A stretch of DNA of 64,000 nt from Solirubrobacterales bacterium (GCA_025450195.1 JANWHW010000029.1:1-64000), one strand, 5' to 3'. Counted from the first letter of the stretch, positions 1-64,000 are shown. Notes: generated by a model not told the origin, from the sequence alone. A program made the numbers and translations.

Positions 1-950
1 ACGACCTTGCCGAACGGCTTGACGACGAAGACCGAGGTCGGGAAGGTCGCCTGGCCGACGTGCTCGAAGACGATGTCGGGAGCGTCGCCGAGGATCTCCT
101 TGACCCGCTTGGCGAAACCGCGCGAGGCCTTGAAGCGCTCCTTGTCGGCGGCGGGATCGGCAAGGTTCTCCTTGGTCCGCATCATCTCGCCGAACTCGGC
201 CCGGTTGATGTAGTCGACCGCGCCCAACTGCTTGACCAGCTCGCCCTTCTCATCGGAGGAGACGACGCCGACCGCGTTGGCACCGGCCGCCTTGCAGAGC
301 TGCACGGCGAAGACCCCGAGGCCACCGGCCGCGCCCCAGATCAGGACGTTGTGGCCGGGTTGGAGCTTGCACTGGTCGATCAGCATCCGGTAGGCGGTGA
401 AGTAGGTCAGCCCGTAGGCGGAGGAGTCGGCCCAGGAGAGGTTCTGGGGGCGGGGGAGGAGTTGCTGCGCCTGCACCTTGGTGAACTGGGCGAAGGAGCC
501 CCAGGTCGTCTCATAGCCCCAGATCTTCTGGCTTGGTGCGGCAAGGGGATCGAGCCCGTGGACCTCGACATCCTCGTAGGAGGCCTGGTTGCAGTGGACG
601 ACGACCTCGTCGCCGGGCTTCCAGCGGGTGACCCCCTCGCCGACCTTCCAGACGATCCCCGAGGCGTCGGAGCCGCCGATGTGGTGGCCGTACTCGGGAT
701 GGTCGCCGTAGGGGAAGACCGAGACCGGCTTGCCCAGCGCCGCCCAGACGTTGTTGAAGTTGACGCCGGCCGCCATCACGCGGACGATCACCTCGAAGGC
801 ACCTGGCTCGGGAACTTCGATCTGCTCGAGCTGGAAGGCGTCGTTGGGCTCGCCCTGGCGCTCCTCGCGGATTACCCAAGCCGCCATCGTCTCCGGCAGC
901 GTTCCGGGCTCCACGTCTAGCTTCGAGACTTCGCTGGTGTCGACGGCCAA
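1..950 (-). CDS. ccr: Crotonyl-CoA carboxylase/reductase, 3' part missing
   Basis: Reductive carboxylation of crotonyl-CoA to ethylmalonyl-CoA with NADPH, in the ethylmalonyl-CoA pathway or for polyketide extender units (family knowledge). The translated 316 residues show the zinc-less MDR fold typical of Ccr: an N-terminal MAAWVIRE-like segment, a GVNFNN stretch, a substrate-domain region with HHIGGSDASG, and a nucleotide-binding stretch IWGAAGGLGVFAVQL. The start is a TTG at 950 preceded by GAAGGAG; no ATG fits the N-terminus better. The C-terminal third lies beyond position 1. It is divergent from rmuC, about 120 bases apart. Confidence 0.9.
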   Translation of the reverse strand, partial: MAVDTSEVSKLDVEPGTLPETMAAWVIREERQGEPNDAFQLEQIEVPEPGAFEVIVRVMAAGVNFNNVWAALGKPVSVFPYGDHPEYGHHIGGSDASGIVWKVGEGVTRWKPGDEVVVHCNQASYEDVEVHGLDPLAAPSQKIWGYETTWGSFAQFTKVQAQQLLPRPQNLSWADSSAYGLTYFTAYRMLIDQCKLQPGHNVLIWGAAGGLGVFAVQLCKAAGANAVGVVSSDEKGELVKQLGAVDYINRAEFGEMMRTKENLADPAADKERFKASRGFAKRVKEILGDAPDIVFEHVGQATFPTSVFVVKPFGKV

Positions 951-1068
951 ATCGGCTCCTTCGTAGGGCGTTTGCGGGCGGGACGGCGAATCCTAGTTCA
1001 ACGGTTCGCCTCGGGTTCGCGTCCGTATCGGTGGCTACTTTCAATGGCTCGATGAGAAAGGAAGAGCC

Positions 1069-2265
1069 ATGACCGTTCTGCTGCTGTTCGCCGTCCTTGC
1101 CGTCGCCGCCCTGGCGGGATTCTTTGCTGTGCGAGCCTCCCGCCTGGGTTCCGAATTGGGCCAGGTCCGGAGCGAGCGCGAGGACCTTGTGACCGATCGG
1201 GATCGCATGCGGGCCGAGGCTGAGGCCTTGCCCGAGATCAGTGCCAAGCTGGCCGCCACCGAAGCTCGGCTGGAGATGAGCGAGGCCGAGAAGGCGCGCC
1301 TGCTGAGCGAGGACAAGCAGAAAACCGAGCGCACTCACGAGCGGGTTGGGCGGATGTTCGATGACTTCAGATCGGTGCGAGAGGAAACGCTCCCCGACCT
1401 GCTTGCCAAGACCGAGAAGGCCGCGTCGGGGACGGAGCGGATCGATCGTGGCATGACCGGATGGATGCGGACGATCGCCAACCCGCAGGCGCGCGGTGCC
1501 TTCGGCGAGCTTGCGGTCGAGAATCAGCTGCGCAACCTCGGCCTGGAGCTGGGCCGCGATTTCATGCGGCAGGTGAGCGGCGACGACGGCCGCAAGCGGC
1601 CCGATTACATCGTGCGCACCGGGGACGGCAGCGTGATCATCGACGCCAAGTTCGTCCTCGACGAGGACATCGAGGATGTCGACGAGGCCCTGGAGGCGGA
1701 GGACTCGGAGCGGCTGGTTGAGTTCGGCCGTCGTCTCAAGGCCCGCGCCGAAGAGCTTTCGAAGCGGGACTACTCGAAGGTCGCCGGCCGCGGGCCCTCG
1801 GTGGTGCTGCTCTATGTGCCGGTCGAGGGTGCTTACGAGACGTTGAAAGCGTTGCCGGGGTTCTCAATCGAGAAGTTCTCGCGCAGCCATCGGGTCTACA
1901 TCGTCACTCCGTCGCAGCTTGGCCTGGCACTTGGCCTGATAGCCGAGGTCGCTCACAAGGCGCGCCACGACGAGGAGGTGGGCAACGTCGCCGACGCCTT
2001 GATCGACGTTGCGGAGCAGATGGCCGACATGATCGATGGCCTCGATCAACACGGCAAGCACCTCGCCACCGCCTTCAAAAGCTACGACGGGCTGCTTGCG
2101 ATGACCAGTACTCGCAGCAAGCTGTGGCGGCGAGCCTCCACCGTCTGGGACTTCGCTCGGCGCAGCCCGAAGATCGAGGGGGAGATTCGCAGCATCAATC
2201 CTCCGCGCTCCGACGCGGGCCAGCTTGCCGAGCGCTGGCGGGAAGAGGCAGCCGGCGACGCTTAG
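1069..2265 (+). CDS. rmuC: RmuC family DNA recombination protein
   Basis: Predicted nuclease-fold protein that in E. coli limits recombination at inverted repeats (family knowledge). The 398-residue protein has one N-terminal membrane segment (about residues 2-22), a charged coiled-coil region (about 25-110) and the RmuC domain with GAFGELAVENQL near residue 145 and the PD-(D/E)xK-like IIDAKFVLDED near 188. The ATG at 1069 follows a GGAAGAG ribosome-binding site. It is convergent with the lipoprotein gene downstream, with only 6 bases between them. Confidence 0.9.
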   Translation: MTVLLLFAVLAVAALAGFFAVRASRLGSELGQVRSEREDLVTDRDRMRAEAEALPEISAKLAATEARLEMSEAEKARLLSEDKQKTERTHERVGRMFDDFRSVREETLPDLLAKTEKAASGTERIDRGMTGWMRTIANPQARGAFGELAVENQLRNLGLELGRDFMRQVSGDDGRKRPDYIVRTGDGSVIIDAKFVLDEDIEDVDEALEAEDSERLVEFGRRLKARAEELSKRDYSKVAGRGPSVVLLYVPVEGAYETLKALPGFSIEKFSRSHRVYIVTPSQLGLALGLIAEVAHKARHDEEVGNVADALIDVAEQMADMIDGLDQHGKHLATAFKSYDGLLAMTSTRSKLWRRASTVWDFARRSPKIEGEIRSINPPRSDAGQLAERWREEAAGDA

Positions 2266-2271
2266 CGTCGA

Positions 2272-2760
2272 CTACGGAAGCAGAACGTCGTTCTCAGACG
2301 AGGAGCGATACGGGCCGACCGCGAGCCTGGCCGGCTCGGCACTGGGAATGTCTTCGGCGCTGATTCTGTAGATGCCGGCTGGGAGGGCGGTTTGGAGGGT
2401 CACCGCGCCGTTGGCTATAAGGGGCTCAGAGCTGACATCCGTTTCCGGGCCGCGCACCTCGAGCCGGGAGGCGTCGTCGGTCAGGTTGGCGGTTACGAAG
2501 ACGACGTCCAGGGGTGCGTTTGACCGGACCGGCGGCTGCCCGGCGTGTGCGTTCTGGGGGATCTGCTGCGTCGGTTCGGGGCCGACGGCAATCCGGTCAG
2601 GGATCACCGTGATCGCGTCTTCGGTGATCGAGACGCTGACCCGGGTCGGCGGCTGGGGCCGGGGATCGTTCTGATGCTCTTGCGCACCGCAGCCCGTCAT
2701 CGCGAAGGCCAGCGAGCCAAGCGCACAGGCACCAGCGATTTTGCCTCTCCAACGCCCCAT
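2272..2760 (-). CDS. Putative lipoprotein of unknown function
   Basis: 162 residues. The N-terminus is basic, then hydrophobic, and ends in a lipobox (AMTGC near residues 20-24), so it should be a lipid-anchored exported protein. A proline-rich linker follows. The rest is a small beta-rich domain that could resemble a copper- or plastocyanin-like fold, but no ligand set is visible, so the function is left open. It lies immediately downstream of the YgfZ-like gene on the same strand (11-base gap) and may be co-transcribed with it. Confidence 0.65.
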   Translation of the reverse strand: MGRWRGKIAGACALGSLAFAMTGCGAQEHQNDPRPQPPTRVSVSITEDAITVIPDRIAVGPEPTQQIPQNAHAGQPPVRSNAPLDVVFVTANLTDDASRLEVRGPETDVSSEPLIANGAVTLQTALPAGIYRISAEDIPSAEPARLAVGPYRSSSENDVLLP

Positions 2761-2771
2761 CGAGGCGGAAT

Positions 2772-3725
2772 CTAGCCGAACGGCAAGTCGACAACGCGAG
2801 CCGTAACGCCATCTTCACCTACGGTGAGCTCTGTGCCCGGCTCGGCCTCTCGCCGCACGATCGCCAGCCCGATCGGGCCACGAGCAGGGGACACGCAGGC
2901 GCTGCCGATCTTGCCGACCTCTTTTCCGCCCAGCAACAGGATCTCGTCGGCCTCAGAAGGAGCACTCAGCTCCAGGCCCCTAAGGTGGCGATTTGGCCGG
3001 CCCTTGTAGTGGAGGCGGGCCACCGGCTCCTGGCCGATGTAGCAACCCTTGGTGAAGCTGACCGCCCGCTCGACTATCCCGGCCTCCGCCGGCATCGTCT
3101 GGTGGCTCATCTCGGCGCCGAACCGCGGTGTCCCGGCTTCGATCCGCAAGACATCGGCGGCATTGGCTTCAACCTCCACAGCCCCGTCTGCGATCAGCCC
3201 TTCGAGGAGGCGACTCGCGTCGTCCCCGGCGGCAATCAGATCGATGCCATCGCGGGTGCCGACGGCCAGGCAATCCACGCCGCCCACCCTTGCCTCCTTG
3301 CATGAATGCTCCGGCAACGCGGGTGTGCCGGCGATCTCGACGCTGCGCGGGCCGATCAGCGAGAGGATGGCCCGGTTGCCGGTGAGGTCGGCGATCTCGA
3401 CATCGCGCCCGATCTTGTACATCTCGAGATGCCGCCGCGCTGCCTCCAGCGCCTCGGGCTCGGTGTCGATCCAAAGCTCTCCCGAAGCGAGCGCGAGGAC
3501 CCGCATGTCGGCCTGGAGATGGCCCTTGCGGTCGAGCAGCGCCGCATAGCAGCCCTCTCCCGGGTCGAGAGCCTCGATGTCGTTGGTGAGCTGGCCCTGC
3601 AGGTACTCGGGGCCCTCCTCGCCGGTAATCAGCAGCTTGCCGCGGGTGGAGCGGTCGAGCACGCCGCACTCTTCTCGCAGCTGGCGGTATTGGGCGTCGA
3701 GCTCGATGGTTGTCGGGTCGGGCAT
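2772..3725 (-). CDS. ygfZ: YgfZ/GcvT-like folate-binding protein
   Basis: Tetrahydrofolate-binding protein related to the glycine-cleavage T protein. YgfZ members help maintain iron-sulfur enzymes (family knowledge). The 317-residue protein carries the diagnostic KGCYIGQE motif at about residues 226-233 and an N-terminal GcvT fold starting with a YRQLREECGVLDRS-like stretch. I chose the ATG at 3725; an upstream in-frame ATG at 3851 would add 42 low-complexity residues covering the promoter region shared with the multicopper oxidase gene. The gene is divergent from that oxidase. Confidence 0.88.
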   Translation of the reverse strand: MPDPTTIELDAQYRQLREECGVLDRSTRGKLLITGEEGPEYLQGQLTNDIEALDPGEGCYAALLDRKGHLQADMRVLALASGELWIDTEPEALEAARRHLEMYKIGRDVEIADLTGNRAILSLIGPRSVEIAGTPALPEHSCKEARVGGVDCLAVGTRDGIDLIAAGDDASRLLEGLIADGAVEVEANAADVLRIEAGTPRFGAEMSHQTMPAEAGIVERAVSFTKGCYIGQEPVARLHYKGRPNRHLRGLELSAPSEADEILLLGGKEVGKIGSACVSPARGPIGLAIVRREAEPGTELTVGEDGVTARVVDLPFG

Positions 3726-3794
3726 CGGCTCCCGATTGTAGGAGGCTGCCCCGGTCTGACCGGTGCGCCGGGCACCATGTCGGCGGCTGTGATT

Positions 3795-3832
3795 TTTTGA
3801 TGCATCGAAAACAAGGTTTAGATGTGTCAAAA
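3795..3832. promoter_or_regulatory. Two operator-like palindromes upstream of the metal cassette
   Basis: Two adjacent imperfect palindromes lie in the ygfZ/multicopper oxidase intergenic region: TTTTGATGCATCGAAAA (3795-3811, perfect GATGCATC core) and TTTAGATGTGTCAAAA (3817-3832, arms TTTAGA/TCAAAA with one mismatch). Their spacing and A+T-rich arms resemble binding sites of DtxR/MntR-type repressors. The cassette downstream encodes such a regulator. That it binds here is an inference. Confidence 0.45.
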
Positions 3833-3872
3833 TCTCGACCCATCGACGCAATGCCTTCCCAGCGAGCTCGTG

Positions 3873-5015
3873 ATGAGCGATAAGAACCGAATCAGCCGGC
3901 GCAGGCTGCTGGGGGCGGCTGCGGTCGTCCCTGCGGCAGCCGGCCTGCAGGGGCTTGTTTCGCGGAGTGGGCTAGGGGGAGATCCCGCTCAAGCGAAGCC
4001 GAACGGCAATCGGGGTGGCGGGCACGCTGGCCACAACGGCTTCGCGCATGCCAGCTTTGCCCCGGGGCGAACCGTCAACCACCGCGCCAACGGCTTCAAC
4101 CCAACGGAGTTGCTTCGGGACTTCGACTACGGGAAGACGCGACGACTTGCCAGCGGTCGCGTCCTGCGCGAGTGGGAGATCATCGCCCAGGACCGTGAGA
4201 TCGAAGTCGCGCCCGGGGTCAAGTACGAGGCGTGGACCTACAATGGCCGCGTTCCCGGCCCGACCTTGAGGGCCCGCGAGGGCGACAAGCTCCGGGTCCG
4301 CTTCATCAACGGCTCCGAACACCCGCACACGATGCACTTCCACGGCATCCACCCGGCGGTGATGGATGGCGTGCCGGGGATCGGCGAGCGGCTCGGCGGC
4401 GGTCAGATCGAGCCGGGGGAAGCGTTCACCTATGAATTCGAGGCCGAACCGTTCGGCCTCCACCTCTACCACTGCCACGTGGCGCCGCTCGCCGCGCACA
4501 TCTCACGCGGCCTGTACGGCGCTTTCGTGATCGACCCCAAGAAGGGCCGGCCGGAAGCCGACGAGATGGTGATGGTGATGAACGGCTTCGACACCAACTT
4601 CGACCTCTCCAACGAGGTCTACGCGGTCAACTCGATCGGCTTTCACTACATCAACGAGCCGATCCGGGTGAAGCGCGATGACCTGGTGCGGATCTATCTC
4701 GTCAACGCGCTCGAGTTCGATCCGCTCAACTCCTTTCACGTCCACGCCAACTTCTTCCAGTACTACCCGACCGGGACTTCGCTGGAGCCGAGCGAGTTCA
4801 CGGACACGGTGATCCAGGGTCAGGGCCAGCGAGCGGTCCTCGAGATGAAGTTCCCGTTCGACGGCGACTACATGTTCCACGCCCACGTCAGCGAGTTCGC
4901 CGAGCTTGGCTGGACCGGGTTCTTCCGGGTTGGGGACCCGTCGCTGCTCACTCCGGCCGCCGCCGCGGCCGCCTACTGCAAGCTTCCCTGGGGTGGTAAG
5001 GGAGCTCCGGCCTAG
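3873..5015 (+). CDS. Tat-exported multicopper oxidase
   Basis: Oxidises a metal or phenolic substrate with O2 outside the membrane (family role). From the ATG at 3873 the 380-residue product begins with a twin-arginine signal (SRRRLLGAAA) and a His/Gly-rich linker. Copper-binding motifs are visible: HTMHFHG (H152, H155, H157), YHCH (H200, C201, H202), FHVH (H289, H291) and MFHAH (H336, H338). The HCH motif in the N-terminal half and the short length suggest a two-domain laccase/nitrite-reductase-like type. The next genes are a ZIP transporter and a DtxR-type regulator, so oxidation of Mn(II), Fe(II) or Cu(I) is plausible. An upstream in-frame ATG at 3822 is less likely because it precedes the Tat signal by 17 residues and overlaps a putative operator. 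Confidence 0.88.
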   Translation: MSDKNRISRRRLLGAAAVVPAAAGLQGLVSRSGLGGDPAQAKPNGNRGGGHAGHNGFAHASFAPGRTVNHRANGFNPTELLRDFDYGKTRRLASGRVLREWEIIAQDREIEVAPGVKYEAWTYNGRVPGPTLRAREGDKLRVRFINGSEHPHTMHFHGIHPAVMDGVPGIGERLGGGQIEPGEAFTYEFEAEPFGLHLYHCHVAPLAAHISRGLYGAFVIDPKKGRPEADEMVMVMNGFDTNFDLSNEVYAVNSIGFHYINEPIRVKRDDLVRIYLVNALEFDPLNSFHVHANFFQYYPTGTSLEPSEFTDTVIQGQGQRAVLEMKFPFDGDYMFHAHVSEFAELGWTGFFRVGDPSLLTPAAAAAAYCKLPWGGKGAPA

Positions 5016-5031
5016 TGGAGGTGGCTGACTG

Positions 5032-6258
5032 ATGGAGGCGGCAACCAAGGCGGCGCCGACGCCTGGCGGTGGACTGCCGGCCTGGGCGCTGGGCCTCATC
5101 CCGCTGGCCTTGATCGCGGTGGCGATCGGCGTCTTTGCACTGCTCGGCGGCCCTGGGCTGGGCGAGCGAACCGGGCCGCCGGTCGAGGAGGTCGCGATTG
5201 AGCGCACGATGCTGCGGCCGGGGGAGATCGAGCTGACGCTTCGCAACGATGGCCCCGACCCGGTCGAAGTCGCCCAGGTCGCGGTGAACGACGCCTATGC
5301 GCCGTTCACGGCGACGGACGGGCTCGAGATCGGCCGTCTCAGCTCGACCACACTGGAGATCACCTATCCATGGATCGAAGGCGAGGCGTACGAGATATTC
5401 ATCCTCACCTCGACCGGTGGCACGATCGACGCTTCGATCCCGGTTGCCTCCGAGACCCCGGAGGCGGACCTCGACTTCTACGGGCTGATGGCGCTGCTGG
5501 GCATCTACGTGGGAGTGATCCCGGTCAGCCTGGGGATGCTCTGGCTGCCCTTCGTGCGGCGGGTCGGCGAGCAGTGGGTGGGGGGGCTGATCGCATTCAC
5601 CGTCGGCCTGCTCGCCGTCCTCGCGATCGACGCGACGCTGGAGGGGCTCGAGATCGCTTCCGAGGCGCCGAGCGCCTTCGGGGGCGAGAGCCTCGTCTTC
5701 GCCGGGGCGCTCATCGCCTACTTGCTGCTGGCCGCGCTTGACGTCCATCTGACGCGGCGCAGTGAGAAAGCCAACAGCGCCGCAGCGCGCGGTGGGCTCT
5801 ATATGGCGCTGCTCGTCGCGATTGGGATCGGCCTCCACAACCTTGGCGAGGGACTGGCGATCGGCTCGTCCTACGCGACGGGGGCCCTTGCTCTGGGTGC
5901 CTTCTTGGTGGTGGGCTTCGCGATCCACAACACCACCGAGGGGCTGGCGATCGTCGCGCCGCTGCGCGGGAAAGCGAGCGAAGCGAGTGGCCCGCCGAGC
6001 TTGGCCCAGCTCCTCGGGCTCGGGATGATCGCCGGCGCCCCGGCAATTCTTGGGGCATGGATCGGCGCAGCGGCCTTCAACCCGAGCCTCGCGGCGCTCC
6101 TGTTCGGGGTCGGGGTCGGCGCGATCGCCAGGGTGATCGTCCAGATCGCGCCGGCGATGCGCGACGAGGCTGGACGGTTCCTGCACCCGATCTCGGTTGC
6201 CGGGATGATCGCCGGAATCGCCGCCCTCTACATCACCGGCCTGCTGGTCTCAGTCTGA
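5032..6258 (+). CDS. ZIP family metal transporter with extracytoplasmic N-terminal domain
   Basis: Divalent metal (Zn, Fe or Mn) permease. The 408-residue protein has an N-terminal membrane segment (about 20-42), an Ig-like beta domain outside the core (about 50-145) and then a ZIP core of about eight helices. The two metal-site motifs are HNLGEGLAIG (H269) and HNTTEGLAI (H299). The N-terminal domain is an addition to the usual 250-residue ZIP protein. It starts 16 bases after the oxidase stop, and its TGA overlaps the ATG of the regulator, so the three genes form one operon. Confidence 0.88.
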   Translation: MEAATKAAPTPGGGLPAWALGLIPLALIAVAIGVFALLGGPGLGERTGPPVEEVAIERTMLRPGEIELTLRNDGPDPVEVAQVAVNDAYAPFTATDGLEIGRLSSTTLEITYPWIEGEAYEIFILTSTGGTIDASIPVASETPEADLDFYGLMALLGIYVGVIPVSLGMLWLPFVRRVGEQWVGGLIAFTVGLLAVLAIDATLEGLEIASEAPSAFGGESLVFAGALIAYLLLAALDVHLTRRSEKANSAAARGGLYMALLVAIGIGLHNLGEGLAIGSSYATGALALGAFLVVGFAIHNTTEGLAIVAPLRGKASEASGPPSLAQLLGLGMIAGAPAILGAWIGAAAFNPSLAALLFGVGVGAIARVIVQIAPAMRDEAGRFLHPISVAGMIAGIAALYITGLLVSV

Positions 6259-6722
6259 TGGCCCTCGGAAGCAGCGATGCTCGTTCCAAGCGGGCCACCA
6301 ATGCGGAGGCGATCGAGGACTACGCGAAGGCGATCTACGCGCTCTCGCTCGACCGGGCGGGCGCAGTCCTCAACGGAGAGGTTGCCGAGCGCCTGGGTGT
6401 CACTCCGGCAACGGCAACCTCGATGCTGAAGCGGCTCGACGAGATGGGGTTGGTGGAGCACACCCCATACAAGGGAGTTGTTCTCACCCCCGCCGGAGAG
6501 AAGGTCGCGCTGGAGGTAATTCGCCACCACCGGCTGATCGAGGCTTACCTCTCCGAGGCTCTGGGAATGCCCGAGGACCGCGTTCACGATGAGGCGGAGG
6601 TGCTCGAGCACTACATCTCCGAGGAGCTCGAGCAGCTGATTGCCGAGAAGCTTGGCGAGCCGAGCCACGACCCACACGGAACCCCGATCCCGGGGCCCGA
6701 CCTCCGACCGCCCGTCGAGTAG
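6258..6722 (+). CDS. DtxR/MntR family metal-dependent repressor
   Basis: Metal-sensing transcriptional repressor. The 154-residue protein has an N-terminal winged helix-turn-helix (about 15-75, including VTPATATSMLKRL) and a dimerisation/metal-binding domain with the HHRLIEAYL and HDEAEVLEHYISEELE stretches typical of the family. It lacks the C-terminal SH3-like domain of IdeR/DtxR, so it is MntR-like in length. The ATG at 6258 overlaps the ZIP stop (TGATG), so it is translationally coupled. It probably controls its own operon through the palindromes at 3795-3832. Confidence 0.88.
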   Translation: MALGSSDARSKRATNAEAIEDYAKAIYALSLDRAGAVLNGEVAERLGVTPATATSMLKRLDEMGLVEHTPYKGVVLTPAGEKVALEVIRHHRLIEAYLSEALGMPEDRVHDEAEVLEHYISEELEQLIAEKLGEPSHDPHGTPIPGPDLRPPVE

Positions 6723-6786
6723 GGGTCGGGTGTCCCTCTGCCGGAGGCCCTTCGGCTGAGTCTCCGTCAGAGGGACACCCGACCCC
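6722..6786. repeat. Intergenic hairpin repeat, copy A
   Basis: A perfect 19-base inverted repeat (6722-6740 and 6768-6786) encloses a 27-base loop that itself closes with CGGAG/CTCCG. The loop core GGAGGCCCTTCGGCT..AGTCTCC recurs in copy B at 7499-7551. There is no poly-T tail. It could be a terminator or a REP-like element; it follows the regulator stop directly. Confidence 0.8.
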
Positions 6787-6804
6787 ACCAGATACGCTGC
6801 TCAG

Positions 6805-7167
6805 ATGGGCCTCGTTGAGGACTTCCAGTTGATCGTGGATTCGTTGCCTCCGGACTGGACCGATCTCGAGATCGACCTGCGGATCGACGACGAGAGCCAT
6901 TACGTCGATACGGCGGTGGCGCTGAGCCAGGTAAACGCCAATCCCTACTCGGGCTCGGACTGGCACTGGGCGCTGGCCGTTGCGCACACCTTTGGGCACG
7001 CCGCGGCAGCCGAGACGGTCAAGGGTGTCCTCTCCAAGCTGGACGGGGAAGGGGTCCGAGGCGAGATGCAGGTGCGCGAGGTGCGCGAGGGCCGAGCCGA
7101 GATCGTGCAGATGTGGGGCCGCCCCGAGAGCGTTCGCGAAGAGTTCCGCCAGCGCCGCTCGCTCTAA
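6805..7167 (+). CDS. Conserved-looking hypothetical protein
   Basis: 120 residues, not recognised. It is acidic, with no signal peptide or membrane segment. The N-terminal half (LPPDWTDLEIDLRIDD) and the C-terminal half (VREVREGRAEIVQMWGRP) look like an alpha/beta domain with even codon use. The ATG at 6805 starts shortly after the copy A hairpin. The next gene begins 4 bases after the stop on the same strand, so the two probably form a bicistron. Confidence 0.6.
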   Translation: MGLVEDFQLIVDSLPPDWTDLEIDLRIDDESHYVDTAVALSQVNANPYSGSDWHWALAVAHTFGHAAAAETVKGVLSKLDGEGVRGEMQVREVREGRAEIVQMWGRPESVREEFRQRRSL

Positions 7168-7171
7168 GCCA

Positions 7172-7495
7172 GTGGCTCAGGTTGTCGCCCTCACCTCCGA
7201 CCTCCTGCTTGGCAGCAAGGTCGAGGCGATGCTGAGCGCCGCCGGCCACGAGGTGGTCCTTACGCCTTCTCTTCAGGACGCACCCTGGGGCGGTGCTGAG
7301 CTCATCGTCGCCGACCTCGATGTTGCGAACCCGGAGGCTCTGGTTGGGCTCGGCGTTCCCGTCCTCGGCTACTACTCCCACGTCGACGTCGAGACCCGGC
7401 AGGCTGCTGAGGCTGCTGGCGTCGATCTCGTCGTGCCTCGATCCCGTATGGCCCGCGAGCTTCCCGAGCTGGTCGATCGGCTACTCAAGGGGTGA
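7172..7495 (+). CDS. Small receiver-like hypothetical protein
   Basis: 107 residues from a GTG at 7172, four bases after the previous stop. The alternating hydrophobic strands (VVALTSDLLLG, LIVADLDV, VPVLGYYSHVD, VDLVVPRS) suggest a CheY-like Rossmann-type fold. In this pattern the residues after LIVAD could hold a receiver acidic site. No effector domain is present. Function unknown; it probably acts with the preceding gene. Bracketed by intergenic hairpin copies A and B. Confidence 0.6.
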   Translation: MAQVVALTSDLLLGSKVEAMLSAAGHEVVLTPSLQDAPWGGAELIVADLDVANPEALVGLGVPVLGYYSHVDVETRQAAEAAGVDLVVPRSRMARELPELVDRLLKG

Positions 7496-7498
7496 GCC

Positions 7499-7551
7499 GG
7501 ATACCCCTCTGAGGGAGGCCCTTCGGCTCAGTCTCCCTCAGAGGGGCATCC
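7499..7551. repeat. Intergenic hairpin repeat, copy B
   Basis: Arms of 19 bases (7499-7517 and 7533-7551) pair with one mismatch, closing a 15-base loop with GGCCCTTCGGCT. The loop sequence matches copy A (6722-6786) while the arms differ but stay complementary. That pattern of compensatory change suggests the hairpin itself is conserved. It sits between convergent genes, so a bidirectional terminator role is possible. Confidence 0.8.
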
Positions 7552-7561
7552 GCCCCACCCA

Positions 7562-8518
7562 TCAGGGCAGATCGAAAGCGGCTTCGACATCGACGGGATG
7601 CTGGAGCAGGTCGTGCTGGAGGTCCCAGGCCGCCCAAGCGCGCAGGACGACGGGGTCGAAGGGTGCGGGGCGAAGGTCCTGGCCTAGGGCACGGAGTTGT
7701 GCCGCCTGTTCGGCGCGATCCAAGCTCGGCACCGAAGCGAGGAGGTCGTCAAGGGCACGATTCGGATTCGTCGAAGCGAGCGAGTAGCCACGCATCGTGG
7801 CCACGACCATCGCATCGACTAGGCCGGGATCGTCTTCGATGGTCTGCCGCGAGGCGGTGAGAACCAGCTCGGGGTAGGGCGGGGCGCCGTAGCGGTCCAC
7901 CTTGAATATGCGGATCGGGACTCCCTGCTGCCGCAGAGCGACTCCCTCGGCGTTCCAGAAGCCGGTCGCCGCGGCGACCTTTGCGGCGGCGAGCGAGCCA
8001 ATCGCGTTGAAGCCGATCGTCACCCTGTCGGCAAGGGCGGGATTGCCTCCATCAGCGCTCATCTCCGAATCGACCACCGCTTCATCGGAGGGCAATCCCG
8101 TAACGCCGACGGTGTGGTTCTCCAGGTCGCGAGGTCGCTGAACCGGGCCGTCCGCCCGGGCGATGACCGAGGCCAGGGGGCGCTGGACGATTGGCATCGC
8201 TCCAACTACTTCAAGACCGCGCTCGCGGGCGATCCCCAGATCGTGGATGTCGAGGATTGCGAACTCGACACGACCCGCCTCCAGCAGCTTTGGAGCATCC
8301 GTCGAGTTGCCTGGCTGTTGGAGGGTCAGGTCGATTCCCTCGTCGCGGTAATAGCCCTGACGCTGCGCGGCATAGATTCCGGAGTGGACGGCGTTCGGCG
8401 TGAAATCCAGCACAAGGGTCGCGCCAACAGGCGCGCCCGGTTCAGCGCCGTCTCCGCCGCAGCCGGCAGCGCCGGTGAGCAGCAGAGCGGCCGCCAGCAG
8501 CGCGGCAACCCTCTTCAT
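7562..8518 (-). CDS. NMT1/THI5-like ABC transporter substrate-binding lipoprotein
   Basis: Extracytoplasmic solute-binding protein of the NMT1/THI5 (ThiY) family, which binds pyrimidine thiamin precursors or related heterocycles. The 318-residue protein has a lipoprotein signal (LLTGAAGC) and the family opening LDFTPNAVHSGIYAAQRQGYY. No permease or ATPase for it lies in the window, so it is an orphan here. I see no TPP-type leader in the short upstream gap. The substrate is therefore not assignable from context. Confidence 0.8.
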   Translation of the reverse strand: MKRVAALLAAALLLTGAAGCGGDGAEPGAPVGATLVLDFTPNAVHSGIYAAQRQGYYRDEGIDLTLQQPGNSTDAPKLLEAGRVEFAILDIHDLGIARERGLEVVGAMPIVQRPLASVIARADGPVQRPRDLENHTVGVTGLPSDEAVVDSEMSADGGNPALADRVTIGFNAIGSLAAAKVAAATGFWNAEGVALRQQGVPIRIFKVDRYGAPPYPELVLTASRQTIEDDPGLVDAMVVATMRGYSLASTNPNRALDDLLASVPSLDRAEQAAQLRALGQDLRPAPFDPVVLRAWAAWDLQHDLLQHPVDVEAAFDLP

Positions 8519-8606
8519 CTAGCAGGGAAATTATTCGATCCTCGATCTGGATAGACTGCCGCCCCAAGAAGCGATCTGTGGGATACAACGGAGGAGGCGT
8601 TACCCA

Positions 8607-9518
8607 GTGCAGGAACGAGGACTTGCGGCATATCTCGCCGAGTTGATCGGCACTTTCTTGCTGGTGTTCTTCATCGTCAGCGTGGTTGTGCTGTTCGTGG
8701 CCACCGGTAGTCAGGCGCAGTTCGGCTCAGACTTCGCAGTCGTAGGCCTCGTTCACGCCTTCTTGCTTTTTGGCCTGATCGTGATGTTCGGCGTGGTCAG
8801 CGGCGGTCACTTCAACCCGGCGGTGACGCTGGCCGCGGCCGCGATCAAGCGGATCGCCCCGATCGACGCTGCGATCTACATGCTCGCCCAGCTCTCGGGC
8901 GGCGTGCTTGGCGCGTTGCTTGCCAAGGGCCTCCTGCTCGACGAGGGGCGGGCCACCAACTACGCGGCGGCCGAAGTCAGCAGCCTGCTCGGAGGGAACT
9001 TCCAGGGCATGATCATCGAGGCGATAGGCACCTTCTGCTTGGTGCTGGTCATCCTCGCCGCGGTCTTTTCGAAAAAGAGCTTCAAGGAGTGGGCGCCGCT
9101 TGCGATCGGCACCACCCTGGGCTTCATCGTCATGGTGGGTGGCCCGCTTACCGGCGGTTCCTTCAACCCCGCCCGCTGGTTCGGCCCAGCACTCGTTTCC
9201 AACGATTGGGGTGGCGTCTGGCCCTACCTGCTCGGCCCTATCGTCGGCTCGCTGCTGGCGGCTGCGGTGTTCAAGTTCGTGATCGAGGCCGGAGGCCCCG
9301 CTCCAACTGAGCCCGCGGAGCCGGTGAAGAAGGCCGCGCCTGCACCCGCCAAGCCGGCACCGCCGAAGCCCAGCTCCAAGCCCGAGCCGCCCAAGCCCAG
9401 CTCGACCTCCGGATCTGACAAGCCCAGTTCTGAGTCGGGATCGGATAAGCCGAGCTCCGACTCGGGATCTGACAAGCCCAGCTCCGACTCCGGATCTGAC
9501 AAGCCCAGCTCCAGCTGA
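8607..9518 (+). CDS. Aquaporin (MIP family) with Ser/Pro-rich repeat tail
   Basis: Water or glycerol channel of the MIP family. The 303-residue protein has about six membrane helices and both pore motifs, FNPAV (N70-P71-A72) and FNPAR (N187-P188-A189). After the last helix (about residue 230) comes a cytoplasmic Pro/Ala/Lys-rich tail ending in four copies of GSDKPSSxS. The start is a GTG at 8607 with GGAGGAGG upstream. The NPA spacing is normal, but the tail of about 70 residues is longer than usual. Confidence 0.9.
   Translation: MQERGLAAYLAELIGTFLLVFFIVSVVVLFVATGSQAQFGSDFAVVGLVHAFLLFGLIVMFGVVSGGHFNPAVTLAAAAIKRIAPIDAAIYMLAQLSGGVLGALLAKGLLLDEGRATNYAAAEVSSLLGGNFQGMIIEAIGTFCLVLVILAAVFSKKSFKEWAPLAIGTTLGFIVMVGGPLTGGSFNPARWFGPALVSNDWGGVWPYLLGPIVGSLLAAAVFKFVIEAGGPAPTEPAEPVKKAAPAPAKPAPPKPSSKPEPPKPSSTSGSDKPSSESGSDKPSSDSGSDKPSSDSGSDKPSSS
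9411..9518 (+). repeat. 27-bp coding tandem repeat in aquaporin tail
   Basis: Four in-frame copies of a 27-base unit encode GSDKPSSES, GSDKPSSDS, GSDKPSSDS and a truncated GSDKPSSS before the stop (residues 269-303). The units differ at synonymous positions, so this is not a very recent expansion. Confidence 0.9.
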
Positions 9519-9531
9519 GGCCAAGGCATAG

Positions 9532-9559
9532 AACCGCCGGGCCTACCGGCTCGGCGGTT
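9532..9559 (+). terminator. Hairpin between aquaporin and fbiC
   Basis: AACCGCCG (9532-9539) pairs with CGGCGGTT (9552-9559) around a GC-rich 12-base centre. It lies just after the aquaporin stop and ends 8 bases before the fbiC start. It lacks a T-run, so termination may be partial; it could also affect fbiC translation. Confidence 0.5.
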
Positions 9560-9567
9560 GCAGTACC

Positions 9568-11883
9568 TTGCGAGCCGTGCGCAGGGTCACCTTCTCGCGG
9601 AACTACACGCTCTCTCTTTCCCGCACCTGCCAGTGCTACTGCAAGTACTGCGCATTTGCGACTCACCGGGCCCACATCCACAGCCCGGATGAGGTCGAGC
9701 GCCGGCTTGACGAGGCGGAGCGCCGCAACGTCAAGGAGCTGCTGGTGCTCACGGGGGAGCGGCCCGAGGTAAATCCGGAGGTTGCGTCCCGCCTCGCCGA
9801 TTGGGGCCATCGGGACTTCACCTCCTACGTGGTGTGGGCTTGCGAGCGCGCTCTCGAGCGCGGGATCCTGCCCCACACCAACATCGGCGTCCTCGACCGC
9901 GAGGAACTGGCGCAGCTTCGTGAGGTGACCGCTTCCCAGGGGTTGATGCTCGAGTCGATCTCAGAGCGCCTCATGGACACGGTCCATGCCGGCTCTCCGA
10001 CCAAGCACCCGGCCAAGCGCCTAGCCACGATCGAAGCGGCGGGTGAGCTGCGGATTCCCTTCACGAGCGGGATCCTGGTTGGTATCGGAGAGACCGAGGA
10101 GGAGCGCGTCGAATCCCTCGAAGCTCTGGCCAAGCTTCACCGGCGCTACGGGCATCTACAGGAGGTGATCCTTCAGAACTTCGTTCCGCACCCGAGGTAC
10201 TACGGCCAGGAGGTCGCCGAGATAGCCGACGCTGCCTCCCGGCAGCGGTGGGCGGGTGCCAACGGGGACTCCTCCTCCGAAAGCCGTTCGTCTCAAGGGG
10301 ATGCAGGGATGGAGCCGCCGGTGCTCCCAGAGCTTCCGTCAGAGGAATCCCTGTTGGCCGCGCCGCCGATCGAGCCGCCTGAAGGCGAACTGCTTGAGCC
10401 TCCCGCATGGTCGACGCCTGTTGGCATCGAGGACATCAAGCGGCTTATTCAGGAGTGCAGGCGGTTGATGCCGGATGTGGGGGTGCAGGTGCCGCCGAAC
10501 CTGTCGGATTGGTGGGCGGAGCTGGTCGAGACCGGCGCGACCGATCTGGGCGGGTTGTCGGCGAATGGAGACCACATCTCTCCCGAGCACGCCTTCCCCA
10601 GCCCACACGAGGTGCGGAAGGGGTTGGCGCCGCGCGGGTATGCGCTGACGGAGCGGCTCTGCGTCTACCCGCAGTACATGGATCCCGAGTGGATGGAGCA
10701 GGGAGTCCTCGACGTGATCAAGCTGAAGTACTGGAGCTTCATCCCGCGCAGTGGGTCGGGACGGCGTCGCGAGGAGTCAATCGATTCAGCGCTCGCCCCC
10801 GACGCGATAGCCAAAGGACGCGAGGGCGAGGAGCTGAGCGAAGATGAGTTGACCGCTCTGTTCGCCGAGACTCGGCCTGAGGTGATCGAGGAGATGCGCA
10901 TCGCCGCCGATGAGCTGCGGGCCGAGCTGGTCGGCGATCGCGTCACCTTCGTCGTCAACCGGAACATCAACTTCACCAACATCTGCGTGGTTGGCTGCGC
11001 CTTCTGCGGGTTCGGCCAGGGGCGGCGCTCGCCCGATGCCTACGAGGTCTCCGAGGAGGACTTCGCTGAGCGGATTAAGGAAGCGGTCGAGTTCGGTGCG
11101 ACGGAGATCTGCATGCAGGGCGGGATCCACCCCGATCTGACCCTCGAGGAGTACGGAAAGTGGCTGCGGCTGGCGAAGGAAGTTGCGCCACAGCTGCACC
11201 TGCATGCCTACTCGCCGATGGAGGTCCACTACATGTGCGAGCGCTCGGGCAAGGGCCCGGACGAGGTTTTCGCCTATCTACAGGAGTGCGGGCTGGGCTC
11301 GACGCCAGGGACGGCAGCCGAGGTGCTCGACGACGGAGTACGCCAGCGGATCTCGCCGAACAAGCTGCCGGTGAAGCGCTGGGTCGAGATCATCGAAGCG
11401 TCGCACCGGGCCGGGTTGCGCTCGACCTCGACGGTGATGTTCGGCCACATCGAGGAGCCCCGCGAGCTGGCCCGCCACATGCGGGTGATTCGCGCGCTTC
11501 AGGAGCGCACTGGGGGCATCACCGAGTTCGTCCCCCTTAGCTTCATCCCGTTCAACACGATGCTCGGTCGCACCCACGGGATCGAGGAGATCTCCTCTGG
11601 GGAGAACCTCAAGCACACGGCGGCGTTCAGGCTGGCGCTGGGCAAGACGATCCCCAACCTGCAGGCCAGCTGGGTGAAGATGGGCCTTGGGGCGGCCACG
11701 GAGGCGCTGCGCTGGGGGGTCAATGACCTGGGTGGCACGCTGATGGAGGAGAACATCTCGCGGATGGCCGGCTCCCAGCACGGGGTACGGCTGGAGCCCG
11801 AGCAGCTGATCGAGGCCGCGCGCGCCGGCGGCCGTGCACCCGCCCAGCGCACGACGCTCTACGACATCGTCGAGACGTACTAG
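9568..11883 (+). CDS. fbiC: FO synthase, CofG-CofH fusion
   Basis: Makes the deazaflavin FO from 5-amino-6-ribitylamino-uracil and tyrosine, the first dedicated step to F420. The 771-residue fusion has two radical-SAM clusters of CxxxCxxC type: C21/C25/C28 in the CofG half and C473/C477/C480 (CVVGCAFC) in the CofH half. An insertion of about 60 residues, rich in Ser, Pro and Glu (about 228-288), interrupts the CofG half after the HPRYYGQE region. The start is a TTG at 9568; a GTG at 9577 is an alternative. It is convergent with the cofE end of the npdG-cofDCE operon. Confidence 0.95.
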   Translation: MRAVRRVTFSRNYTLSLSRTCQCYCKYCAFATHRAHIHSPDEVERRLDEAERRNVKELLVLTGERPEVNPEVASRLADWGHRDFTSYVVWACERALERGILPHTNIGVLDREELAQLREVTASQGLMLESISERLMDTVHAGSPTKHPAKRLATIEAAGELRIPFTSGILVGIGETEEERVESLEALAKLHRRYGHLQEVILQNFVPHPRYYGQEVAEIADAASRQRWAGANGDSSSESRSSQGDAGMEPPVLPELPSEESLLAAPPIEPPEGELLEPPAWSTPVGIEDIKRLIQECRRLMPDVGVQVPPNLSDWWAELVETGATDLGGLSANGDHISPEHAFPSPHEVRKGLAPRGYALTERLCVYPQYMDPEWMEQGVLDVIKLKYWSFIPRSGSGRRREESIDSALAPDAIAKGREGEELSEDELTALFAETRPEVIEEMRIAADELRAELVGDRVTFVVNRNINFTNICVVGCAFCGFGQGRRSPDAYEVSEEDFAERIKEAVEFGATEICMQGGIHPDLTLEEYGKWLRLAKEVAPQLHLHAYSPMEVHYMCERSGKGPDEVFAYLQECGLGSTPGTAAEVLDDGVRQRISPNKLPVKRWVEIIEASHRAGLRSTSTVMFGHIEEPRELARHMRVIRALQERTGGITEFVPLSFIPFNTMLGRTHGIEEISSGENLKHTAAFRLALGKTIPNLQASWVKMGLGAATEALRWGVNDLGGTLMEENISRMAGSQHGVRLEPEQLIEAARAGGRAPAQRTTLYDIVETY

Positions 11884-11905
11884 CGCCGCGTCAGCGGCGA
11901 TGGAG

Positions 11906-12661
11906 TCAGCGAAAGAGGTCTTCGTCGCGCGGGCGGCGCAGGGCTGTGGCGCCAGGTCCATCGTCCTCGCTGGTAAATCGCTCCAGCCCGCGGACGATCG
12001 CAGCGGGCACGCCGCTTGCCTTGTCGCGGACCAGGTCGGCGGCGGCTGCCACCTGATCGGCGATCGCGATCAGCGTTGCCTCCAGCTCACGTCCGCCAGA
12101 GTCGTGACGACCGCGCCAGTCGTCGAGCGGCTCGATCCCGGCGCAGCCGATCGCCACCTCGGCCTGGCCCAGGCGCCAGGCGCGACCGAAGCTGTCAGAA
12201 ACCACTACGGCGACGGTCTTTCCCGTTGCGTCGCGGACTTCGGCGCGGATTCGTCGGGCTGAGGCATCGGGGTCCTCGGGCAGGAGCGAGACCGTCTCGG
12301 CCTCGGGCAGGTTGGAGCTGTCGACGCCGGCATTGGCGCAGACGAAGCCGTGGTGCGTTTCGGTGATCAGGACGCCTCGCTCTGCTCGCAGGACTTCGCG
12401 GCTCTCGGCGAGGATCAACTCGATCAGGGCCGGCTCCTTGCCGAGCAGCGCGGCGAGGCGGCGGGCCTCGCTGCCAGGGATCGCCGAGGAGAGTCGGCGA
12501 ATTCGTCCCTCGGCCTTGGAGACGATCTTCTGGGAGCAGGCGACGACGTCGCCGTCGAGGAGCTCCGTGTGCGCCGCAATCTGCTCGCCGACCCGCATAC
12601 CCACGCTGAACTCGGGAAGGCCGAGGACTGGGATGACGCGCAGCTCAGCCGGTTCGCGCAT
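11906..12661 (-). CDS. cofE: Coenzyme F420-0:L-glutamate ligase
   Basis: Adds glutamate to F420-0 using GTP. The 251-residue protein shows the CofE signatures ACSQKIVSKAEGR, ETHHGFVCANAGVDSSN and SDSFGRAWRLGQAEVAIGCAG. It lacks the C-terminal nitroreductase-like domain of mycobacterial FbiB, so it is the stand-alone archaeal-like form. I chose the ATG at 12661, 17 bases after the cofC stop; an in-frame start at 12850 would overlap cofC. Last gene of npdG-cofD-cofC-cofE. Confidence 0.95.
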   Translation of the reverse strand: MREPAELRVIPVLGLPEFSVGMRVGEQIAAHTELLDGDVVACSQKIVSKAEGRIRRLSSAIPGSEARRLAALLGKEPALIELILAESREVLRAERGVLITETHHGFVCANAGVDSSNLPEAETVSLLPEDPDASARRIRAEVRDATGKTVAVVVSDSFGRAWRLGQAEVAIGCAGIEPLDDWRGRHDSGGRELEATLIAIADQVAAAADLVRDKASGVPAAIVRGLERFTSEDDGPGATALRRPRDEDLFR

Positions 12662-12678
12662 CGCTGCCTCCCCTGAAT

Positions 12679-13320
12679 TCACAGTCCCAGCGTCTTGGCT
12701 GTGCGTTTTCCACGACCGGGCCGGGACTCCAGCTCGCGGGTTAGCGCGACCAGGTCGGCCGGGGTGTCGAGGTCGAGCGCAAGCGACGCCATTTCTTCGA
12801 CGGCAAAGGGAATGCCTGCCGCTCGAGCCGCGGCGACGTGGCGGTCGCAACTTCCCTCGCCGAACGCAGGTTGGATTGCGCTGGGTGGTGACAGGACCAG
12901 GGCGTTGGTACCGGTGCCGTGTCGGTCGGGGACCACGGCGACGTAGCGTTTGGGGATGCCGGTCAGTAGCCGGTCGAGCTCGCGTGGGTCGAGCAGCGGG
13001 CAGTCGCCGGGGAGGAGGATGACGCAGGTGGCGCCGTCGGCTTCGGCTCTGGCGATGCCCCCAAGCGTCGCCTCCACGTGCCCCTCGTCTGCGGGGTCGG
13101 GAACCACTTTCGCGCCAGCCGAGTGGGCGATCTCCTGCGCAATCGGGTCCCCGGTGACGACGATCGTCTGCTCGACCGAGCGGGCTTCGCCGATCGCTTC
13201 CAGCACGTCTTCCATCATTGCCGCGGCCAGGGCCACGCGGCGCTCGTCGTCGAGCCCCGCGGTGAGGCGCTGCTTTGCCTCCGCGAAGCGCTTGACTGGA
13301 AGTACGACGGTTGCTTTCAC
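12679..13320 (-). CDS. cofC: 2-phospho-L-lactate/phosphoenolpyruvate guanylyltransferase
   Basis: Activates phospholactate or phosphoenolpyruvate with GTP for F420 assembly (also called FbiD in mycobacteria). The 213-residue nucleotidyltransferase has an N-terminal VVLPVKRFAEAKQRL motif, the metal-site region LLPGDCPLL and DRHGTGTNAL, typical of the family. It starts 12 bases after cofD, so it is in the same operon. Confidence 0.93.
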   Translation of the reverse strand: MKATVVLPVKRFAEAKQRLTAGLDDERRVALAAAMMEDVLEAIGEARSVEQTIVVTGDPIAQEIAHSAGAKVVPDPADEGHVEATLGGIARAEADGATCVILLPGDCPLLDPRELDRLLTGIPKRYVAVVPDRHGTGTNALVLSPPSAIQPAFGEGSCDRHVAAARAAGIPFAVEEMASLALDLDTPADLVALTRELESRPGRGKRTAKTLGL

Positions 13321-13332
13321 CGCATCGCGAGG

Positions 13333-14259
13333 CTAGCGACGTGGGAGATCGGCCACATGGTCGAGCACGATGCGAGCCACCCGGGCCCGGCCGGCCGCGC
13401 CCTCCATCAGGGTCGAGGTTGCCAAGGTGGGAACGTCGGAGGGAGGCGGGTCTGGATCGCCATCATCGACAACCATCGTGTCAATCAGCCCCGTGTAGAG
13501 CGAAGCAACCCCAGCGGCGCTCGAGGGGCGACCGACCGCCGCCATGAAGCGCTCGGTCGGTCCCTTCACGACTTTGCCGGCGACGAACGGGCTGACGGCG
13601 ACCACCGGTGCGCCAGAGGAGGCAATCGCCTCTTGCATGCCGGGAACGGCGAGGATCGGGCCGATGCTGATCACCGGGTTCGAGGGGCCGATCACGATCG
13701 CCTCGGCCTGGCGCAGGGCGTTCGCGACCTCCGGAGTGGGCTCGGCCTTCTCGATCCCCTCCAGCTCGACGCCGTCCACCTCGGGCTCTCCGCGGTCGAC
13801 GATCAGGTATTCCTGCAGCGCGCGCCGACCGGCGGCGGTCAGCACCTGGGTGCGAACTGGCTCCTCGCACATCGGCAGCACCTCGGCGGTGACCCCGAGT
13901 GCGCGGGAGATCTGCGCCTGGGCGTCAGTCAGTCTGCCGCCCTCATCGAGGAACTGGCGTCGATAGAGGCAGGCGGCGAGGTCACGGTCGGAGAGGCCAA
14001 ACCAGGCGGGCGCGCCGATCCGCGTGAGCCGCTCGAACACGGTGAAGGTGTCGTCCCGGATGCCCCAGCCGCGCTCCTCGTCGATTTCCCCTGAGAGCCA
14101 GTAGGTGACCAGGTCCGGGTCGGGGGAGACGTGGACGCCGAGGGTCTCGATGTCGTCGGCGGTATTGACGATCACCGAGAGATCGGCGCCGATCTCCTCC
14201 TGCATTCCGGCGGCGAGCTTGGCGCCACCGGTGCCTCCGGCAAGCAGCGCGACCTTCAC
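13333..14259 (-). CDS. cofD: 2-phospho-L-lactate transferase
   Basis: Transfers the activated phospholactyl/enolpyruvyl group from the CofC product to FO, giving F420-0 or its dehydro form (FbiA in mycobacteria). The 308-residue protein starts LLAGGTGGAKLAAGM and has IVNTADD and VIGPSNPVISIGPIL, all family hallmarks. It lies 10 bases downstream of npdG and 12 bases before cofC. Confidence 0.95.
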   Translation of the reverse strand: MKVALLAGGTGGAKLAAGMQEEIGADLSVIVNTADDIETLGVHVSPDPDLVTYWLSGEIDEERGWGIRDDTFTVFERLTRIGAPAWFGLSDRDLAACLYRRQFLDEGGRLTDAQAQISRALGVTAEVLPMCEEPVRTQVLTAAGRRALQEYLIVDRGEPEVDGVELEGIEKAEPTPEVANALRQAEAIVIGPSNPVISIGPILAVPGMQEAIASSGAPVVAVSPFVAGKVVKGPTERFMAAVGRPSSAAGVASLYTGLIDTMVVDDGDPDPPPSDVPTLATSTLMEGAAGRARVARIVLDHVADLPRR

Positions 14260-14269
14260 GTCCTTCGCC

Positions 14270-14956
14270 TCAGGCCCAATGGTCGGCGTCGGGCAGGCCC
14301 GTGAGCCGGATCCCGGCGTGCGCCTTGTAGCGGCTGTTTACCGAGATCAGCATCGGGGTCAGCTGCTCGACGATTCGGGCCATCTCCAGCGGGCCGGCGT
14401 TGACGGCACGCAAGCCCGGGATCAGCTCGATCAGCCGGGCCACCCTGGCCTTGTCTGCCTTGCGGTCGCCGCAGACGAGCACGTCCTCGTCCATCTCAGC
14501 GTCGGCGTCGGCGAGAGTGGGAGCGCCGACCGTGTGCAACGCAGCGACCACCGTCACGTCCTCCGGGACCATCTCCTGGGCCTGCTGGGCCGCCGATCCC
14601 TGCCAGACACCAAGCGAACGGGTCGCCTTGCCGCTCACCGCGGCGGCGAGGGGAACGGTGCAGTCGACCAGGATCTGCCCCGGTTGAAGCGCCTCGCGCA
14701 GGTTGTTGAGGTTCTCCGACTGGGCGCGGAAAGGGACAGTGAGAAAGACGATCTCGGCGCGCTTTGCGGCCTCCTCGTTGAGCAGGCCCTCGACCTCCGC
14801 GCCAGGGACCGCTTCCCGGACCTTCGCTGCGGCTTCCTCGGCTCGCTCCTGCGAGCGCGAGCCGATCGCCAGGGCCGCGCCGGCCCTTGCCCAGCGCATC
14901 GCGAGGCCGGCGCCAAGGGCTCCGGTGCCGCCGATGATCGGGATCGATTCGCTCAT
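14270..14956 (-). CDS. npdG: NADPH-dependent F420 reductase
   Basis: Exchanges hydride between NADPH and F420, supplying reduced F420. The 228-residue protein has an N-terminal Rossmann motif (IIGGTGALGAGLA) and the SRSQERAEEAA segment after the second strand that contacts NADPH in this family. The ATG at 14956 is preferred; the open frame extends upstream to 15316 but overlaps the divergent SDR gene. First gene of the npdG-cofD-cofC-cofE operon. Confidence 0.93.
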   Translation of the reverse strand: MSESIPIIGGTGALGAGLAMRWARAGAALAIGSRSQERAEEAAAKVREAVPGAEVEGLLNEEAAKRAEIVFLTVPFRAQSENLNNLREALQPGQILVDCTVPLAAAVSGKATRSLGVWQGSAAQQAQEMVPEDVTVVAALHTVGAPTLADADAEMDEDVLVCGDRKADKARVARLIELIPGLRAVNAGPLEMARIVEQLTPMLISVNSRYKAHAGIRLTGLPDADHWA

Positions 14957-15047
14957 AGCCCGCGCCAGTCTATGCTCAGCGGCTGAGCGTGGAGACCGAA
15001 CGTCATAGTCTGATTCCCGTGAGGGAGCGAAGCGGGAACCTGGTGCT

Positions 15048-15782
15048 GTGAGGCTCGAGGGAAGAAAAGCCCTGGTCACCGGCGGGGCCGGCGGCATCGG
15101 TGCGGCGACAGTTGCGCGGCTTGCCGCTGAGGGTGCCGAGGTTTGGGTCGGCGATGTAGATCTTGCCGGTGCGGAGCGCGTCGCCGGAGAGGCCGCTGGC
15201 CATGCTGTCGAGCTTGACGTCACGAGCCTGGAATCCGTCAAGGCCGCGGTGACGGCGATGGGAGCGCCGGACATCCTTGTCAACAACGCCGGCACCGACG
15301 AATTCGGCTTCTTCACCTACACCACGCCGGAGCAGTGGCAACGGTTGGTCGCGATCAACCTCATGGGTGTCTTCAACTGCACGCATGCGGTGCTGCCGGC
15401 GATGCAGGAGGCCGGCTATGGCCGCATCGTCACCATCTCCTCCGAGGCAGGCCGGGTCGGTTCCAAGGGCTCAGCCGTTTACTCGGCGACAAAGGGCGGG
15501 GTCGTCGCCTTCATGAAGGCGATCGCCCGCGAGAGCGCCCGCTACGGGATCACCGCCAACTCGATCGCTCCGGGCCCAATCGAGACACCTTTGCTGATGG
15601 GCGCCAAGGAGTTCGGCGAGATCGGCGAGAAAGTGATCGAGACGATGAAGGGGGCGACCCAGATGAAGCGCCTCGGCCAGCCCGACGAGGTGGCCGCCGC
15701 GGTCGCCTTTCTCGCCTCCGACGACGCCACCTACGTAACGGGCGAGACGCTCGGCGTGAGCGGCGGCCTCGGCATGGTCTGA
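15048..15782 (+). CDS. SDR family oxidoreductase
   Basis: Short-chain dehydrogenase/reductase. The 244-residue protein has GGAGGIG (NAD(P)-binding), NNAG, and the catalytic Ser and YSATK (YxxxK) residues. It resembles the 2-hydroxycyclohexanecarboxyl-CoA/3-hydroxyacyl-CoA dehydrogenase branch. The GTG start at 15048 is accepted because the Rossmann motif follows at once. Its TGA overlaps the ATG of a thioesterase gene, so it is likely part of acyl-CoA turnover; the substrate is unknown. Confidence 0.88.
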   Translation: MRLEGRKALVTGGAGGIGAATVARLAAEGAEVWVGDVDLAGAERVAGEAAGHAVELDVTSLESVKAAVTAMGAPDILVNNAGTDEFGFFTYTTPEQWQRLVAINLMGVFNCTHAVLPAMQEAGYGRIVTISSEAGRVGSKGSAVYSATKGGVVAFMKAIARESARYGITANSIAPGPIETPLLMGAKEFGEIGEKVIETMKGATQMKRLGQPDEVAAAVAFLASDDATYVTGETLGVSGGLGMV

Positions 15783-15868
15783 TGTCAGAGACCGAGCCAA
15801 CGTCAGAGACGGAGCCAATGGAGACCGAGCCAACATCAGAGACGGAGCCAATGTCAGGGGCGGAGTCG
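15782..15868 (+). repeat. 18-bp coding tandem repeat at thioesterase start
   Basis: Five units starting at 15782, 15800, 15818 (15 bases), 15833 and 15851 encode MSETEP, TSETEP, METEP, TSETEP and MSGAES. Units 1, 3 and 5 each begin with ATG, so copy number changes would alter both the N-terminus and the choice of start codon. Confidence 0.9.
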
Positions 15869-16246
15869 ACACTCTCGCCGGGGATCGAGCGCCGTGACGA
15901 GTTCACCGTCGCGCCCCCGTTGACCACCGACGTTGGCGGCACGATCGGCGCCAGCGTCCTCTCGACTCCGGGGATGATCGGGATGATGGAGGGCAGCGCT
16001 CAGATGCTCGCCTACGAGCACCTGTCTGAGGGCCAGGCCACCGTTGGCTTCGAGGTCTGCATCAAGCACGTTTCGGCGGCGCCGGAGGGCGCGGTCTGCG
16101 AGGCGCACGCGACTCTGCGCGAGGTCGTTGACGGACGCAAGCTGCGCTTCGACGTCGAGGTAACCGAAGGCGAGCGGACAATCGGAGTCGGCACCCACGA
16201 GCGCCGTGTGGTCACCTTCAGCCAACTGGGCTCCCCGGCCGCCTAA
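15782..16246 (+). CDS. FlK-like acyl-CoA thioesterase with repeat N-terminus
   Basis: Hotdog-fold thioesterase of the fluoroacetyl-CoA thioesterase-like family: LTTDVGGTIGASVLSTPGMIGMMEGSAQML and the C-terminal strands with VEVTEGERTIGVGTHERRVV match. Its 154 residues begin with about 28 acidic residues made of a repeated (S)ETEP unit. The ATG at 15782 overlaps the SDR stop; alternative in-frame ATGs lie at 15818 and 15851, inside the repeats. The core domain begins near LSPGIERRDEF. Likely hydrolyses short acyl-CoAs. Confidence 0.8.
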   Translation: MSETEPTSETEPMETEPTSETEPMSGAESTLSPGIERRDEFTVAPPLTTDVGGTIGASVLSTPGMIGMMEGSAQMLAYEHLSEGQATVGFEVCIKHVSAAPEGAVCEAHATLREVVDGRKLRFDVEVTEGERTIGVGTHERRVVTFSQLGSPAA

Positions 16247-16302
16247 GCCGGAATCTCTGCCTCCAGGGGGAGTACCACGCCGAGTGCGCACTTGATGACC
16301 CT

Positions 16303-17229
16303 ATGGAGTCATCAAAGCACCGGTCGGCGAGCGGGGAGGTGTGGAAGATGGTCGGGCGGCAACACGGGGTGGTGGCTCGGCGCCAGCTCCTGGCGTTGGG
16401 CTTGAGCGCCCAGTCCATCCAACATCGGGTGGAGAAAGGCCGGTTGCACCGGGTCGCGCGTGGTGTCTATGTGGTCGGCCGTCCCGAACTCTCGCCCCAG
16501 GGTAGATGGATGGTTGCGGTGTTGAGTGGAGGCGAAGGGACTGCGCTCAGTCATCGGAGCGCTGGGGCCCTTTGGGGCATCGTGGCCGAGGCTTCAGGTT
16601 GGATAGACGTCTCCATACGGGCTGGGAGCTGTCGGAGGCGGGGCTTGATGGTCCACCTGCGCTCGTTGGATTCGCACGACATCGACGAACACGAAGGCAT
16701 TCCCGTCACCAGCCCGGCACGCACTTTGGTCGACCTAGCCACCCAGCTTCCACGCTCAGAGCTCGAGCGGGCGATCAACGAGGCCGACAAGCTCGATCTG
16801 ATCGACCCCGACACGCTGCGGGAGGAGCTGGAGGGATACCGAGGACAGCGTGGCGTGCGGCGATTGCGGGAGATCCTCGACCGGCGTACCTTCCGGCTAA
16901 CGGACTCCGAGCTGGAGCGGCGGTTTCTGAGGCTGGTAGACGACGCCCGTTTGCCGATGCCGATGACACGGCAGCGACTGAACGGCTTTCGGGTCGACTT
17001 CTACTGGCCCGCCCTGGGACTCGTCGTTGAGACCGACGGCCTGCGCTACCACCGCACGCCGGCACAGCAGGCGCGAGACCATCTACGCGACCAGGCCCAT
17101 GTGGCGGCTGGTCTGACGGCGCTGCGCTTTACCCATGCACAGGTCCGCTTCGAGCCAGGGCATGTGGGCGCGATGCTGGCGCCGGTCGTGCGACGGTTGG
17201 AGCGGGCCCGCGCGCGGCATAAGCTCTGA
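16303..17229 (+). CDS. AbiEi-like winged-helix / DUF559 endonuclease-fold protein
   Basis: 308 residues. The N-terminal half resembles the AbiEi-type antitoxin winged helix (GVVARRQLLALGLSAQSIQHRV, then RGVYVVG), and the C-terminal part is DUF559, a Vsr/restriction-endonuclease-like fold, with FRVDFYWPALGLVVETDG holding the acidic D..E..D pattern. Such proteins are frequent in actinobacteria and their role is not established; nuclease activity is inferred. It starts 56 bases after the thioesterase stop and ends 2 bases before the HMG-CoA lyase gene. No toxin partner is beside it. Confidence 0.75.
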   Translation: MESSKHRSASGEVWKMVGRQHGVVARRQLLALGLSAQSIQHRVEKGRLHRVARGVYVVGRPELSPQGRWMVAVLSGGEGTALSHRSAGALWGIVAEASGWIDVSIRAGSCRRRGLMVHLRSLDSHDIDEHEGIPVTSPARTLVDLATQLPRSELERAINEADKLDLIDPDTLREELEGYRGQRGVRRLREILDRRTFRLTDSELERRFLRLVDDARLPMPMTRQRLNGFRVDFYWPALGLVVETDGLRYHRTPAQQARDHLRDQAHVAAGLTALRFTHAQVRFEPGHVGAMLAPVVRRLERARARHKL

Positions 17230-17231
17230 CC

Positions 17232-18164
17232 ATGCCTGCATTGCCCGATTCGGTGCGGATGCGTGAGGTTGGCCCTCGCGATGGGTTCCAGAACGAGCCG
17301 GAGACGATCGCGACAGCCGACAAGGTGCGCTTGATCGACCTGCTTGCGGCGACGGGATTGAAGCGGATCGAGGTCACCTCTTTCGTGCGGTCCGACGTCA
17401 TCCCACAGCTCGCTGACGCCGAGGAGGTACTGGCGGGGGTGGAGCGCCGCGACGGTGTCGCCTTCTCGGTCCTGATCCCCAATGAGCGGGGGTTGGATCG
17501 CGCGCTGGAGCAGCGCGACCGCTTCGACGAGATCAGCGTCTTCCTCTCCGCGTCGGAGACCCACAACCAGCGCAACGTCAACCGCTCGATCGAGGAGTCG
17601 CTGAACGGGTTGGAGCGGACGCTGGAGACGGCTCGCGAGGCCGGCCTGCGCTGCGAGGGTGTGATCGCAACCTCCTTTGGTTGTCCGTATGAGGGTGAGG
17701 TGCCGTCCGAGCGGGTTTTCGGGATCGCTGAGCGGCTCGCCGCCGCCGGCTGCGCCGAGGTCGGCTTCGGCGACACCACCGGGATGGCCAACCCGTGCCA
17801 GGTTCACGCATTCTTCGCTGAGGCTCGCGATCGCCTTGCCGGGGCCGAGCTGACGGCCCATTTCCACAACACCCGTGGTCAAGGGCTGGCGAATGTGCTG
17901 GCCGCGTTGGAGGAGGGGATCGACTCGTTCGAGGCGAGCTTCGGAGAGTTGGGCGGCTGTCCCGTGCCGCCGGGGTCGACCGGCAACGTGTCCAGCGAGG
18001 ACGTCGTCTCGATGCTGCACGAGATGGGGGTTGAGACCGGGGTTGACCTGCCGGCGCTGATCGAAGCTTCTCGGGCCGCGCAGCAGGTGCTTGGCCGCCC
18101 ACTTGGCTCCCATGTCTTGCGGGCCGGGCCGGTCGACTGGGCCGGCTCCCAAGCGACTAACTAG
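17232..18164 (+). CDS. Hydroxymethylglutaryl-CoA lyase
   Basis: Cleaves HMG-CoA to acetyl-CoA and acetoacetate, the last step of leucine breakdown. The 310-residue TIM-barrel protein has REVGPRDGFQNE (substrate/metal), HFHNTRGQGLAN (metal His pair) and the GGCPV segment that bears the catalytic Cys. Followed 9 bases later by an acyl-CoA carboxyltransferase and, in the wider region, by acetoacetyl-CoA synthetase, giving a coherent leucine/acetoacetate route. Confidence 0.9.
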   Translation: MPALPDSVRMREVGPRDGFQNEPETIATADKVRLIDLLAATGLKRIEVTSFVRSDVIPQLADAEEVLAGVERRDGVAFSVLIPNERGLDRALEQRDRFDEISVFLSASETHNQRNVNRSIEESLNGLERTLETAREAGLRCEGVIATSFGCPYEGEVPSERVFGIAERLAAAGCAEVGFGDTTGMANPCQVHAFFAEARDRLAGAELTAHFHNTRGQGLANVLAALEEGIDSFEASFGELGGCPVPPGSTGNVSSEDVVSMLHEMGVETGVDLPALIEASRAAQQVLGRPLGSHVLRAGPVDWAGSQATN

Positions 18165-18173
18165 GCTGGCGGC

Positions 18174-19694
18174 GTGACTGACTTCGCCCAAGCCCTCGAG
18201 GCAGCTTTGGCTGGCGGGCCACAACGCCACCACGAGAAGACGGCCGAGCAGGGCAAGCTGCCGGTGCGCGAGCGGGTCGAGCGTCTGGTTGACCCGGGCT
18301 CCTTCTCGGAGGAAGCGTTGCTTGCCAACTGGGACCAGGAGGGCCTCGGCGCCGATGGCGTCGTGACCGGCCTGGCGACGATCGACGGGCGCCCAATCGC
18401 GCTGATGGCCAATGACCCGACGGTGAAGGCCGGCTCCTGGGGGCCGAAGACCGTCGAGAAGATCCTCCGCATCCAGGAGCGGGCGCTGGCCCTGCGGGTG
18501 CCGATGGTCGACCTGGTCGATTCCGCGGGCGCCCGGATTACCGACCAGGTGCAGATGTTCCCCGGCCGGCGCGGGGCGGGGCGGATCTTCCACAACGAGG
18601 TGCGACTCTCGGGCCAGGTCCCGCAGGTCTGTCTGCTCTTCGGCCCCAGCGCCGCCGGTGGCGCCTACATCCCGGCCTTCTGCGACGTGGTGATCATGCG
18701 CGACGGCAACGCCTCGATGTATTTGGGCTCGCCACGGATGGCGGAGATGGTGATCGGGGAAAAAGTGACGCTGGAGGAGATGGGCGGGGCGAAGATGCAC
18801 ACCGGCGTCTCCGGTTGCGGTCACTTTCTGGTCAAGAGCGACGAGGAGGCGATCGACCTCGCCGAGCGCTACCTCTCGTTCATGCCCGGCAACTGGCAAG
18901 AGGAGCCACCGTCTGCCTCGCCCGTGGCGCCTGCCTCCGACGCGGCGATCGCCGAGATCGTCCCCGCCGACGAGAACCAGCCTTTCGACATGCGCGAGGT
19001 ACTCGATGTGCTGCTCGACGCCGACTCCCTGCTCGAGGTCCACAAGCGCTGGGCGAAGGAGCTGATCGTCGGCTTCGGTCGTCTCGACGGGCGAGTCGTC
19101 GGCATCGTCGCCAACCAGCCGCGCCAGAAGGGCGGCGTGCTCTTCGTCGATTCGGCCGACAAGGCAGCGCGCTTCATCCAGACCTGCAATGCCTTCAACT
19201 TGCCACTGCTCTTCCTCGCCGACGTGCCCGGCTTCATGATCGGCACCGCGGTCGAGCGCCACGGCATCATCCGCCACGGGGCGAAGATGATCAGCGCCGT
19301 CTCAGAAGCGACGGTGCCGAAGATCTCGGTGATCGTCCGCAAGGCCTACGGCGCTGGTCTCTACGCGATGGCCGGGCCTGCCTTTGAGCCCGACTGCTGC
19401 ATCGCCCTGCCCAGCGCCTCGATCGCGGTGATGGGCCCACAGGCGGCGATCAACGCCGTCTTCTACAACCAGATCCAGGCGATCGAGGACGAGGCCGAGC
19501 GAGAGAAGTTCGTCACGGAGAAGCGCGAGGAGTACGCCGCCGACATCGACATCCTCCACCTGGCCTCCGAGTTGGTCGTCGACGCTGTGGTCCAACCCGA
19601 GAACCTGCGCGCCGAGCTGATCCGCCGCTTCGAGCAGGCGGCGAGCAAGGACCGCTCCTTTGCCGAGCGCCGCAACCCGGTCACCCCCGCCTAA
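18174..19694 (+). CDS. Acyl-CoA carboxylase, carboxyltransferase (beta) subunit
   Basis: Transfers carboxyl from biotin to an acyl-CoA. The 506-residue crotonase-type protein has both halves of the carboxyltransferase: LVDSAGARI and FGPSAAGGAYIPAF in the N half, and GFMIGTAVE with KAYGAGLYAMAG in the C half. Next to HMG-CoA lyase, a methylcrotonyl-CoA or propionyl-CoA specificity is likely, but the sequence alone does not decide. The GTG at 18174 follows the HMG-CoA lyase gene by 9 bases. No biotin carboxylase/carrier gene is in the window. Confidence 0.9.
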   Translation: MTDFAQALEAALAGGPQRHHEKTAEQGKLPVRERVERLVDPGSFSEEALLANWDQEGLGADGVVTGLATIDGRPIALMANDPTVKAGSWGPKTVEKILRIQERALALRVPMVDLVDSAGARITDQVQMFPGRRGAGRIFHNEVRLSGQVPQVCLLFGPSAAGGAYIPAFCDVVIMRDGNASMYLGSPRMAEMVIGEKVTLEEMGGAKMHTGVSGCGHFLVKSDEEAIDLAERYLSFMPGNWQEEPPSASPVAPASDAAIAEIVPADENQPFDMREVLDVLLDADSLLEVHKRWAKELIVGFGRLDGRVVGIVANQPRQKGGVLFVDSADKAARFIQTCNAFNLPLLFLADVPGFMIGTAVERHGIIRHGAKMISAVSEATVPKISVIVRKAYGAGLYAMAGPAFEPDCCIALPSASIAVMGPQAAINAVFYNQIQAIEDEAEREKFVTEKREEYAADIDILHLASELVVDAVVQPENLRAELIRRFEQAASKDRSFAERRNPVTPA

Positions 19695-19698
19695 GGCG

Positions 19699-20421
19699 AT
19701 GGCGGCCGGCTCCGCCATATCGGTTGCCGGCCTGCGAGTTCGGCGTGGCGGCAAGCCGGTGTTGCATGACCTCTCCTTTGAGGTGCCGCGGGGGCGGATC
19801 ACCGGTTTGCTTGGGCCCAGTGGCTGTGGCAAGTCCACGTTGATGCGCGCGATCGTCGGCGTGCAGATCGTCGAGGCCGGGCGGGTCGACGTCCTGGGCG
19901 AACCGGCCGGTTCGCCCCCGCTGCGTCGCCTGGTCAGCTACGTCACCCAGGCGCCGTCGGTGTACGGCGATCTGAGCGTGCGCGAGAACCTCGAGTTCTT
20001 CGCTCGCGTGCTTGGGGAGCCGGCTCACCGGGTCGAGGAGGTAATCGAGACGGTCTCACTCGGCGAGCACGTCGATCAGCCGGTGGGGAATCTTTCCGGG
20101 GGGCAGCGCTCGCGGGTTTCGCTCGGCACTGCCTTGCTTGGCGAGCCACAGTTGCTTGTTCTCGATGAGCCTACGGTTGGGCTCGATCCGGTTCTGCGTC
20201 GCGAACTATGGGAGACCTTCGCGAAAATCGCCGCGGGCGGCGCGACCCTCCTCGTCTCCAGCCACGTGATGGACGAGGCAGATCACTGCGATGAGCTGCT
20301 GTTGATGCGTGACGGCAGGCTGCTTGCCATCGAGACGCCAGTCAGCCTGCGTGAGCGGACCGGCAAGCAGGGGCTCGAGGAGGCCTTTCTGGCTCTGATC
20401 GAAGAGGCGGGTGCGGCGTGA
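19699..20421 (+). CDS. ABC transporter ATP-binding protein
   Basis: ATPase of an ABC-2 type exporter. The 240-residue protein has Walker A GPSGCGKST, Q-loop VTQAPSVYGDL, signature LSGGQRSR, Walker B LLVLDEPTVGLD and the switch His in VSSHVMDEADH. I chose the ATG at 19699, 4 bases after the carboxylase stop; the longer in-frame start at 19660 would overlap that gene. It pairs with the permease gene that follows. Confidence 0.9.
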   Translation: MAAGSAISVAGLRVRRGGKPVLHDLSFEVPRGRITGLLGPSGCGKSTLMRAIVGVQIVEAGRVDVLGEPAGSPPLRRLVSYVTQAPSVYGDLSVRENLEFFARVLGEPAHRVEEVIETVSLGEHVDQPVGNLSGGQRSRVSLGTALLGEPQLLVLDEPTVGLDPVLRRELWETFAKIAAGGATLLVSSHVMDEADHCDELLLMRDGRLLAIETPVSLRERTGKQGLEEAFLALIEEAGAA

Positions 20422-20437
20422 CGGGAGGTGAGGGGAG

Positions 20438-21175
20438 GTGAGCCCGAGGATCGCGCTCGCCGTTGCGCGCCGCGTGTTGCGCCAGCTCCAGCGGGACCCA
20501 CGCACGATTGCCCTGGTTTTGGTCGTGCCACCCGTGCTGCTGACCCTTCTCAAGTACGCGTTCGATCAGGACCCAAGCGCCTTTCAGCAGGTCGGCGGTC
20601 CTCTGGTCGGGCTCTTCCCGTTCATCACGATGTTCCTGGTCACCTCGATCACGATGCTTCGCGAGCGAACGAGCGGGACGCTGGAGCGGCTGATGAGCAT
20701 GCCGCTGGCCAAGCTCGACCTGTTGTTTGGCTACGCGATCGCCTTCGCCGCGCTGGCCACGGTGCAGGCGGCGATCGCGACCGCTGTGGCCTTCGGGTTG
20801 CTCGACCTGCACGTTGCGGGCTCGACCGTGGTGGTCGGGCTGCTGGCGGTCGGCAACGCGGTGCTGGGTATGTCCCTCGGCCTTTTCGTCAGTGCCTTCG
20901 CGCGCACGGAGTTCCAAGCGGTCCAGTTCATGCCCGCCTTCGTCTTCCCGCAGCTGTTGCTCTGCGGCCTGTTCGTTCCACGCGACCAGATGGCGCCGGC
21001 CCTGGAGGCGATTTCCTATGCGCTGCCACTCACCTACGCCTTCGACGCGCTGCAGCGGGTGACTGTCGACGGCAGCCTCGGCACTGCAGGGATCGTCGAC
21101 GTCGTGGTGACGATTGGGGTGACGCTGGCGGCGCTGGCGCTGGGCGCGGTTACGTTGCGTCGGCGGACGGCTTGA
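20438..21175 (+). CDS. ABC-2 type transporter permease
   Basis: Membrane subunit of the exporter, about six helices over 245 residues, with the ABC-2 pattern of a cytoplasmic N-terminus (RRVLRQLQRDPRT), a TMLRERTSGTLERLMSMPL loop and LLLCGLFVPRDQMAPAL. Starts 16 bases after the ATPase gene. The substrate is not indicated. Its 3' end overlaps the convergent hydrolase gene by 26 bases. Confidence 0.88.
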   Translation: MSPRIALAVARRVLRQLQRDPRTIALVLVVPPVLLTLLKYAFDQDPSAFQQVGGPLVGLFPFITMFLVTSITMLRERTSGTLERLMSMPLAKLDLLFGYAIAFAALATVQAAIATAVAFGLLDLHVAGSTVVVGLLAVGNAVLGMSLGLFVSAFARTEFQAVQFMPAFVFPQLLLCGLFVPRDQMAPALEAISYALPLTYAFDALQRVTVDGSLGTAGIVDVVVTIGVTLAALALGAVTLRRRTA

Positions 21176-22058
21176 CCGGCTCCTGGTCGGCGGCGAAAAA
21201 GGCTCGGGCCTTTTTCGCGACCAGATCGGGATGCTCGTCGGCGATGAAGTGGCCGCACTCGGGGACGATCTCGACCTCCATCTCGTCGACGTGGTCCTCG
21301 TAACCGGCGAGCATCGAGGGGCGCAGCACGGGATCGTCCGCTCCGTTGATCAGCAGCGTCGGCACTTTGAGGCGGGTATCCGCGTAGCGGCCGCGCGCCA
21401 CTGGCCAGGCCTCGCGCAGGTTGAAGACGCGGTAGACCTGGACGGCGGCGCGGGCGCGCTCGGGTTCGGCGAGGGGGTCGGAGAAGATGCTCAGCGTCCT
21501 CGCGTCCCAGGGGGCGCGATTGGTCGAGCCGCTGACAATTGCGCGAGGGATGAACCGACCGCCACGATGCAATGCCGCGCCGATCCCGGGTGCGAGGACG
21601 AGCTGCTGGTAGGTGAAGCGCCAGGCATGAGGGAGCATGACGCGGAGCTTTGGCCAGGGCGGGACGATGCCGAGGGCGAGGTAGCGCTCGAACCGCTGCG
21701 GCTCGCGCAGGCAGAGTAGGAAGCCGATCCACCCTCCCCAGTCGTGGCCGACGAGCTTGACCCGCTCCAGGCTCAGCTCATCGAGGACGGCGAGGACGTC
21801 GCTGGCCATGTTCTCCTTCTCATAGCCGCGGCGAGGCGCGTCGGACCAGCCGAAGCCACGCAGGTCGAGGGCCAGCACCCGGTGGTTCTCGGCGAGCGCC
21901 GGCATCAGGTGGCGCCACTCGTACCAGTTCTGCGGCCAGCCATGCAAGCAGAGGACCACGTCTTCGCCGGAGCCGGCTTCGGCGACGTGGAAGTCGATTC
22001 CCCGCGCCTGCACATGGCGGTGGCTGATGCCGTCGATGTGCGGAAGCTCTGTCATCAA
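21150..22058 (-). CDS. Alpha/beta hydrolase, epoxide-hydrolase-like
   Basis: 302 residues. HGWPQNWYEW oxyanion region, nucleophile motif GHDWGG with Asp, and a C-terminal PECGHFIADEH with the catalytic His fit the epoxide hydrolase/haloalkane dehalogenase branch. An ATG at 22055 (one codon later) is an alternative start. Its ATG overlaps the stop of the acetoacetyl-CoA synthetase gene upstream, so the two are translationally coupled. Confidence 0.82.
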   Translation of the reverse strand: MMTELPHIDGISHRHVQARGIDFHVAEAGSGEDVVLCLHGWPQNWYEWRHLMPALAENHRVLALDLRGFGWSDAPRRGYEKENMASDVLAVLDELSLERVKLVGHDWGGWIGFLLCLREPQRFERYLALGIVPPWPKLRVMLPHAWRFTYQQLVLAPGIGAALHRGGRFIPRAIVSGSTNRAPWDARTLSIFSDPLAEPERARAAVQVYRVFNLREAWPVARGRYADTRLKVPTLLINGADDPVLRPSMLAGYEDHVDEMEVEIVPECGHFIADEHPDLVAKKARAFFAADQEPVKPSADAT

Positions 22059-24052
22059 TCGAGGTTGCCCGCCATCTCGACGAACCAGTCGAGCGCCTCG
22101 GGGTTGGCAAGCGAGTCGCGGCTTGCCGCCTTCTCGGGCGGCGTCCCCATCAGGATGCGCTTGACGGGTACCTCCAGCGCCTTGCCGCTCAGCGTCCGCG
22201 GCACCTCGGCGATCGTGAAGACCTCATCCGGCACGTGGCGCGGCGAGCACTGGGTGCGAATGCGGCGGGCGATCTCGCGCCGCAAATCGTCATCGAGCCG
22301 GGCGCCGTCGCGCAGCACCACGAAGAGCGGCATCCATCCCTCGGTGCCGGGGCGGGGCACGTCAACCACCAGGGCGTCGAGCACCTCGTCGACGTCGAGC
22401 ACGGCGCGGTAGATCTCACTGGTCCCCATGCGGACGCCGGAGCGGTTGATCGTCGAATCCGAGCGCCCGTAGATCACAGCGGTGCCGCGGGAGGTGATTT
22501 CGATCCAATCGCCGTGGCGCCAGACCCCGGGGAACATCTCGAAGTAGCTGGCGCGGTAGCGGCTGCCATCGGGGTCGCCCCAGAAGAAGACCGGCATCGA
22601 AGGCATCGGCTCGGTGACCACCAGCTCGCCGACCTCGTCCGTGACCGCGTTCCCGTCTTCGTCCCAGGCCTCGACCGCGGCGCCCAGCGCGCGCCCCTGG
22701 AGCTCGCCGCGGTAGACCGGCAGCAGCGCGACGCCGCCGACGAAAGCGGTGCAGAGGTCGGTTCCGCCGCTGGTCGAGAACAGCCACGTATCGGCGCCGA
22801 GATGCTCGTAGATCCAGTCGAAGCCCTCGGGGGAGAGGGGGGAACCGGTCGAGCCGATCGCCCCCAGCCGGCTGAGGTCGCGGCCGCTGCCCGGCTCGAC
22901 GCCGGCCTTCATGCAGGCGGCGATGTAGGAGGCGCTGGTTCCGAACATCGTCACGCCGGCCCGCTCGGCAAGGTCCCAGAGGACGCCCATATCGGGATGG
23001 CCGGGATTGCCGTCGTAGAGGACAATCGCGGCGCGGGTGAGCAGGCCGGAGACGAGGAAGTTCCACATCATCCAGCCGGTCGTGGTGAACCAGAAGAGGC
23101 GATCGCCGGGGTGGGCGTCGACGTGAAGGTTGAGCTTCTTCAGGTGCTCGAGCAGGATTCCGCCTTGGCCCTGGACGATCGCTTTCGGCAGGCCCGTCGT
23201 GCCCGATGAGTAGAGGACCCAGAGAGGATGGTCGAAGGGGACGCGGTCGAAGCGCAGCTCTTCGCCCTCGCCTTTTGCCACTAGCTCAGGCCAGGTGGTG
23301 GCTGCCTCATCGAGGGGGAAGAGGTCGGGATCGGGGTCGAGGTAGGGAAGCAGGACGGTTTGCTCCAGGCTGGGCATCGCCGCCTGCAGCTCGGCGACCA
23401 CGTCACGCCGGTCGAAGTCCTTGCCGCCGTAGCGGTAGCCGTCGACCGCGAACAGGACCTTGGGCTCGATCTGGGCGAAGCGGTCGATGACGCTGGCCGG
23501 GCCGAAGTCAGGAGAGCAGCTCGACCAGGTCGCGCCGATGCTTGCCGTCGCCAGGAAAGCGACGATCGCCTCGGGGATGTTCGGCAGGTAGGCGACGACC
23601 CGGTCGCCCCGCTCGACCCCGAGCTCCCGCAGCCCAGCCGCGACTGCGCCTACCTGAGCGCGCAGCTCGCCCCAGCTCAGCTCATCGAGCTCGCGCAGCT
23701 CGGAGGCGTGGAGGATCGCCGTCTCGGCGTCGTCCTTGCCCGCGAAGACGTGCTCGGCGTAGTTGAGGGATGTGCCGGGGAACCAACGAGCGCCAGGCAT
23801 CTCGCTGCTGCCGAGCACGTTTTCGTAGCTGCCGTCAGCCTGCACATCGAAGAACTCCCAGATCGATGACCAGAAGCCCTCGAGGTCGTCCACCGACCAG
23901 CGCCAAAGGTCGGGGTAGCCGTCGAACTTTTGCCCGCGCTTGGCCTCCAGCCAGTGCATGTACTCCGTCATCCGGGAGCGCTCAACCAGCTCGGCGGAGG
24001 GTCGCCAGAGCTGTTCGGGTGTCTCGGAGCTCACTAGATGGGAATCAGCCAT
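22055..24052 (-). CDS. Acetoacetyl-CoA synthetase
   Basis: ATP-dependent ligase making acetoacetyl-CoA from acetoacetate. The 665-residue ANL-family enzyme has the N-terminal acetyl-CoA-synthetase-like cap, the P-loop YSSGTTGLPKAIVQ, and the LSGKALEVPVKR tail with the catalytic Lys. Length and overall pattern fit AcsA-type acetoacetate ligases, not acetate ligases. Its product links to HMG-CoA lyase (17232-18164), whose acetoacetate it would reactivate. Overlaps the hydrolase start by 4 bases. Confidence 0.88.
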   Translation of the reverse strand: MADSHLVSSETPEQLWRPSAELVERSRMTEYMHWLEAKRGQKFDGYPDLWRWSVDDLEGFWSSIWEFFDVQADGSYENVLGSSEMPGARWFPGTSLNYAEHVFAGKDDAETAILHASELRELDELSWGELRAQVGAVAAGLRELGVERGDRVVAYLPNIPEAIVAFLATASIGATWSSCSPDFGPASVIDRFAQIEPKVLFAVDGYRYGGKDFDRRDVVAELQAAMPSLEQTVLLPYLDPDPDLFPLDEAATTWPELVAKGEGEELRFDRVPFDHPLWVLYSSGTTGLPKAIVQGQGGILLEHLKKLNLHVDAHPGDRLFWFTTTGWMMWNFLVSGLLTRAAIVLYDGNPGHPDMGVLWDLAERAGVTMFGTSASYIAACMKAGVEPGSGRDLSRLGAIGSTGSPLSPEGFDWIYEHLGADTWLFSTSGGTDLCTAFVGGVALLPVYRGELQGRALGAAVEAWDEDGNAVTDEVGELVVTEPMPSMPVFFWGDPDGSRYRASYFEMFPGVWRHGDWIEITSRGTAVIYGRSDSTINRSGVRMGTSEIYRAVLDVDEVLDALVVDVPRPGTEGWMPLFVVLRDGARLDDDLRREIARRIRTQCSPRHVPDEVFTIAEVPRTLSGKALEVPVKRILMGTPPEKAASRDSLANPEALDWFVEMAGNLD

Positions 24053-24898
24053 CTAGGCTGCGGCGGCGGAGCGCACCCTCGCCTGCTCGCGTTCGAGCTC
24101 GACTGGGTCGTGGGCGCAGACCAGCGTGACTTCGTCTCCATGCCTGGCGGACAGCTCCCGCAGGCGCTCCAGGTTGGCCTTACGAGCACGATTGTCGGCT
24201 GCCATCGCCGTCTGAAAGAAGCGCAGCACCGGTGGGCAGGACGGGGGGGTCTGGACCTGGCCGTGGTTGAAGTAGGCATCGCCGCAGTGCAGAAGCCAGC
24301 CGTCGCCGGTGTTGATGGCAACCCCGGTGTGGCCACGAGAGTGGCCGATGAGCGGGATCAGCAGTACCTCGACGTCGAGGCCGGGGAGGATCCGAACGCT
24401 CTCGAAGCCCAGCCAGTCATCGCCTCCACTGGCCGGGTGCTCGGCCCATCGGGGGCTATGGGTCCAGTGTGCGCCGCCGATATAGCGCATGCGCTCGTTC
24501 AGCTTTGGGTTGAGGCCGGCTTCGAGCTCGGGCGCAAGCACGTGAACCTCGGCGTTGGGAAAGTCAGGCAGGCCGCCGGCGTGGTCTAGGTCGAGGTGAG
24601 TGACGGCGATGTGGCTCACGTCGGAGGCGGAGAAACCAAGCTGCTCGAGCTGCTTTAGCGCCGTCGTCTCAACCTTCGGTTGGGGCCCCATCAGCACGCG
24701 GAAGCCGGCGCCGAGCTGGCCGGGGTTTCGCGCATCCTCCATCCCGAAGCCGGTGTCGACCAGGACCAGTCCGTCGCTGGACTCGATCGCCAAGCAGTGG
24801 CAGACCGAGAGAGCACGCTCCAGCAGTCCGCCGTCACCGTTGATCAGCCGCCTCCCGTGAGGGCAGAGCGACCCGCAGTTGAGATGGTGAATCTGCAT
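24053..24898 (-). CDS. MBL-fold metallo-hydrolase
   Basis: 281 residues. Metallo-beta-lactamase fold with the metal motif THLDLDHAGG (HxDxDH type), an N-terminal LVDTGFG strand, GHSRGHTGV and HCGDAYF. This arrangement resembles N-acyl-homoserine-lactone lactonases, but many members have other substrates. I chose the ATG at 24898 because a longer in-frame frame runs back through the tRNA-Leu (24966-25049). Directly upstream of the acetoacetyl-CoA synthetase gene with no gap. Confidence 0.8.
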   Translation of the reverse strand: MQIHHLNCGSLCPHGRRLINGDGGLLERALSVCHCLAIESSDGLVLVDTGFGMEDARNPGQLGAGFRVLMGPQPKVETTALKQLEQLGFSASDVSHIAVTHLDLDHAGGLPDFPNAEVHVLAPELEAGLNPKLNERMRYIGGAHWTHSPRWAEHPASGGDDWLGFESVRILPGLDVEVLLIPLIGHSRGHTGVAINTGDGWLLHCGDAYFNHGQVQTPPSCPPVLRFFQTAMAADNRARKANLERLRELSARHGDEVTLVCAHDPVELEREQARVRSAAAA

Positions 24899-24965
24899 CT
24901 CGGCGGCGGAGTCTAGTTCCTCATCCGAAATCTCCACCCCCGGCGGTCTATCTTTCAGCCCCCAC

Positions 24966-25049
24966 GCCGGAGTGGCGGAACTGGCATACGCGATCGGCTC
25001 AAAATCGATTGCCCTTACGGGCTTGTGGGTTCGAATCCCACCTCCGGCA
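24966..25049 (+). tRNA. tRNA-Leu (CAA)
   Basis: 84 nt. Acceptor GCCGGAG pairs CTCCGGC with discriminator A at 25049. Anticodon stem ATCGG/TCGAT, loop CTCAAAA, anticodon CAA. A long variable arm (GCCCTTACGGGC region) is typical of class II tRNA-Leu. The 3' CCA is not encoded. Confidence 0.95.
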
Positions 25050-25154
25050 TCTATTCGCACAGCGCACTCTCTGCATAGCACTGACTATCTGCTCTCGAGG
25101 AGACTTGTGGCCTCCCGCGGAGACGACCGGCAGGTCAGTCAGGCCGAAAGACCG

Positions 25155-25685
25155 TCAGGCGGGCTGCGGCGAGCTGTGGTCCGGCGGCGCGCCGGCGCCG
25201 TAGTCCTCTCCCGAACCGATTGGGCGCTCCTCCTCGACATGCCAGTCCTGGCTGAAGCCATAGAACGCCGCAGCGATCAGAAGGATCTGCAGCAGCGCGA
25301 GGATGACGACGAGTAGGCCGATCAGCGGCACGGGGATCAACGCATCGTCAAAGCCTGTCTTGTCACGGGCAAACCAGCTGTTGGCGCCGACCGCGCAGAA
25401 GATCGCCAGGATCATCGAGAGGGCTGCGGCAACCGGCAGGATGCCACGACTCCAGCGAGTGACGAGATAGGCAAAGAACGCGTAGAGCACGGCAAAGACG
25501 ATGCAGACGACCCCCATCCCGCCGCCACCGCTGAGCAGTGAGAAGCCGGTGATCGTGATCAGCCCCGCGATCGCCGCTGTCGCAGCCATCAGCAGGACGA
25601 TCACGAACTTGGTCGTGATCACATCGGCCTTTTCCCGATTGGGATGCCAAAGTTCGTAACCCGGCCTCAGCTCTACTACCGTCAC
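25155..25685 (-). CDS. Small membrane protein, function unknown
   Basis: About 176 residues from a GTG at 25685. Four hydrophobic segments (about residues 19-40, 49-70, 74-95 and 118-140) alternate with short loops, and the C-terminus is acidic and Gly/Pro-rich. The longer in-frame frame upstream covers tRNA-Leu (25757-25840), so it is not used. A GAGG site precedes the GTG closely. No family is recognised. Confidence 0.6.
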   Translation of the reverse strand: MTVVELRPGYELWHPNREKADVITTKFVIVLLMAATAAIAGLITITGFSLLSGGGGMGVVCIVFAVLYAFFAYLVTRWSRGILPVAAALSMILAIFCAVGANSWFARDKTGFDDALIPVPLIGLLVVILALLQILLIAAAFYGFSQDWHVEEERPIGSGEDYGAGAPPDHSSPQPA

Positions 25686-25756
25686 GCCTCGATCATAGAA
25701 TCTATGAGTGACGATGCGGCATTGGTCGCGCGTTAAGGCCCTGGAAGGGCGATTGC

Positions 25757-25840
25757 GCGGGCGTGGCGGAATTGGCATACGCGCCAGGTTTAGGTCCTGG
25801 TGGGCTTCGGCCCGTGGGGGTTCAAATCCCTCCGCCCGCA
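25757..25840 (+). tRNA. tRNA-Leu (TAG)
   Basis: 84 nt. Acceptor GCGGGCG/CGCCCGC, discriminator A at 25840. Anticodon stem CCAGG/CCTGG with loop TTTAGGT, anticodon TAG. A long variable arm (GGGCTTCGGCCC) is present, as expected for tRNA-Leu. 3' CCA not encoded. Confidence 0.95.
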
Positions 25841-25912
25841 TCGAGCGAAACCCCGCAAGTCGGGAGTTTTCGTTCGCCGCTAGTTCTCGACCGCACCGGT
25901 TGGAGTGAGCAA

Positions 25913-26383
25913 ATGGCAGGCAAGACGAACAAGAAGTCGGCGAAGATCACAAAAAAGGCTGCCGCCAAGAGGGTCGCCGCGAAGCCGACCCTCCTCGCAG
26001 GTGGCAATCCTCAGATCGCGAAGGCCGAGGGCGACGCTCCCGTGCAGGCTTACATCGCGGCCATACCGGGCTGGAAACGCGACGTCGGGCGCCGCCTCGA
26101 CCCGCTCATCGTGCGCACCGTCCCCGACGTGCGCAAGGCAGTCAAGTGGAACTCGCCCTTCTATGGCGTCGAGGCCGGGGGCTGGTTCCTCAGCTTTCAT
26201 TGCTTCACGAGGTACGTCAAAGTGACTTTCTTTCGCGGCACATCACTGCGTCCTCTCCCTTCCGGCGAGTCCAAGCACAAGGAAGTGCGCTACCTCGACA
26301 TCCACGAGGACGACCAGTTCGACGAAGCTCAACTCACCGCTTGGGTCAAGCAGGCCAGTCAACTGCCGGGTGAAGGCCTATGA
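25913..26383 (+). CDS. DUF1801 domain protein
   Basis: 156 residues. A Lys/Ala-rich N-terminal tail (about 1-27) leads into a DUF1801 (YdhG-like) domain with AYIAAIPGWKRDVGRRLDPL and KWNSPFYGV. Role unknown; such small proteins are common in actinobacteria and bacteroidetes. ATG at 25913 with GGAGTGAG upstream. An earlier in-frame start would read through tRNA-Leu. Confidence 0.78.
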   Translation: MAGKTNKKSAKITKKAAAKRVAAKPTLLAGGNPQIAKAEGDAPVQAYIAAIPGWKRDVGRRLDPLIVRTVPDVRKAVKWNSPFYGVEAGGWFLSFHCFTRYVKVTFFRGTSLRPLPSGESKHKEVRYLDIHEDDQFDEAQLTAWVKQASQLPGEGL

Positions 26384-26492
26384 GGCAGTCGACGAGACGT
26401 TGCGGAACGCGGCCGCAGGCCGGCGCAAACGGCTCAGGGGGGACGCAGGAGTGCGATCTGCGTTCGGGCCCGGCTAGCATGATGGCCCCCTC

Positions 26493-26566
26493 GGGGCAGT
26501 GGCCCAACTGGCTAAGGCACCGGTCTCCAAAACCGGCGATTCCAGGTTCGAGTCCTGGCTGCCCCG
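26493..26566 (+). tRNA. tRNA-Trp (CCA)
   Basis: 74 nt. Acceptor GGGGCAG/CTGCCCC, discriminator G at 26566. Anticodon stem CCGGT/ACCGG, loop CTCCAAA, anticodon CCA. T-arm CCAGGTTCGAGTCCTGG. 3' CCA not encoded. Confidence 0.95.
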
Positions 26567-26591
26567 TTTGCAGGACGAGGAGCGGACCAGC

Positions 26592-28148
26592 GTGGACTCT
26601 GAGCGCGACGACTTGGCGGATCTGCTCGCCCGTCGCGCGCTGACCGAAGACGAGGGGCGGCCGGAGGCGGTCCGGCGCCGTCATGAGGCCGGTGGGCGCA
26701 CCGCGCGCGAGAACGTCGAGGACCTGATCGACTCCGGCTCGTTCGTCGAGTACGGGCGATTCGCAATCGCCGCCCAGCGCGGTCGCCGGGAGGTCGAGGA
26801 TCTGCTCGCGCGCACCCCCGCCGACGGGCTCATCGGGGGAACGGCGCGCATCAACGGCGACCTCTTCGGCGAGAGCGCTGCCTGCGCCGTGCTCAGCTAC
26901 GACTACACCGTCCTCGCCGGGACGCAGGGGGCGGTGGGGCACCGCAAGAAGGACCGGCTTTTCGAGCTGATCGAACGGATGCGATTGCCGACCGTGTTCT
27001 TCGCGGAGGGTGGGGGAGGCCGGCCGGGCGACACCGACTATCCGGTGGTCTCGGCGCTGGACACGCGGGCGTTTGCGCTCTGGGCACGACTCTCGGGCCT
27101 TGTCCCAAGGATCGCGGTGGTCGCCGGGCGCTGCTTCGCGGGCAACGCGGTGATCGCGGGCTGCTCAGACTTGATCGTCGCGACCGAGAACTCGTCCCTC
27201 GGCATGGGAGGCCCGGCGATGATCGAGGGAGGCGGGCTGGGAACGGTCGACGCCGATGAGGTCGGGCCGCTCGCGATGCAGGCGCGAAACGGCGTCGTGG
27301 ACCTGTGCGCAGCCGACGAGGCAGAGGCAACCGAGCTGACGAAGCGCCTGCTCTCCTATTTCCAGGGCGATATTCCGGCGGGCGCCGAACCGGACCAGGA
27401 GCAGCTCCGCCGGCTGGTGCCGGAGCGCGAGCGTCGTGCCTACCCGGTCGGCCCGATCGTCGAGACGCTTGCCGATGAGGGATCGGCGGTCTTCCTGCGC
27501 GAGCGCTTCGCCCCCGAGATGGTCACCGCCCTCGCCCGGATCGAGGGCCGTGCGCTTGGCATTGTCGCCAACGACACGCGGCATATGGCCGGGGCGATAA
27601 CAAGCGACGCATCGGACAAGGCTGCCCGGTTCATGCAGCTTTGCGATGCCTTCGGGCTGCCGCTGGTCTCGCTGGTCGACACGCCCGGCTTCATGGTCGG
27701 GCCGGAGGCAGAGGCGACGGGCCTCGTCCGCCATGCCTCGCGGCTGCTGGTCGCGGGCGGGTCGCTGAGCGTGCCGCTCATCACGGTGATCCTGCGCCGT
27801 GGATACGGGCTGGGCGCCCAGGCAATGGCCGGAGGGAGCCTGCACGAGCCGCTGCTGACCGTAGCTTGGCCGTCCGCGCACCTCGGTCCGATGGGCTTGG
27901 AGGGGGCGGTAAGGCTGGCACTGCGAAAAGAGCTGGATGCGATCCCCGACGAGAGCGAGCGAGAGCAGCGCGTCCGCGACCTCACGGCCGCGGCCGAGCA
28001 AAATGCCAAGGCCCTCAACGCGGCAACGCTGTTCGAGCTCGACGACGTGATCGATCCAGCCGAGACACGCTCGCTGATCGCCGCGACGCTTGCGGCTGCC
28101 CGCCGGAATCCGCCGGCTCGCGGCCATCGCTTCGTCGACACTTGGTAG
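26592..28148 (+). CDS. Acyl-CoA carboxylase, carboxyltransferase subunit (divergent)
   Basis: 518 residues from the GTG at 26592 (CGAGGAGCGG upstream). Both carboxyltransferase halves are present: GRCFAGNAVIAGCSDLIVATEN with the oxyanion-type loop in the N half, and VDTPGFMVG with RRGYGLGAQAMAGG in the C half. It is clearly paralogous to the gene at 18174 but more divergent, so the substrate is not assigned. It follows tRNA-Trp by 25 bases; an upstream ATG at 26499 would translate the tRNA and is rejected. Confidence 0.85.
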   Translation: MDSERDDLADLLARRALTEDEGRPEAVRRRHEAGGRTARENVEDLIDSGSFVEYGRFAIAAQRGRREVEDLLARTPADGLIGGTARINGDLFGESAACAVLSYDYTVLAGTQGAVGHRKKDRLFELIERMRLPTVFFAEGGGGRPGDTDYPVVSALDTRAFALWARLSGLVPRIAVVAGRCFAGNAVIAGCSDLIVATENSSLGMGGPAMIEGGGLGTVDADEVGPLAMQARNGVVDLCAADEAEATELTKRLLSYFQGDIPAGAEPDQEQLRRLVPERERRAYPVGPIVETLADEGSAVFLRERFAPEMVTALARIEGRALGIVANDTRHMAGAITSDASDKAARFMQLCDAFGLPLVSLVDTPGFMVGPEAEATGLVRHASRLLVAGGSLSVPLITVILRRGYGLGAQAMAGGSLHEPLLTVAWPSAHLGPMGLEGAVRLALRKELDAIPDESEREQRVRDLTAAAEQNAKALNAATLFELDDVIDPAETRSLIAATLAAARRNPPARGHRFVDTW

Positions 28149-28149
28149 C

Positions 28150-29391
28150 TCAGCCCCGCTTGGGCTCAAGACCGAGCAGCTCGAAGTAACCGACCAGATA
28201 TAGGGCACGGCCGTCGGAGATGACCGGCGTGTAGCCGGCCTCACGTAGCTCGAAGGTCTTGCGGTGGGTGTGGACGTCGATGCCGACCGTGTGCTGGGTC
28301 TTGAAGCTCGAGGTGTAGACGGTGTGGCCAACCACCGTGGCCGTGCCGGGCACGGGCCCACCTACGCTAAAACGCCACTCCTGCTTGCCGCTGAGGGCGT
28401 TCAGCGCATAGAAGTGCTCGTTGTAGGAGCCGATGTAGACAGTGGGCGGAGTGCCGGGGACCTTGGCGACCGCAGGCGACCCGTAGACGAAGTTGTTGGT
28501 GGGGAACGACCACTCGACCTTGCCATTGCGCTGATCGAAGGCGAAGACCGTGCCGTCGTCTCGCGCCGCGTAGACACGGCCGAAGGCGATCGCGGGAGAT
28601 GAGTAGAAGCCGCCTTTGCCGAACGGTGGGACCTTGGTCGTGTTCGTTCGCCAGAGCAGCTTGCCGTTGTCGGCGTCGACACAGAACATTCCGCCCTCGT
28701 AGTCGGCGACGTAGACGCGGCCGTCATGGTGGCTGGGGCTCGCTCTGATCGGCCCGGGAGCGTTGAACTGCCAGACCGTCGCCCCATCGGAAGCGCGCAG
28801 GGCGATCAGGTTGGTCTCATCGGAGCCGAGGTAGAGCGTCCCCCCGATTGCCAGCGGCGAGGACTCCAGGTGGGCGTGCAGGTTGCGCTCCCAGGTCTGT
28901 TTACCAGTGGCCGCATCGAGCGCCACCAGCTGGCCATCCAGGCGGGCGATGAATACGAGCCCCTGGTGGTAGACCGGCGATGTGACGTCAGTCGGCTTGC
29001 CGCGATCTTTCGGATCGCGGATTTGCCTCCAGAGTGTCTTGCGATCGCTGAGCTGAACGGCGCGCAAGTTGCCGTACTTGTTGACCACGTAGGCGACGCC
29101 GTTGGCGACCGCAGGAGGAAACTCGATCAGCCCGTGGGTATTGATCGACCACTTTTCGCGGAGCGGGGGGTCGAGCGCCCGCTGTTTCGCCGGCAGGTAG
29201 TGGGTGCGCTCGGGCACTCGCCCGAACAACGGCCAGTCGATCAGCTTCGCTTCGTTGCCTGAGGAGGCATCACTGCCGCTGTTGCTCGAATCGCTTCCGC
29301 ATCCAGCCACCACGGCCATCGCAAGAACCGCGCCTGCTATGGCGGCAGTACGAGTTCGAAGGCGATGCTGTCGGTGTCCAATGCCCATCAA
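28150..29391 (-). CDS. PQQ-like beta-propeller repeat lipoprotein
   Basis: 413 residues. Lipoprotein signal (AMAVVAGC), a short Ser/Gly/Asn linker, then a BamB/PQQ-like eight-bladed propeller: repeated LYLGSD.., VYVADYEGGMFCVDADNGKLLW, VYAARDDGTVFAFDQRNGKVEW and VYIGSYNEHFYALNALSGKQEW units. It should sit on the outside of the membrane and bind a partner or substrate through the propeller face. Convergent with the carboxyltransferase gene (1-base gap). Confidence 0.82.
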   Translation of the reverse strand: MMGIGHRQHRLRTRTAAIAGAVLAMAVVAGCGSDSSNSGSDASSGNEAKLIDWPLFGRVPERTHYLPAKQRALDPPLREKWSINTHGLIEFPPAVANGVAYVVNKYGNLRAVQLSDRKTLWRQIRDPKDRGKPTDVTSPVYHQGLVFIARLDGQLVALDAATGKQTWERNLHAHLESSPLAIGGTLYLGSDETNLIALRASDGATVWQFNAPGPIRASPSHHDGRVYVADYEGGMFCVDADNGKLLWRTNTTKVPPFGKGGFYSSPAIAFGRVYAARDDGTVFAFDQRNGKVEWSFPTNNFVYGSPAVAKVPGTPPTVYIGSYNEHFYALNALSGKQEWRFSVGGPVPGTATVVGHTVYTSSFKTQHTVGIDVHTHRKTFELREAGYTPVISDGRALYLVGYFELLGLEPKRG

Positions 29392-29497
29392 CCAAGCCCG
29401 TATCGGCGTGGTGGCGAGGCATCTATAGGCCGCGATGCTTGCTCACCGAGCTAAAAGCGGCACATCGTTCTCGATGAAAGACGAAAGGAGCCTCGAA

Positions 29498-29568
29498 AGC
29501 GGCGGACGAGAATCGAACTCGCGTCATCAGCTTGGAAGGCTGAGGCTCTACCGTTGAGCTACCGCCGC
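29498..29568 (-). tRNA. tRNA-Gly (TCC)
   Basis: 71 nt on the minus strand. Acceptor GCGGCGG/CCGCCGC, loop CTTCCAA, anticodon TCC, T-arm with GTTCGATTC. 3' CCA not encoded. Confidence 0.95.
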
Positions 29569-29638
29569 GCGGACGAATCGCCTTGCGGCGATTTGCGCAG
29601 CGATAGTTTGCCCGATTCGTAAGAATGGAGGGCAGTCA

Positions 29639-29712
29639 CGGGGCGTGGCGCAGTCTGGTAGCGCACTCGGCTGGGGGCCGAGCGGTCGCTGGTTCAAATC
29701 CAGCCGCCCCGA
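29639..29712 (+). tRNA. tRNA-Pro (GGG), apparent integration target
   Basis: 74 nt. Acceptor CGGGGCG/CGCCCCG, discriminator A at 29712. Anticodon stem CTCGG/CCGAG, loop CTGGGGG, anticodon GGG. The 3' 46 bases recur with one mismatch at 32450-32496 and in degenerate form at 35192-35217. Confidence 0.95.
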
Positions 29713-29713
29713 T
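29667..29713 (+). repeat. attL-like direct repeat in tRNA-Pro 3' end
   Basis: 47 bases from the anticodon stem to one base past the tRNA. They match 32450-32496 at 46 of 47 positions. Pattern typical of an integrative element that used the tRNA 3' end and rebuilt it. Confidence 0.75.
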
Positions 29714-29935
29714 ATACCGGGATAGGCTGGCGCGGTGAACCCGCCGGGCGTGTCCGCAGCGCAGCTCGCCGACGCCGCGGTGGCGGTGACCTTCGCGGTC
29801 CGTTTTAGAGCCGAGGGCCAGCGTCAGGGCCCACCGCCCGATTTCCCAAGCCTGAACAGCAACCCCGCCAAGCCGTCGATTTAGGGACGGTGTCGAAGCT
29901 CCGCAACCAGTCGCCGGCGACGCCCCGAAAGCGGG

Positions 29936-31252
29936 TCACTTGGCGGCAGTCATCGTCCAGGTAACCGAACCGCCGCCGGAGCTGAAGTCGCCGGACGGTT
30001 CGAGCGGGCTACTGCCCCGCAGGCCGTCCCCAAGGATGGACCCGTGCTGTCTCCCGGTCTTGAGCCAGGTGGGTGCTTCGACCGCCCCGTTCAGCGGACG
30101 CGAGCCCTCAAACTCGCCTGCCGCGCATTCGCCCTTCACGGACACCTCAGTGAACTGGTACGCGTCGGCCTCGTATCGAGCCGAGTCCGGCCCGACTCCG
30201 ATGGTTAGAGCCTCCTCACCGGGTGCAAGGCCGACAATGGACTCGCCGCGGTAGGAGCAGTCGAGGTTCTCCTGCTTGTTCGGGTCTTCTTTCGCCGCGG
30301 GGTCGATGGTCCACTCGGGTCCGGTGCCGTTGGTCGACCAGGACACGGTGCCGCCCTCTACCTCGTATACCAGGCTCGGTTCGTTTGTGATCTTGCGCCG
30401 GACGAGCGTTGCCTCCGCCGACCAGCCCCAGCTCTGGGAAGAGATTGCGTAACTGCCGTGCAGGTCACCGGTGACGCTGACCCTGATCCGCTGCGGCAGC
30501 CGCGCCAGCTCCGAGTAGAGCAGGCAGTAGCGGGTCGGGTTTCGGACGCGCCCGCCGTAGAGCCATCGAGCGCCGGCTGCATCGTCTCGCGAAATCAGGC
30601 CGCAAAACCACTTCCCGGTCAGTTCCCTACAGCCGTGAGGACTGCGCCGGTCGGTGGGCAACGAGGGGGCCATCACGGTACACCGCCCAACCTCGTGGTC
30701 GAGACCGAGGGCGTGGCCGAGCTCGTGGGCGAGGACCCACTGCTCGAAATCCTCGTCCTCGGTGAGGCTGACCTCCCCGCAGCGGCCCGCGATCAGGATC
30801 TTGCCGTGGGTGATGGTCCCCGGCGATCTGGGCTGTCCCGTGCGCGAATCGAATTTGAAGGTGACAGGAGCGTCGGTGGTCCCGCAAGGCTCGCCGTGAA
30901 GCACCTTGTGGGCCCGGTACACCCGGAGCCGGGCCCGCTTCCATGTCACCTCCCTGAAGAGTACGTGCGCGCCGGCGCCGTTCCAGGCCGCGGCCGCCGC
31001 GCGCAACGGCGCCCGCAGGTCCTCCGATTTCGTCGCGTAGGTGATCGTCGCCTTCCCGTTCTGCACGGGCCACCTCCCCCATTGCTTTCCCGGGTTGATC
31101 GTCAGCCCGAACTGGTCGGGAACATTGAATCCGGCCGCGGATTGGACCAGCAAAAGAGCCACCAGGCACGCGACCGCCGCTACCAAACACGGTATTCGCG
31201 CGCCAAGCCCCTTCACCGTGATGATGCTAACCCGCTCCGAAGGGATGCACAT
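29936..31252 (-). CDS. Secreted matrixin-like metalloprotease
   Basis: About 438 residues from the ATG at 31252; a GTG at 31216 is also possible and would start right before the hydrophobic segment. A signal/anchor segment ends near SAAGFNVP. The metzincin zinc motif HELGHALGLDH lies near residues 176-186, and a Met in CTVMAPS fits the Met-turn. A Cys-containing C-terminal domain of about 200 residues follows. Likely exported zinc endopeptidase; substrate unknown. Reads toward the tRNA-Pro. Confidence 0.75.
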   Translation of the reverse strand: MCIPSERVSIITVKGLGARIPCLVAAVACLVALLLVQSAAGFNVPDQFGLTINPGKQWGRWPVQNGKATITYATKSEDLRAPLRAAAAAWNGAGAHVLFREVTWKRARLRVYRAHKVLHGEPCGTTDAPVTFKFDSRTGQPRSPGTITHGKILIAGRCGEVSLTEDEDFEQWVLAHELGHALGLDHEVGRCTVMAPSLPTDRRSPHGCRELTGKWFCGLISRDDAAGARWLYGGRVRNPTRYCLLYSELARLPQRIRVSVTGDLHGSYAISSQSWGWSAEATLVRRKITNEPSLVYEVEGGTVSWSTNGTGPEWTIDPAAKEDPNKQENLDCSYRGESIVGLAPGEEALTIGVGPDSARYEADAYQFTEVSVKGECAAGEFEGSRPLNGAVEAPTWLKTGRQHGSILGDGLRGSSPLEPSGDFSSGGGSVTWTMTAAK

Positions 31253-31388
31253 CCGAGAGTGCTGTTCTGGCCTTCGATTGTCCAATTTGCCCTGATCTGG
31301 CTCGGGGCCCAGATAAGCCCCTGCTCTCGATCCTCCGATCGACGGGACCTCCGTCCCTGCGGTTGGCCTTGTCCCGCGGGCCGCGCGG

Positions 31389-32033
31389 CTACCGGGGAGG
31401 TGGCGGCGGGCCGGTGACTTCGGGAGGGCTTTCGGGATCTGAATCGTCGTAAGTCTGAGAAGAAATCAGTTTGGTGGTAACCAAAAATGTCCCGTCGAAT
31501 CTCCTGTCTCTCTCCTCATCGCTGAAAACCAACCCGTACACGAGCTTGCGGGTTATTTCCGTGTCGGTGCGGCAGTAGACCAGCAATTTCCAGGCCGGCG
31601 TGTTGCCGGCCTCTATTGATCTAATGAAGCTGTGCTCAAACAGATTCCTTAGTGGTAGACGCCAATTCGTCGGAACGCCCTCGGTCGCATGGACTTCCCG
31701 CAAACCACGGAAGATGTCGATGACCAGACCTGGGGAGTGGTACGTCGCGGTGTACACGCCGATTTTCCCGGGCATGTCCTGACGAACCGTGAGCGCGAAT
31801 GCATGCCGAACCGTTCGACGGGTCGCTCCGCGTCCGACCATCTCGCGCAACTCCTGCGTTTTGTCGACGTCGACGTCGCATTCTGGTGCCGTCGTCGAAC
31901 GCCCGTTAAAGCTGGCCACCCCGGTCGGCGGGTCTCGTTGGGCATCATCGGATGCCCAGCCTTGCGCTACAGCCGATGCCGTGGAAAAAAGAACGGCAAC
32001 GAAGACGCTCGCCACGAATCGCTTCAACAGCAC
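31389..32033 (-). CDS. Secreted protein of unknown function
   Basis: About 212-214 residues. After VLLKRFVASVFVAVLFSTASAVAQ, a clear signal peptide with an AxA cleavage site, comes a soluble domain with no recognised family, ending in a Pro-rich tail (EVTGPPPPPR). Starts possible at GTG 32033 or TTG 32027, both just after GGAGGAG; the TTG has the better spacing. Codon use is more A+T-rich than in neighbouring core genes, in keeping with the islet. Confidence 0.6.
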   Translation of the reverse strand: MLLKRFVASVFVAVLFSTASAVAQGWASDDAQRDPPTGVASFNGRSTTAPECDVDVDKTQELREMVGRGATRRTVRHAFALTVRQDMPGKIGVYTATYHSPGLVIDIFRGLREVHATEGVPTNWRLPLRNLFEHSFIRSIEAGNTPAWKLLVYCRTDTEITRKLVYGLVFSDEERDRRFDGTFLVTTKLISSQTYDDSDPESPPEVTGPPPPPR

Positions 32034-32449
32034 TCTCCTCCAATTTGGAGATGGGGAATTTGGCAGCCTATTCTCAAGACCGGTTTTGCACAAGCCAAAA
32101 ACCGGTAGGAGCGGCTAGTCAGCAGCACTCGTTGTCGGGGTCTTCTCGATGGGGTATGAACCTCGATCAGAGCGAATCTGGCCCGATCCTTTGGAGGATC
32201 GGCGCAGGATTGAGCCGCGAGGATCCGGATGATCTATCGCGATTCGACAGCGACCTCGGGGAGGACTCACCAGTAGCGATTTCGCTCAGTCGAGCCGTCA
32301 CGGATCAAGGGTCCTGCTTCCGCATCTCACCGTAGTCCCTTGGTACCAGCCTTGGTACCGGTGACGACGTCCTTTAGTCCGTTCCGTCCCCGCGCCGGGG
32401 ACGCATGGACGGCAGGGACGTGTCCGGACGAGGGACGCAGAGGCGACGG

Positions 32450-32496
32450 TCGGCTGGGGGCCGAGCGGTCGCTGGTTCAAATCCTGCCGCCCCGAT
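32450..32496 (+). repeat. attR-like copy of tRNA-Pro 3' end
   Basis: Second copy of 29667-29713, one mismatch (T for A in the T-arm stem). It contains the anticodon arm to the 3' end but no 5' half of a tRNA, so it is not a functional gene. The stretch 32034-32449 before it contains no convincing gene. Confidence 0.75.
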
Positions 32497-32525
32497 TTAG
32501 GAGCAAAGATGCGAAGGACCGCGAA

Positions 32526-32549
32526 CCCTCGCTTCCAAGCGGGGGTTTT
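32526..32549 (+). terminator. Terminator after attR-like repeat
   Basis: CCCTCGCTT (32526-32534) pairs with AAGCGGGGG (32537-32545) with one G-U, followed by TTTT. It lies 30 bases after the tRNA-Pro 3' copy, where the original tRNA terminator would be expected. The 160 bases from here to the RNase H gene hold no gene. Confidence 0.65.
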
Positions 32550-32708
32550 CGGCTCTACAAGGGGCGAAGAACTGCGAACAACCGCAGGCAGGCCCAGCGC
32601 CATGGCTACGTGGATAAGTAGCAGCCGGGTAGCACCGTCAAGCCGTGTTCGGTAGCAGCAAACAGCTGCTTTGCATGGGTCGACGTCGTTAGGCAGACTG
32701 CGGGCATC

Positions 32709-33206
32709 GTGGCTTCACCTAGCGACCTCACATACGAGATCTGGTCCGACGGCGCCTGCGACCACAAGACCCCCCGCACCGGTGGGTACGCGGCAGTTCT
32801 GATCGCCCGCCGTTCCGATGGCATCACAGCCAAGCAGTGGGAGGTCTTCGGCGGCGCCGTCAAGACCACGAACAACCAGATGGAGCTGATGGCGGTCATC
32901 ACCGGATTGCGCGAATTGCCCGCGCCCGCGCGCGTGTGCATCTTCATCGACTCCACGTACGTGAAGGAGAACTTCGAGGACCGGCTTGAGGGCTGGCAAA
33001 GCAACGGCTGGCGTAAGGCGGATGGGAAGGAGGTGATGAACCGCGAGCTGTGGGAAGAACTGTCCACTGAGGTTGACTGTCGCAAAGTGAAATGGGTGGA
33101 GGTCCCCGGACACGACGGGGTCCCGTTGAACGAGCGCGCGGACCAACTCGCCTGCGCCCAAGTGGACGCCTACGCCAAGCGGAGCCGTCTGCGCCGCGTG
33201 GAGTAG
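32709..33206 (+). CDS. Ribonuclease HI-like protein
   Basis: Cleaves RNA in RNA-DNA hybrids. The 165-residue protein shows the four acidic catalytic positions in their usual places: D in WSDGAC, E in TNNQMEL, D in IDSTYV and D in NERADQLA. The insertion GWQSNGWRKADGKEV matches the basic handle of RNase HI. GTG start at 32709. It is flanked by similar direct repeats (32618-32637 and 33318-33338) and lies between the tRNA-Pro 3' copies. Confidence 0.9.
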   Translation: MASPSDLTYEIWSDGACDHKTPRTGGYAAVLIARRSDGITAKQWEVFGGAVKTTNNQMELMAVITGLRELPAPARVCIFIDSTYVKENFEDRLEGWQSNGWRKADGKEVMNRELWEELSTEVDCRKVKWVEVPGHDGVPLNERADQLACAQVDAYAKRSRLRRVE

Positions 33207-33486
33207 CTAAGAAGTATCGCTTTGGATGAGAAGCAGAACCCTCGACGGCGAGCTAGCGAGCTGATGGCCTGCGCGGCGAGCGCGATGCGTAGCGTCCCGC
33301 TCAGAAGGCTGAACTAGGTAGCAATCGGGTAGCGACCGGCTTGAGGATTGGCTTGAGCAGTGGGCGTTCGCACCTCTTTGAACCAGTCGCCCCGATCAAC
33401 GGATCACAGCGAGTATGCACGCATGGCCTGCAGGCCTGCCAACGCGGGCGTCGACGAATCGCAGCCGGGGTTGTATTTTCGTCGCA

Positions 33487-35178
33487 GTGTCCCTCCCCGT
33501 CCTTTTCGCCGTCGACGAAGACGAGAGCTTGCTGCGCGACGTCGAACGCGAGCTGGTCGACCGGTATGGACGGAGCTATCGCGTCGTCTGCGTTTCCTCG
33601 GCGGAGGACGGGATGGCGGAGCTCGAGACGCTTTTGGCCGCGGGCGAAGACGTCGCGCTCGTCCTCGCCGCGCAGTGGCTCGACCAGACGACCGGCAGCG
33701 AGCTGCTGAGCAAGGTGCGCGCTCTTCACCCGCATGCTCAGCGTGGACTGCTTATCGAGTGGGGCAGCTGGGGCGACGGCCGGACGGGCGAGGCGATCTT
33801 TCAGGCGATGGCACGGCGGCAGATCGAGTACTACGTGATTCGGCCGACGCGGTCGCCGGACGAGCTGTTCCACCAGTCCGTCTCGACCTTTCTGCTCGAG
33901 TGGGCCCATGCGCGGCGTGTGTCCCCGCATACCGTCCACATCATCGGCGAGTCGTGGACCGGTAGGGCTTCCGAGCTGAAGGAAGTCCTGGGGCGCTGCG
34001 CGGTACCCCACGCGTTCCTGCTCGCCGATTCGCCCGATGGCCGCGCGTTGGTCCGCGAAAACGGCGACGGGAGGGAACTTCCCCTGGTGGTTTTCCCGAA
34101 CGGCACAGTTCTCGCGGATCCGACCAACCTGGAGCTGGCGAGCGCCACCGGCGCCACCATCGACCCCGAACGGCGTGAGTTCGACGTCGTCATCGTCGGC
34201 GCGGGGCCGGCCGGCCTGTCGGCAGCGGTCTACGGCGCTTCGGAGGGCTTCCGGACCCTGGTAGTCGACGACGGCGGGATCGGCGGGCAGGCAACCTCGA
34301 GCTCGCTGATCCGCAACTACCTCGGTTTTCCACGCGGCGTCAGCGGTCGTCGGCTTGCGGAGAGCGCCTACGAGCAGGCGTGGGTCTTCGGGGCCAAGTT
34401 CGCCTTCATGCACGACGCGACCGGGATTCGGCGCGACGGCGACCGCCTCCACGTCAGCCTCTCCGACGGCGGCGAGGTGAGCGCCCGAGCTGTCGTCCTT
34501 GCGACGGGCGCCACCTATCGCCGGCTCGGGGTTGCCGAGATCGAGGCACTGGTCGGGACCGGCGTCTTCTACGGCGGGCCCGCTTCCGAAGCGCCCGCAA
34601 TGGCCGGAAAGGATGTGTACGTGCTGGGCGGCGCGAACTCGGCGGGCCAGGCGGCACTGCACCTGGCTGAATACGCCGATCGGGTCACGCTCGTGGTGCG
34701 AGCGGAGTCGCTCGATGCAGGGATGTCGCACTACTTGACACGGCAGGTCGAAGGGGCGACAAATATCGAGGCGCGCCTCGGGACCGAGGTCGTCGGCGGT
34801 GAGGGAGGCGACTGGCTCGAGCGCCTGGTTCTCCGTCGCCGCGCTGACGGAGCAACGGAGACGGTGGAGGCCGACGCGCTCTTCCTGATGATCGGCGCCC
34901 GCCCGAACACAAGCTGGTTGCCGACGGAGTGCGCACGGGAGGACGGCGGGTTCGTTCACACCGGAGCCGATGTCGAGAACGATGGGAGCTGGCCGCTCGA
35001 GCGCAGCCCGTTCTCCCTCGAGACCAGCATGCCCGGTGTCTTCGCCGCCGGAGACGTCCGCCACGGGTCGATGAACCGCGTAGCCTCCGCGGTGGGCGAG
35101 GGCTCGATCGCCATCCGTCTCGTCCACGACCTCTTCGCGGCCGAGCAGTTCCATCCGCGCGACGGCGTGCAGCCCTGA
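33487..35178 (+). CDS. Fused receiver-like / thioredoxin-like / thioredoxin-reductase-like flavoprotein
   Basis: 563 residues from the GTG at 33487 (an ATG at 33415 would add 24 residues). N-terminal receiver-like domain (about 1-125) with an acidic pocket (D10-E-D12); the expected phospho-acceptor position in LVLAAQW is Ala62. A thioredoxin-like domain follows (about 150-235) and then the FAD/NAD domain with VVIVGAGPAGLSAAVYGAS, GGIGGQA and GVFAAGDVR. The redox CxxC of true thioredoxin reductases is absent. Fusions annotated as response regulator/thioredoxin-disulfide reductase are known; the natural partner is not. Confidence 0.8.
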   Translation: MSLPVLFAVDEDESLLRDVERELVDRYGRSYRVVCVSSAEDGMAELETLLAAGEDVALVLAAQWLDQTTGSELLSKVRALHPHAQRGLLIEWGSWGDGRTGEAIFQAMARRQIEYYVIRPTRSPDELFHQSVSTFLLEWAHARRVSPHTVHIIGESWTGRASELKEVLGRCAVPHAFLLADSPDGRALVRENGDGRELPLVVFPNGTVLADPTNLELASATGATIDPERREFDVVIVGAGPAGLSAAVYGASEGFRTLVVDDGGIGGQATSSSLIRNYLGFPRGVSGRRLAESAYEQAWVFGAKFAFMHDATGIRRDGDRLHVSLSDGGEVSARAVVLATGATYRRLGVAEIEALVGTGVFYGGPASEAPAMAGKDVYVLGGANSAGQAALHLAEYADRVTLVVRAESLDAGMSHYLTRQVEGATNIEARLGTEVVGGEGGDWLERLVLRRRADGATETVEADALFLMIGARPNTSWLPTECAREDGGFVHTGADVENDGSWPLERSPFSLETSMPGVFAAGDVRHGSMNRVASAVGEGSIAIRLVHDLFAAEQFHPRDGVQP

Positions 35179-35191
35179 CCTACCGGGACGG

Positions 35192-35217
35192 CTGGGTCAA
35201 ATCCAGCCCGCCCCGAT
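35192..35217 (+). repeat. Degenerate third copy of tRNA-Pro 3' end
   Basis: CTGGGTCAAATCCAGC followed by CCGCCCCGAT resembles the tRNA-Pro T-arm and acceptor end with small indels. It lies 14 bases after the flavoprotein gene. A still weaker trace (CAGTCGCCCCGAT) occurs at 33383-33396. Confidence 0.5.
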
Positions 35218-35302
35218 GTAGAACACGAGCTCGGGGGCTGGCGAGCGAGATTGGTGCGATCGCCAGCTAGGATTTTGCATTGATGGGTCCTCAGGAAGGC
35301 GG

Positions 35303-35791
35303 TTGCAGGTAGTTCACCCCCTTCATAGCGCTGGTGTTCTGCTCTTCCGTCGGGCGGGAGACGGCCCGGAGGTGCTGCTCATTCACCCTGGGGGCCCGTA
35401 TTGGGCGAAGAAGGACCTGGGGGCGTGGTCGATCCCGAAGGGTGTGCGCGAGGATGGCGAGGAGCTGCACGAGTGCGCATTGCGGGAGTTGAGGGAGGAG
35501 TTGGGCGCTACGCCGGCGTTCGCGATCGATGCCCTGATCGAGCTTGGATCTGTGCGTCAGAAGGGCGGCAAGGTCGTCCATGCCTGGGCGGCTGAGGCCG
35601 ATTTCGATCCCAAGGAGCTGCACAGCAACACCTTCGAGATGGAGTGGCCGCCGCGGTCTGGGATCAAGCGCGAGTTCCCCGAGGTCGACGGTGCCGAATG
35701 GCTCGACCCCGAAGCGGCGCAGCGGAAGATCAACCCCGCCCAGGCGATCTTCGTCGATCGCTTGCTCGAGCATCTCGATCAGCTCGATTGA
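35303..35791 (+). CDS. NUDIX hydrolase
   Basis: 162 residues from a TTG at 35303 with GGAAGGCGG upstream. The Nudix box is intact: GVREDGEELHECALRELREELG, here split as G-x5-E then RELREELG. The short N-terminus and the LFRRAGDGPEVLLIHPGGPYW stretch place it with small NUDIX proteins of the MutT type that act on nucleoside diphosphate derivatives; substrate unknown. Confidence 0.85.
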   Translation: MQVVHPLHSAGVLLFRRAGDGPEVLLIHPGGPYWAKKDLGAWSIPKGVREDGEELHECALRELREELGATPAFAIDALIELGSVRQKGGKVVHAWAAEADFDPKELHSNTFEMEWPPRSGIKREFPEVDGAEWLDPEAAQRKINPAQAIFVDRLLEHLDQLD

Positions 35792-35851
35792 GCTTCCTAT
35801 GCTGGGCGGATACAGTCGCTCGACTGGAAGTCGTCGAATGAGAGGAGTGGG

Positions 35852-36238
35852 ATGGAGGCTTCACCTGGGCCCGAGGTCCCCAACGAGGAGGGCTTTGCGG
35901 TGTTCGCGGAGCAGGCCGGCAACGGTTCGCCCGTTGTGATGCTGAACCTGCTTTCCTTCAAGCCCAATGGTGGCCGCGCCCGCTACGAGGAATATGGAGC
36001 CGCGGTTGCGCCCCTGCTCGAGAAAATCGGCGGCCGCATTATCTTCGTCGGCGAGTCTTCGCCGGCCCTGCTCGGTGACGACTCGTGGGACCTGGTTGCC
36101 TTGGTCGAATACCCGACTCGGCAGGCTTTCCTCGACATGATCGGATCGCCCGAGTACCAGGCAGTCGGCCATCTGCGCACCGAGGCCCTCGCCAAAGGCG
36201 AGCTGCATCCAATGACTCTCAACGGTGAGTGGCAGTAG
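35852..36238 (+). CDS. DUF1330 domain protein
   Basis: 128 residues. The VVMLNLLSFKPNGGRARYEEYGAAVAPLL stretch and VALVEYPTRQAFLDMIGSPEYQ match DUF1330, a ferredoxin-like small domain of unknown role. The ATG at 35852 is preceded by GAGAGGAGTGGG. The stop overlaps a possible GTG start of the next gene by 10 bases. Confidence 0.8.
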   Translation: MEASPGPEVPNEEGFAVFAEQAGNGSPVVMLNLLSFKPNGGRARYEEYGAAVAPLLEKIGGRIIFVGESSPALLGDDSWDLVALVEYPTRQAFLDMIGSPEYQAVGHLRTEALAKGELHPMTLNGEWQ

Positions 36239-36243
36239 GCGAG

Positions 36244-37329
36244 ATGGTGGACGACCCCACTGATCGCGAGCCGCCCTCGGGGGAGGGCCCTGCCGGCAGG
36301 CCGCTGCCGCTCTCGGTGCGCCTGCTGGGCGCCGGGGTGCGGAGTGCGCGCACGGTCACGAAAGCCGCCGGCATCGATCGCGCGGTTGAGGTCGCGGCTG
36401 AGGAGGCCATGGTCGCGGCGGTGCAGAGCGAGGCGGTCGAGCGCGCGCTGGTACGGGTGCTGAAAGGCCCTGTCGTGGAGGAGGCCGTTCAGGGAGCGAT
36501 GGAGAGCGAGGCGGTGAAGCGGGCACTGATCGACGCCCTCGACAGCGAATTGGTCGACGAGGTGTGGCAGCGCTTGCTTGCCAGCGAGGAGACTCAGAAG
36601 CTGATCGAGCGCATTGCCGAGGCGCCGGAGATCCGTGCGGCGATCAGCGCCCAGAGCGTCGGCTTCATCGAGGACATCGGCCACACCATCGGCGAGACGA
36701 CTCGCCGGCTCGATGGTGCCTTGGAGCGGATTGTGCGGCGGATCTTCTTCCGGCCGCGGCGCTCTGAGCCCACAGAACGCGCCGGTGCGGTTACCCGCGT
36801 GCTCGCTTTTGCGCTCGACGGCCTGATCGTCAACCTCGTCTTCTCGGGGATCGCGGCGATCGCGGCGCTGGTCGGTTCGTTCTTCTCAGGCAACGCGGAC
36901 GGTGTGTCGGACATCGCGCTGGTGCTCGGCACCGGCGCCTGGCTCAGTCTCTGGGCTCTTTATCTGGTCACCTTCTGGTCACTTGCGGCACAGACCCCGG
37001 GCATGCGCTTCTTCGGCATCAGACTCGGCGTCGAGGGCCGCGGGCTGCCGCCGCGCCGCTCTCTGAAGCGGCTGGTCGGCCTCTGGCTGGCGGCGATTCC
37101 ATTTGGGCTTGGCTTCATCGGGATCGTCTTCGACGAGCGTCGGCGTGGCTGGCAGGACCGGCTCGCCGGCGCCGACGTCTTCTACGAGGAGCACAAGCCG
37201 GCGCCGGCGCCATGGTCGACCCTCGACTCCGTCGAGCCAGCCGGCTCGGAGGGGGCACAAACGACGAAGGCCTCGGGTTCCCGAGGCCTTCGTCCACAGC
37301 ATGTGGCTGGGCCGCCAATCGGCGGCTGA
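36244..37329 (+). CDS. RDD family membrane protein
   Basis: 361 residues from the ATG at 36244 (a GTG at 36229 is an alternative). A long soluble N-terminal part (about 1-185), rich in helical Glu/Ala repeats with VERALVRVLKGPVVEEAV-like segments, precedes the RDD domain (about 186-310) with GAVTRVLAFALDGLIVNLV, the membrane helices and WQDRLAGADVFYEE. RDD proteins are membrane proteins of mixed roles. The C-terminal 30 codons contain a perfect 15-bp hairpin. Confidence 0.75.
   Translation: MVDDPTDREPPSGEGPAGRPLPLSVRLLGAGVRSARTVTKAAGIDRAVEVAAEEAMVAAVQSEAVERALVRVLKGPVVEEAVQGAMESEAVKRALIDALDSELVDEVWQRLLASEETQKLIERIAEAPEIRAAISAQSVGFIEDIGHTIGETTRRLDGALERIVRRIFFRPRRSEPTERAGAVTRVLAFALDGLIVNLVFSGIAAIAALVGSFFSGNADGVSDIALVLGTGAWLSLWALYLVTFWSLAAQTPGMRFFGIRLGVEGRGLPPRRSLKRLVGLWLAAIPFGLGFIGIVFDERRRGWQDRLAGADVFYEEHKPAPAPWSTLDSVEPAGSEGAQTTKASGSRGLRPQHVAGPPIGG
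37263..37294 (+). terminator. Strong hairpin within the RDD gene 3' end
   Basis: GACGAAGGCCTCGGG (37263-37277) pairs perfectly with CCCGAGGCCTTCGTC (37280-37294), leaving a 2-base loop. No T-run follows. It lies inside the last codons, so if it terminates, it would do so only after translation ends; it may also serve the convergent DUF7144 gene. Confidence 0.5.
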
Positions 37330-37334
37330 CAGCA

Positions 37335-37721
37335 CTAGACGGTTGAGCGGCTCTCAGGGCCCTCCGCCAGCTTGTAGATGACGATGATCGCCAGGGCGAA
37401 GACCGCCAGCGACCAGAACGGGTACGCCGGGATCGAAAGCAGCGCGGCGATCGCGTTCAGCGAGGCGATGAAGATGCCGAACCAGCGGCCGAACTCGCCA
37501 CCCGAGAAGAGGGAGAAGGCGGCGACCAGCTCGAGCACGCCGATAATCAGGAGGATCCACCCCCAGGTGTTGAGGCCACTGAGAATGAACTCGACGTTTT
37601 CGGAGAAGAACTTCGAATCGCCAATTGCGGCGATCCCATAGATGATGTTGAGCACGCCGGCGACCAAAAGCAGCACGCCGGCGAACACCCACCAGCCACT
37701 GATCAAGCTCTCGTCATTCAT
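37335..37721 (-). CDS. DUF7144-like small membrane protein
   Basis: 128 residues with four membrane helices: SGWWVFAGVLLLVAGVLNIIYGI, TWGWILLIIGVLELVAAFSLF, WFGIFIASLNAIAALLSI and a final helix. This pattern matches actinobacterial DUF7144. Role unknown. About 270 bases upstream (37722-37990) carry A+T-rich promoter-like sequence but no convincing gene. Confidence 0.72.
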   Translation of the reverse strand: MNDESLISGWWVFAGVLLLVAGVLNIIYGIAAIGDSKFFSENVEFILSGLNTWGWILLIIGVLELVAAFSLFSGGEFGRWFGIFIASLNAIAALLSIPAYPFWSLAVFALAIIVIYKLAEGPESRSTV

Positions 37722-37990
37722 GCGTAACCCTTTCGTGATCCATTTGGATGGATTTGTTTAGCCATTGAACTAAAGAAGGCTTTCTACGCGCGACTTCGCG
37801 ACAGAGCAACGGTTTCCTTGAGGCAATGGGCGTTTGACAGCATCTCTGCGATGACTGGATTTCAGGATTCTTGAGTAAACGAGCCATTTCTTGGCGCTAC
37901 TCATCGCTTTTCCGTGCGACCCGTTGGCCGCTGCGAGCAGCAGGAGCGTCAGGCAGCCGACGGCAGTGGGCACCCGGACCCAAGGGTCCG

Positions 37991-39361
37991 TCAGAACTGT
38001 GGGCCGAGCAGATCGTCGCCGAAGGACACCGTTCTGGCGCTGCCGGCTTCCGCGAGGGGCGTGAGGCCGAAGAGGTCCTCGATGCTGCGAAGCAGCGAGT
38101 AGGGGGTGAACGTGCCGTCGCGGGTCCCGCCCCGGGACACGTAGCGATGGGAGACCAACAGGGCGCCGACTTTCAACGGATCGACAGGCGCTCCTGACGC
38201 ATCCGTTGCCGGCGCCTGGCCGGGAGAGCCGAGCCCGTTGAAGGCGATCACCAGCAGCCCATCTTTCTTGATCGCTTTTGCGGCGAGGATCTTCGGCGCC
38301 CATTCCGCCAGGAACTGATCGGCGGCGACGGCCCCATCGGGCTCACCGGGCGAGCACTGGCCTGCAACGCCGGCTCGGCAGAGGTTCGGCGAGATGAACG
38401 CGAAATCGGGTGTGGTCTCGGGCTTGCGCAGGTCCTTGGTCAGCTGCTCGAGCGGCACATCGTTGATCGCGCAGTCGCCGACGTCGAGCAGCGAGTGGAA
38501 GTAGACGAACGGATTGTTCCTCGCCGCGTAGCCACCGGCCGGTGGTTCGTCTGGCGCGTTGGGCTGAGGCTGGACGCAGTTGTGAGGGCCGTTCTCGTCG
38601 ACCATGTCCTCCATATACGCGTGCCAGCGCAGGCGAGCGCCGCTGATCTGGTCTGCCACCGTCAGCGCTTCGACTGGATAGATGCACCCAGATCCCGGTA
38701 CAACGCCCTTCTTGTTGGGCGTGGCTTTCAGCGGGAACGGGGCATAGGTCGAGCAATTCGACTCGGTCATCTGGTTGGGTGGCTGTCCACTGATCGTGGC
38801 GATGTTGTTGGGCAGTGCCGCTTCGGCCAGCAGCGAGTAGCCGGGAACGAGCTGGCCCTGTGGCCGCAGGGTCCCCGACAGGTATGGCATCTGCGAGATA
38901 GAGCCAAAGCTCTGTTCATAGCCCGGGCTGGCCAGCGAGATGACAAAGACGTGCTTGATCGGCCCGACCGGGCCACTCGACGCGGGAGAGGTCGAGGTCG
39001 TTGGATCGCTGGGCGGTTTGAGGTCGTTTGCTGGGGCTTCGGGGGCTGGCGAGGGGGCCGGCGTGTTAACGCCAAGCGGTTCCGCGGCTTGTGTCGTGGC
39101 TCCCTTGGGCGATTGAGATGCCGAGCCTGGAGCGGGTTGGGAGGTGCTCGCCGGGCTGGTCGCGGCGGAGGTGTCGGCGGCGAGGCTCCGGCCAAGCAGG
39201 GCAGCCAATGCCCCATCGCCGCCGGCGGGGCCGAGCCCGCTGGCGACGATCGCCGAGGTGGCGACAAGCGAGGAGGCGATGAGCAGGCCGAAGCGCTTGT
39301 CGCTCAACGACGCGGCGGCTGCGGTCGCCCGCTGGAGCTGTGTGGCCAACGCCTTCCTCAT
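37991..39361 (-). CDS. Secreted phosphoesterase family protein
   Basis: 456 residues. An N-terminal membrane/signal segment (about 23-45) leads to a Pro/Ser/Thr-rich linker (about 60-125) and a phosphoesterase domain beginning IKHVFVISLASPGYEQSFGS, as in the alkaline-phosphatase-like AcpA/PLC type. The Asn-Glu residues usual in NExSFDH are replaced by PGYEQSFG, so the catalytic set may differ. I chose the ATG at 39361, which overlaps the stop of the preceding zinc-ribbon gene. Last gene of the pst transcription unit. Confidence 0.8.
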   Translation of the reverse strand: MRKALATQLQRATAAAASLSDKRFGLLIASSLVATSAIVASGLGPAGGDGALAALLGRSLAADTSAATSPASTSQPAPGSASQSPKGATTQAAEPLGVNTPAPSPAPEAPANDLKPPSDPTTSTSPASSGPVGPIKHVFVISLASPGYEQSFGSISQMPYLSGTLRPQGQLVPGYSLLAEAALPNNIATISGQPPNQMTESNCSTYAPFPLKATPNKKGVVPGSGCIYPVEALTVADQISGARLRWHAYMEDMVDENGPHNCVQPQPNAPDEPPAGGYAARNNPFVYFHSLLDVGDCAINDVPLEQLTKDLRKPETTPDFAFISPNLCRAGVAGQCSPGEPDGAVAADQFLAEWAPKILAAKAIKKDGLLVIAFNGLGSPGQAPATDASGAPVDPLKVGALLVSHRYVSRGGTRDGTFTPYSLLRSIEDLFGLTPLAEAGSARTVSFGDDLLGPQF

Positions 39362-39690
39362 GCCCCCGCTGCCCCCGCTGGCGTAAGCGCCCCTCCGCAC
39401 TGAGCGCAGAAACGCATCGCGTGCCCGTGGGCAGAGCCGCAGCTAGGGCAGGTCCCGGCGGCGTCGGAGCTCTCCAGTTCCAGCAGCCGCTCGACGGCGA
39501 GAAGCTCGGCATCGACGCGTTGAAGCTCGGCCGCCTTGTGGGTGAGCACGTCCATGCGGACGTGGTCGCGGATCGCCATCTCATAGAAGGCTCCGCCCAA
39601 GTCCGCCTGCATGATCGTGAACTTCTCCAGCAGCCGGTTCCGTTGGGCGGTCAGGTCGGCGCTTGCCGTCTCATCCAGCGGCGCGCTCAT
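39358..39690 (-). CDS. Zinc-ribbon protein
   Basis: 110 residues: a helical N-terminal part with a coiled-coil character (AELQRVDAELLAVERLLELE) and a C-terminal zinc ribbon with CPSCG and CAQCG. It overlaps the starts and stops of its neighbours (4 bases each side), indicating tight translational coupling. Function unknown. Confidence 0.7.
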   Translation of the reverse strand: MSAPLDETASADLTAQRNRLLEKFTIMQADLGGAFYEMAIRDHVRMDVLTHKAAELQRVDAELLAVERLLELESSDAAGTCPSCGSAHGHAMRFCAQCGGALTPAGAAGA

Positions 39691-40319
39691 GGCTGCCCCT
39701 TGCCGGTCGGCTGCGACGGCGCGGAGTCGGGATCGCCACCGACCACGATTACGTCGGGCAGATTCTGCTGCGCTTTGATGTAGTCCGCGCCGGCCTGCTC
39801 GACGTTCGTTTCGACCAGCTTGGTGTCTTCTTCGACCTTCTGCTCCGTCGGTTTGAAGTCGGTGATCTGGTGGACGGTCCCGTTCTCGGTCTGGGCGACG
39901 ACCTTGCCGCCGCTCTTGTCGTGTGCCTGTTTACCGCCCTTAAGCAGTTTGCCTTTTGAAGCGACAGGCGATGTCGAAGATGTCTCGGAGCTGGCGATCG
40001 CAGCATCCTGTTCCCGCAGCGCCTGCAACAGGGCCCCGCTGTCTTCCCCCGAGCCGGCCTTTCCCACTACGACGCCGATTGCAACCGCGATCGGCAACAG
40101 CGCGAAGAAGCCGACCGCCGCCGCCCTGCTGCCGGGGCTCGATTTGGCTGGTGGGCGTGTGAGCGGGCGCCGGGCGCGCTTGCTCATCGCCGCGAAGTAG
40201 CGAGAGGCGGGGTTTGCCCCATTGCCGCGGCGCGCTGCGCAGTGGACGCAGTAACGCTGCTGGGGGTCGAGCGCCGCGCCGCACTCCTCGCAGGGTTCGT
40301 AGTGGGGACGGTTGGTCAT
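39687..40319 (-). CDS. Zinc-ribbon membrane protein
   Basis: 210 residues. N-terminal zinc ribbon (CEECG, CVHCA), a basic stretch, one membrane helix (about 70-90, AVGFFALLPIAVAIGVVVG) and an extracytoplasmic part with Lys/Gly and acidic segments. Zinc ribbon inside, tail outside. It overlaps the lipoprotein gene by 4 bases. Likely part of the phosphate-uptake unit, role unknown. Confidence 0.7.
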   Translation of the reverse strand: MTNRPHYEPCEECGAALDPQQRYCVHCAARRGNGANPASRYFAAMSKRARRPLTRPPAKSSPGSRAAAVGFFALLPIAVAIGVVVGKAGSGEDSGALLQALREQDAAIASSETSSTSPVASKGKLLKGGKQAHDKSGGKVVAQTENGTVHQITDFKPTEQKVEEDTKLVETNVEQAGADYIKAQQNLPDVIVVGGDPDSAPSQPTGKGQP

Positions 40320-40519
40320 TGTGGCTGGCTCCTGGCTGGATTGGTCTTGGCTTTGCGCTCGCGCCTGGCTTCGCGAGCCTCGAGAAATCGCTTCGATTCA
40401 GCCTGCTTTCGCGCCGCGGTCTCCTGGGTCGTTGTGCAACCCGCCTGTGACCCCGCCAGCAGCAGGCCGCAGACGGCAAGGGCGCAGATGCGTGGGGTGC
40501 GGCCGCTAGCCGAAGGCAC
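40316..40519 (-). CDS. Small lipoprotein in the pst unit
   Basis: 67 residues from a GTG at 40519. Hydrophobic stretch CALAVCGLLLAGSQAGC ends in a lipobox Cys; a highly charged helix with EAREARRERKAK follows. It overlaps the pstB stop by 14 bases and the zinc-ribbon membrane protein start by 4. Role unknown. Confidence 0.6.
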   Translation of the reverse strand: MPSASGRTPRICALAVCGLLLAGSQAGCTTTQETAARKQAESKRFLEAREARRERKAKTNPARSQPQ

Positions 40520-41420
40520 CGCTCACGTACTCCTGGGTTCGCTTCTCGCGCGGCGATCCGAATAGAGCCGTCGCGCTGCTGTACTCGACCATCTCGCCCA
40601 GGTACATGAAGGCGACGTGGTCGGCGATTCGGTAAGCCTGTTGAAGGTTGTGGGTGACGATCACGACGGCGACGTCGTCGCGCAGCTTCACGATCAAGTC
40701 CTCGATCACCTGGGTCGACTGCGGGTCGAGCGCCGAGCAGGGCTCATCGAGCAGCAGCACCTCCGGCTCTGCGGCCAGCGCTCGGGCGATGCAGAGCCGC
40801 TGCTGCTGGCCGCCGGAGAGCCTCAGGGCGGGGTGATCGAGGTTGTCCTTCACCTCCTCGAAGAGACCAGCGCGCTCCAGCGCGCTGTGGACCTGGGGCT
40901 CCAATGTCTTCTTGCGCTGGCGCCTTGAGCCCTGCTCGCGCAGCACGTAAGCGATGTTGTCGAAGACGCTCATCGGGAAGGGGTTGGGCTGCTGAAAGAC
41001 CATCGTCACCCGGCGTCGCAGCAAGGTTGGCTCGATCAGGCTGGTATCGACGTCATCGAGCAGGATGCGGCCGCTGAACGTCGCGGTTCGGGTCAGCTCA
41101 GTCAGTCGGTTGAGTGAGCGCAGCAGGGTCGTCTTGCCGCAGCCGGAGGGGCCGATCATTGCCAACACCTCGCCCTGGCGGATCGGCAGCGAGACGGACT
41201 TCACCGCTTCGCGTTTGGCGTAGGAGACCGAGAGATTGTCGACCTCCATCCGTCGAATCGAGAATTGCGGGGCACCGATTGAGCGGCGCGCCCCGGTGAA
41301 GCCACTGGGGGCGGGGGCGCCATGCCCATTGGCGGGTTGCGTGGGTGGCGCGATCTGGCGCGCCACCTGGGTCTCGTTGAGCTCCAGGCGCCGGATCGGA
41401 GGCGGTGTCACGAACTCCAT
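40506..41420 (-). CDS. pstB: Phosphate ABC transporter ATP-binding protein PstB
   Basis: ATPase of the high-affinity phosphate importer. The 304-residue protein has Walker A GPSGCGKTT, signature LSGGQQQRL, Walker B LLLDEPCSALD and the His switch TVTHNLQQ-like segment. It carries about 55 N-terminal residues (MEFVTPPPIRRLELNETQ..) ahead of the usual start, not normal for PstB. Overlaps pstA by 13 bases. Confidence 0.93.
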   Translation of the reverse strand: MEFVTPPPIRRLELNETQVARQIAPPTQPANGHGAPAPSGFTGARRSIGAPQFSIRRMEVDNLSVSYAKREAVKSVSLPIRQGEVLAMIGPSGCGKTTLLRSLNRLTELTRTATFSGRILLDDVDTSLIEPTLLRRRVTMVFQQPNPFPMSVFDNIAYVLREQGSRRQRKKTLEPQVHSALERAGLFEEVKDNLDHPALRLSGGQQQRLCIARALAAEPEVLLLDEPCSALDPQSTQVIEDLIVKLRDDVAVVIVTHNLQQAYRIADHVAFMYLGEMVEYSSATALFGSPREKRTQEYVSGAFG

Positions 41421-42406
41421 GTCCCTGCCTTTCGAGCGCGGCGGTGGACAATGTCGACGGCCGCGTTAAGGGCCAGCACCATCAGCAGTAGGACGAAGGC
41501 CGCCGCATAGGCCTTCTGTGGCTGATCGAGGTTCCCGGTCGGGGAGGCCTCGTAGACGAAGTTGGTCAGCGTCGTGCCTGCCCCCCGCAGGTAGTTGAGT
41601 GGGAAGGCGCCACCGACCGGAGCGAAGTTCTGCGTCGCCCCGAGCAGGACGACGATGATCGCTGTGTCGCCGATGATCCGGCCGAGGCCGAGCATCGCGC
41701 CCGTCGCGACCTGCGGACGGCTGGCGGGTAGCAGGATCCGCCGCGTCGTCGCGATCTTCGTCTTGCCGACCGCGTAGGAGGCCTCGCGCACATGCTGGGG
41801 AATCGCGCTGAGTCCCTCGCGAGTGCTGGCGACGACCAGCGGCAGGGCAACCAGGGAGAGCATCGCCGAGGCGGCGAAGAATGAGCGCCCGAAGACGATG
41901 CCTTCGGAGGTGCGGCTGAGGAAGCCGAGGGTGGTGCTGGAGAAGATCACCGTGCCGAACAGCGCCAAGACTATGGATGGGATGCCGGCGATCGCCTCGA
42001 TCGTCGACTCGGTAACGCGGGCAAGCGCGGTCGGGCGCCCGTACTCCACGAGCCAAACCGCGACGCCGATACCGATCGGCAACGCGATCGAGATTCCCAT
42101 CACGGCGACGATCAGCGTCCCGAAGAACGCGTCCGAGAAGCCGCCGGTTTCGCTCTGGCTGAACCCGGCCGACGCGGGAGTGACCAGCATCGACGGCCGC
42201 AGGTACTTGATTCCCTGGACGAGCAGATAGGCGACGATCGCCACCGCGATCGCGCAGAAGAGCAGCCCAAGCGCCCAGCAGAGCGCCAGGCCGATGCGAT
42301 CCGACAGGTGCCAGGTGACGCCGCTGCGGGGGCGACCCCCGTCAGGGCGTGGGGGGGACTGGGTCGGAGGGATCTCGGCCGGCCGAGTCGCGAGAGAGGA
42401 ATCCAT
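41408..42406 (-). CDS. pstA: Phosphate ABC transporter permease PstA
   Basis: Membrane subunit of the phosphate importer, 332 residues. About six helices, with the EAA loop containing REASYAVGKTKIATTRRILLP and the GLGRIIGDTAIIVVLLG motif. N-terminal Pro-rich cytoplasmic stretch of about 30 residues. Its ATG overlaps the pstC stop. Confidence 0.93.
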   Translation of the reverse strand: MDSSLATRPAEIPPTQSPPRPDGGRPRSGVTWHLSDRIGLALCWALGLLFCAIAVAIVAYLLVQGIKYLRPSMLVTPASAGFSQSETGGFSDAFFGTLIVAVMGISIALPIGIGVAVWLVEYGRPTALARVTESTIEAIAGIPSIVLALFGTVIFSSTTLGFLSRTSEGIVFGRSFFAASAMLSLVALPLVVASTREGLSAIPQHVREASYAVGKTKIATTRRILLPASRPQVATGAMLGLGRIIGDTAIIVVLLGATQNFAPVGGAFPLNYLRGAGTTLTNFVYEASPTGNLDQPQKAYAAAFVLLLMVLALNAAVDIVHRRARKAGTWSS

Positions 42407-43401
42407 CAGGCGGTCGCCCCGTATTTGCGCATCGCCCGCCTCGTGGCCCAGCCGGTGAGCGAGAACATCGCTGCCGAGAAGAGCAATACGGCCGCGATCG
42501 AGAACAGCGTTGCGTTCGCCGGCTTCGAGCCCAGAAGGTCGATGTTCTTGACGATCGTCGGCGCCAGCGGCCGCGAAGGCTCGTAGAGGAAGATCAAGCC
42601 GTCGGCGGGGTTGGGGGCGAAGGCCACCGAGCCCGAGATCATCGCCAGCATCACCGCCTCACCGATTGCCCGTGCCGTCGCCAGCACCGTTCCGGCGACG
42701 ATCGCCGGACGTGCGGTGCGCACCCTGACCTTCCAGGTTGTACGCCAGCGGTTTATGCCGAGCGCAAGCGACCCCTCCAGCCAGCCCGGTCTTACAGAGC
42801 GCAGCCCGTCGGAGAAGATCGACGTCATCAGCGGCGCGATCATCAAGGCCAGGATCAGCACCGCCGCCAACAGGCTGGAGCCGCTCAGCGAGACGACGCC
42901 CGCGACCGAGGCCTTCTGGGGCTCGGTGACCAGATGGTTGCCGATGAAGGGCACTAGCACCAGCACTCCCAGCAGGCCATAGATCACCGAGGGCACGCTG
43001 GCCAAGAAGCGGACGACCGGCGCCAGCACGTTGCTCATCCACTCCGGTGCGAACTCGACCAGGAAGACGGCGACGAACAACGAGCAAAAGAGAGCCAGCA
43101 GGACGGCCCCGCCGGTGATCAGGAAGGTGCTCCAGAGCAACTGCCAGGCGTGGAAGGTGTAGACGTCAGGCTCGGCGCCAAGGCCGGAGAGATAGATCAG
43201 GTTGATCTGCTCGTCGACATTGCCACCTGATCCAAACCAAGACAGCCCGTTGTGGGCAAAGGACGGCCAGGCCCTGACGAGGACCGTGACGATCAGGGCC
43301 AGCAGCAGTCCAACCACGGTGCAGACCAGCGCGCCGAGCATTTGCTCGGCGCGCTGGTCTGACCATCGGGGGCCGTACTCCTCGGGGCCGTACTCCTCCA
43401 C
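42406..43401 (-). CDS. pstC: Phosphate ABC transporter permease PstC
   Basis: Second membrane subunit, 331 residues with six helices and the EAA loop with LALGINRWRTTWKVRVRTARPAI. The N-terminus reads MEEYGPEEYGPRW, a short direct repeat. Starts immediately after pstS (pstS ends at 43402) and overlaps pstA. Confidence 0.92.
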   Translation of the reverse strand: MEEYGPEEYGPRWSDQRAEQMLGALVCTVVGLLLALIVTVLVRAWPSFAHNGLSWFGSGGNVDEQINLIYLSGLGAEPDVYTFHAWQLLWSTFLITGGAVLLALFCSLFVAVFLVEFAPEWMSNVLAPVVRFLASVPSVIYGLLGVLVLVPFIGNHLVTEPQKASVAGVVSLSGSSLLAAVLILALMIAPLMTSIFSDGLRSVRPGWLEGSLALGINRWRTTWKVRVRTARPAIVAGTVLATARAIGEAVMLAMISGSVAFAPNPADGLIFLYEPSRPLAPTIVKNIDLLGSKPANATLFSIAAVLLFSAAMFSLTGWATRRAMRKYGATA

Positions 43402-44241
43402 CTAGCGCCCTTTGCCCTTCGCCTTCTTATTGAAGGCCGGGACCGCGCCGGCCTTGAGGATCACTTCGCCGGCGAGCGGATTGCGCCGAGCCCAGTCGAT
43501 GAACTTCTGTAGTGCCGGGCTGACACCCGTGTTCGGTACCACCAGGAAGAGGTAGCGCGAAAGCGGGTACTTGAGCGGCTCGACGCTTATCTTCGATGCT
43601 TTGCAGGGAACGCCGTTGACCTTGAGCGTCTTCTGGCCGTGACCCTGCCAGGCGAGCCCGTCGTAGCCGATCGCGTTGGGGTCCTGCTTGACCGCGTTGG
43701 CGACCAGTCCGTCCGCGGTCAGCGCGTTCACGTTGGAGGACGGCAGTTCGTTGTTGAGGACCGCCTGGAGGAAGAAGTTGTATGTCCCTCCATTGGTATC
43801 GCGGCCGATCGGGTCGATCGTCGTATCCAGGCCGGAGCCCGGTATCTGGCTCCAGTTGGTGATCAGCCCGCGGTAGATGTCGTGGACCTGCTGGATCGAG
43901 ATGTTGGTGAGCTGGTTGTGCGGGTTGACGTCCATGCAGAGGCCATCGAGGAACATCTTGATGTAGGTAGTTCCCGCGTCGCTTGGCAGAGGCGTGCGGG
44001 CGTTGCCCGCGAACTGGCTGGTGCCGTTCTGCACGTCCTTGACACCGGCGTTGCCTCCGTTCGCCGTGTAGATGAAGTGGACTTTGTGGTTGACCTTCTT
44101 CGTGTAGGTGGCGAATAGCGCCTGCAGCACCGGCTGCATGGCAACCGAACCCGACCCGATCAGGGTCTGGGCACCGGCAGACGCCGGCACGACAAGCCCG
44201 AGGAGGGCGATCGCCGATATGGCGAGAGTCTTGTTTCTCAT
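43402..44241 (-). CDS. pstS: Phosphate-binding protein PstS
   Basis: Periplasmic/surface phosphate-binding subunit, 279 residues. Start ATG at 44241 with a GGAAGGAAG site; it is preceded by a longer in-frame start (44298) not supported by the signal peptide. Secretory signal ending SAGAQ; no lipobox. Phosphate-site elements TLIGSGSVAMQP, DVQNGTSQFAGNAR and GRDTNGGTYNFF are present. First gene of pstSCAB and the downstream lipoprotein, zinc-ribbon and phosphoesterase genes. Confidence 0.92.
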   Translation of the reverse strand: MRNKTLAISAIALLGLVVPASAGAQTLIGSGSVAMQPVLQALFATYTKKVNHKVHFIYTANGGNAGVKDVQNGTSQFAGNARTPLPSDAGTTYIKMFLDGLCMDVNPHNQLTNISIQQVHDIYRGLITNWSQIPGSGLDTTIDPIGRDTNGGTYNFFLQAVLNNELPSSNVNALTADGLVANAVKQDPNAIGYDGLAWQGHGQKTLKVNGVPCKASKISVEPLKYPLSRYLFLVVPNTGVSPALQKFIDWARRNPLAGEVILKAGAVPAFNKKAKGKGR

Positions 44242-44328
44242 GCGAGTTTGCTTCCTTCCTGCCGGGTACCAGAGTTTGTTTATTGGTTTGCTCGACAAGA
44301 ACCTACCAGCTTCTGTACTTTATTGACC

Positions 44329-44341
44329 TTCTTACTAAGAA
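44329..44341. promoter_or_regulatory. Palindrome in the pstS divergent promoter region
   Basis: TTCTTACTAAGAA is a perfect palindrome around a central C. It lies between the divergent pstS and the gene at 44376. Position and symmetry suggest a regulator site; it does not match the GTTCACC-type PHO box known from Streptomyces. Confidence 0.4.
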
Positions 44342-44375
44342 AGGCTACCCGGCGGCCTTGGATACGGAGGTTCAA

Positions 44376-45050
44376 TTGCTCAGCAGAAGACTGTCCAGGC
44401 CACGCGCGGCACTCGTGATCGCGGTGGCATCGGCGCTTGCCGCCGTGGTTGCCGTAACGCCGTCGCTGGCCGGGTCGTTCCTCACCTCGAAAAGAGCGGC
44501 GCATGTTTATCTCTCCAACAAGGAGGCGGCGGGGCTTTATTTGAAGAAAAAAGCGGCCGGCAACCTCTATGTGGAGAAGGCGACGGCGCCGCTGCAGCCT
44601 GTGGTCGGCATCGCGGCCGGGTCTGCCGTCTTCGGGCCGACCTCGGCGACGACGCCGGGATACATCCCCACCGTGTTCACGTCCTTCGGGACCCCCGGCA
44701 TCGCGCCGGCGGTGGTGACGTTCTCCGGCTCGGCTACGTGCACGGCGGCAAAACCGTCCGCTGACCTGGCCTGCCCGATTCAGATCCTCGTCGATGGCCA
44801 GACGACCGGCAAAGTGAACTTCGCGCCGGCGACTGCCGAATCACCGGCGCCGGTCGCTCTCGTCCACACGGTGATGCAGACGACGGTCTTGCAGAAAGGC
44901 GGTCACACCGTGGCTATCCAGTACGCGGGCGCGAAAAACGTGACCTTCACGCTGAAAGGCTGGAATCTGGCTGTGCAGGCTTACCCCGAAAGGCCAGAAG
45001 AGCCGGAAGTGACGAGCGGCGCCAAAGGCACTGGAGGCAAAGGCAGGTAG
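44376..45050 (+). CDS. Secreted repeat-containing protein divergent from pst
   Basis: 224 residues from a TTG at 44376, chosen because CGGAGG lies 5 bases before it and the signal follows at once. A signal peptide (ALVIAVASALAAVVAV) precedes a short repeat of AAHVYLSNKEAAGLYLKKKAAGNLYV type; the rest is a beta-rich domain with two Cys (CTAAKPSADLAC). Likely exported, surface associated. Function unknown. A terminator-like hairpin follows. Confidence 0.65.
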   Translation: MLSRRLSRPRAALVIAVASALAAVVAVTPSLAGSFLTSKRAAHVYLSNKEAAGLYLKKKAAGNLYVEKATAPLQPVVGIAAGSAVFGPTSATTPGYIPTVFTSFGTPGIAPAVVTFSGSATCTAAKPSADLACPIQILVDGQTTGKVNFAPATAESPAPVALVHTVMQTTVLQKGGHTVAIQYAGAKNVTFTLKGWNLAVQAYPERPEEPEVTSGAKGTGGKGR

Positions 45051-45061
45051 TCGCCACAGGA

Positions 45062-45106
45062 CCGATCGGGATCGCGCTGCGGGGGTTGTGGCGCGGTCCC
45101 GATCGG
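45062..45106 (+). terminator. Hairpin after 45050 gene
   Basis: CCGATCGGGATCGCGC (45062-45077) pairs with GCGCGGTCCCGATCGG (45091-45106) with one mismatch and a G-rich loop. No T-run. Located 12 bases after the stop. Confidence 0.6.
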
Positions 45107-45142
45107 ACTTCGCTCTGTGAAGCACGGGGTGCGGGGCGAGGT

Positions 45143-45263
45143 CTAGATGGTTGATTCCACAACCCTCTGACGACTACAGCCGCATCGAGTCTGCAGTTAC
45201 CCACCCATAGTGGGGGTAACTGCAGACTCGTCGCACCCGCGCTGCGTGGAATCAACCATTTAG
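45143..45263. repeat. 121-bp nested palindrome
   Basis: Outer arms CTAGATGGTTGATTCCAC (45143-45160) and their complement (45246-45263) match at 17 of 18 positions. Inner arms CGAGTCTGCAGTTACCC (45186-45202) and 45214-45230 match perfectly. The two arm pairs are separated by about 25 and 15 bases. The right outer arm overlaps the stop codon of the small gene at 45260. Could be a MITE-like insertion, a bidirectional terminator or a structured RNA. Confidence 0.8.
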
Positions 45264-45487
45264 GTGCGTGGTGGGCGAGGCAGGGAGCTGCCGAGGACGA
45301 GGCGCGCTCGGTAGTAGAGGGCCTCATAGGTCTGCGTGTCCAGCTCGGGCGATCCGTTCGACGTGGGGGGTCCCTGGCGGGCGTCGTCGCGCTTGCTCGG
45401 CTCAGGCCCGAGGTTTCTCTCGTGCAGTACGCCGGTCAGTGTGCCGTGGGAAACGAATGTCGTTGCGCTGGGGGGCGGGCTGCTCAT
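45260..45487 (-). CDS. Small hypothetical protein with strong SD site
   Basis: 75 residues, Ser/Pro-rich, no signal or membrane segment. A near-perfect AAAGGAGGGGA Shine-Dalgarno sequence (minus strand) precedes the ATG at 45487, which supports translation. No family is recognised. Divergent from the PhoD-type gene, with a palindrome (45511-45527) between. Confidence 0.55.
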   Translation of the reverse strand: MSSPPPSATTFVSHGTLTGVLHERNLGPEPSKRDDARQGPPTSNGSPELDTQTYEALYYRARLVLGSSLPRPPRT

Positions 45488-45510
45488 CTCTCCCCTCCTT
45501 TCGTAGTTTG

Positions 45511-45527
45511 TTGAGTATATAACTCAA
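45511..45527. promoter_or_regulatory. Operator-like palindrome upstream of PhoD
   Basis: TTGAGTATATAACTCAA, perfect arms TTGAGT/ACTCAA around ATATA, in the divergent intergenic region between the small gene at 45487 and the PhoD-type gene. Arm symmetry and A+T core suggest a repressor site and/or promoter. Confidence 0.45.
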
Positions 45528-45572
45528 GAATAGCAGGTGAGGCTGGAGGGGCTGGGGGGTAGGAGGGTCCAC

Positions 45573-47219
45573 ATGCCCCAGCTCGTGCTCGGCCCGCTGC
45601 TTCGCTACGTCTCCGAAACCGAGGCGAGCGTCTGGGTGGAGACGGATGAGCCGTGCGAGGTCGAGGTGCTAGGCCACCGCGAGCCGACTTTCGGCGTCGC
45701 CGGACACCACTACGCCCTAGTGCGGATCGAGAGCCTCGAGCCGGGCGGCTTCTACGAGTACGAGGTCGCCTTGGATGGTGAGCGGCGCTGGCCGCTGCCG
45801 AGCAGCGACCTGCCGCCCAGCGCGATTCGCACCTTCTTGCCCGGCAAGCCGATCGACATCTGCTTCGGCTCCTGCCGGGTTGCCGTCCCGCACGAGGAGC
45901 CCTACACGCAGACAAAAGACGAACACGAGGATGGGCACGAGCTCGACGCTCTGCGCGTGCTGGCGGCGCAGATGGCGCGCCAAGAGCGCAGCGAGTGGCC
46001 TGAGCTGCTCTTCCTGCTCGGTGACCAGATCTATGTGGACGAGGGCTCGCCGCGGACGCGGGAGAAGATTCGTGCCCGCCGCGACACGGACGAGCCGCCT
46101 GGCGAGGAGGTCGTCGACTTCGAGGAGTACAGCTGGCTCTATGAGGAGTCCTGGAGCGACCCGCTGATCCGCTGGCTTTTCTCGACGGTCTCGGTCTCGA
46201 TGGCCTGGGACGACCACGACATGAGCGATGACTGGAACATCTCGCGCTCCTGGCACGAGGAGATGGATCGCAAGGAGTGGTGGCACGAGCGCGCCATCGA
46301 CGGGATCGCCAGCTACTGGATCTACCAGCACCTCGGCAACCTCTCGCTGCGCGAGCTCGACGAGAGCGAGATCTACTCGCGGGTGCGTGGCAACCGCGAT
46401 GCGACCGATGTCTTGCGCGGCTGGGCGAAGGAAATCGAGACGACCGCGGCCGGCACGCGCTGGAGCTTTTGCCGCGACATCGATGGCGTGCGAGCGCTCT
46501 TCCTCGACTCGCGCGCGGCCCGCGTGCTCAGCGAGGATCGTCGCTCGATGTTCGACGAGAAAGTCTGGGAGTGGATCGTCGACCATGCCAGCGGTGACTT
46601 CGACCACCTCGTGATCGGGACCACGGTCCCATACCTCCTCTCTCCCGGCTTCCACCACCTCGAGGCCTGGAACGAGCGGCTCTGCGATGGCGCCTGGGGC
46701 GGTGCGCTCGAGCGGCCGAGCGAGCGGTTGCGCCGCGCCCTCGACTTCGACCACTGGGCAGCCTTCCAGTTCTCCTTCCGCCGCCTGCGTGAGCTGCTCG
46801 AAGAGGTCGGCTCGGGGAAGCGGGGCAAAGCGCCGGCCTCGATCGTGATCCTCTCGGGCGACGTCCACCATGCTTACCTCTGCGAGATTGCCTTCAAGCG
46901 CGACGCCGGTATGAAGAGCCCTGTCTACCAGGCGGTTTGCTCTCCCTACCGCAACCCGCTCGGGCGGGGCGAGCGGCGCGTCATACGCACCGGCTTCTCG
47001 CGACCGTTCGCCGCTTTCGCTCGCGGCCTGGCTCACGCTGCCGGCGCCCCAGACCCAGGCGTTCGCTGGCGGCTCCTAGAGGGCCCCTACTTCGACAATC
47101 AGGTGGCGACGCTGCGCCTCGACGGCCGTGAGGCGATCGCCCGTCTCGACAAGACGGTCACCGGCGAGGCAGATGATGGGGATGGGCTGGAGAAGACCTT
47201 CGAGCGCCGCTTGGCCTAA
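45573..47219 (+). CDS. PhoD-type alkaline phosphatase
   Basis: 548 residues. PhoD-family phosphodiesterase/phosphatase: CFGSC, LLGDQIYVD, WDDHDMSDDWN and SGDVHHAY are the metal-ligand and catalytic motifs. No Tat signal is visible, unlike typical secreted PhoD; the ATG at 45573, after AGGAGGG, leaves only a beta-rich N-terminal domain. Cytoplasmic location or a start error upstream is possible; the in-frame start at 45537 does not add a signal. Near the pst unit (about 1.3 kb). Confidence 0.85.
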   Translation: MPQLVLGPLLRYVSETEASVWVETDEPCEVEVLGHREPTFGVAGHHYALVRIESLEPGGFYEYEVALDGERRWPLPSSDLPPSAIRTFLPGKPIDICFGSCRVAVPHEEPYTQTKDEHEDGHELDALRVLAAQMARQERSEWPELLFLLGDQIYVDEGSPRTREKIRARRDTDEPPGEEVVDFEEYSWLYEESWSDPLIRWLFSTVSVSMAWDDHDMSDDWNISRSWHEEMDRKEWWHERAIDGIASYWIYQHLGNLSLRELDESEIYSRVRGNRDATDVLRGWAKEIETTAAGTRWSFCRDIDGVRALFLDSRAARVLSEDRRSMFDEKVWEWIVDHASGDFDHLVIGTTVPYLLSPGFHHLEAWNERLCDGAWGGALERPSERLRRALDFDHWAAFQFSFRRLRELLEEVGSGKRGKAPASIVILSGDVHHAYLCEIAFKRDAGMKSPVYQAVCSPYRNPLGRGERRVIRTGFSRPFAAFARGLAHAAGAPDPGVRWRLLEGPYFDNQVATLRLDGREAIARLDKTVTGEADDGDGLEKTFERRLA

Positions 47220-47220
47220 T

Positions 47221-47273
47221 GGCGAAATGGGGCGGGGCGCCACCCGGCAAAAAGGGCGCCCCACCCCGTTTGC
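47221..47273. terminator. Bidirectional terminator between PhoD and cysA
   Basis: GGGGCGGGGCGCC (47229-47241) pairs with GGCGCCCCACCCC (47255-47267), one mismatch, and outer GGCGAAAT/GTTTGCC extend it. It sits between convergent genes with A and T tracts on each side. Confidence 0.75.
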
Positions 47274-47277
47274 CCCT

Positions 47278-48318
47278 TCAAACGGCTGCAGATACCTCTG
47301 CGTCGTCGCCGCCCTGCCCACCGGAGGGAGTCGAGGCCCCCTGGCGATCGGGCGATGACCCATCACCGTTGAAGCTCTTTGTTTGGCCTGGTCGCAGGTG
47401 GACGATCTGGCCCTCGCGCAGCTCGAGCTTCTGAAGCTCGCTGCGGGTTAGCTGTGCCCAGACCTCGGTCCCGTCGCCGAGCACGAACTCCACCCGGATC
47501 TCGAAACCGAGGGCAACGATCCGCTGCACCATCGCCTCCTCGGTGCGCTCGTCGGGGTCGAGGACGACCTCCATGTCGTGCGGGCGCACGAAGTGCTCGC
47601 CGAGCCTGTTGACCTCGCCGACGAAGCTCATCACGAACTCGTTGGCGGGATGGTCGTAGAGGTCATCGGCCGTGCCCGATTGCTCGACCCGGCCTTCGTT
47701 CATCACGACCAGCTGCTCGGCGACGTCCATCGCCTCCTCCTGGTCATGGGTGACGAAGATCGTCGTCACGTGCATCTCGTCGTGGAGGCGACGCAGCCAG
47801 GTGCGCAGGTCCTTGCGGACCTTGGCGTCGAGCGCCCCGAATGGCTCGTCGAGCAGCAATACCTGCGGCTCCACGGCGAGCGCCCGGGCCAGTGCCATCC
47901 GCTGGCGCTGGCCACCGGAGAGCTGGTCGGGGTAGCGCTCGGCAAGCCCGTCTAGCTGAACGAGGCGCAGCAGCTCGTGTACCCGGTCGCTGATCTTGGC
48001 CTTGTCCCATTTGCGGATCTTCAGCCCGAAGGCGACATTCCCGAACACCGTCATGTGCTTGAAGGCGGCGTAGTGCTGGAAGACGAAGCCGACCTCTCGC
48101 TTTTGCGCCGGCGTCGCTGTCGCGTCCTGGCCGTTGATTACGACCTGGCCGGCATCGAGCGTCTCAAGCCCGGCGATCGCCCGCAGCAACGTTGACTTGC
48201 CGCTGCCGCTGGGCCCGAGCAACGCCGTCAGCGAGCCGTCGGGCACGTCTATCGAAACATTGTCAAGAGCCTGAAAGTCACCGAAGCGCTTGCGCGCTCC
48301 CTCGACTGCGATTCCCAT
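47278..48318 (-). CDS. cysA: Sulfate ABC transporter ATP-binding protein CysA
   Basis: ATPase of the sulfate/thiosulfate importer. The 346-residue protein has [37 protein letters not shown] and a C-terminal regulatory/TOBE-like domain ([12 protein letters not shown]). The 40-residue tail is low in complexity. Overlaps cysW by one base; last gene of the operon. Confidence 0.92.
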
Positions 48319-49190
48319 CAGGAACCCTCCTTTGCATTGGATGTTGAGATCGGAACGTCACCCGTGATCGGGATCGGCCCGCTGGCCTGTGCTTTTGTTT
48401 TGCGGCCGCCGATGCTCATCAGCAGCAGGGTGGTCAGGGCGAGTAGGGCGAGGACGATCGCGCCGGCGTAGGCGGCTTCCTCATTGAATTGCTCGAAGGC
48501 CTTGGCCACGAACAGAGGCAGCGTTTCCGTCTTGCCCGAGATCGACCCTGAGACGATCGTCACCGCGCCGAACTCGCCCAGCACGCGGGCGGTGGTGAGG
48601 ACGACGCCATAGGCCACGCCCCAGCGGATCGCCGGCAGGGTCACTCGCCAGAAGGTCTGCCAACCGTTGGCCCCAAGGGTCGAGGCCGCTTGCTCCTGCT
48701 CGGTCCCGATCTCCTGGAGAACGGGGACCACCTCGCGAACCACGAACGGCAGTGAGACGAAGACGCTGGCGAGAACCATCCCCGGGGTCGAGAAGAGGAC
48801 CTGGACGCCCCATTCGCTCAGTGTTGGCCCGAACCAGCCGTCGTTGCCGTAGAGCAGGAACAGCGAGAGGCCGACGACGATCGGGGAGATCGCGAAGGGG
48901 AGGTTGATGATCCCGTCCAGCACCGCGTTGCCCTTCCACTGGTGGCGGACGAGCAGCAGTGCGCAGCCGATCCCGAAGAGGGTGTTGAGGGGGACGGCGA
49001 TTGCGACCATCAGCAGCGTCAGGTAGATCGCGTGCACAGCATCGGGTGAAGTCATCGCTTCGATCGGCGGTCCGAGACCGTGCTCGAAGGTCTTGTAGAA
49101 GATCATTCCGACCGGGGCCAGCAGCAACAGGCCGAGGTAGCCGAGCGCGAGAGAGCGCAGTCCCCATTTGGCGGGCTTGGTGGGGGTCAT
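48318..49190 (-). CDS. cysW: Sulfate ABC transporter permease CysW
   Basis: Membrane subunit, 290 residues, about six helices. EAA loop with [23 protein letters not shown] and [13 protein letters not shown], as in CysW. Its ATG overlaps the cysT stop by 4 bases. Confidence 0.9.
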
Positions 49191-50086
49191 GGGCCGACAC
49201 CTCCGCCGCGACTGAGGAGCCGATTGAAGATGCGTGCGAAAACGCCTCGCTTCTCCCCGTGGACACCAGAGCGAGCGAAGAGGCTGACACCGATCAGCAG
49301 CGCCAGCGAGATCGCCAGCAGCACGACCGAGACGGAGGCGGCGCCGGAGACGTTGCCTGACTCGATCTGGCTGCGGATGAAGACCGAGGAGACCTCGGTG
49401 TCGAAGGGGATGTTGCCCGAGATCAGAATCACCGAGCCGTACTCGCCCAGCGCCCGCGCGAAGGCGAGCAGGATGCCGGCGATGATGCCCGGCACGAGGT
49501 TGGGGAAGATGATCCGCCGGAAGACGGTGAAGCCACCGGCCCCGAGCGAGGTCGCCGCCTCCTCCATCTCACGGTCCATCTCCATCAGCAGCGGCTGCAC
49601 TGCGCGGACGACGAAGGGCAGGGTGATGAAGCAGAGCGCCACCACGATCGCCACCCTGGTGAAGGCGATGTTGATGCCGAACGGGCTCTCAGACCCATAG
49701 AGCGTCAACAGCGTCAGCCCCGCGACGATCGTCGGCAGCGCGAAGGGGAGGTCGATCACGGCGTTGACGGCCCCCTTGCCGGGGAAGTCGTCGCGGACCA
49801 AAACCCAGGCGATGATCGTGCCGAAGACGGCGTTGATCGCAACAACGATCAACGAGCAGATGACGGTCAGTTTCAGTGCCGCCAGCGACTGGGCGCCGGT
49901 GACCGAGTCCCAGAAGGCGCTGAGCCCGCCGCTGGTCGACTCAGCGACCACCGCCGCCAGCGGCAGCATCACCATCAGAGACAGGTAGAGCACGACCATG
50001 CCTCGACCGAGGCCGACGCCGAGCCCGGGCAGGCGGATGCCTGCCCGGGGTGCTGCGGGTGCTGCTGTGCTTGCCGGGTTATTCAT
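49187..50086 (-). CDS. cysT: Sulfate ABC transporter permease CysT
   Basis: Membrane subunit, 299 residues. EAA loop region EEAATSLGAGGFTVFRRIIFPNL and ALGEYGSVILISGN, typical of CysT/CysU. It lies 2 bases after the binding-protein gene. Confidence 0.9.
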   Translation of the reverse strand: MNNPASTAAPAAPRAGIRLPGLGVGLGRGMVVLYLSLMVMLPLAAVVAESTSGGLSAFWDSVTGAQSLAALKLTVICSLIVVAINAVFGTIIAWVLVRDDFPGKGAVNAVIDLPFALPTIVAGLTLLTLYGSESPFGINIAFTRVAIVVALCFITLPFVVRAVQPLLMEMDREMEEAATSLGAGGFTVFRRIIFPNLVPGIIAGILLAFARALGEYGSVILISGNIPFDTEVSSVFIRSQIESGNVSGAASVSVVLLAISLALLIGVSLFARSGVHGEKRGVFARIFNRLLSRGGGVGP

Positions 50087-50088
50087 GC

Positions 50089-51129
50089 TTAGCCGCTAGT
50101 GGAGACCCCGAGTTCCTTCTCGATCTCGGCCACTGAGCCGGTTTCGTCATCGAAGAACTCGTCGTTGACCTTTTCCCAGCCGCCGAACTCGTCGATCGTG
50201 AACAGGTCCGCGGGGGTCGGGAACTGCTTCTCGTCGACCAGATCGGGATTGACCGGCCGGTAGCCGTTCTCGGCCCAGATTTCCTGGCCGGCATCGGACC
50301 AGATGAAGTCGAGGAACTTCTGCGCGGACTCCGGAGCGTCTTTGGTAACCGCGATCGGAGTCTCGATCAGGATCGTGCTGGGCGGGATTACGTAATCGAC
50401 CTCCTCGCCCTCGGTCTGAGCCTTGATCGCCTCGTTCTCGTAGCCGAGGAGCACATCGCCCTCGCCCTGGGTGAAGGCGGCAAGTGCGTCACGGGCGCTG
50501 CCCGGCTGGACCACCGTCTTCTCGAGCACGGTCTTGACGGCGTTGAGTGCCTCCTGCGGGGACTTGCCCTCGTGCAGCTGCGAGCCGTAGATCGCCATGA
50601 TGTTCCAGCGGGCGGCTCCAGAGCTGAACGGGTTGGGGGTGATGATGTCGACGTCCTTGGTAAGGAGATCGTCGATTGACTCGAGGCCCTCGGGGTTTCC
50701 GCTGCGGACGGTCATCACCATCACCGAGTCCTGGGCGATGCCGTTGTATTGCTGCTTGTCCCAGTCGGGTGCAACCTGGCCGGATTCGACCAAGCGGATC
50801 ATGTCGCCGCCCTGGGCGAAGTGGACTACCGAGGCCGGCTGGCCTGCCTCGACGGCGCGGCTCTGATCGCCGGAGGCGCCGAAGGAGTTGCTGAAGCTGA
50901 CGTCGGCCCCGTCGGAAGTCGCTTGGAAGCCAGGCTCGAGCGCTTCCTCATAGACGGCCTCTGGGGTGGAGTAGCCGACGATGTCGAGTGCTCCGCCGTC
51001 GCTGGAGGCGGAACTGTCATCGCTACCGCCGCAACCCGCCACGGCGATCGCTGCTGCGAGCGTCAATAGAGCGGCCAAGAGGCTGATGCTGAAGCTGCGC
51101 TGCCGGGTTGCCTTGGGAGCGTTTCGCAT
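50089..51129 (-). CDS. Sulfate-binding lipoprotein
   Basis: Extracytoplasmic sulfate/thiosulfate-binding protein, 346 residues. A lipoprotein signal (AIAVAGC) is followed by a Sbp/CysP-type body with VSFSNSFGASGDQSRAVEAGQPA and TPNPFSSGAARWNIMAIYG. First gene of the binding protein-cysT-cysW-cysA operon. Upstream are two direct TTGACTG repeats (51150-51156, 51167-51173). Confidence 0.9.
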   Translation of the reverse strand: MRNAPKATRQRSFSISLLAALLTLAAAIAVAGCGGSDDSSASSDGGALDIVGYSTPEAVYEEALEPGFQATSDGADVSFSNSFGASGDQSRAVEAGQPASVVHFAQGGDMIRLVESGQVAPDWDKQQYNGIAQDSVMVMTVRSGNPEGLESIDDLLTKDVDIITPNPFSSGAARWNIMAIYGSQLHEGKSPQEALNAVKTVLEKTVVQPGSARDALAAFTQGEGDVLLGYENEAIKAQTEGEEVDYVIPPSTILIETPIAVTKDAPESAQKFLDFIWSDAGQEIWAENGYRPVNPDLVDEKQFPTPADLFTIDEFGGWEKVNDEFFDDETGSVAEIEKELGVSTSG

Positions 51130-51149
51130 AAAAAGGATTCCCTTCTTTC

Positions 51150-51173
51150 TTGACTGGTTTAGTTTTTTGACTG
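51150..51173. promoter_or_regulatory. TTGACTG direct repeat upstream of the sulfate operon
   Basis: Two TTGACTG heptamers at 51150 and 51167, 17 bases apart start to start. They lie 21-44 bases from the binding-protein ATG. Could be a regulator site or, on the plus strand, a -35-like element. Confidence 0.35.
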
Positions 51174-51247
51174 ATTAAGTATGGAAGAGGCGGCACGGTA
51201 GCACAATGTTGATCGGAAAAGTCGTCATTCTCTTTTACGCGACTTCA

Positions 51248-51292
51248 TGCGCATCACGTTCGGGTGGAAATGAGCCCTTTTCGTGATGCGCA
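51248..51292. promoter_or_regulatory. Inverted repeat between sulfate operon and dehalogenase gene
   Basis: TGCGCATCACG (51248-51258) and CGTGATGCGCA (51282-51292) pair perfectly across 23 bases. In a divergent promoter region, a paired operator or a hairpin is possible. Confidence 0.4.
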
Positions 51293-51333
51293 GGCCTCAG
51301 GTTGCTGGGGCCGCGGATAGACTCGGGCAGCCG

Positions 51334-52209
51334 ATGGGAGGAGACGTCGTCAGAACACCCGAGGAGCGACTACAGGGGTTGCCGGACTTTCCCTTTGAGT
51401 CGAGCTACCGCGAGATCGATGGGCTCCGACTCGCCTTCCTCGACGAGGGGGAGGGCAAGCCCGTCGTCTTCTTCCACGGCGAGCCGACTTGGTCGTTCCT
51501 ATGGCGAAAGGTGATCCCGCCGGTTCGCGATGCCGGCTACCGGTGCATTGCGCCCGATTACGCCGGCTTCGGCCGCTCCGACAAGCCCACCGACCTCTCT
51601 TGGTACACCTACGACCGCCATGTTGAGCTGATGGCGGCTCTGCTCGAGGAGCTCGACGTCCGAGACGCCACCGCTGTGGTCCATGACTGGGGCGGCCCGA
51701 TCGGGCTGCGGCTCGCGGTTGAGCATCCCGACCGCTTTTCTCGTCTGGTGATCATGGAGACGGGCCCGTTCACCGGCCACCAGCGGATGAGCGACGTTTG
51801 GCTCCAGTTCCGCGAGTTCGTGCGCGAGAACGCCGACGTGCCGGTCGGCTTCCTGGTGCGAGGCGGCTGCAAGAACGACCCCGGGGACGAGGTGATTGAT
51901 GCCTACGAAGCTCCCTATCCCAGTCCCGAGTCGAAGGCGGGCCCGCGCGCCTTCCCGCTGATCCTGCCGACCGAGCCCGATGCTCCCGGGGCGGCCGAGG
52001 GCAAACGAGTGGCCGATGCGCTGCGCGACGACGAGCGCCCGGCACTGGTCCTCTGGGCCGATTCCGATCCAATCCTTCCTTTCTCGGTTGGCGAGCGCGT
52101 CTCGACGCAGCTGAACTTTCCGGCGCCGAGGCCGATCGAGAACGCCGGGCACTTCCTCCAGGAGGATGCGGGTGAGGAGATCGGCCGGGTCATCGCCGAG
52201 TGGCTTTAG
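51334..52209 (+). CDS. Haloalkane-dehalogenase-like alpha/beta hydrolase
   Basis: 291 residues. HGEPTWSFLWRKVIPP, nucleophile elbow VHDWGG (Asp) and a C-terminal IENAGHFLQED His motif match haloalkane dehalogenases (HLD-I type). Natural substrate unknown; the halide-binding residue cannot be confirmed by eye. I used the ATG at 51334; an upstream frame begins at 51283. Confidence 0.8.
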   Translation: MGGDVVRTPEERLQGLPDFPFESSYREIDGLRLAFLDEGEGKPVVFFHGEPTWSFLWRKVIPPVRDAGYRCIAPDYAGFGRSDKPTDLSWYTYDRHVELMAALLEELDVRDATAVVHDWGGPIGLRLAVEHPDRFSRLVIMETGPFTGHQRMSDVWLQFREFVRENADVPVGFLVRGGCKNDPGDEVIDAYEAPYPSPESKAGPRAFPLILPTEPDAPGAAEGKRVADALRDDERPALVLWADSDPILPFSVGERVSTQLNFPAPRPIENAGHFLQEDAGEEIGRVIAEWL

Positions 52210-52211
52210 CG

Positions 52212-53330
52212 CTAGCGCTTGGCCTTGAAGGAGAGGCGCCGGACTGTGGCCTTGAGCTCGTTTCGGGGGTGCTCGATCAGTAGGCGGACTCGCCGGGGTG
52301 GCTTGTCGTCTTCGAGCCAGGTCACGGTCCCCGGCCAGTAGGGGCCCGGTGGGGTTCCGGGATGGTGGAAGGCAGAGGAGAAGACCCAGCTGCCGGTGTT
52401 GTGGAGGCTGCCTTCGCTGGGGAGTGCCCACTCGCCATCGTCCTCGTTGGGGCCCGCCCGATGCGTATGCCCGGTGATCACATGTGAGGCTCGTATCTCG
52501 AGCCGCTCGGTCATCTGCATGGCGGCGGAGACGCCACTGGCGGTGATCGCGGTGGGGGAGAGGTCGGCGCTGAAGCCGGCGCGCAGCAGGTGGTTGATGC
52601 TCCAGACAGTGGCTGGGATGCCCGCCTTGATGGCAGCCCCAAGTGCTGCGCGGCGCGCACGGCTGGACGTTCCGTTGCGGCTGGATATCGCCCGCCAAGC
52701 GCGTTCGGAGGGTCGAGTTGCCTGCTGTGCCAGGCCGGATTGGGCGAGCGAGAATGAGAACCCGTAGAGCGGGCGCCGGGTCTGCTCGTTGTCGGCGGGT
52801 GTGGCGGGGGTGGGGAGGGTGCCGAAGCGGCGCATCATTGCCGCCGCGGCTATGCACTCGAGCCGGGGCAGTGTCATGTGGCAGTCCATGTAGTGGCCGT
52901 GGGTGGCGTAGACGTCGTCGCGCAGCCAGACACCCGGGTAGGCGACTTCGAGCTCGGCGTCGCCCAGCCAGCCTTCGATCCGTGTGGTCGCGTCGGTGGA
53001 TCCGGCGGCGTGCTGCTCGAAGCCAAGCGGCTGAGCCGCGAGTGCCGTCTGTTCGAGCAGCGGCTCGGCAAGCCGGTGGTCATGATTGCCGGGCACGAAG
53101 ACGATCGGCCGGCCTGCCAGCGCGCTGCCCAGCTCTTCGAAGAATGGCCTGCTGCTCTCGAGTGTCACCGCCAGCGGCAGTTCGCGCAACTCGAGTACGT
53201 CGCCAAGCAGAACCACCCGCTCGGCGGTCGCAATCTCCTCGAATAGCACCTGCCGGATTCCCGCGTCGCGCAGCAGGTCCTCGCCACAGGCACTGCCCAG
53301 GTGCAGGTCGGAGATGATTGCCGTGCGCAC
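52212..53330 (-). CDS. Metallophosphoesterase
   Basis: 372 residues, calcineurin-like: SDLHLG, GDVLE, GNHDH, THGHYMD and the late TGHTHRAG are the metal-ligand motifs. A long middle segment (about 150-250) is specific to this actinobacterial branch. It ends 2 bases after the dehalogenase gene, so the two are convergent. Substrate unknown. Confidence 0.85.
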   Translation of the reverse strand: MRTAIISDLHLGSACGEDLLRDAGIRQVLFEEIATAERVVLLGDVLELRELPLAVTLESSRPFFEELGSALAGRPIVFVPGNHDHRLAEPLLEQTALAAQPLGFEQHAAGSTDATTRIEGWLGDAELEVAYPGVWLRDDVYATHGHYMDCHMTLPRLECIAAAAMMRRFGTLPTPATPADNEQTRRPLYGFSFSLAQSGLAQQATRPSERAWRAISSRNGTSSRARRAALGAAIKAGIPATVWSINHLLRAGFSADLSPTAITASGVSAAMQMTERLEIRASHVITGHTHRAGPNEDDGEWALPSEGSLHNTGSWVFSSAFHHPGTPPGPYWPGTVTWLEDDKPPRRVRLLIEHPRNELKATVRRLSFKAKR

Positions 53331-53420
53331 CGGTCAAAACTACTCAGTGTCCTGGCAGCGCACGCCTTTCATGCCCATCTGGCGCTGTGCGGGGGAGCGA
53401 TGTCTGGCTAAGATCGTTCG

Positions 53421-54350
53421 ATGCTTGGACTCAGCGAGGAGCGCCTCGCGCCCGCCAACGGGATTGAGCTTGCCTACCAGGAGATCGGCGACCCTGGAGG
53501 TGAGGCGATCCTCCTGATCATGGGTCTCGCGACCCAGATGCTGGCCTGGGAGGAGTCCTTTTGCGCGATGCTGGCTGAGCGTGGCTTCCGCGTAATCCGC
53601 TTCGACAACCGCGATATCGGCCACTCGACCAAGATCGAGTCGGCTGGCTTGCCGAAGCGGACCGACATGCTGCTGGGTCGCCGCCGCACCGCGCCCTATC
53701 TGCTGCGAGACATGGCGGACGACACGACCGCCTTGATGGACCACCTGGAAATCGATGCGGCGCATCTGGTGGGTGCCTCGATGGGCGGCATGATCGGCCA
53801 GACGGTGGCGATCCGCCGCCCCGAGCGCGTTCGATCGCTGGTTTCGATGATGTCGAGCACCGGCAATCGCTGGCTCGGACTCCCGGCGTGGAAGGCGTTT
53901 GGAACTTTGTTCGCTCGTCCCGGTGCCGGACGAGACGCGGCGATTGAGCACTCCGTCAGGACCTTCCGCACGATTGGCTCACCGGGGTACCCGATGGATG
54001 AGGCCCGCTTCCGGGCGCTTGCGGCCGCCTCCTACGATCGCTCTCACAGCCGCGCCGGGATTGCTCGCCAGCTCCACGCGATCACCGCGTCCGGCGATCG
54101 CACGTCCGCCCTCAGCAAGGTTCGCCTACCCGTGACCGTTCTCCACGGCTCCAGCGACCCGCTGATCCGCCCGGTCGCCGGCCGCGCAACCGCAAGTGCG
54201 ATTCCCAATGCCCGCCTGCGAGTGATTGAGGGCATGGGCCACGATCTTCCCGAAGCACTCTGGCCTACCTTCGCCGATGAGATCGCCGCCAATGCCATCC
54301 GCGCCGGTAAGAGGATCAAACCTCACCCCAACGCCAAGCAGCCCGCCTGA
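53421..54350 (+). CDS. Alpha/beta hydrolase
   Basis: 309 residues. Nucleophile elbow GASMGG (Ser), acid HGSSDPLIRP and His GMGHDLPEALW give a Ser-Asp-His triad. Resembles the RdmC-type esterases with aklavinone methylesterase-like cap. Substrate unknown. Ends 5 bases before the convergent LAGLIDADG gene. Confidence 0.85.
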   Translation: MLGLSEERLAPANGIELAYQEIGDPGGEAILLIMGLATQMLAWEESFCAMLAERGFRVIRFDNRDIGHSTKIESAGLPKRTDMLLGRRRTAPYLLRDMADDTTALMDHLEIDAAHLVGASMGGMIGQTVAIRRPERVRSLVSMMSSTGNRWLGLPAWKAFGTLFARPGAGRDAAIEHSVRTFRTIGSPGYPMDEARFRALAAASYDRSHSRAGIARQLHAITASGDRTSALSKVRLPVTVLHGSSDPLIRPVAGRATASAIPNARLRVIEGMGHDLPEALWPTFADEIAANAIRAGKRIKPHPNAKQPA

Positions 54351-54355
54351 GCAAC

Positions 54356-55138
54356 TCAGCGCTTCGGCCCGACGAACTCGTCGAGCCTAGCCACATCCGC
54401 CTTGCGAGATACGTAGATCGTCACCGCCGATTCTGACTTCGGGAAGGACGCTGTCCATCGTAAGTCAAGGCAATCGCATGCCGAGCAGAAGATGCTGGTG
54501 ATGTCGGTGGAGCGATTCGTAAACGCATAGCGAGGCTGTCGCCAACCACCCCGGCCGGTGCTGTAGGACCGGCAGCCGTCGGACTGAATCAACCCTCTGA
54601 GTAACTCCCTTGGATAGCGCTTGGCGAGCTCCTGCTGCCAATCCGCAAGGAAGATGGACCGCGTGTGCTTCATCCCCGGGCCGTGCTGGGGAAATAAGCA
54701 TGGCCAAGATCGCGAATAAGCGGAGACCGAGTAGCAATTGGATGGGGTGAGCAGTACATGGACTTTGTTCCCGGAGACGGTGGCTTGCATCGAAGCGACA
54801 CACTCATCGACGATCTGGGGGTACTTCATGTCTAAGAAGACGCGTAGACGATGGACGCCGCGGGGGTGGGTGGAGATGCTGCCGTCTCCCAAGTAAAGCC
54901 CCAACAGATGGGCATAGGACGGTCCGAGGCCATCGGGGCGATGCTCTGGCTGTCCGCAGGTCGAGCAGGTGGGCGGACGCGACCCATCGTCAGGCTGTGC
55001 ATGTCGAGGCAGCTTCCCGGCGTGCCAGTCTCTTACCGTCGGCAAAGGAATTCCGAGGCGTCGGGAAACGCGACGTGCTCCCAGGCCCTCCTCGTCCCGC
55101 AATCTCAACGCCGCTTCGACTGTCTCCCGGGCGTGCAT
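54356..55138 (-). CDS. Free-standing LAGLIDADG endonuclease-like protein
   Basis: 260 residues from the ATG at 55138. N-terminal helix-turn-helix (about 1-45, with GARRVSRRLGIPLPTVRDW), then a CxxC (C58, C61), then two LAGLIDADG-type motifs, LLGLYLGDG (about 78-86) and LLRGLIQSDG (about 179-188). The first keeps the catalytic Asp; the second has Asp in SDG. It is not inside an intron or intein. Starts 16 bases behind the 3' end of tRNA-Leu (55154-55237) on the same strand. Similar proteins occur in Streptomyces; role unknown. Confidence 0.75.
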   Translation of the reverse strand: MHARETVEAALRLRDEEGLGARRVSRRLGIPLPTVRDWHAGKLPRHAQPDDGSRPPTCSTCGQPEHRPDGLGPSYAHLLGLYLGDGSISTHPRGVHRLRVFLDMKYPQIVDECVASMQATVSGNKVHVLLTPSNCYSVSAYSRSWPCLFPQHGPGMKHTRSIFLADWQQELAKRYPRELLRGLIQSDGCRSYSTGRGGWRQPRYAFTNRSTDITSIFCSACDCLDLRWTASFPKSESAVTIYVSRKADVARLDEFVGPKR

Positions 55139-55153
55139 CTCAATGCCAGGAAA

Positions 55154-55237
55154 TGCGGCGAGGGGGATTCGAACCCCCACGTCCTCTCGGACACGAGCAC
55201 CTGAAGCTCGCGAGTCTGCCAGTTCCTCCACCGCCGC
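55154..55237 (-). tRNA. tRNA-Leu (CAG)
   Basis: 84 nt on the minus strand. Acceptor GCGGCGG/TCGCCGC with one G-U, loop TTCAGGT, anticodon CAG, long variable arm, T-arm with GGTTCGAATCC. 3' CCA not encoded. Confidence 0.95.
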
Positions 55238-55377
55238 GTGGGGTAGCCAATTTAGCGGTTGACCGACGTTCGAACCATTGCGCCAGAGAAGCGAACATAT
55301 GTTCGTAAGGCTAGCGTCGCCTTCGGACGGAGAGGGCAAAACCTCAGCTATTCATCCCGCTAGAATGTCGCCTCCTC

Positions 55378-55450
55378 GCCGCTATCGTCTAGGGGACTAG
55401 GACGCCGGATTCTCAGTCCGGAAACCGGGGTTCGAATCCCCGTAGCGGTA
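55378..55450 (+). tRNA. tRNA-Glu (CTC), apparent integration target
   Basis: 73 nt. Acceptor GCCGCTA/TAGCGGT, anticodon stem CCGGA/TCCGG, loop TTCTCAG, anticodon CTC, discriminator A at 55450. The 3' end (55431-55451) recurs in degraded form at 58517-58536. Confidence 0.95.
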
Positions 55451-55456
55451 CTGACG

Positions 55457-55483
55457 CGCCCGCTCTACGAGCGGGGGCGTTTT
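55457..55483 (+). terminator. Terminator after tRNA-Glu
   Basis: GCGCCCGCTC pairs with GAGCGGGGGC around TAC, with a bulge, followed by GTTTT. A second palindrome, GGCTTGTACAAGCC, lies at 55493-55506. The rest of 55507-55802 holds no gene. Confidence 0.7.
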
Positions 55484-55802
55484 GCGTTTTTTGGCTTGTA
55501 CAAGCCGTTTGTGGGCACCGAGGTGATCTGGATCCACAGGCCCCTGGTCTTCGGGATTTAATTCTTGCACCAGTCAGCCCGTGCCTGTGCACCAGAGATT
55601 GGCTCTCGATTGCGAGGCGCTCGCCTTCTTGTTTCCTAGGCCCGAATCGGGTCCAGCGAGGATGGGTCCTGCTTCAGCAAAGGACGAGCGCCGTAGCCCG
55701 CTTGCGTGAAGACTTACTGATCGATAGGTTGGCAATGGATTACTCAACATCTGTCGAGTTCCGAGCTGTTGCGGCTTCGGTGAGTCAAATGGAGGTGTCG
55801 CT

Positions 55803-56018
55803 GTGCCGGAATATTGTGTGAACAGGAATGCTCAGTCGGATAGTGGCGATCATGAGGTTCATGACCTGGCTTCGGAAAAAGGATGCCTGCCCGATCCCGA
55901 GAATCGACAGAACCTTGGAACGTTTGCGACCTGCGGAGAAGCGGTCGAAGCAGCCAAGGGGTACTACGACGATGTGAACGGGTGCTACCACTGCGCCAAC
56001 GACTGTCATACGACGTGA
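55803..56018 (+). CDS. Small Cys-rich protein
   Basis: 71 residues from a GTG at 55803 with GGAGG 9 bases upstream. Cys at residues 5, 28, 44, 61, 64 and 68, including a CxxC (CYHC), fit a zinc-binding fold. The pattern YCVNRNAQSDSGDHEVH... and NGCYHCANDCHTT resembles a recurrent small protein family of unknown role that I recall from several phyla. First gene of the islet; no clear partner. Confidence 0.65.
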   Translation: MPEYCVNRNAQSDSGDHEVHDLASEKGCLPDPENRQNLGTFATCGEAVEAAKGYYDDVNGCYHCANDCHTT

Positions 56019-56167
56019 GGTCGGTCGGGCAGCTCGCTGCGCGCCCTGAATCACTAAACCGAAGCATCGAGCTGCTTGCTGGATAGGTGACGGGTCTCTC
56101 CGGCGGAGCCTGGCTATGAGCAGGAATGTCTGCCGAGTCCGCTCGGTGGGGCGAAGCTGATCATCGC

Positions 56168-56230
56168 CCCGCGCCTCCTGGAACTCCTCGGAGAAAGGGC
56201 AAATGGTTGGTTCCAGAGTGGAGGCGCGGG
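56168..56230 (+). ncRNA. Long hairpin, possible structured RNA
   Basis: CCCGCGCCTCC and TGGAAC (56168-56184) pair with GTTCCA and GGAGGCGCGGG (to 56230), with a 4-base bulge on the right side. A second perfect hairpin, GATCGCCA/TGGCGATC, lies at 56323-56344. They sit in a 518-base gap (56019-56536) with no convincing gene, just upstream of the three-gene cassette. An RNA role is inferred only. Confidence 0.4.
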
Positions 56231-56536
56231 ACTTATCTTTACGGGGGCCACCTACTTTTCACCGCTTGGATCCGGGGCTGTTTGATTTCGGATTGTCGAC
56301 CCAAGGCAGGATTGGGTCGTTCGATCGCCAAATGTCTGGCGATCTACCAAGCGGCCAAGGCCTAAAAGAGTCCTAGGATCGAAGGTTCCCGCTGCCATGT
56401 ATCTGGCCAAGGGGTTCAAGGCACTTTGCCTGCTCTGGATGCAGCCAGATTCGGGCATCGCCGGCTTGCACATCTGGGCCCCTTTCTCTCGGGCGAGGTG
56501 GCCTACCGCTGCTAGCCGCTATAACCTCTTCGAACG

Positions 56537-57382
56537 ATGGCAGATCAGAATTCCGAAGCCACCCCTGCAGATCCCGTTTCCTTCGAGTCGCCCCCGGTCA
56601 AGCAGGTAGTTCTTGGCGTGGAATTCTCCGGCCAGGTAGCAGATGAGGCAACAATGCTGGCTGACTTTTGGCAGCAGATTCGGACCACCTATCCCGCCTT
56701 TAGTAAAGGACCGGCGATGGGTCCCATGGCGGAGAACTTTGATCTGATCTCTACCGGCCCACGTGTTCGCCTGACTGTGGTGAACGAGTCCTCGCTATAC
56801 ACATTCCTCAGCGAGGATGAGCACTGGAGGGTGCAAGTCCAACCAAATCGCTTCGTCGTCGGCTGGGCGCAAACCGATGAGGCTGGCCCCTATCCTCGCT
56901 ACCGCAAAATACGTCGCCGATTCCAAGAGCTTTACCGAATTTTTACCGATGTCATGGATACTGAAATTTTGAAGGCTCACCCTCCGTCTTGGTGCGCAAC
57001 GACATACGTGAACGAGATAGCTCATCCAAAGTCCAAGGATCCCTTCCATGGGCCTCTAGAGGACATACTGCTGCTCGTCCGCAAACCAAAGTCCAACACA
57101 CTTCCCACCGTTGAGGACACGACATATCGGCAGCGGCACCTTCTGCGGTCAAATAATGGAGAGCCATGCGGTCGCTTTTACATCAATGCCGATCCCATGT
57201 GGATAACAGAGAATCATATTCCCGGCTACAGACTTACGCTAAGGGCTGTGTCACGACCCGATGGTAAGAGCGCTGCCGCCGTTCTTCGTTGCCAGGACAA
57301 GGGTCGCGATCTAATTGTTCGCTCATTTAAGGACATCACTACTCCGGCCATGCATGAGCAGTGGGGACTACAGGAGAGCTGA
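56537..57382 (+). CDS. TIGR04255-like protein
   Basis: 281 residues. Opening SPPVKQVVLGVEFSGQ, the middle RFVVGWAQTDEAGPYPRYRKIRRRFQEL and the end match the sporadically distributed TIGR04255 family, ~250 aa, often found among defence genes; biochemical function unknown. No signal or membrane segment. The start is an ATG at 56537. Its TGA overlaps the ATG of the next gene, so it is coupled to it. Codon use is more A+T-rich than in core genes. Confidence 0.7.
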   Translation: MADQNSEATPADPVSFESPPVKQVVLGVEFSGQVADEATMLADFWQQIRTTYPAFSKGPAMGPMAENFDLISTGPRVRLTVVNESSLYTFLSEDEHWRVQVQPNRFVVGWAQTDEAGPYPRYRKIRRRFQELYRIFTDVMDTEILKAHPPSWCATTYVNEIAHPKSKDPFHGPLEDILLLVRKPKSNTLPTVEDTTYRQRHLLRSNNGEPCGRFYINADPMWITENHIPGYRLTLRAVSRPDGKSAAAVLRCQDKGRDLIVRSFKDITTPAMHEQWGLQES

Positions 57383-57966
57383 TGCCGGCAGTGATGGAGA
57401 AAAGTGCGAACCCCGAACAGGGCTTTTATTCACCACACATCCTGACGGGTAAATTCCCGCAGAAAGCCGACGCGGAGATGCGTCCTCCTCTTTCTCCTGA
57501 TTTACCCAGGCAGGATGTTCGTGTAGTCATAGATTCTCCAAATATCAGAACTAGTCATGAATTTCCCCTAGACGAAGATTCCGAGCCCCATGAAGCAGGA
57601 ACTCATGAAGCCGACGCACCCGTTTGGCTTGGGGCAGTTATTGATCGCCTCAACGAGCTGCTTGCGTTACCCGTCAATTGGGATCAGCAAGGAGCACTTC
57701 GTATAGAGATCGCTGATCTCACCTGTGCCCTAGATACCCTGACGAGGGTCATGTATCGCGACACGCCAGCACCCACGATTGTTCCTATCCGAGGTGGCGG
57801 CTTACAACTTGAGTGGCATCGCGCTGGTTTGGATGTAGAGATAGTGGTAGGTCTGGGCGAGGACGATGGCCTCTATTTCTCCGACCCTGCGACAGGCCTG
57901 GACTGGGAAGGCCCCACTTTCGATGGCTTTACTGAGCATGGTCTAGCAATACGTCTTATCGGTTAG
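57382..57966 (+). CDS. Hypothetical protein of the TIGR04255 cassette
   Basis: 194 residues from the ATG at 57382, overlapping the previous stop (TGATG). A disordered acidic N-terminal part (about 1-85) precedes a domain with LALPVNWDQQGALRIE and PIRGGGLQLEWHRAGLDVEIVV. I recall this NWD-then-GGxQLEW pattern in small unannotated proteins that co-occur with the next gene type. Function unknown; middle gene of the cassette. Confidence 0.6.
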   Translation: MPAVMEKSANPEQGFYSPHILTGKFPQKADAEMRPPLSPDLPRQDVRVVIDSPNIRTSHEFPLDEDSEPHEAGTHEADAPVWLGAVIDRLNELLALPVNWDQQGALRIEIADLTCALDTLTRVMYRDTPAPTIVPIRGGGLQLEWHRAGLDVEIVVGLGEDDGLYFSDPATGLDWEGPTFDGFTEHGLAIRLIG

Positions 57967-57983
57967 GCAAGCTTTACGGCCTT

Positions 57984-58412
57984 GTGAGCATTGGGATTGA
58001 TGAGCCGGTCGCCCTGGACACGAGGCTATTCAGGCGGATCTCCCCTCAGTTCGACGTAGTTCGAGACGAGGATCGCGATTGTTTTCGGCTATCTAGTGCC
58101 GCCTTCAAGACCAAAAATCAAAGATTGTCCGTTGTGGTTGAGGATCAGCTTCAAGAGGAAGGCCGACAACCCCTGGATGCCCTCACTCGTTATCCGGACG
58201 ATTTCCTAGTAGCGATTACTGCTGATCTAGCAGTCAAGCAAAATCATGAGATTGAGCGGACTCCCGAAGACAACGAGCCCGCCCACGCTGAGATCGTGGG
58301 GAAGGTCACGGGGGGCAAAGCACGCGAGATGTGCCGAGAGGCGAGGTGGATCAAAGCGCCCGAGGGACTGTGTTCAGAGGAAGCCGCAAAGGTTGAGACT
58401 GGTGGAGAGTGA
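57984..58412 (+). CDS. Hypothetical protein of the TIGR04255 cassette
   Basis: 142 residues from a GTG at 57984, 17 bases after the previous stop. LFRRISPQFDVVRDEDRD followed by FRLSSAAFK, then PAHAEIVGKVTGGKA, is a pattern I recognise from a family of unknown function. A pairing with NWD-type proteins is recalled, not verified here. No membrane or signal segment. Last gene of the cassette. Confidence 0.6.
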   Translation: MSIGIDEPVALDTRLFRRISPQFDVVRDEDRDCFRLSSAAFKTKNQRLSVVVEDQLQEEGRQPLDALTRYPDDFLVAITADLAVKQNHEIERTPEDNEPAHAEIVGKVTGGKAREMCREARWIKAPEGLCSEEAAKVETGGE

Positions 58413-58516
58413 TCTACCTGGACGCTCAGAACTATTTGCGTCCTAAGTGTCCTATGCAGAGACTGGCTGCGGTTGATACGCAATCTTGATTAGGCGTCTA
58501 TAAAAACGCCGGCCGA

Positions 58517-58536
58517 TTCGAATTCCGTAGCGGTAC
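58517..58536 (+). repeat. Degraded copy of tRNA-Glu 3' end
   Basis: TTCGAATTCCGTAGCGGTAC against the tRNA TTCGAATCCCCGTAGCGGTAC: one base deleted and one changed. The last 12 bases are identical. The stretch 58413-58776 around it has no gene other than this and the terminator. Confidence 0.55.
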
Positions 58537-58553
58537 CAACTTCTCGAAGTACG

Positions 58554-58582
58554 AAGCCCCGTCTCTGCAAGAGACGGGGCTT
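58554..58582 (+). terminator. Strong terminator after tRNA-Glu 3' copy
   Basis: AAGCCCCGTCTC (58554-58565) pairs perfectly with GAGACGGGGCTT (58571-58582) and continues into TTTT. It lies 17 bases after the tRNA copy, where the original tRNA terminator would be expected. Confidence 0.85.
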
Positions 58583-58776
58583 TTGCTTTCCCAGCGAGTT
58601 CACGGGTGGCTTGAGCCTTTGGCCGTACCTCCAGTAGTTCACCGGCCGCTAGCCTTGCCCTGGTGTCGCTTGAGGGTGAGATAACCAGTCCGGCGACACG
58701 GGACAGCGTTTGCCGACTGAGCGGACTGGCGTAAGAAGTCAGCTCATGTCGCGCGTGCGTTTGTCAAGCTGTCGGT

Positions 58777-59280
58777 ATGGACATCAGGGGCGCGACTGAG
58801 GCCGATGCCGAAGCGGTGCAGCGGCTCAGAAAGCACGCGTGGCGGGCCCGCTACGCGCATCCGGAGACGGGTGTTACGCAGTCCGTGCTGGAAAACGAGC
58901 TGGCCGTGTTGCCGCCGACGGATGAAGACCTCGCTCAGTACCGAGCGATGCTGGCGAAGCCAGCCAATCGCGGCCGCAACCTCGTGGCGGTGGTAGACGG
59001 TCGGGTTGTCGGCACTGTGACGTACGACCGCACAGACGAGGGGGTCGGCGACATCGGCGTGTTTGTCGCAGAGTCCCATGACGGCACTGGTGTTGGCGAT
59101 GCTCTGCTCGACCGGCTCATCGCAAGCACCGACGAGACGCTCGAAGTCGCTATTTTCGCCCGCAATCCGAGCCGCGCTTTCTACCGCCGTCATGGATTCA
59201 GCGAGTTCGGCCAGGAGTTCGACCACGAATTCCGCGCAGGTATCAGCCTCCCGGTTCAGCGCCTGCGGCTGGCCAGGTAG
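58777..59280 (+). CDS. GNAT family acetyltransferase
   Basis: 167 residues. N-terminal DIRGATEADAEAVQRL, the acetyl-CoA loop region ESHDGTGVGDALLDRL and IFARNPSRAFYRRHGFSEFG are typical of GNAT fold proteins. Acceptor unknown. ATG at 58777. Isolated gene, just outside the tRNA-Glu islet. Confidence 0.85.
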   Translation: MDIRGATEADAEAVQRLRKHAWRARYAHPETGVTQSVLENELAVLPPTDEDLAQYRAMLAKPANRGRNLVAVVDGRVVGTVTYDRTDEGVGDIGVFVAESHDGTGVGDALLDRLIASTDETLEVAIFARNPSRAFYRRHGFSEFGQEFDHEFRAGISLPVQRLRLAR

Positions 59281-59391
59281 CTTCTCCCGGTCACTCAGGT
59301 CTTCGCCTCACCGAACGCGCTTGACACGGAACTTTCAGGCGTCCTCAGGATCAGCGGCGGGGCTGCTTTCCCTGACCATCGACAGGCTCGA

Positions 59392-60981
59392 TCAAGGCGG
59401 GTTCTCGAAGGTTAGGTCCCAGCCTTTTCCTTCGAGCGCGGCGCCACTCAGCTCGGTGGGGTTCCGGGCTTCGTCGCAGGCTTCGATGCTGGTCAGCGCG
59501 TACGTGCCGGTGGGCGCTGCCTGGGGGAAGGTGGTGCCGACGCGCAGGACGCCGTCGAGGGCGGTGCCCGAGACTTGGACGGGCGAGGTGATCCCCATTT
59601 CGTAGGACGGTTTGACCAGCGATCGGCTCTTGAGCGAGAGGCAGAAGTTCTCTACCGCGATGCCGGACAGGTCGTCGGAGAGGTGCACGTAGAAGTAGAC
59701 AAACGGCTGACCGGAAAAGGCAGTTTCTTCGATCGAGAGACCGAGGATCTGGGGCGGCGTCGTGTCGCCTGGCCCGGTCTGCGTAAAGGTCAGCGGGAAC
59801 CCGAGCGGTTCGAGGTCGGCGGGGTCGAAGTAATGGGTTGCATTGCCGGCGTCGTCCCATAGATGAAGATCGTCCAGCTTCCACTGGCCGGGGGCGGCGT
59901 GCCTGGGCAGCTGAATCTCGATCTCCCATTCCCCATCCGGTGCTCCTCCGCGTACCCGTGACATCGGGAAGCCGGAGTCGCTGGGCGTGTTCGGCATATC
60001 GAAGGAGCCGCCGATGCTCTCGACGCCGGAGAGCTGGTCGGTCGCGTGGACCGTCATCGTCACCGTCGCCGGTCCGCCACTTGTGTCGACCGTCGGCGGC
60101 GAGATGTCGAGGTCGACCAACTCGGGGTCGACGTTGTCCGGGCCTTCGTAGACCTCTAGTTCGCGCGCGTAACCGAAGTTTCCGGCCGCCAGGCCCGCTT
60201 TGTCGAAGACGACGGTGTTGCCGAGCTCGTCGGCGAGTGTCACCCGATCGACCCAGTAGGTCCCGGTGGGGCTTGTCTCGGACAGAGAAGTCGCACCCAC
60301 GAACTCGTATTCGAGCTGGTTCGTCGCGGTCAGGGACACTTTGCGCACAAACCCGCCGGGGCCGCGAATCTCGGCTCGGACAAAAGCGATCGGGCTCTCG
60401 TCTTTGGCTTCGACGGAGACCTCGAGATCGACCGGTCCCAGCGTGATGTCGGCGCTGTGGGGGGAGACGCTGACGCTGTAGAGGACGGGAGGGCATTCGT
60501 CCGGCGGCTGGGTGTAGCTGCCGCAGAGCTGCGGCAGCTGCGTGGGGGGTGGAACTCCCGGGAACGTCAGGTGCGGCCTGTCGGGGTGGCGACAACGATC
60601 GACGAAGTCGGTTGCCGCAGCGTTCGGGCACGAGTTCGAGCCGGTGCCGCCGTAGAGAAAGTCCCGTCCCCGGCCGGCGCGCAGCCTGTCGTTGCCGGGA
60701 CCGCCGAGCAGGGTGTCGTCGCCCTTGCCGCCGATCAGCGCGTCATTGCCGAGGCCGCCAAGGAGGCGATCGTTTCCGGCGAAGCCCTTGATCGTGTCAG
60801 GGCCCCCGCCGCCGCAGATCAGGTCGCGGTGTGGTGTTCCCACCAAATTGTCGGCGCCGGTCGTACCGACGATCGTGCACGATGGCGTCGCGGCTGCCGA
60901 GCCGGTCACGGCCGCGACGACCGTCACGACCGCCACGACCAAGGAAGCCAGCAGCGCCCATTTTCTCGACCCGCCCCGCAA
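59392..60981 (-). CDS. Secreted RTX/hemolysin-type Ca-binding repeat protein
   Basis: About 529 residues if the TTG at 60981 is the start; the frame is open to 61116, but the upstream part overlaps the acetyltransferase promoter. A signal segment (WALLASLVVAVVTVVAAVTGSAA) precedes RTX-type repeats: GGGGPDTIKGFAGNDRLLGGLGNDALIGGKGDDTLLGG in pieces of nine, expected to bind Ca2+ outside the cell. The rest contains Ig-like beta domains and a Cys-containing segment. Likely surface/adhesive protein. Confidence 0.75.
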   Translation of the reverse strand: MRGGSRKWALLASLVVAVVTVVAAVTGSAAATPSCTIVGTTGADNLVGTPHRDLICGGGGPDTIKGFAGNDRLLGGLGNDALIGGKGDDTLLGGPGNDRLRAGRGRDFLYGGTGSNSCPNAAATDFVDRCRHPDRPHLTFPGVPPPTQLPQLCGSYTQPPDECPPVLYSVSVSPHSADITLGPVDLEVSVEAKDESPIAFVRAEIRGPGGFVRKVSLTATNQLEYEFVGATSLSETSPTGTYWVDRVTLADELGNTVVFDKAGLAAGNFGYARELEVYEGPDNVDPELVDLDISPPTVDTSGGPATVTMTVHATDQLSGVESIGGSFDMPNTPSDSGFPMSRVRGGAPDGEWEIEIQLPRHAAPGQWKLDDLHLWDDAGNATHYFDPADLEPLGFPLTFTQTGPGDTTPPQILGLSIEETAFSGQPFVYFYVHLSDDLSGIAVENFCLSLKSRSLVKPSYEMGITSPVQVSGTALDGVLRVGTTFPQAAPTGTYALTSIEACDEARNPTELSGAALEGKGWDLTFENPP

Positions 60982-61026
60982 GAGTGGACTTATCGTAGAG
61001 AGCGTAGGGGCCTTTATGCTGCGGGA

Positions 61027-61455
61027 TTGCCTGCTCGAGAAAGCAAAGTACGCCGATGTCAAGTGCCCGATTTGCCAAAGGTCTTGACTCTCTGGGAGAA
61101 CGCGCGGAGTGAGCACGCAAGCACGCCGGATCGCATCGAGGACCTGGAGCGCTTGATCGAGGATTCTCCGGCTGCCCTCTTAGTAACTGAGCGTGACGGA
61201 GAGATCGTTGGAGCCTTGATCGCCGCCTGGGATGGATGGAGGGGCAATATGTACCGGCTGGCCGTGCGGGAGGACTGTCGCCGGCAGGGCATTGGGCTGA
61301 AGCTGACGCAGGCTGGAGAGGACTACCTACGCAGCTGCGGTGTTCGTCGCATTACTGCCCTTGTCGCCTTCGACGACGATGAGGCGGGCGGATTCTGGGA
61401 CTCAGCCGGCTATCCGCAAGATGAGGAGATCGGCCGGCGAGTTCGCAACATTTAG
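61027..61455 (+). CDS. GNAT family acetyltransferase
   Basis: About 142 residues. N-terminal VRRCQVPDLPKVLTLW, acetyl-CoA loop RLAVREDCRRQGIGLKL and the C-terminal FWDSAGYPQDEEIGRR fit GNAT. The start is uncertain: TTG 61027 keeps the full N-terminal strand; a GTG at 61063 would cut it. Acceptor unknown. Divergent from the RTX gene. Confidence 0.78.
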   Translation: MPARESKVRRCQVPDLPKVLTLWENARSEHASTPDRIEDLERLIEDSPAALLVTERDGEIVGALIAAWDGWRGNMYRLAVREDCRRQGIGLKLTQAGEDYLRSCGVRRITALVAFDDDEAGGFWDSAGYPQDEEIGRRVRNI

Positions 61456-61476
61456 TTACCGACGAGGAGACGCTCG

Positions 61477-61875
61477 CTATCGGCCAGCAGGCTCGCGTTG
61501 CTTAGCCCGTTGGGAAGCAGGCGACTGAGGAGGGTGGGGAAGACGGAGCTGGCGACGCGCCTGGGCGACCGTCGAAGCCGAGGTGTGACAAGCCTTGGCG
61601 ATTGCCCCGTCGGAATGGTCGGGTGTGCGGCGGATCTCGAACTCGATCAGGCCGGCACGGCGGAGCCGAGCGCGATCGGCGACGGGGCTGTCGCCCGGTG
61701 TCGCGCTCAACGCCGCATCCCCCGCGCGCTCGCGTCTGCACGACAGGCAGAACCGCCCTTCTGCTGAGCTCGCCCAGTTGTCGGGTAGTGAGATGGCCTC
61801 GCCATCGACCCGGCTGACCGAAACGCTGCACTGATCGCAGCTCCACTTCTTGGCTTTGCTCTGGACCCTGCTCAT
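61477..61875 (-). CDS. Zinc-ribbon / HTH-like protein
   Basis: 132 residues. N-terminal pair CDQC and CLSC spaced as a zinc ribbon, then a region HSDGAIAKACHTSASTVAQARRQL resembling helix-turn-helix. DNA or RNA binding is inferred. Its ATG overlaps the stop of the helicase gene (4 bases), so it is translationally coupled to it. Confidence 0.65.
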   Translation of the reverse strand: MSRVQSKAKKWSCDQCSVSVSRVDGEAISLPDNWASSAEGRFCLSCRRERAGDAALSATPGDSPVADRARLRRAGLIEFEIRRTPDHSDGAIAKACHTSASTVAQARRQLRLPHPPQSPASQRAKQREPAGR

Positions 61876-63041
61876 GTCACTCTGCGCCTGCGTCGACGAC
61901 GACGCTGTGGATTTGCGGGCGGGTGCTCTCGGCCGATGTGGCCCAGGCTTCGATCGAACTCGCTGGCAAGCCCCAGACCGCCTGCGATGTGCCGCATTTC
62001 GGCAGCCTGATCGGCCAGTACGAAGCTGGTTCCGGTGCCGTTTCGACCCGCCCGTCCGGTGCGACCGATTCGGTGCACGTAGGCATCGCGGTCTCCGGGA
62101 GCATCGAAGTTGATCACGTGGGCGATGTCTGCGACGTCGATTCCACGCGCTGCGACGTCGGTCGCCACAAGAGTGTGGACGTCGCCCCGCTCAAAACGGG
62201 CGAGGGCCCGTTCGCGCTGGCCCTGGCTTTTATCGCCATGCATTGCGACCGCTTCCAGCTCGCGGCTTCGCAGACGCTTGACCAGTCGATCGGCGCCACG
62301 CTTGGTGCGTACGAAAACCAATGTGCGCCCCCCGTCGCGCAGATGCTCGGCGAGGTGGTCGATCTTGGCGCTTTGGGAATCGACGTGGACGAAGCGGTGC
62401 TCGATGTCGGCCTCCTTGCGCTCGGCTGCCGCTTGGGTATGACGGCGCGCCTTGCGCGTATAGGCGGTTGCGAGCTTGCCGGTGGCGCCCTCCAGCGTGG
62501 CTGAGAAGAAGAGCGTCTGCCGCTCTGCCGGTGTCTGCGAAACGATTCGGTCCACCGCCGGCTTGAAGCCCATATCGAGCATCCGGTCGGCCTCATCGAG
62601 GACGAGGATGCGAACGTCTTTCAGGGAGATGATCCCGCGCCCGAGCAGGTCCTCGAGTCGCCCTGGGGTGGCGACGACAATGTCGGCACGGCGGGCGGCA
62701 GCGCTTTGTGGGCCGAAGCCGACACCGCCGTAAACGGCGGCTATTCGCAGCCGTCGCGCTTTGGCAACGGATTGAAGCTCGTCGACGATCTGGCTTGCCA
62801 GCTCGCGCGTTGGTGCCAGCACGAGGGCGGAGAGGCGCTTGGGGTCAGGCTCGACTCGGTCCACTATCGGGATCCCGAAGGCGAGGGTCTTGCCAGAGCC
62901 GGTTGGCGACTGGACGAGCAGATCGTGACCCGCGAGGGCATCGCGAATGACCATCTGTTGGACTGGAAAAGGTTGAGTGATGTCGCGCTTGGCAAGCGCG
63001 CCCACCACAGGGCTAGAGATGCCGAGATCGGCAAACGACAT
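61872..63041 (-). CDS. DEAD-box RNA helicase
   Basis: 389 residues. Q motif FPVQ, motif I SPTGSGKT, Ia APTRELA, Ib TPGRLEDL, II DEAD, III SATLEG, IV LVFVRT, V ATDVAARGID, VI HRIGRTGRAG: all canonical motifs are present. A short arginine-rich C-terminal tail follows. GAGCTCACAACATT precedes the ATG at 63041, with AAAAGGAGCT as the binding site. The upstream 63042-63237 stretch has no gene. Confidence 0.93.
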   Translation of the reverse strand: MSFADLGISSPVVGALAKRDITQPFPVQQMVIRDALAGHDLLVQSPTGSGKTLAFGIPIVDRVEPDPKRLSALVLAPTRELASQIVDELQSVAKARRLRIAAVYGGVGFGPQSAAARRADIVVATPGRLEDLLGRGIISLKDVRILVLDEADRMLDMGFKPAVDRIVSQTPAERQTLFFSATLEGATGKLATAYTRKARRHTQAAAERKEADIEHRFVHVDSQSAKIDHLAEHLRDGGRTLVFVRTKRGADRLVKRLRSRELEAVAMHGDKSQGQRERALARFERGDVHTLVATDVAARGIDVADIAHVINFDAPGDRDAYVHRIGRTGRAGRNGTGTSFVLADQAAEMRHIAGGLGLASEFDRSLGHIGREHPPANPQRRRRRRRRVT

Positions 63042-63237
63042 AATGTTGTGAGCTCCTTTTAAGCGATTCAGGGAGATCCAGCGGCCCCAAAACGCTCAGA
63101 TGCGCACGGAGGAAACGGAACCTCTCGGGTGGCGATTGAGCCGAACCCGACAAAAACACCGTAGCAGCCCCGGCCACGAGCGCCGTTTTTTCGCTGCTTA
63201 TGGGGCATTTGTGGCACGTGGGTTAGGCTGCGGCGTC

Positions 63238-64000
63238 GTGAACGTCTTGATCGCGACGGACATGGAGGGAATCACGGGGATCGACGATGCTGGTGATTGC
63301 CTGCCCTCACACCCCGCTGCCTATGCGCGGGGTCGCAAGTTGATGACCGATGAGGTCTTGACCGTCGTCGATGCCCTGCGCGACGCCGGCGCCGGCCGCA
63401 TCTCGGTCGGGGACTGGCACATGGTCGGGACCAACGTCGAACGCGAGCGCATGCCGGACGGGATCGAGGTGCGCCCGATTGCCGAGTTGGCATTGGTGGA
63501 GGCTGAACCCTCGCTCACCAAGGCCCATGGCGGCCCGCTTGACGCGGTCGTCTTCGTTGGGCACCACGCCAGCACACCCAATCCGCGCGGTTTCTCGTCG
63601 CACACCTTCATCTGGGACATGGAGGTGCTGCTCGACGGGCGCTCGCTCAACGAGGTGCAGGTCTATGCGCAGGGCCTCGCGGCTGAGGGGATCCCGGTGC
63701 TGGCCGCCTCCGGCGATCGCTGGATGCTCGAGGAGCTTGGAAAGGAAGAGCTGGGCAATGCTCGCTTGGTACCCACCAAGGAGGGCCGGGGGCGGGCGCA
63801 GGCCAGCTCCTTTGACATCGACTCGACTAGGACCGAGCTGGCCGCTGCGGTTACCGGCGCGCTGGCCGCACCCTTGCAGCCTCCACCCGCTCGCAGCTAT
63901 CCGGCGGAGCTGCGGATCACGGTCGAAGGCGAAGAGCTTGCGAAGACGACTGTGTCTGAGCCATCGGACCTGCTCACCACGATCGCCACGGTCTTCCGAA
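63238..64000 (+). CDS. M55 family D-aminopeptidase, 3' part missing
   Basis: Peptidase releasing D-amino acids from peptides (DppA family). The first 254 residues from a GTG at 63238 read VNVLIATDMEGITGI, then GDWHMVGTN, VFVGHHAS and a C-terminal region; the DMEGITG and HHAS segments hold metal ligands. The C-terminus lies past the window edge. Divergent from the helicase gene. Confidence 0.85.
   Translation, partial: MNVLIATDMEGITGIDDAGDCLPSHPAAYARGRKLMTDEVLTVVDALRDAGAGRISVGDWHMVGTNVERERMPDGIEVRPIAELALVEAEPSLTKAHGGPLDAVVFVGHHASTPNPRGFSSHTFIWDMEVLLDGRSLNEVQVYAQGLAAEGIPVLAASGDRWMLEELGKEELGNARLVPTKEGRGRAQASSFDIDSTRTELAAAVTGALAAPLQPPPARSYPAELRITVEGEELAKTTVSEPSDLLTTIATVFR

What the first reader, a model, noticed from the sequence alone, without database searches (positions are those of the whole stretch)
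55451..58536. Integrase-less islet at tRNA-Glu with a coupled TIGR04255 three-gene cassette
A degraded copy of the tRNA-Glu 3' end and its downstream terminator lie 3.1 kb from the intact tRNA. The enclosed A+T-richer DNA carries a TIGR04255-like gene, an NWD-type protein and an RRISP/SSAAF-type protein in one tight unit (TGATG overlap, then a 17-base gap). TIGR04255 is sporadic and often near defence genes. The conserved trio could be an uncharacterised defence or stress system; function is inference.
Basis: partly seen in the sequence, partly recalled or inferred. Interest (0 to 1): 0.75.

Follow-up and report, generated by a model that had tools for sequence, protein, structure and literature searches.

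The report
Mobile three-gene islet beside tRNA-Glu
A small block of imported DNA beside a transfer-RNA gene carries three tightly linked genes of unknown function that travel together across distantly related bacteria, phages and plasmids, and they look like an untested anti-virus or toxin-type system whose last protein may have an NAD-using enzyme fold.

Summary
An A+T-richer 3.1-kb islet lies between intact tRNA-Glu(CTC) and a degraded copy of its 3' end (28 nt at 58509-58536). It has no integrase and carries three coupled genes: A (TIGR04255), B ('NWD/QLEWH') and C ('RRISP/SSAAF').

A-B-C, in this order and on one strand, occurs in 28 of 40 GTDB loci retrieved with B, under at least seven phylum-level labels. 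It also occurs in two IMG/VR viral contigs and behind mobF on a mycobacterial plasmid. The three proteins co-diverge. It is not core: 4 of 50 family genomes have TIGR04255. A sister species carries the trio in an integrase-bearing element ending in a tRNA-Arg fragment. The tRNA-Glu site is a hotspot; one relative's islet there holds an AbiE pair.

A, B and C have no Pfam family. B is the C-terminal domain of PADLOC's untested candidate PDC-M32A, and of an HsdR in one genome; C is a distant relative of PDC-M32B. The trio is therefore a three-gene relative of PDC-M32, not a member.

C's confident AlphaFold model most resembles KptA-type (ADP-ribosyltransferase-fold) enzymes, but weakly (best E 0.06). 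Best reading: a mobile abortive-infection or toxin-antitoxin-type cassette with C as effector. Function is inferred, not shown.

The parts
55378..55451 (+). intact tRNA-Glu(CTC), left boundary and integration hotspot
   Evidence: ARAGORN and Rfam; same 3' half repeated downstream of tRNA-Glu in relatives
55453..55492 (+). hairpin terminator directly after the regenerated tRNA
   Evidence: RNA fold -23.3 kcal/mol, z -3.5
55452..56536 (.). 1.1 kb between tRNA-Glu and gene A with no recognisable gene
   Evidence: ORF list; the 71-aa ORF 55803-56018 has no family hit; no sigma-70-type promoter pattern and no Rfam match
56537..57382 (+). gene A, TIGR04255 family protein, 281 aa; divergent, trio-linked subclade
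   Evidence: NCBIfam TIGR04255 E 6e-16; AF2 model pLDDT 91.5
57382..57966 (+). gene B, 194 aa; C-terminal 'NWD...GGxQLEWH' domain shared with PADLOC PDC-M32A
   Evidence: PADLOC PDC-M32A E 2e-8 over residues 86-160; alignments A4, A5, A10
57984..58412 (+). gene C, 142 aa (GTG start); family without Pfam, NCBIfam, PHROG or PADLOC model; KptA/ART-like predicted fold
   Evidence: AF2 pLDDT 93.7; Foldseek top hits KptA/Tpt1
58509..58536 (+). degraded copy of the tRNA-Glu 3' end (attR-like), right boundary
   Evidence: local alignment score 17, 1 of 200 shuffles as high
58546..58589 (+). strong hairpin terminator right of the copy, probably the original host terminator
   Evidence: -30 kcal/mol, z -5.4

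Best explanation
55452-58536 is a non-autonomous (integrase-less) islet at a tRNA-Glu integration hotspot. It carries a conserved three-gene operon that spreads with mobile elements. The most likely function is a tripartite abortive-infection or toxin-antitoxin-type immune cassette. C, with a KptA/ADP-ribosyltransferase-like fold, would be the effector, acting through NAD+ or on RNA. B, translated in overlap with A and directly ahead of C, would be the adaptor or antitoxin that holds C. A (TIGR04255, predicted two-sheet helix-grip/TBP-like scaffold) would be the sensor or chaperone-like partner that releases C on infection. Shown here: anatomy, islet boundaries, conservation and co-divergence of the trio, mobility, homology of B and C to PDC-M32 modules. 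Inferred: defence role, division of labour, enzymatic activity of C.
For: Boundaries and composition. Trio in the same order and strand in 28 of 40 GTDB loci, in two IMG/VR contigs and on a plasmid next to mobF. Gaps: A-B within 30 nt in 34/34, median -4; B-C within 30 nt in 20/24. Distance matrices of A, B and C correlate, r 0.62-0.70, p <= 0.0005. Not core: TIGR04255 in 4/50 family and 31/396 phylum genomes, C in 7/396 at E < 1e-8, every C behind a B domain. Sister species G046 has the trio behind a tyrosine integrase in an element ending in a tRNA-Arg(acg) 3' copy. B = C-terminal domain of PADLOC PDC-M32A; a C homologue matches PDC-M32B E 8e-8 beside a PDC-M32A; a B domain is fused to an HsdR. 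Hotspot neighbours include AbiEi/AbiEii between intact tRNA repeats and a RES gene. C fold: five of the top seven PDB hits are KptA/Tpt1; RNA 2'-phosphotransferases recur in BFVD.
Against: Fold hits of C are weak: best E 0.06, TM 0.43, rmsd 6 A. Profile-profile comparison of C with KptA or RES is negative, though KptA against RES, two known ART-superfamily families, is negative too, so that test lacks power. No catalytic motif could be mapped. Defence genes are not over-represented in all neighbourhoods: many of the 114 nearest genes are ordinary housekeeping genes. No toxicity or phage data exist. PDC-M32 is itself only a computational candidate.
Confidence: 0.5

Rival explanations
1. Plain addiction (toxin-antitoxin) module: C toxin, B antitoxin, A accessory. 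It stabilises mobile islets and plasmids and has no phage-sensing role.
For: Found on a plasmid behind mobF, next to integrases and at a hotspot where another islet holds an AbiE pair. In a Nitrospira locus an A-B pair is followed by a PIN/VapC-like ORF in place of C (by eye).
Against: Three obligately linked genes with a 281-aa conserved first protein are more than a usual TA pair needs. The PDC-M32 link and the HsdR fusion point to defence.
Confidence: 0.25
2. RNA-processing or repair (or counter-defence) module: C is a KptA-like enzyme acting on damaged or modified RNA ends, and A/B bind the RNA. It helps mobile elements or host survive tRNA-targeting effectors.
For: The best fold matches of C are RNA 2'-phosphotransferases. 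A has weak similarity to two-repeat TBP-like folds.
Against: No RNA ligase or 2H/macro partner was noticed next to the trio. Sequence profiles show no KptA relation. Fold similarity is weak.
Confidence: 0.1
3. Degenerate or neutral cargo: the islet is a decaying remnant and the trio has no present function in this genome.
For: The right tRNA copy is degraded, there is no integrase, and 1.1 kb next to the tRNA has no gene. A decayed trio exists in same-family genome G026.
Against: All three reading frames are intact and keep the conserved residues of their families.
Confidence: 0.12

Closest known systems
PADLOC candidate system PDC-M32 (PDC-M32A + PDC-M32B)
   Same: B is homologous to the C-terminal domain of PDC-M32A, and C is distantly related to PDC-M32B: in G318 one C homologue matches PDC-M32B at 8e-8 beside a PDC-M32A. 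Sinorhizobium prophages carry PDC-M32 (PMC12429752).
   Different: The N-terminal half of PDC-M32A is absent and a separate TIGR04255 protein stands in its place: three genes instead of two. The window's C has no PDC-M32B hit and A has no PADLOC hit.
TIGR04255 family (NCBIfam 'sporadTIGR04255')
   Same: Gene A is a member above the curated cut-off.
   Different: Belongs to a divergent, low-scoring subclade linked to B and C. Of the other phylum loci inspected, only the classical member in G393 also has B/C-like genes.
CmdTAC, tripartite ADP-ribosyltransferase defence system (PMC11618068)
   Same: Three-gene logic with a possible ART-fold effector and two partner proteins.
   Different: No sequence relation found. 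A shows no SecB-like fold match; ART activity of C is unproven.
tRNA 2'-phosphotransferase KptA/Tpt1 (ART superfamily)
   Same: Best fold matches of the C model in PDB, recurring in BFVD.
   Different: Lacks the N-terminal lobe and shows no sequence-profile match; catalytic residues not mapped.
tRNA-anchored genomic islands as in Islander (PMC4383910)
   Same: Regenerated tRNA at one end and a displaced 3' fragment at the other.
   Different: No integrase inside, and the displaced fragment is degraded.

Membership tests
TIGR04255 | score above NCBIfam cut-off (30 bits) | tested here: met
   59 bits, E 6.2e-16, profile 2-252 of 252
PADLOC PDC-M32 | full-length PDC-M32A (about 375 aa) | tested here: not met
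   B matches only M32A positions about 258-332; compare L122, matching 10-348
PADLOC PDC-M32 | PDC-M32B partner | tested here: not met
   Window C has no PADLOC hit at E <= 1; only distant C homologues in G318 and L084 match M32B
integrase-type tRNA genomic island | intact tRNA at one end | tested here: met
integrase-type tRNA genomic island | displaced tRNA 3' fragment at the other end | tested here: met
   degraded 28-nt copy, 1 of 200 shuffles as good; intact 42-45 nt copies in relatives
integrase-type tRNA genomic island | integrase gene inside the island | tested here: not met
   no integrase hit in the window; five Phage_integrase genes elsewhere in the genome, none on this contig
ADP-ribosyltransferase / KptA superfamily (gene C) | ART fold | tested here: inconclusive
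   KptA/Tpt1 are five of the top seven PDB hits, prob 0.97 but E 0.06, TM 0.43
ADP-ribosyltransferase / KptA superfamily (gene C) | catalytic residues and NAD+ use | not testable with these tools
ADP-ribosyltransferase / KptA superfamily (gene C) | sequence-profile similarity | tested here: inconclusive
   hhalign negative for KptA and RES, but also negative between KptA and RES, so no power
CmdTAC / toxin-antitoxin-chaperone | SecB-like chaperone component | tested here: not met
   no SecB among the PDB fold hits of A shown
anti-phage defence system | protection against phage | not testable with these tools
   needs a bench test

The most novel reading that the evidence does not exclude
A-B-C is an undescribed, widely distributed tripartite immune system: a TIGR04255 sensor, a modular 'QLEWH' adaptor domain that is also grafted onto HsdR and PDC-M32A, and a minimal ADP-ribosyltransferase-fold effector. 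It is carried between genomes by tRNA-targeted mobile elements, prophages and plasmids.
Probability: 0.3. Interest if true: 0.85.

Novelty: new variant of a known kind. Interest (0 to 1): 0.6.

Why it matters
TIGR04255 is a named but uncharacterised family; no paper in the searched library mentions it. Linking it to two further families without Pfam models, in one conserved operon under at least seven phylum-level labels, turns three 'hypothetical proteins' into one testable unit. The shared B domain ties together PADLOC's PDC-M32, an HsdR fusion and this trio, suggesting a reusable adaptor of bacterial immunity. The tRNA-Glu locus is a compact hotspot where defence/TA islets with intact repeats can be compared across one family.

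Tried and rejected
Core-chromosome reading: rejected, TIGR04255 in 4 of 50 family genomes. Plain chance repeat: unlikely and contradicted by intact repeats in relatives. Pfam, NCBIfam, PHROG and PDB sequence searches for B and C gave nothing significant. Profile-profile comparison of C with KptA and RES was uninformative. The fold of A gave no usable homologue: best hits AdoMetDC prozyme and TBP at TM about 0.25. An empty-site comparison failed because the right flank of the window (GNAT, Ca-binding repeat protein) is not syntenic in sister genomes. Viral scans with C (A6) and A (A7) added no further contigs. PLSDB search with window C found nothing; INPHARED search with the prophage A found nothing.

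Full report
OBSERVATION. ARAGORN and Rfam place tRNA-Glu(CTC) at 55378-55451 +. A copy of its 3' end, with one deletion, a two-base insertion and two mismatches, lies at 58509-58536. Its local alignment score of 17 was reached in 1 of 200 dinucleotide shuffles of the surrounding 8.5 kb; the best other place in the window scores 14. G+C drops to 0.53-0.56 between the two and recovers at the right-hand copy. Each end is followed by a stable hairpin and T-rich tail. The two hairpins differ in sequence, so the right one is probably the original host terminator rather than a copy. Gene A (56537-57382) is TIGR04255. A and B overlap as TGATG, and B and C are separated by 17 nt. No integrase lies in the window.

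THE SITE IS A HOTSPOT. In relatives of the same family (same hydrolase-tRNA-Leu-tRNA-Glu left flank), tRNA-Glu is followed 1.4-2.0 kb downstream by an intact 42-45-nt repeat that starts in the anticodon loop (G033, G035, G046). The G035 islet contains an AbiEi/AbiEii pair. The G033 and G046 islets contain small two-gene units that resemble RelE-type toxin-antitoxin pairs by eye, without a Pfam hit. In the same-order genome G050 a 9.7-kb element between tRNA-Glu and a 22-nt copy carries a tyrosine integrase next to the distal copy. The window's islet is the integrase-less kind. The genome has five Phage_integrase genes elsewhere, so mobilisation in trans is possible but not shown.

THE TRIO IS REAL AND TRAVELS. 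A scan of 84,980 GTDB species genomes with the B domain returned 40 loci; 28 have A, B and C in the same order and strand. Record labels are Actinomycetota, Planctomycetota, Acidobacteriota, Alphaproteobacteria, 'Deltaproteobacteria', Obscuribacter and Bacillota. Two IMG/VR contigs carry it; in one (L078) it sits between ORFs that read as tail-region genes (by eye). On a Mycobacterium paragordonae plasmid it directly follows mobF. A-B spacing is within 30 nt in 34 of 34 loci (median -4); B-C within 30 nt in 20 of 24. Pairwise distances of A, B and C correlate (r 0.62-0.70, p <= 0.0005), so they move as a unit. Searching 396 phylum genomes with the C profile gave seven strong hits. Each has a B domain upstream: six with a TIGR04255 gene, and one (G318) with a full PDC-M32A-like protein in place of A+B. 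TIGR04255 itself is present in 31 of 396 phylum genomes and 4 of 50 family genomes.

INDEPENDENT ACQUISITION IN A SISTER SPECIES. G046, recognisable in the named collection as Solirubrobacterales MohnsGC08_bin146, carries A-B-C with 46-47% identity to the window's proteins. There it lies downstream of a tyrosine integrase and of a small HTH ORF that reads as an excisionase (by eye). The element ends in a 3' copy of tRNA-Arg(acg), whose intact gene is on another contig. Two species of one genus thus hold the trio at two different tRNA sites.

WHAT THE PROTEINS ARE. None of the tested A, B and C proteins has a Pfam match. B matches the C-terminal 75-100 residues of PADLOC's PDC-M32A. A B domain is fused to the C-terminus of an HsdR in Paraoerskovia sediminicola (L119) and is doubled in one Acetobacter plasmid protein (by eye). 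C of G318 matches PDC-M32B (E 8e-8) beside its PDC-M32A. The simplest reading is that PDC-M32 and this trio share B and C modules: in PDC-M32 B is fused to another N-terminal domain, and here TIGR04255 stands in its place as a separate gene. The AF2 model of C (pLDDT 93.7, 32 sequences) finds KptA/Tpt1 tRNA 2'-phosphotransferases as five of its top seven PDB matches (prob 0.97, but E 0.06, TM 0.43), and RNA 2'-phosphotransferases again among BFVD hits. Sequence-profile comparison with KptA and RES was negative, but it also failed between KptA and RES, which belong to one superfamily, so it decides nothing. A's model (pLDDT 91.5) has no convincing homologue; weak hits are to two-repeat AdoMetDC and TBP-like folds.

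MECHANISM (INFERRED). By position, coupling and fold, C is the best candidate effector (an ADP-ribosyltransferase-like enzyme using NAD+), B its adaptor or antitoxin, and A the sensor or chaperone-like partner. The logic resembles CmdTAC, where a chaperone senses a capsid protein and an ART toxin is released (PMC11618068), without homology to it. Supporting context: type I restriction specificity subunits among the nearest neighbours, and, read by eye from translations, an HsdR fragment, an AbiEi-like gene, VapC- and HEPN-like ORFs. Against over-interpretation: many neighbours are housekeeping genes, and nothing has been tested at the bench.

VERDICT. A confirmed islet with a genuinely conserved, uncharacterised three-gene mobile cassette, related to but distinct from the PDC-M32 candidate. 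A defence or TA-type role is likely; the enzymatic mechanism is a specific but weakly supported hypothesis.

Noticed in passing
window 54356-55339 (-): HTH + LAGLIDADG_3-like protein between the conserved hydrolase gene and tRNA-Leu, overlapping tRNA-Leu(cag). At the syntenic place in G046 only the last ~21 residues match and none is seen in G033, G035 and G036, but a 38%-identical copy lies in G025. Possibly a homing-type insertion at the other tRNA of the pair.
   Followed up: partly
L119:3782-7324: B domain fused to the C-terminus of a type I restriction HsdR in Paraoerskovia sediminicola.
   Followed up: partly
L089:1368-3430: A and B followed by a PIN/VapC-like ORF instead of C, with an extended C-terminus of B that could be an antitoxin (Nitrospira MAG; by eye).
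   Followed up: no
L073:545-2466 (G260): A of the trio subclade, followed after an unassigned stretch by a DUF7689 protein instead of B and C.
   Followed up: no
L026:5131 and 5983; G046:C139:1814 and 4326: Serial partial copies of tRNA-Arg(acg) in the sister species: apparently tandem islets at a second tRNA hotspot.
   Followed up: partly
L029:1278-2899 (G035): AbiEi/AbiEii pair cleanly enclosed by 43-nt tRNA-Glu repeats, a minimal integrase-less defence islet.
   Followed up: partly
L135:979-2431 (G026): Decayed A-B-C copy with frame breaks in a same-family genome.
   Followed up: no
L195:5034-6339: Acetobacter persici plasmid protein with two tandem B domains, followed by a gene annotated as SspB (ClpXP adaptor).
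   Followed up: no
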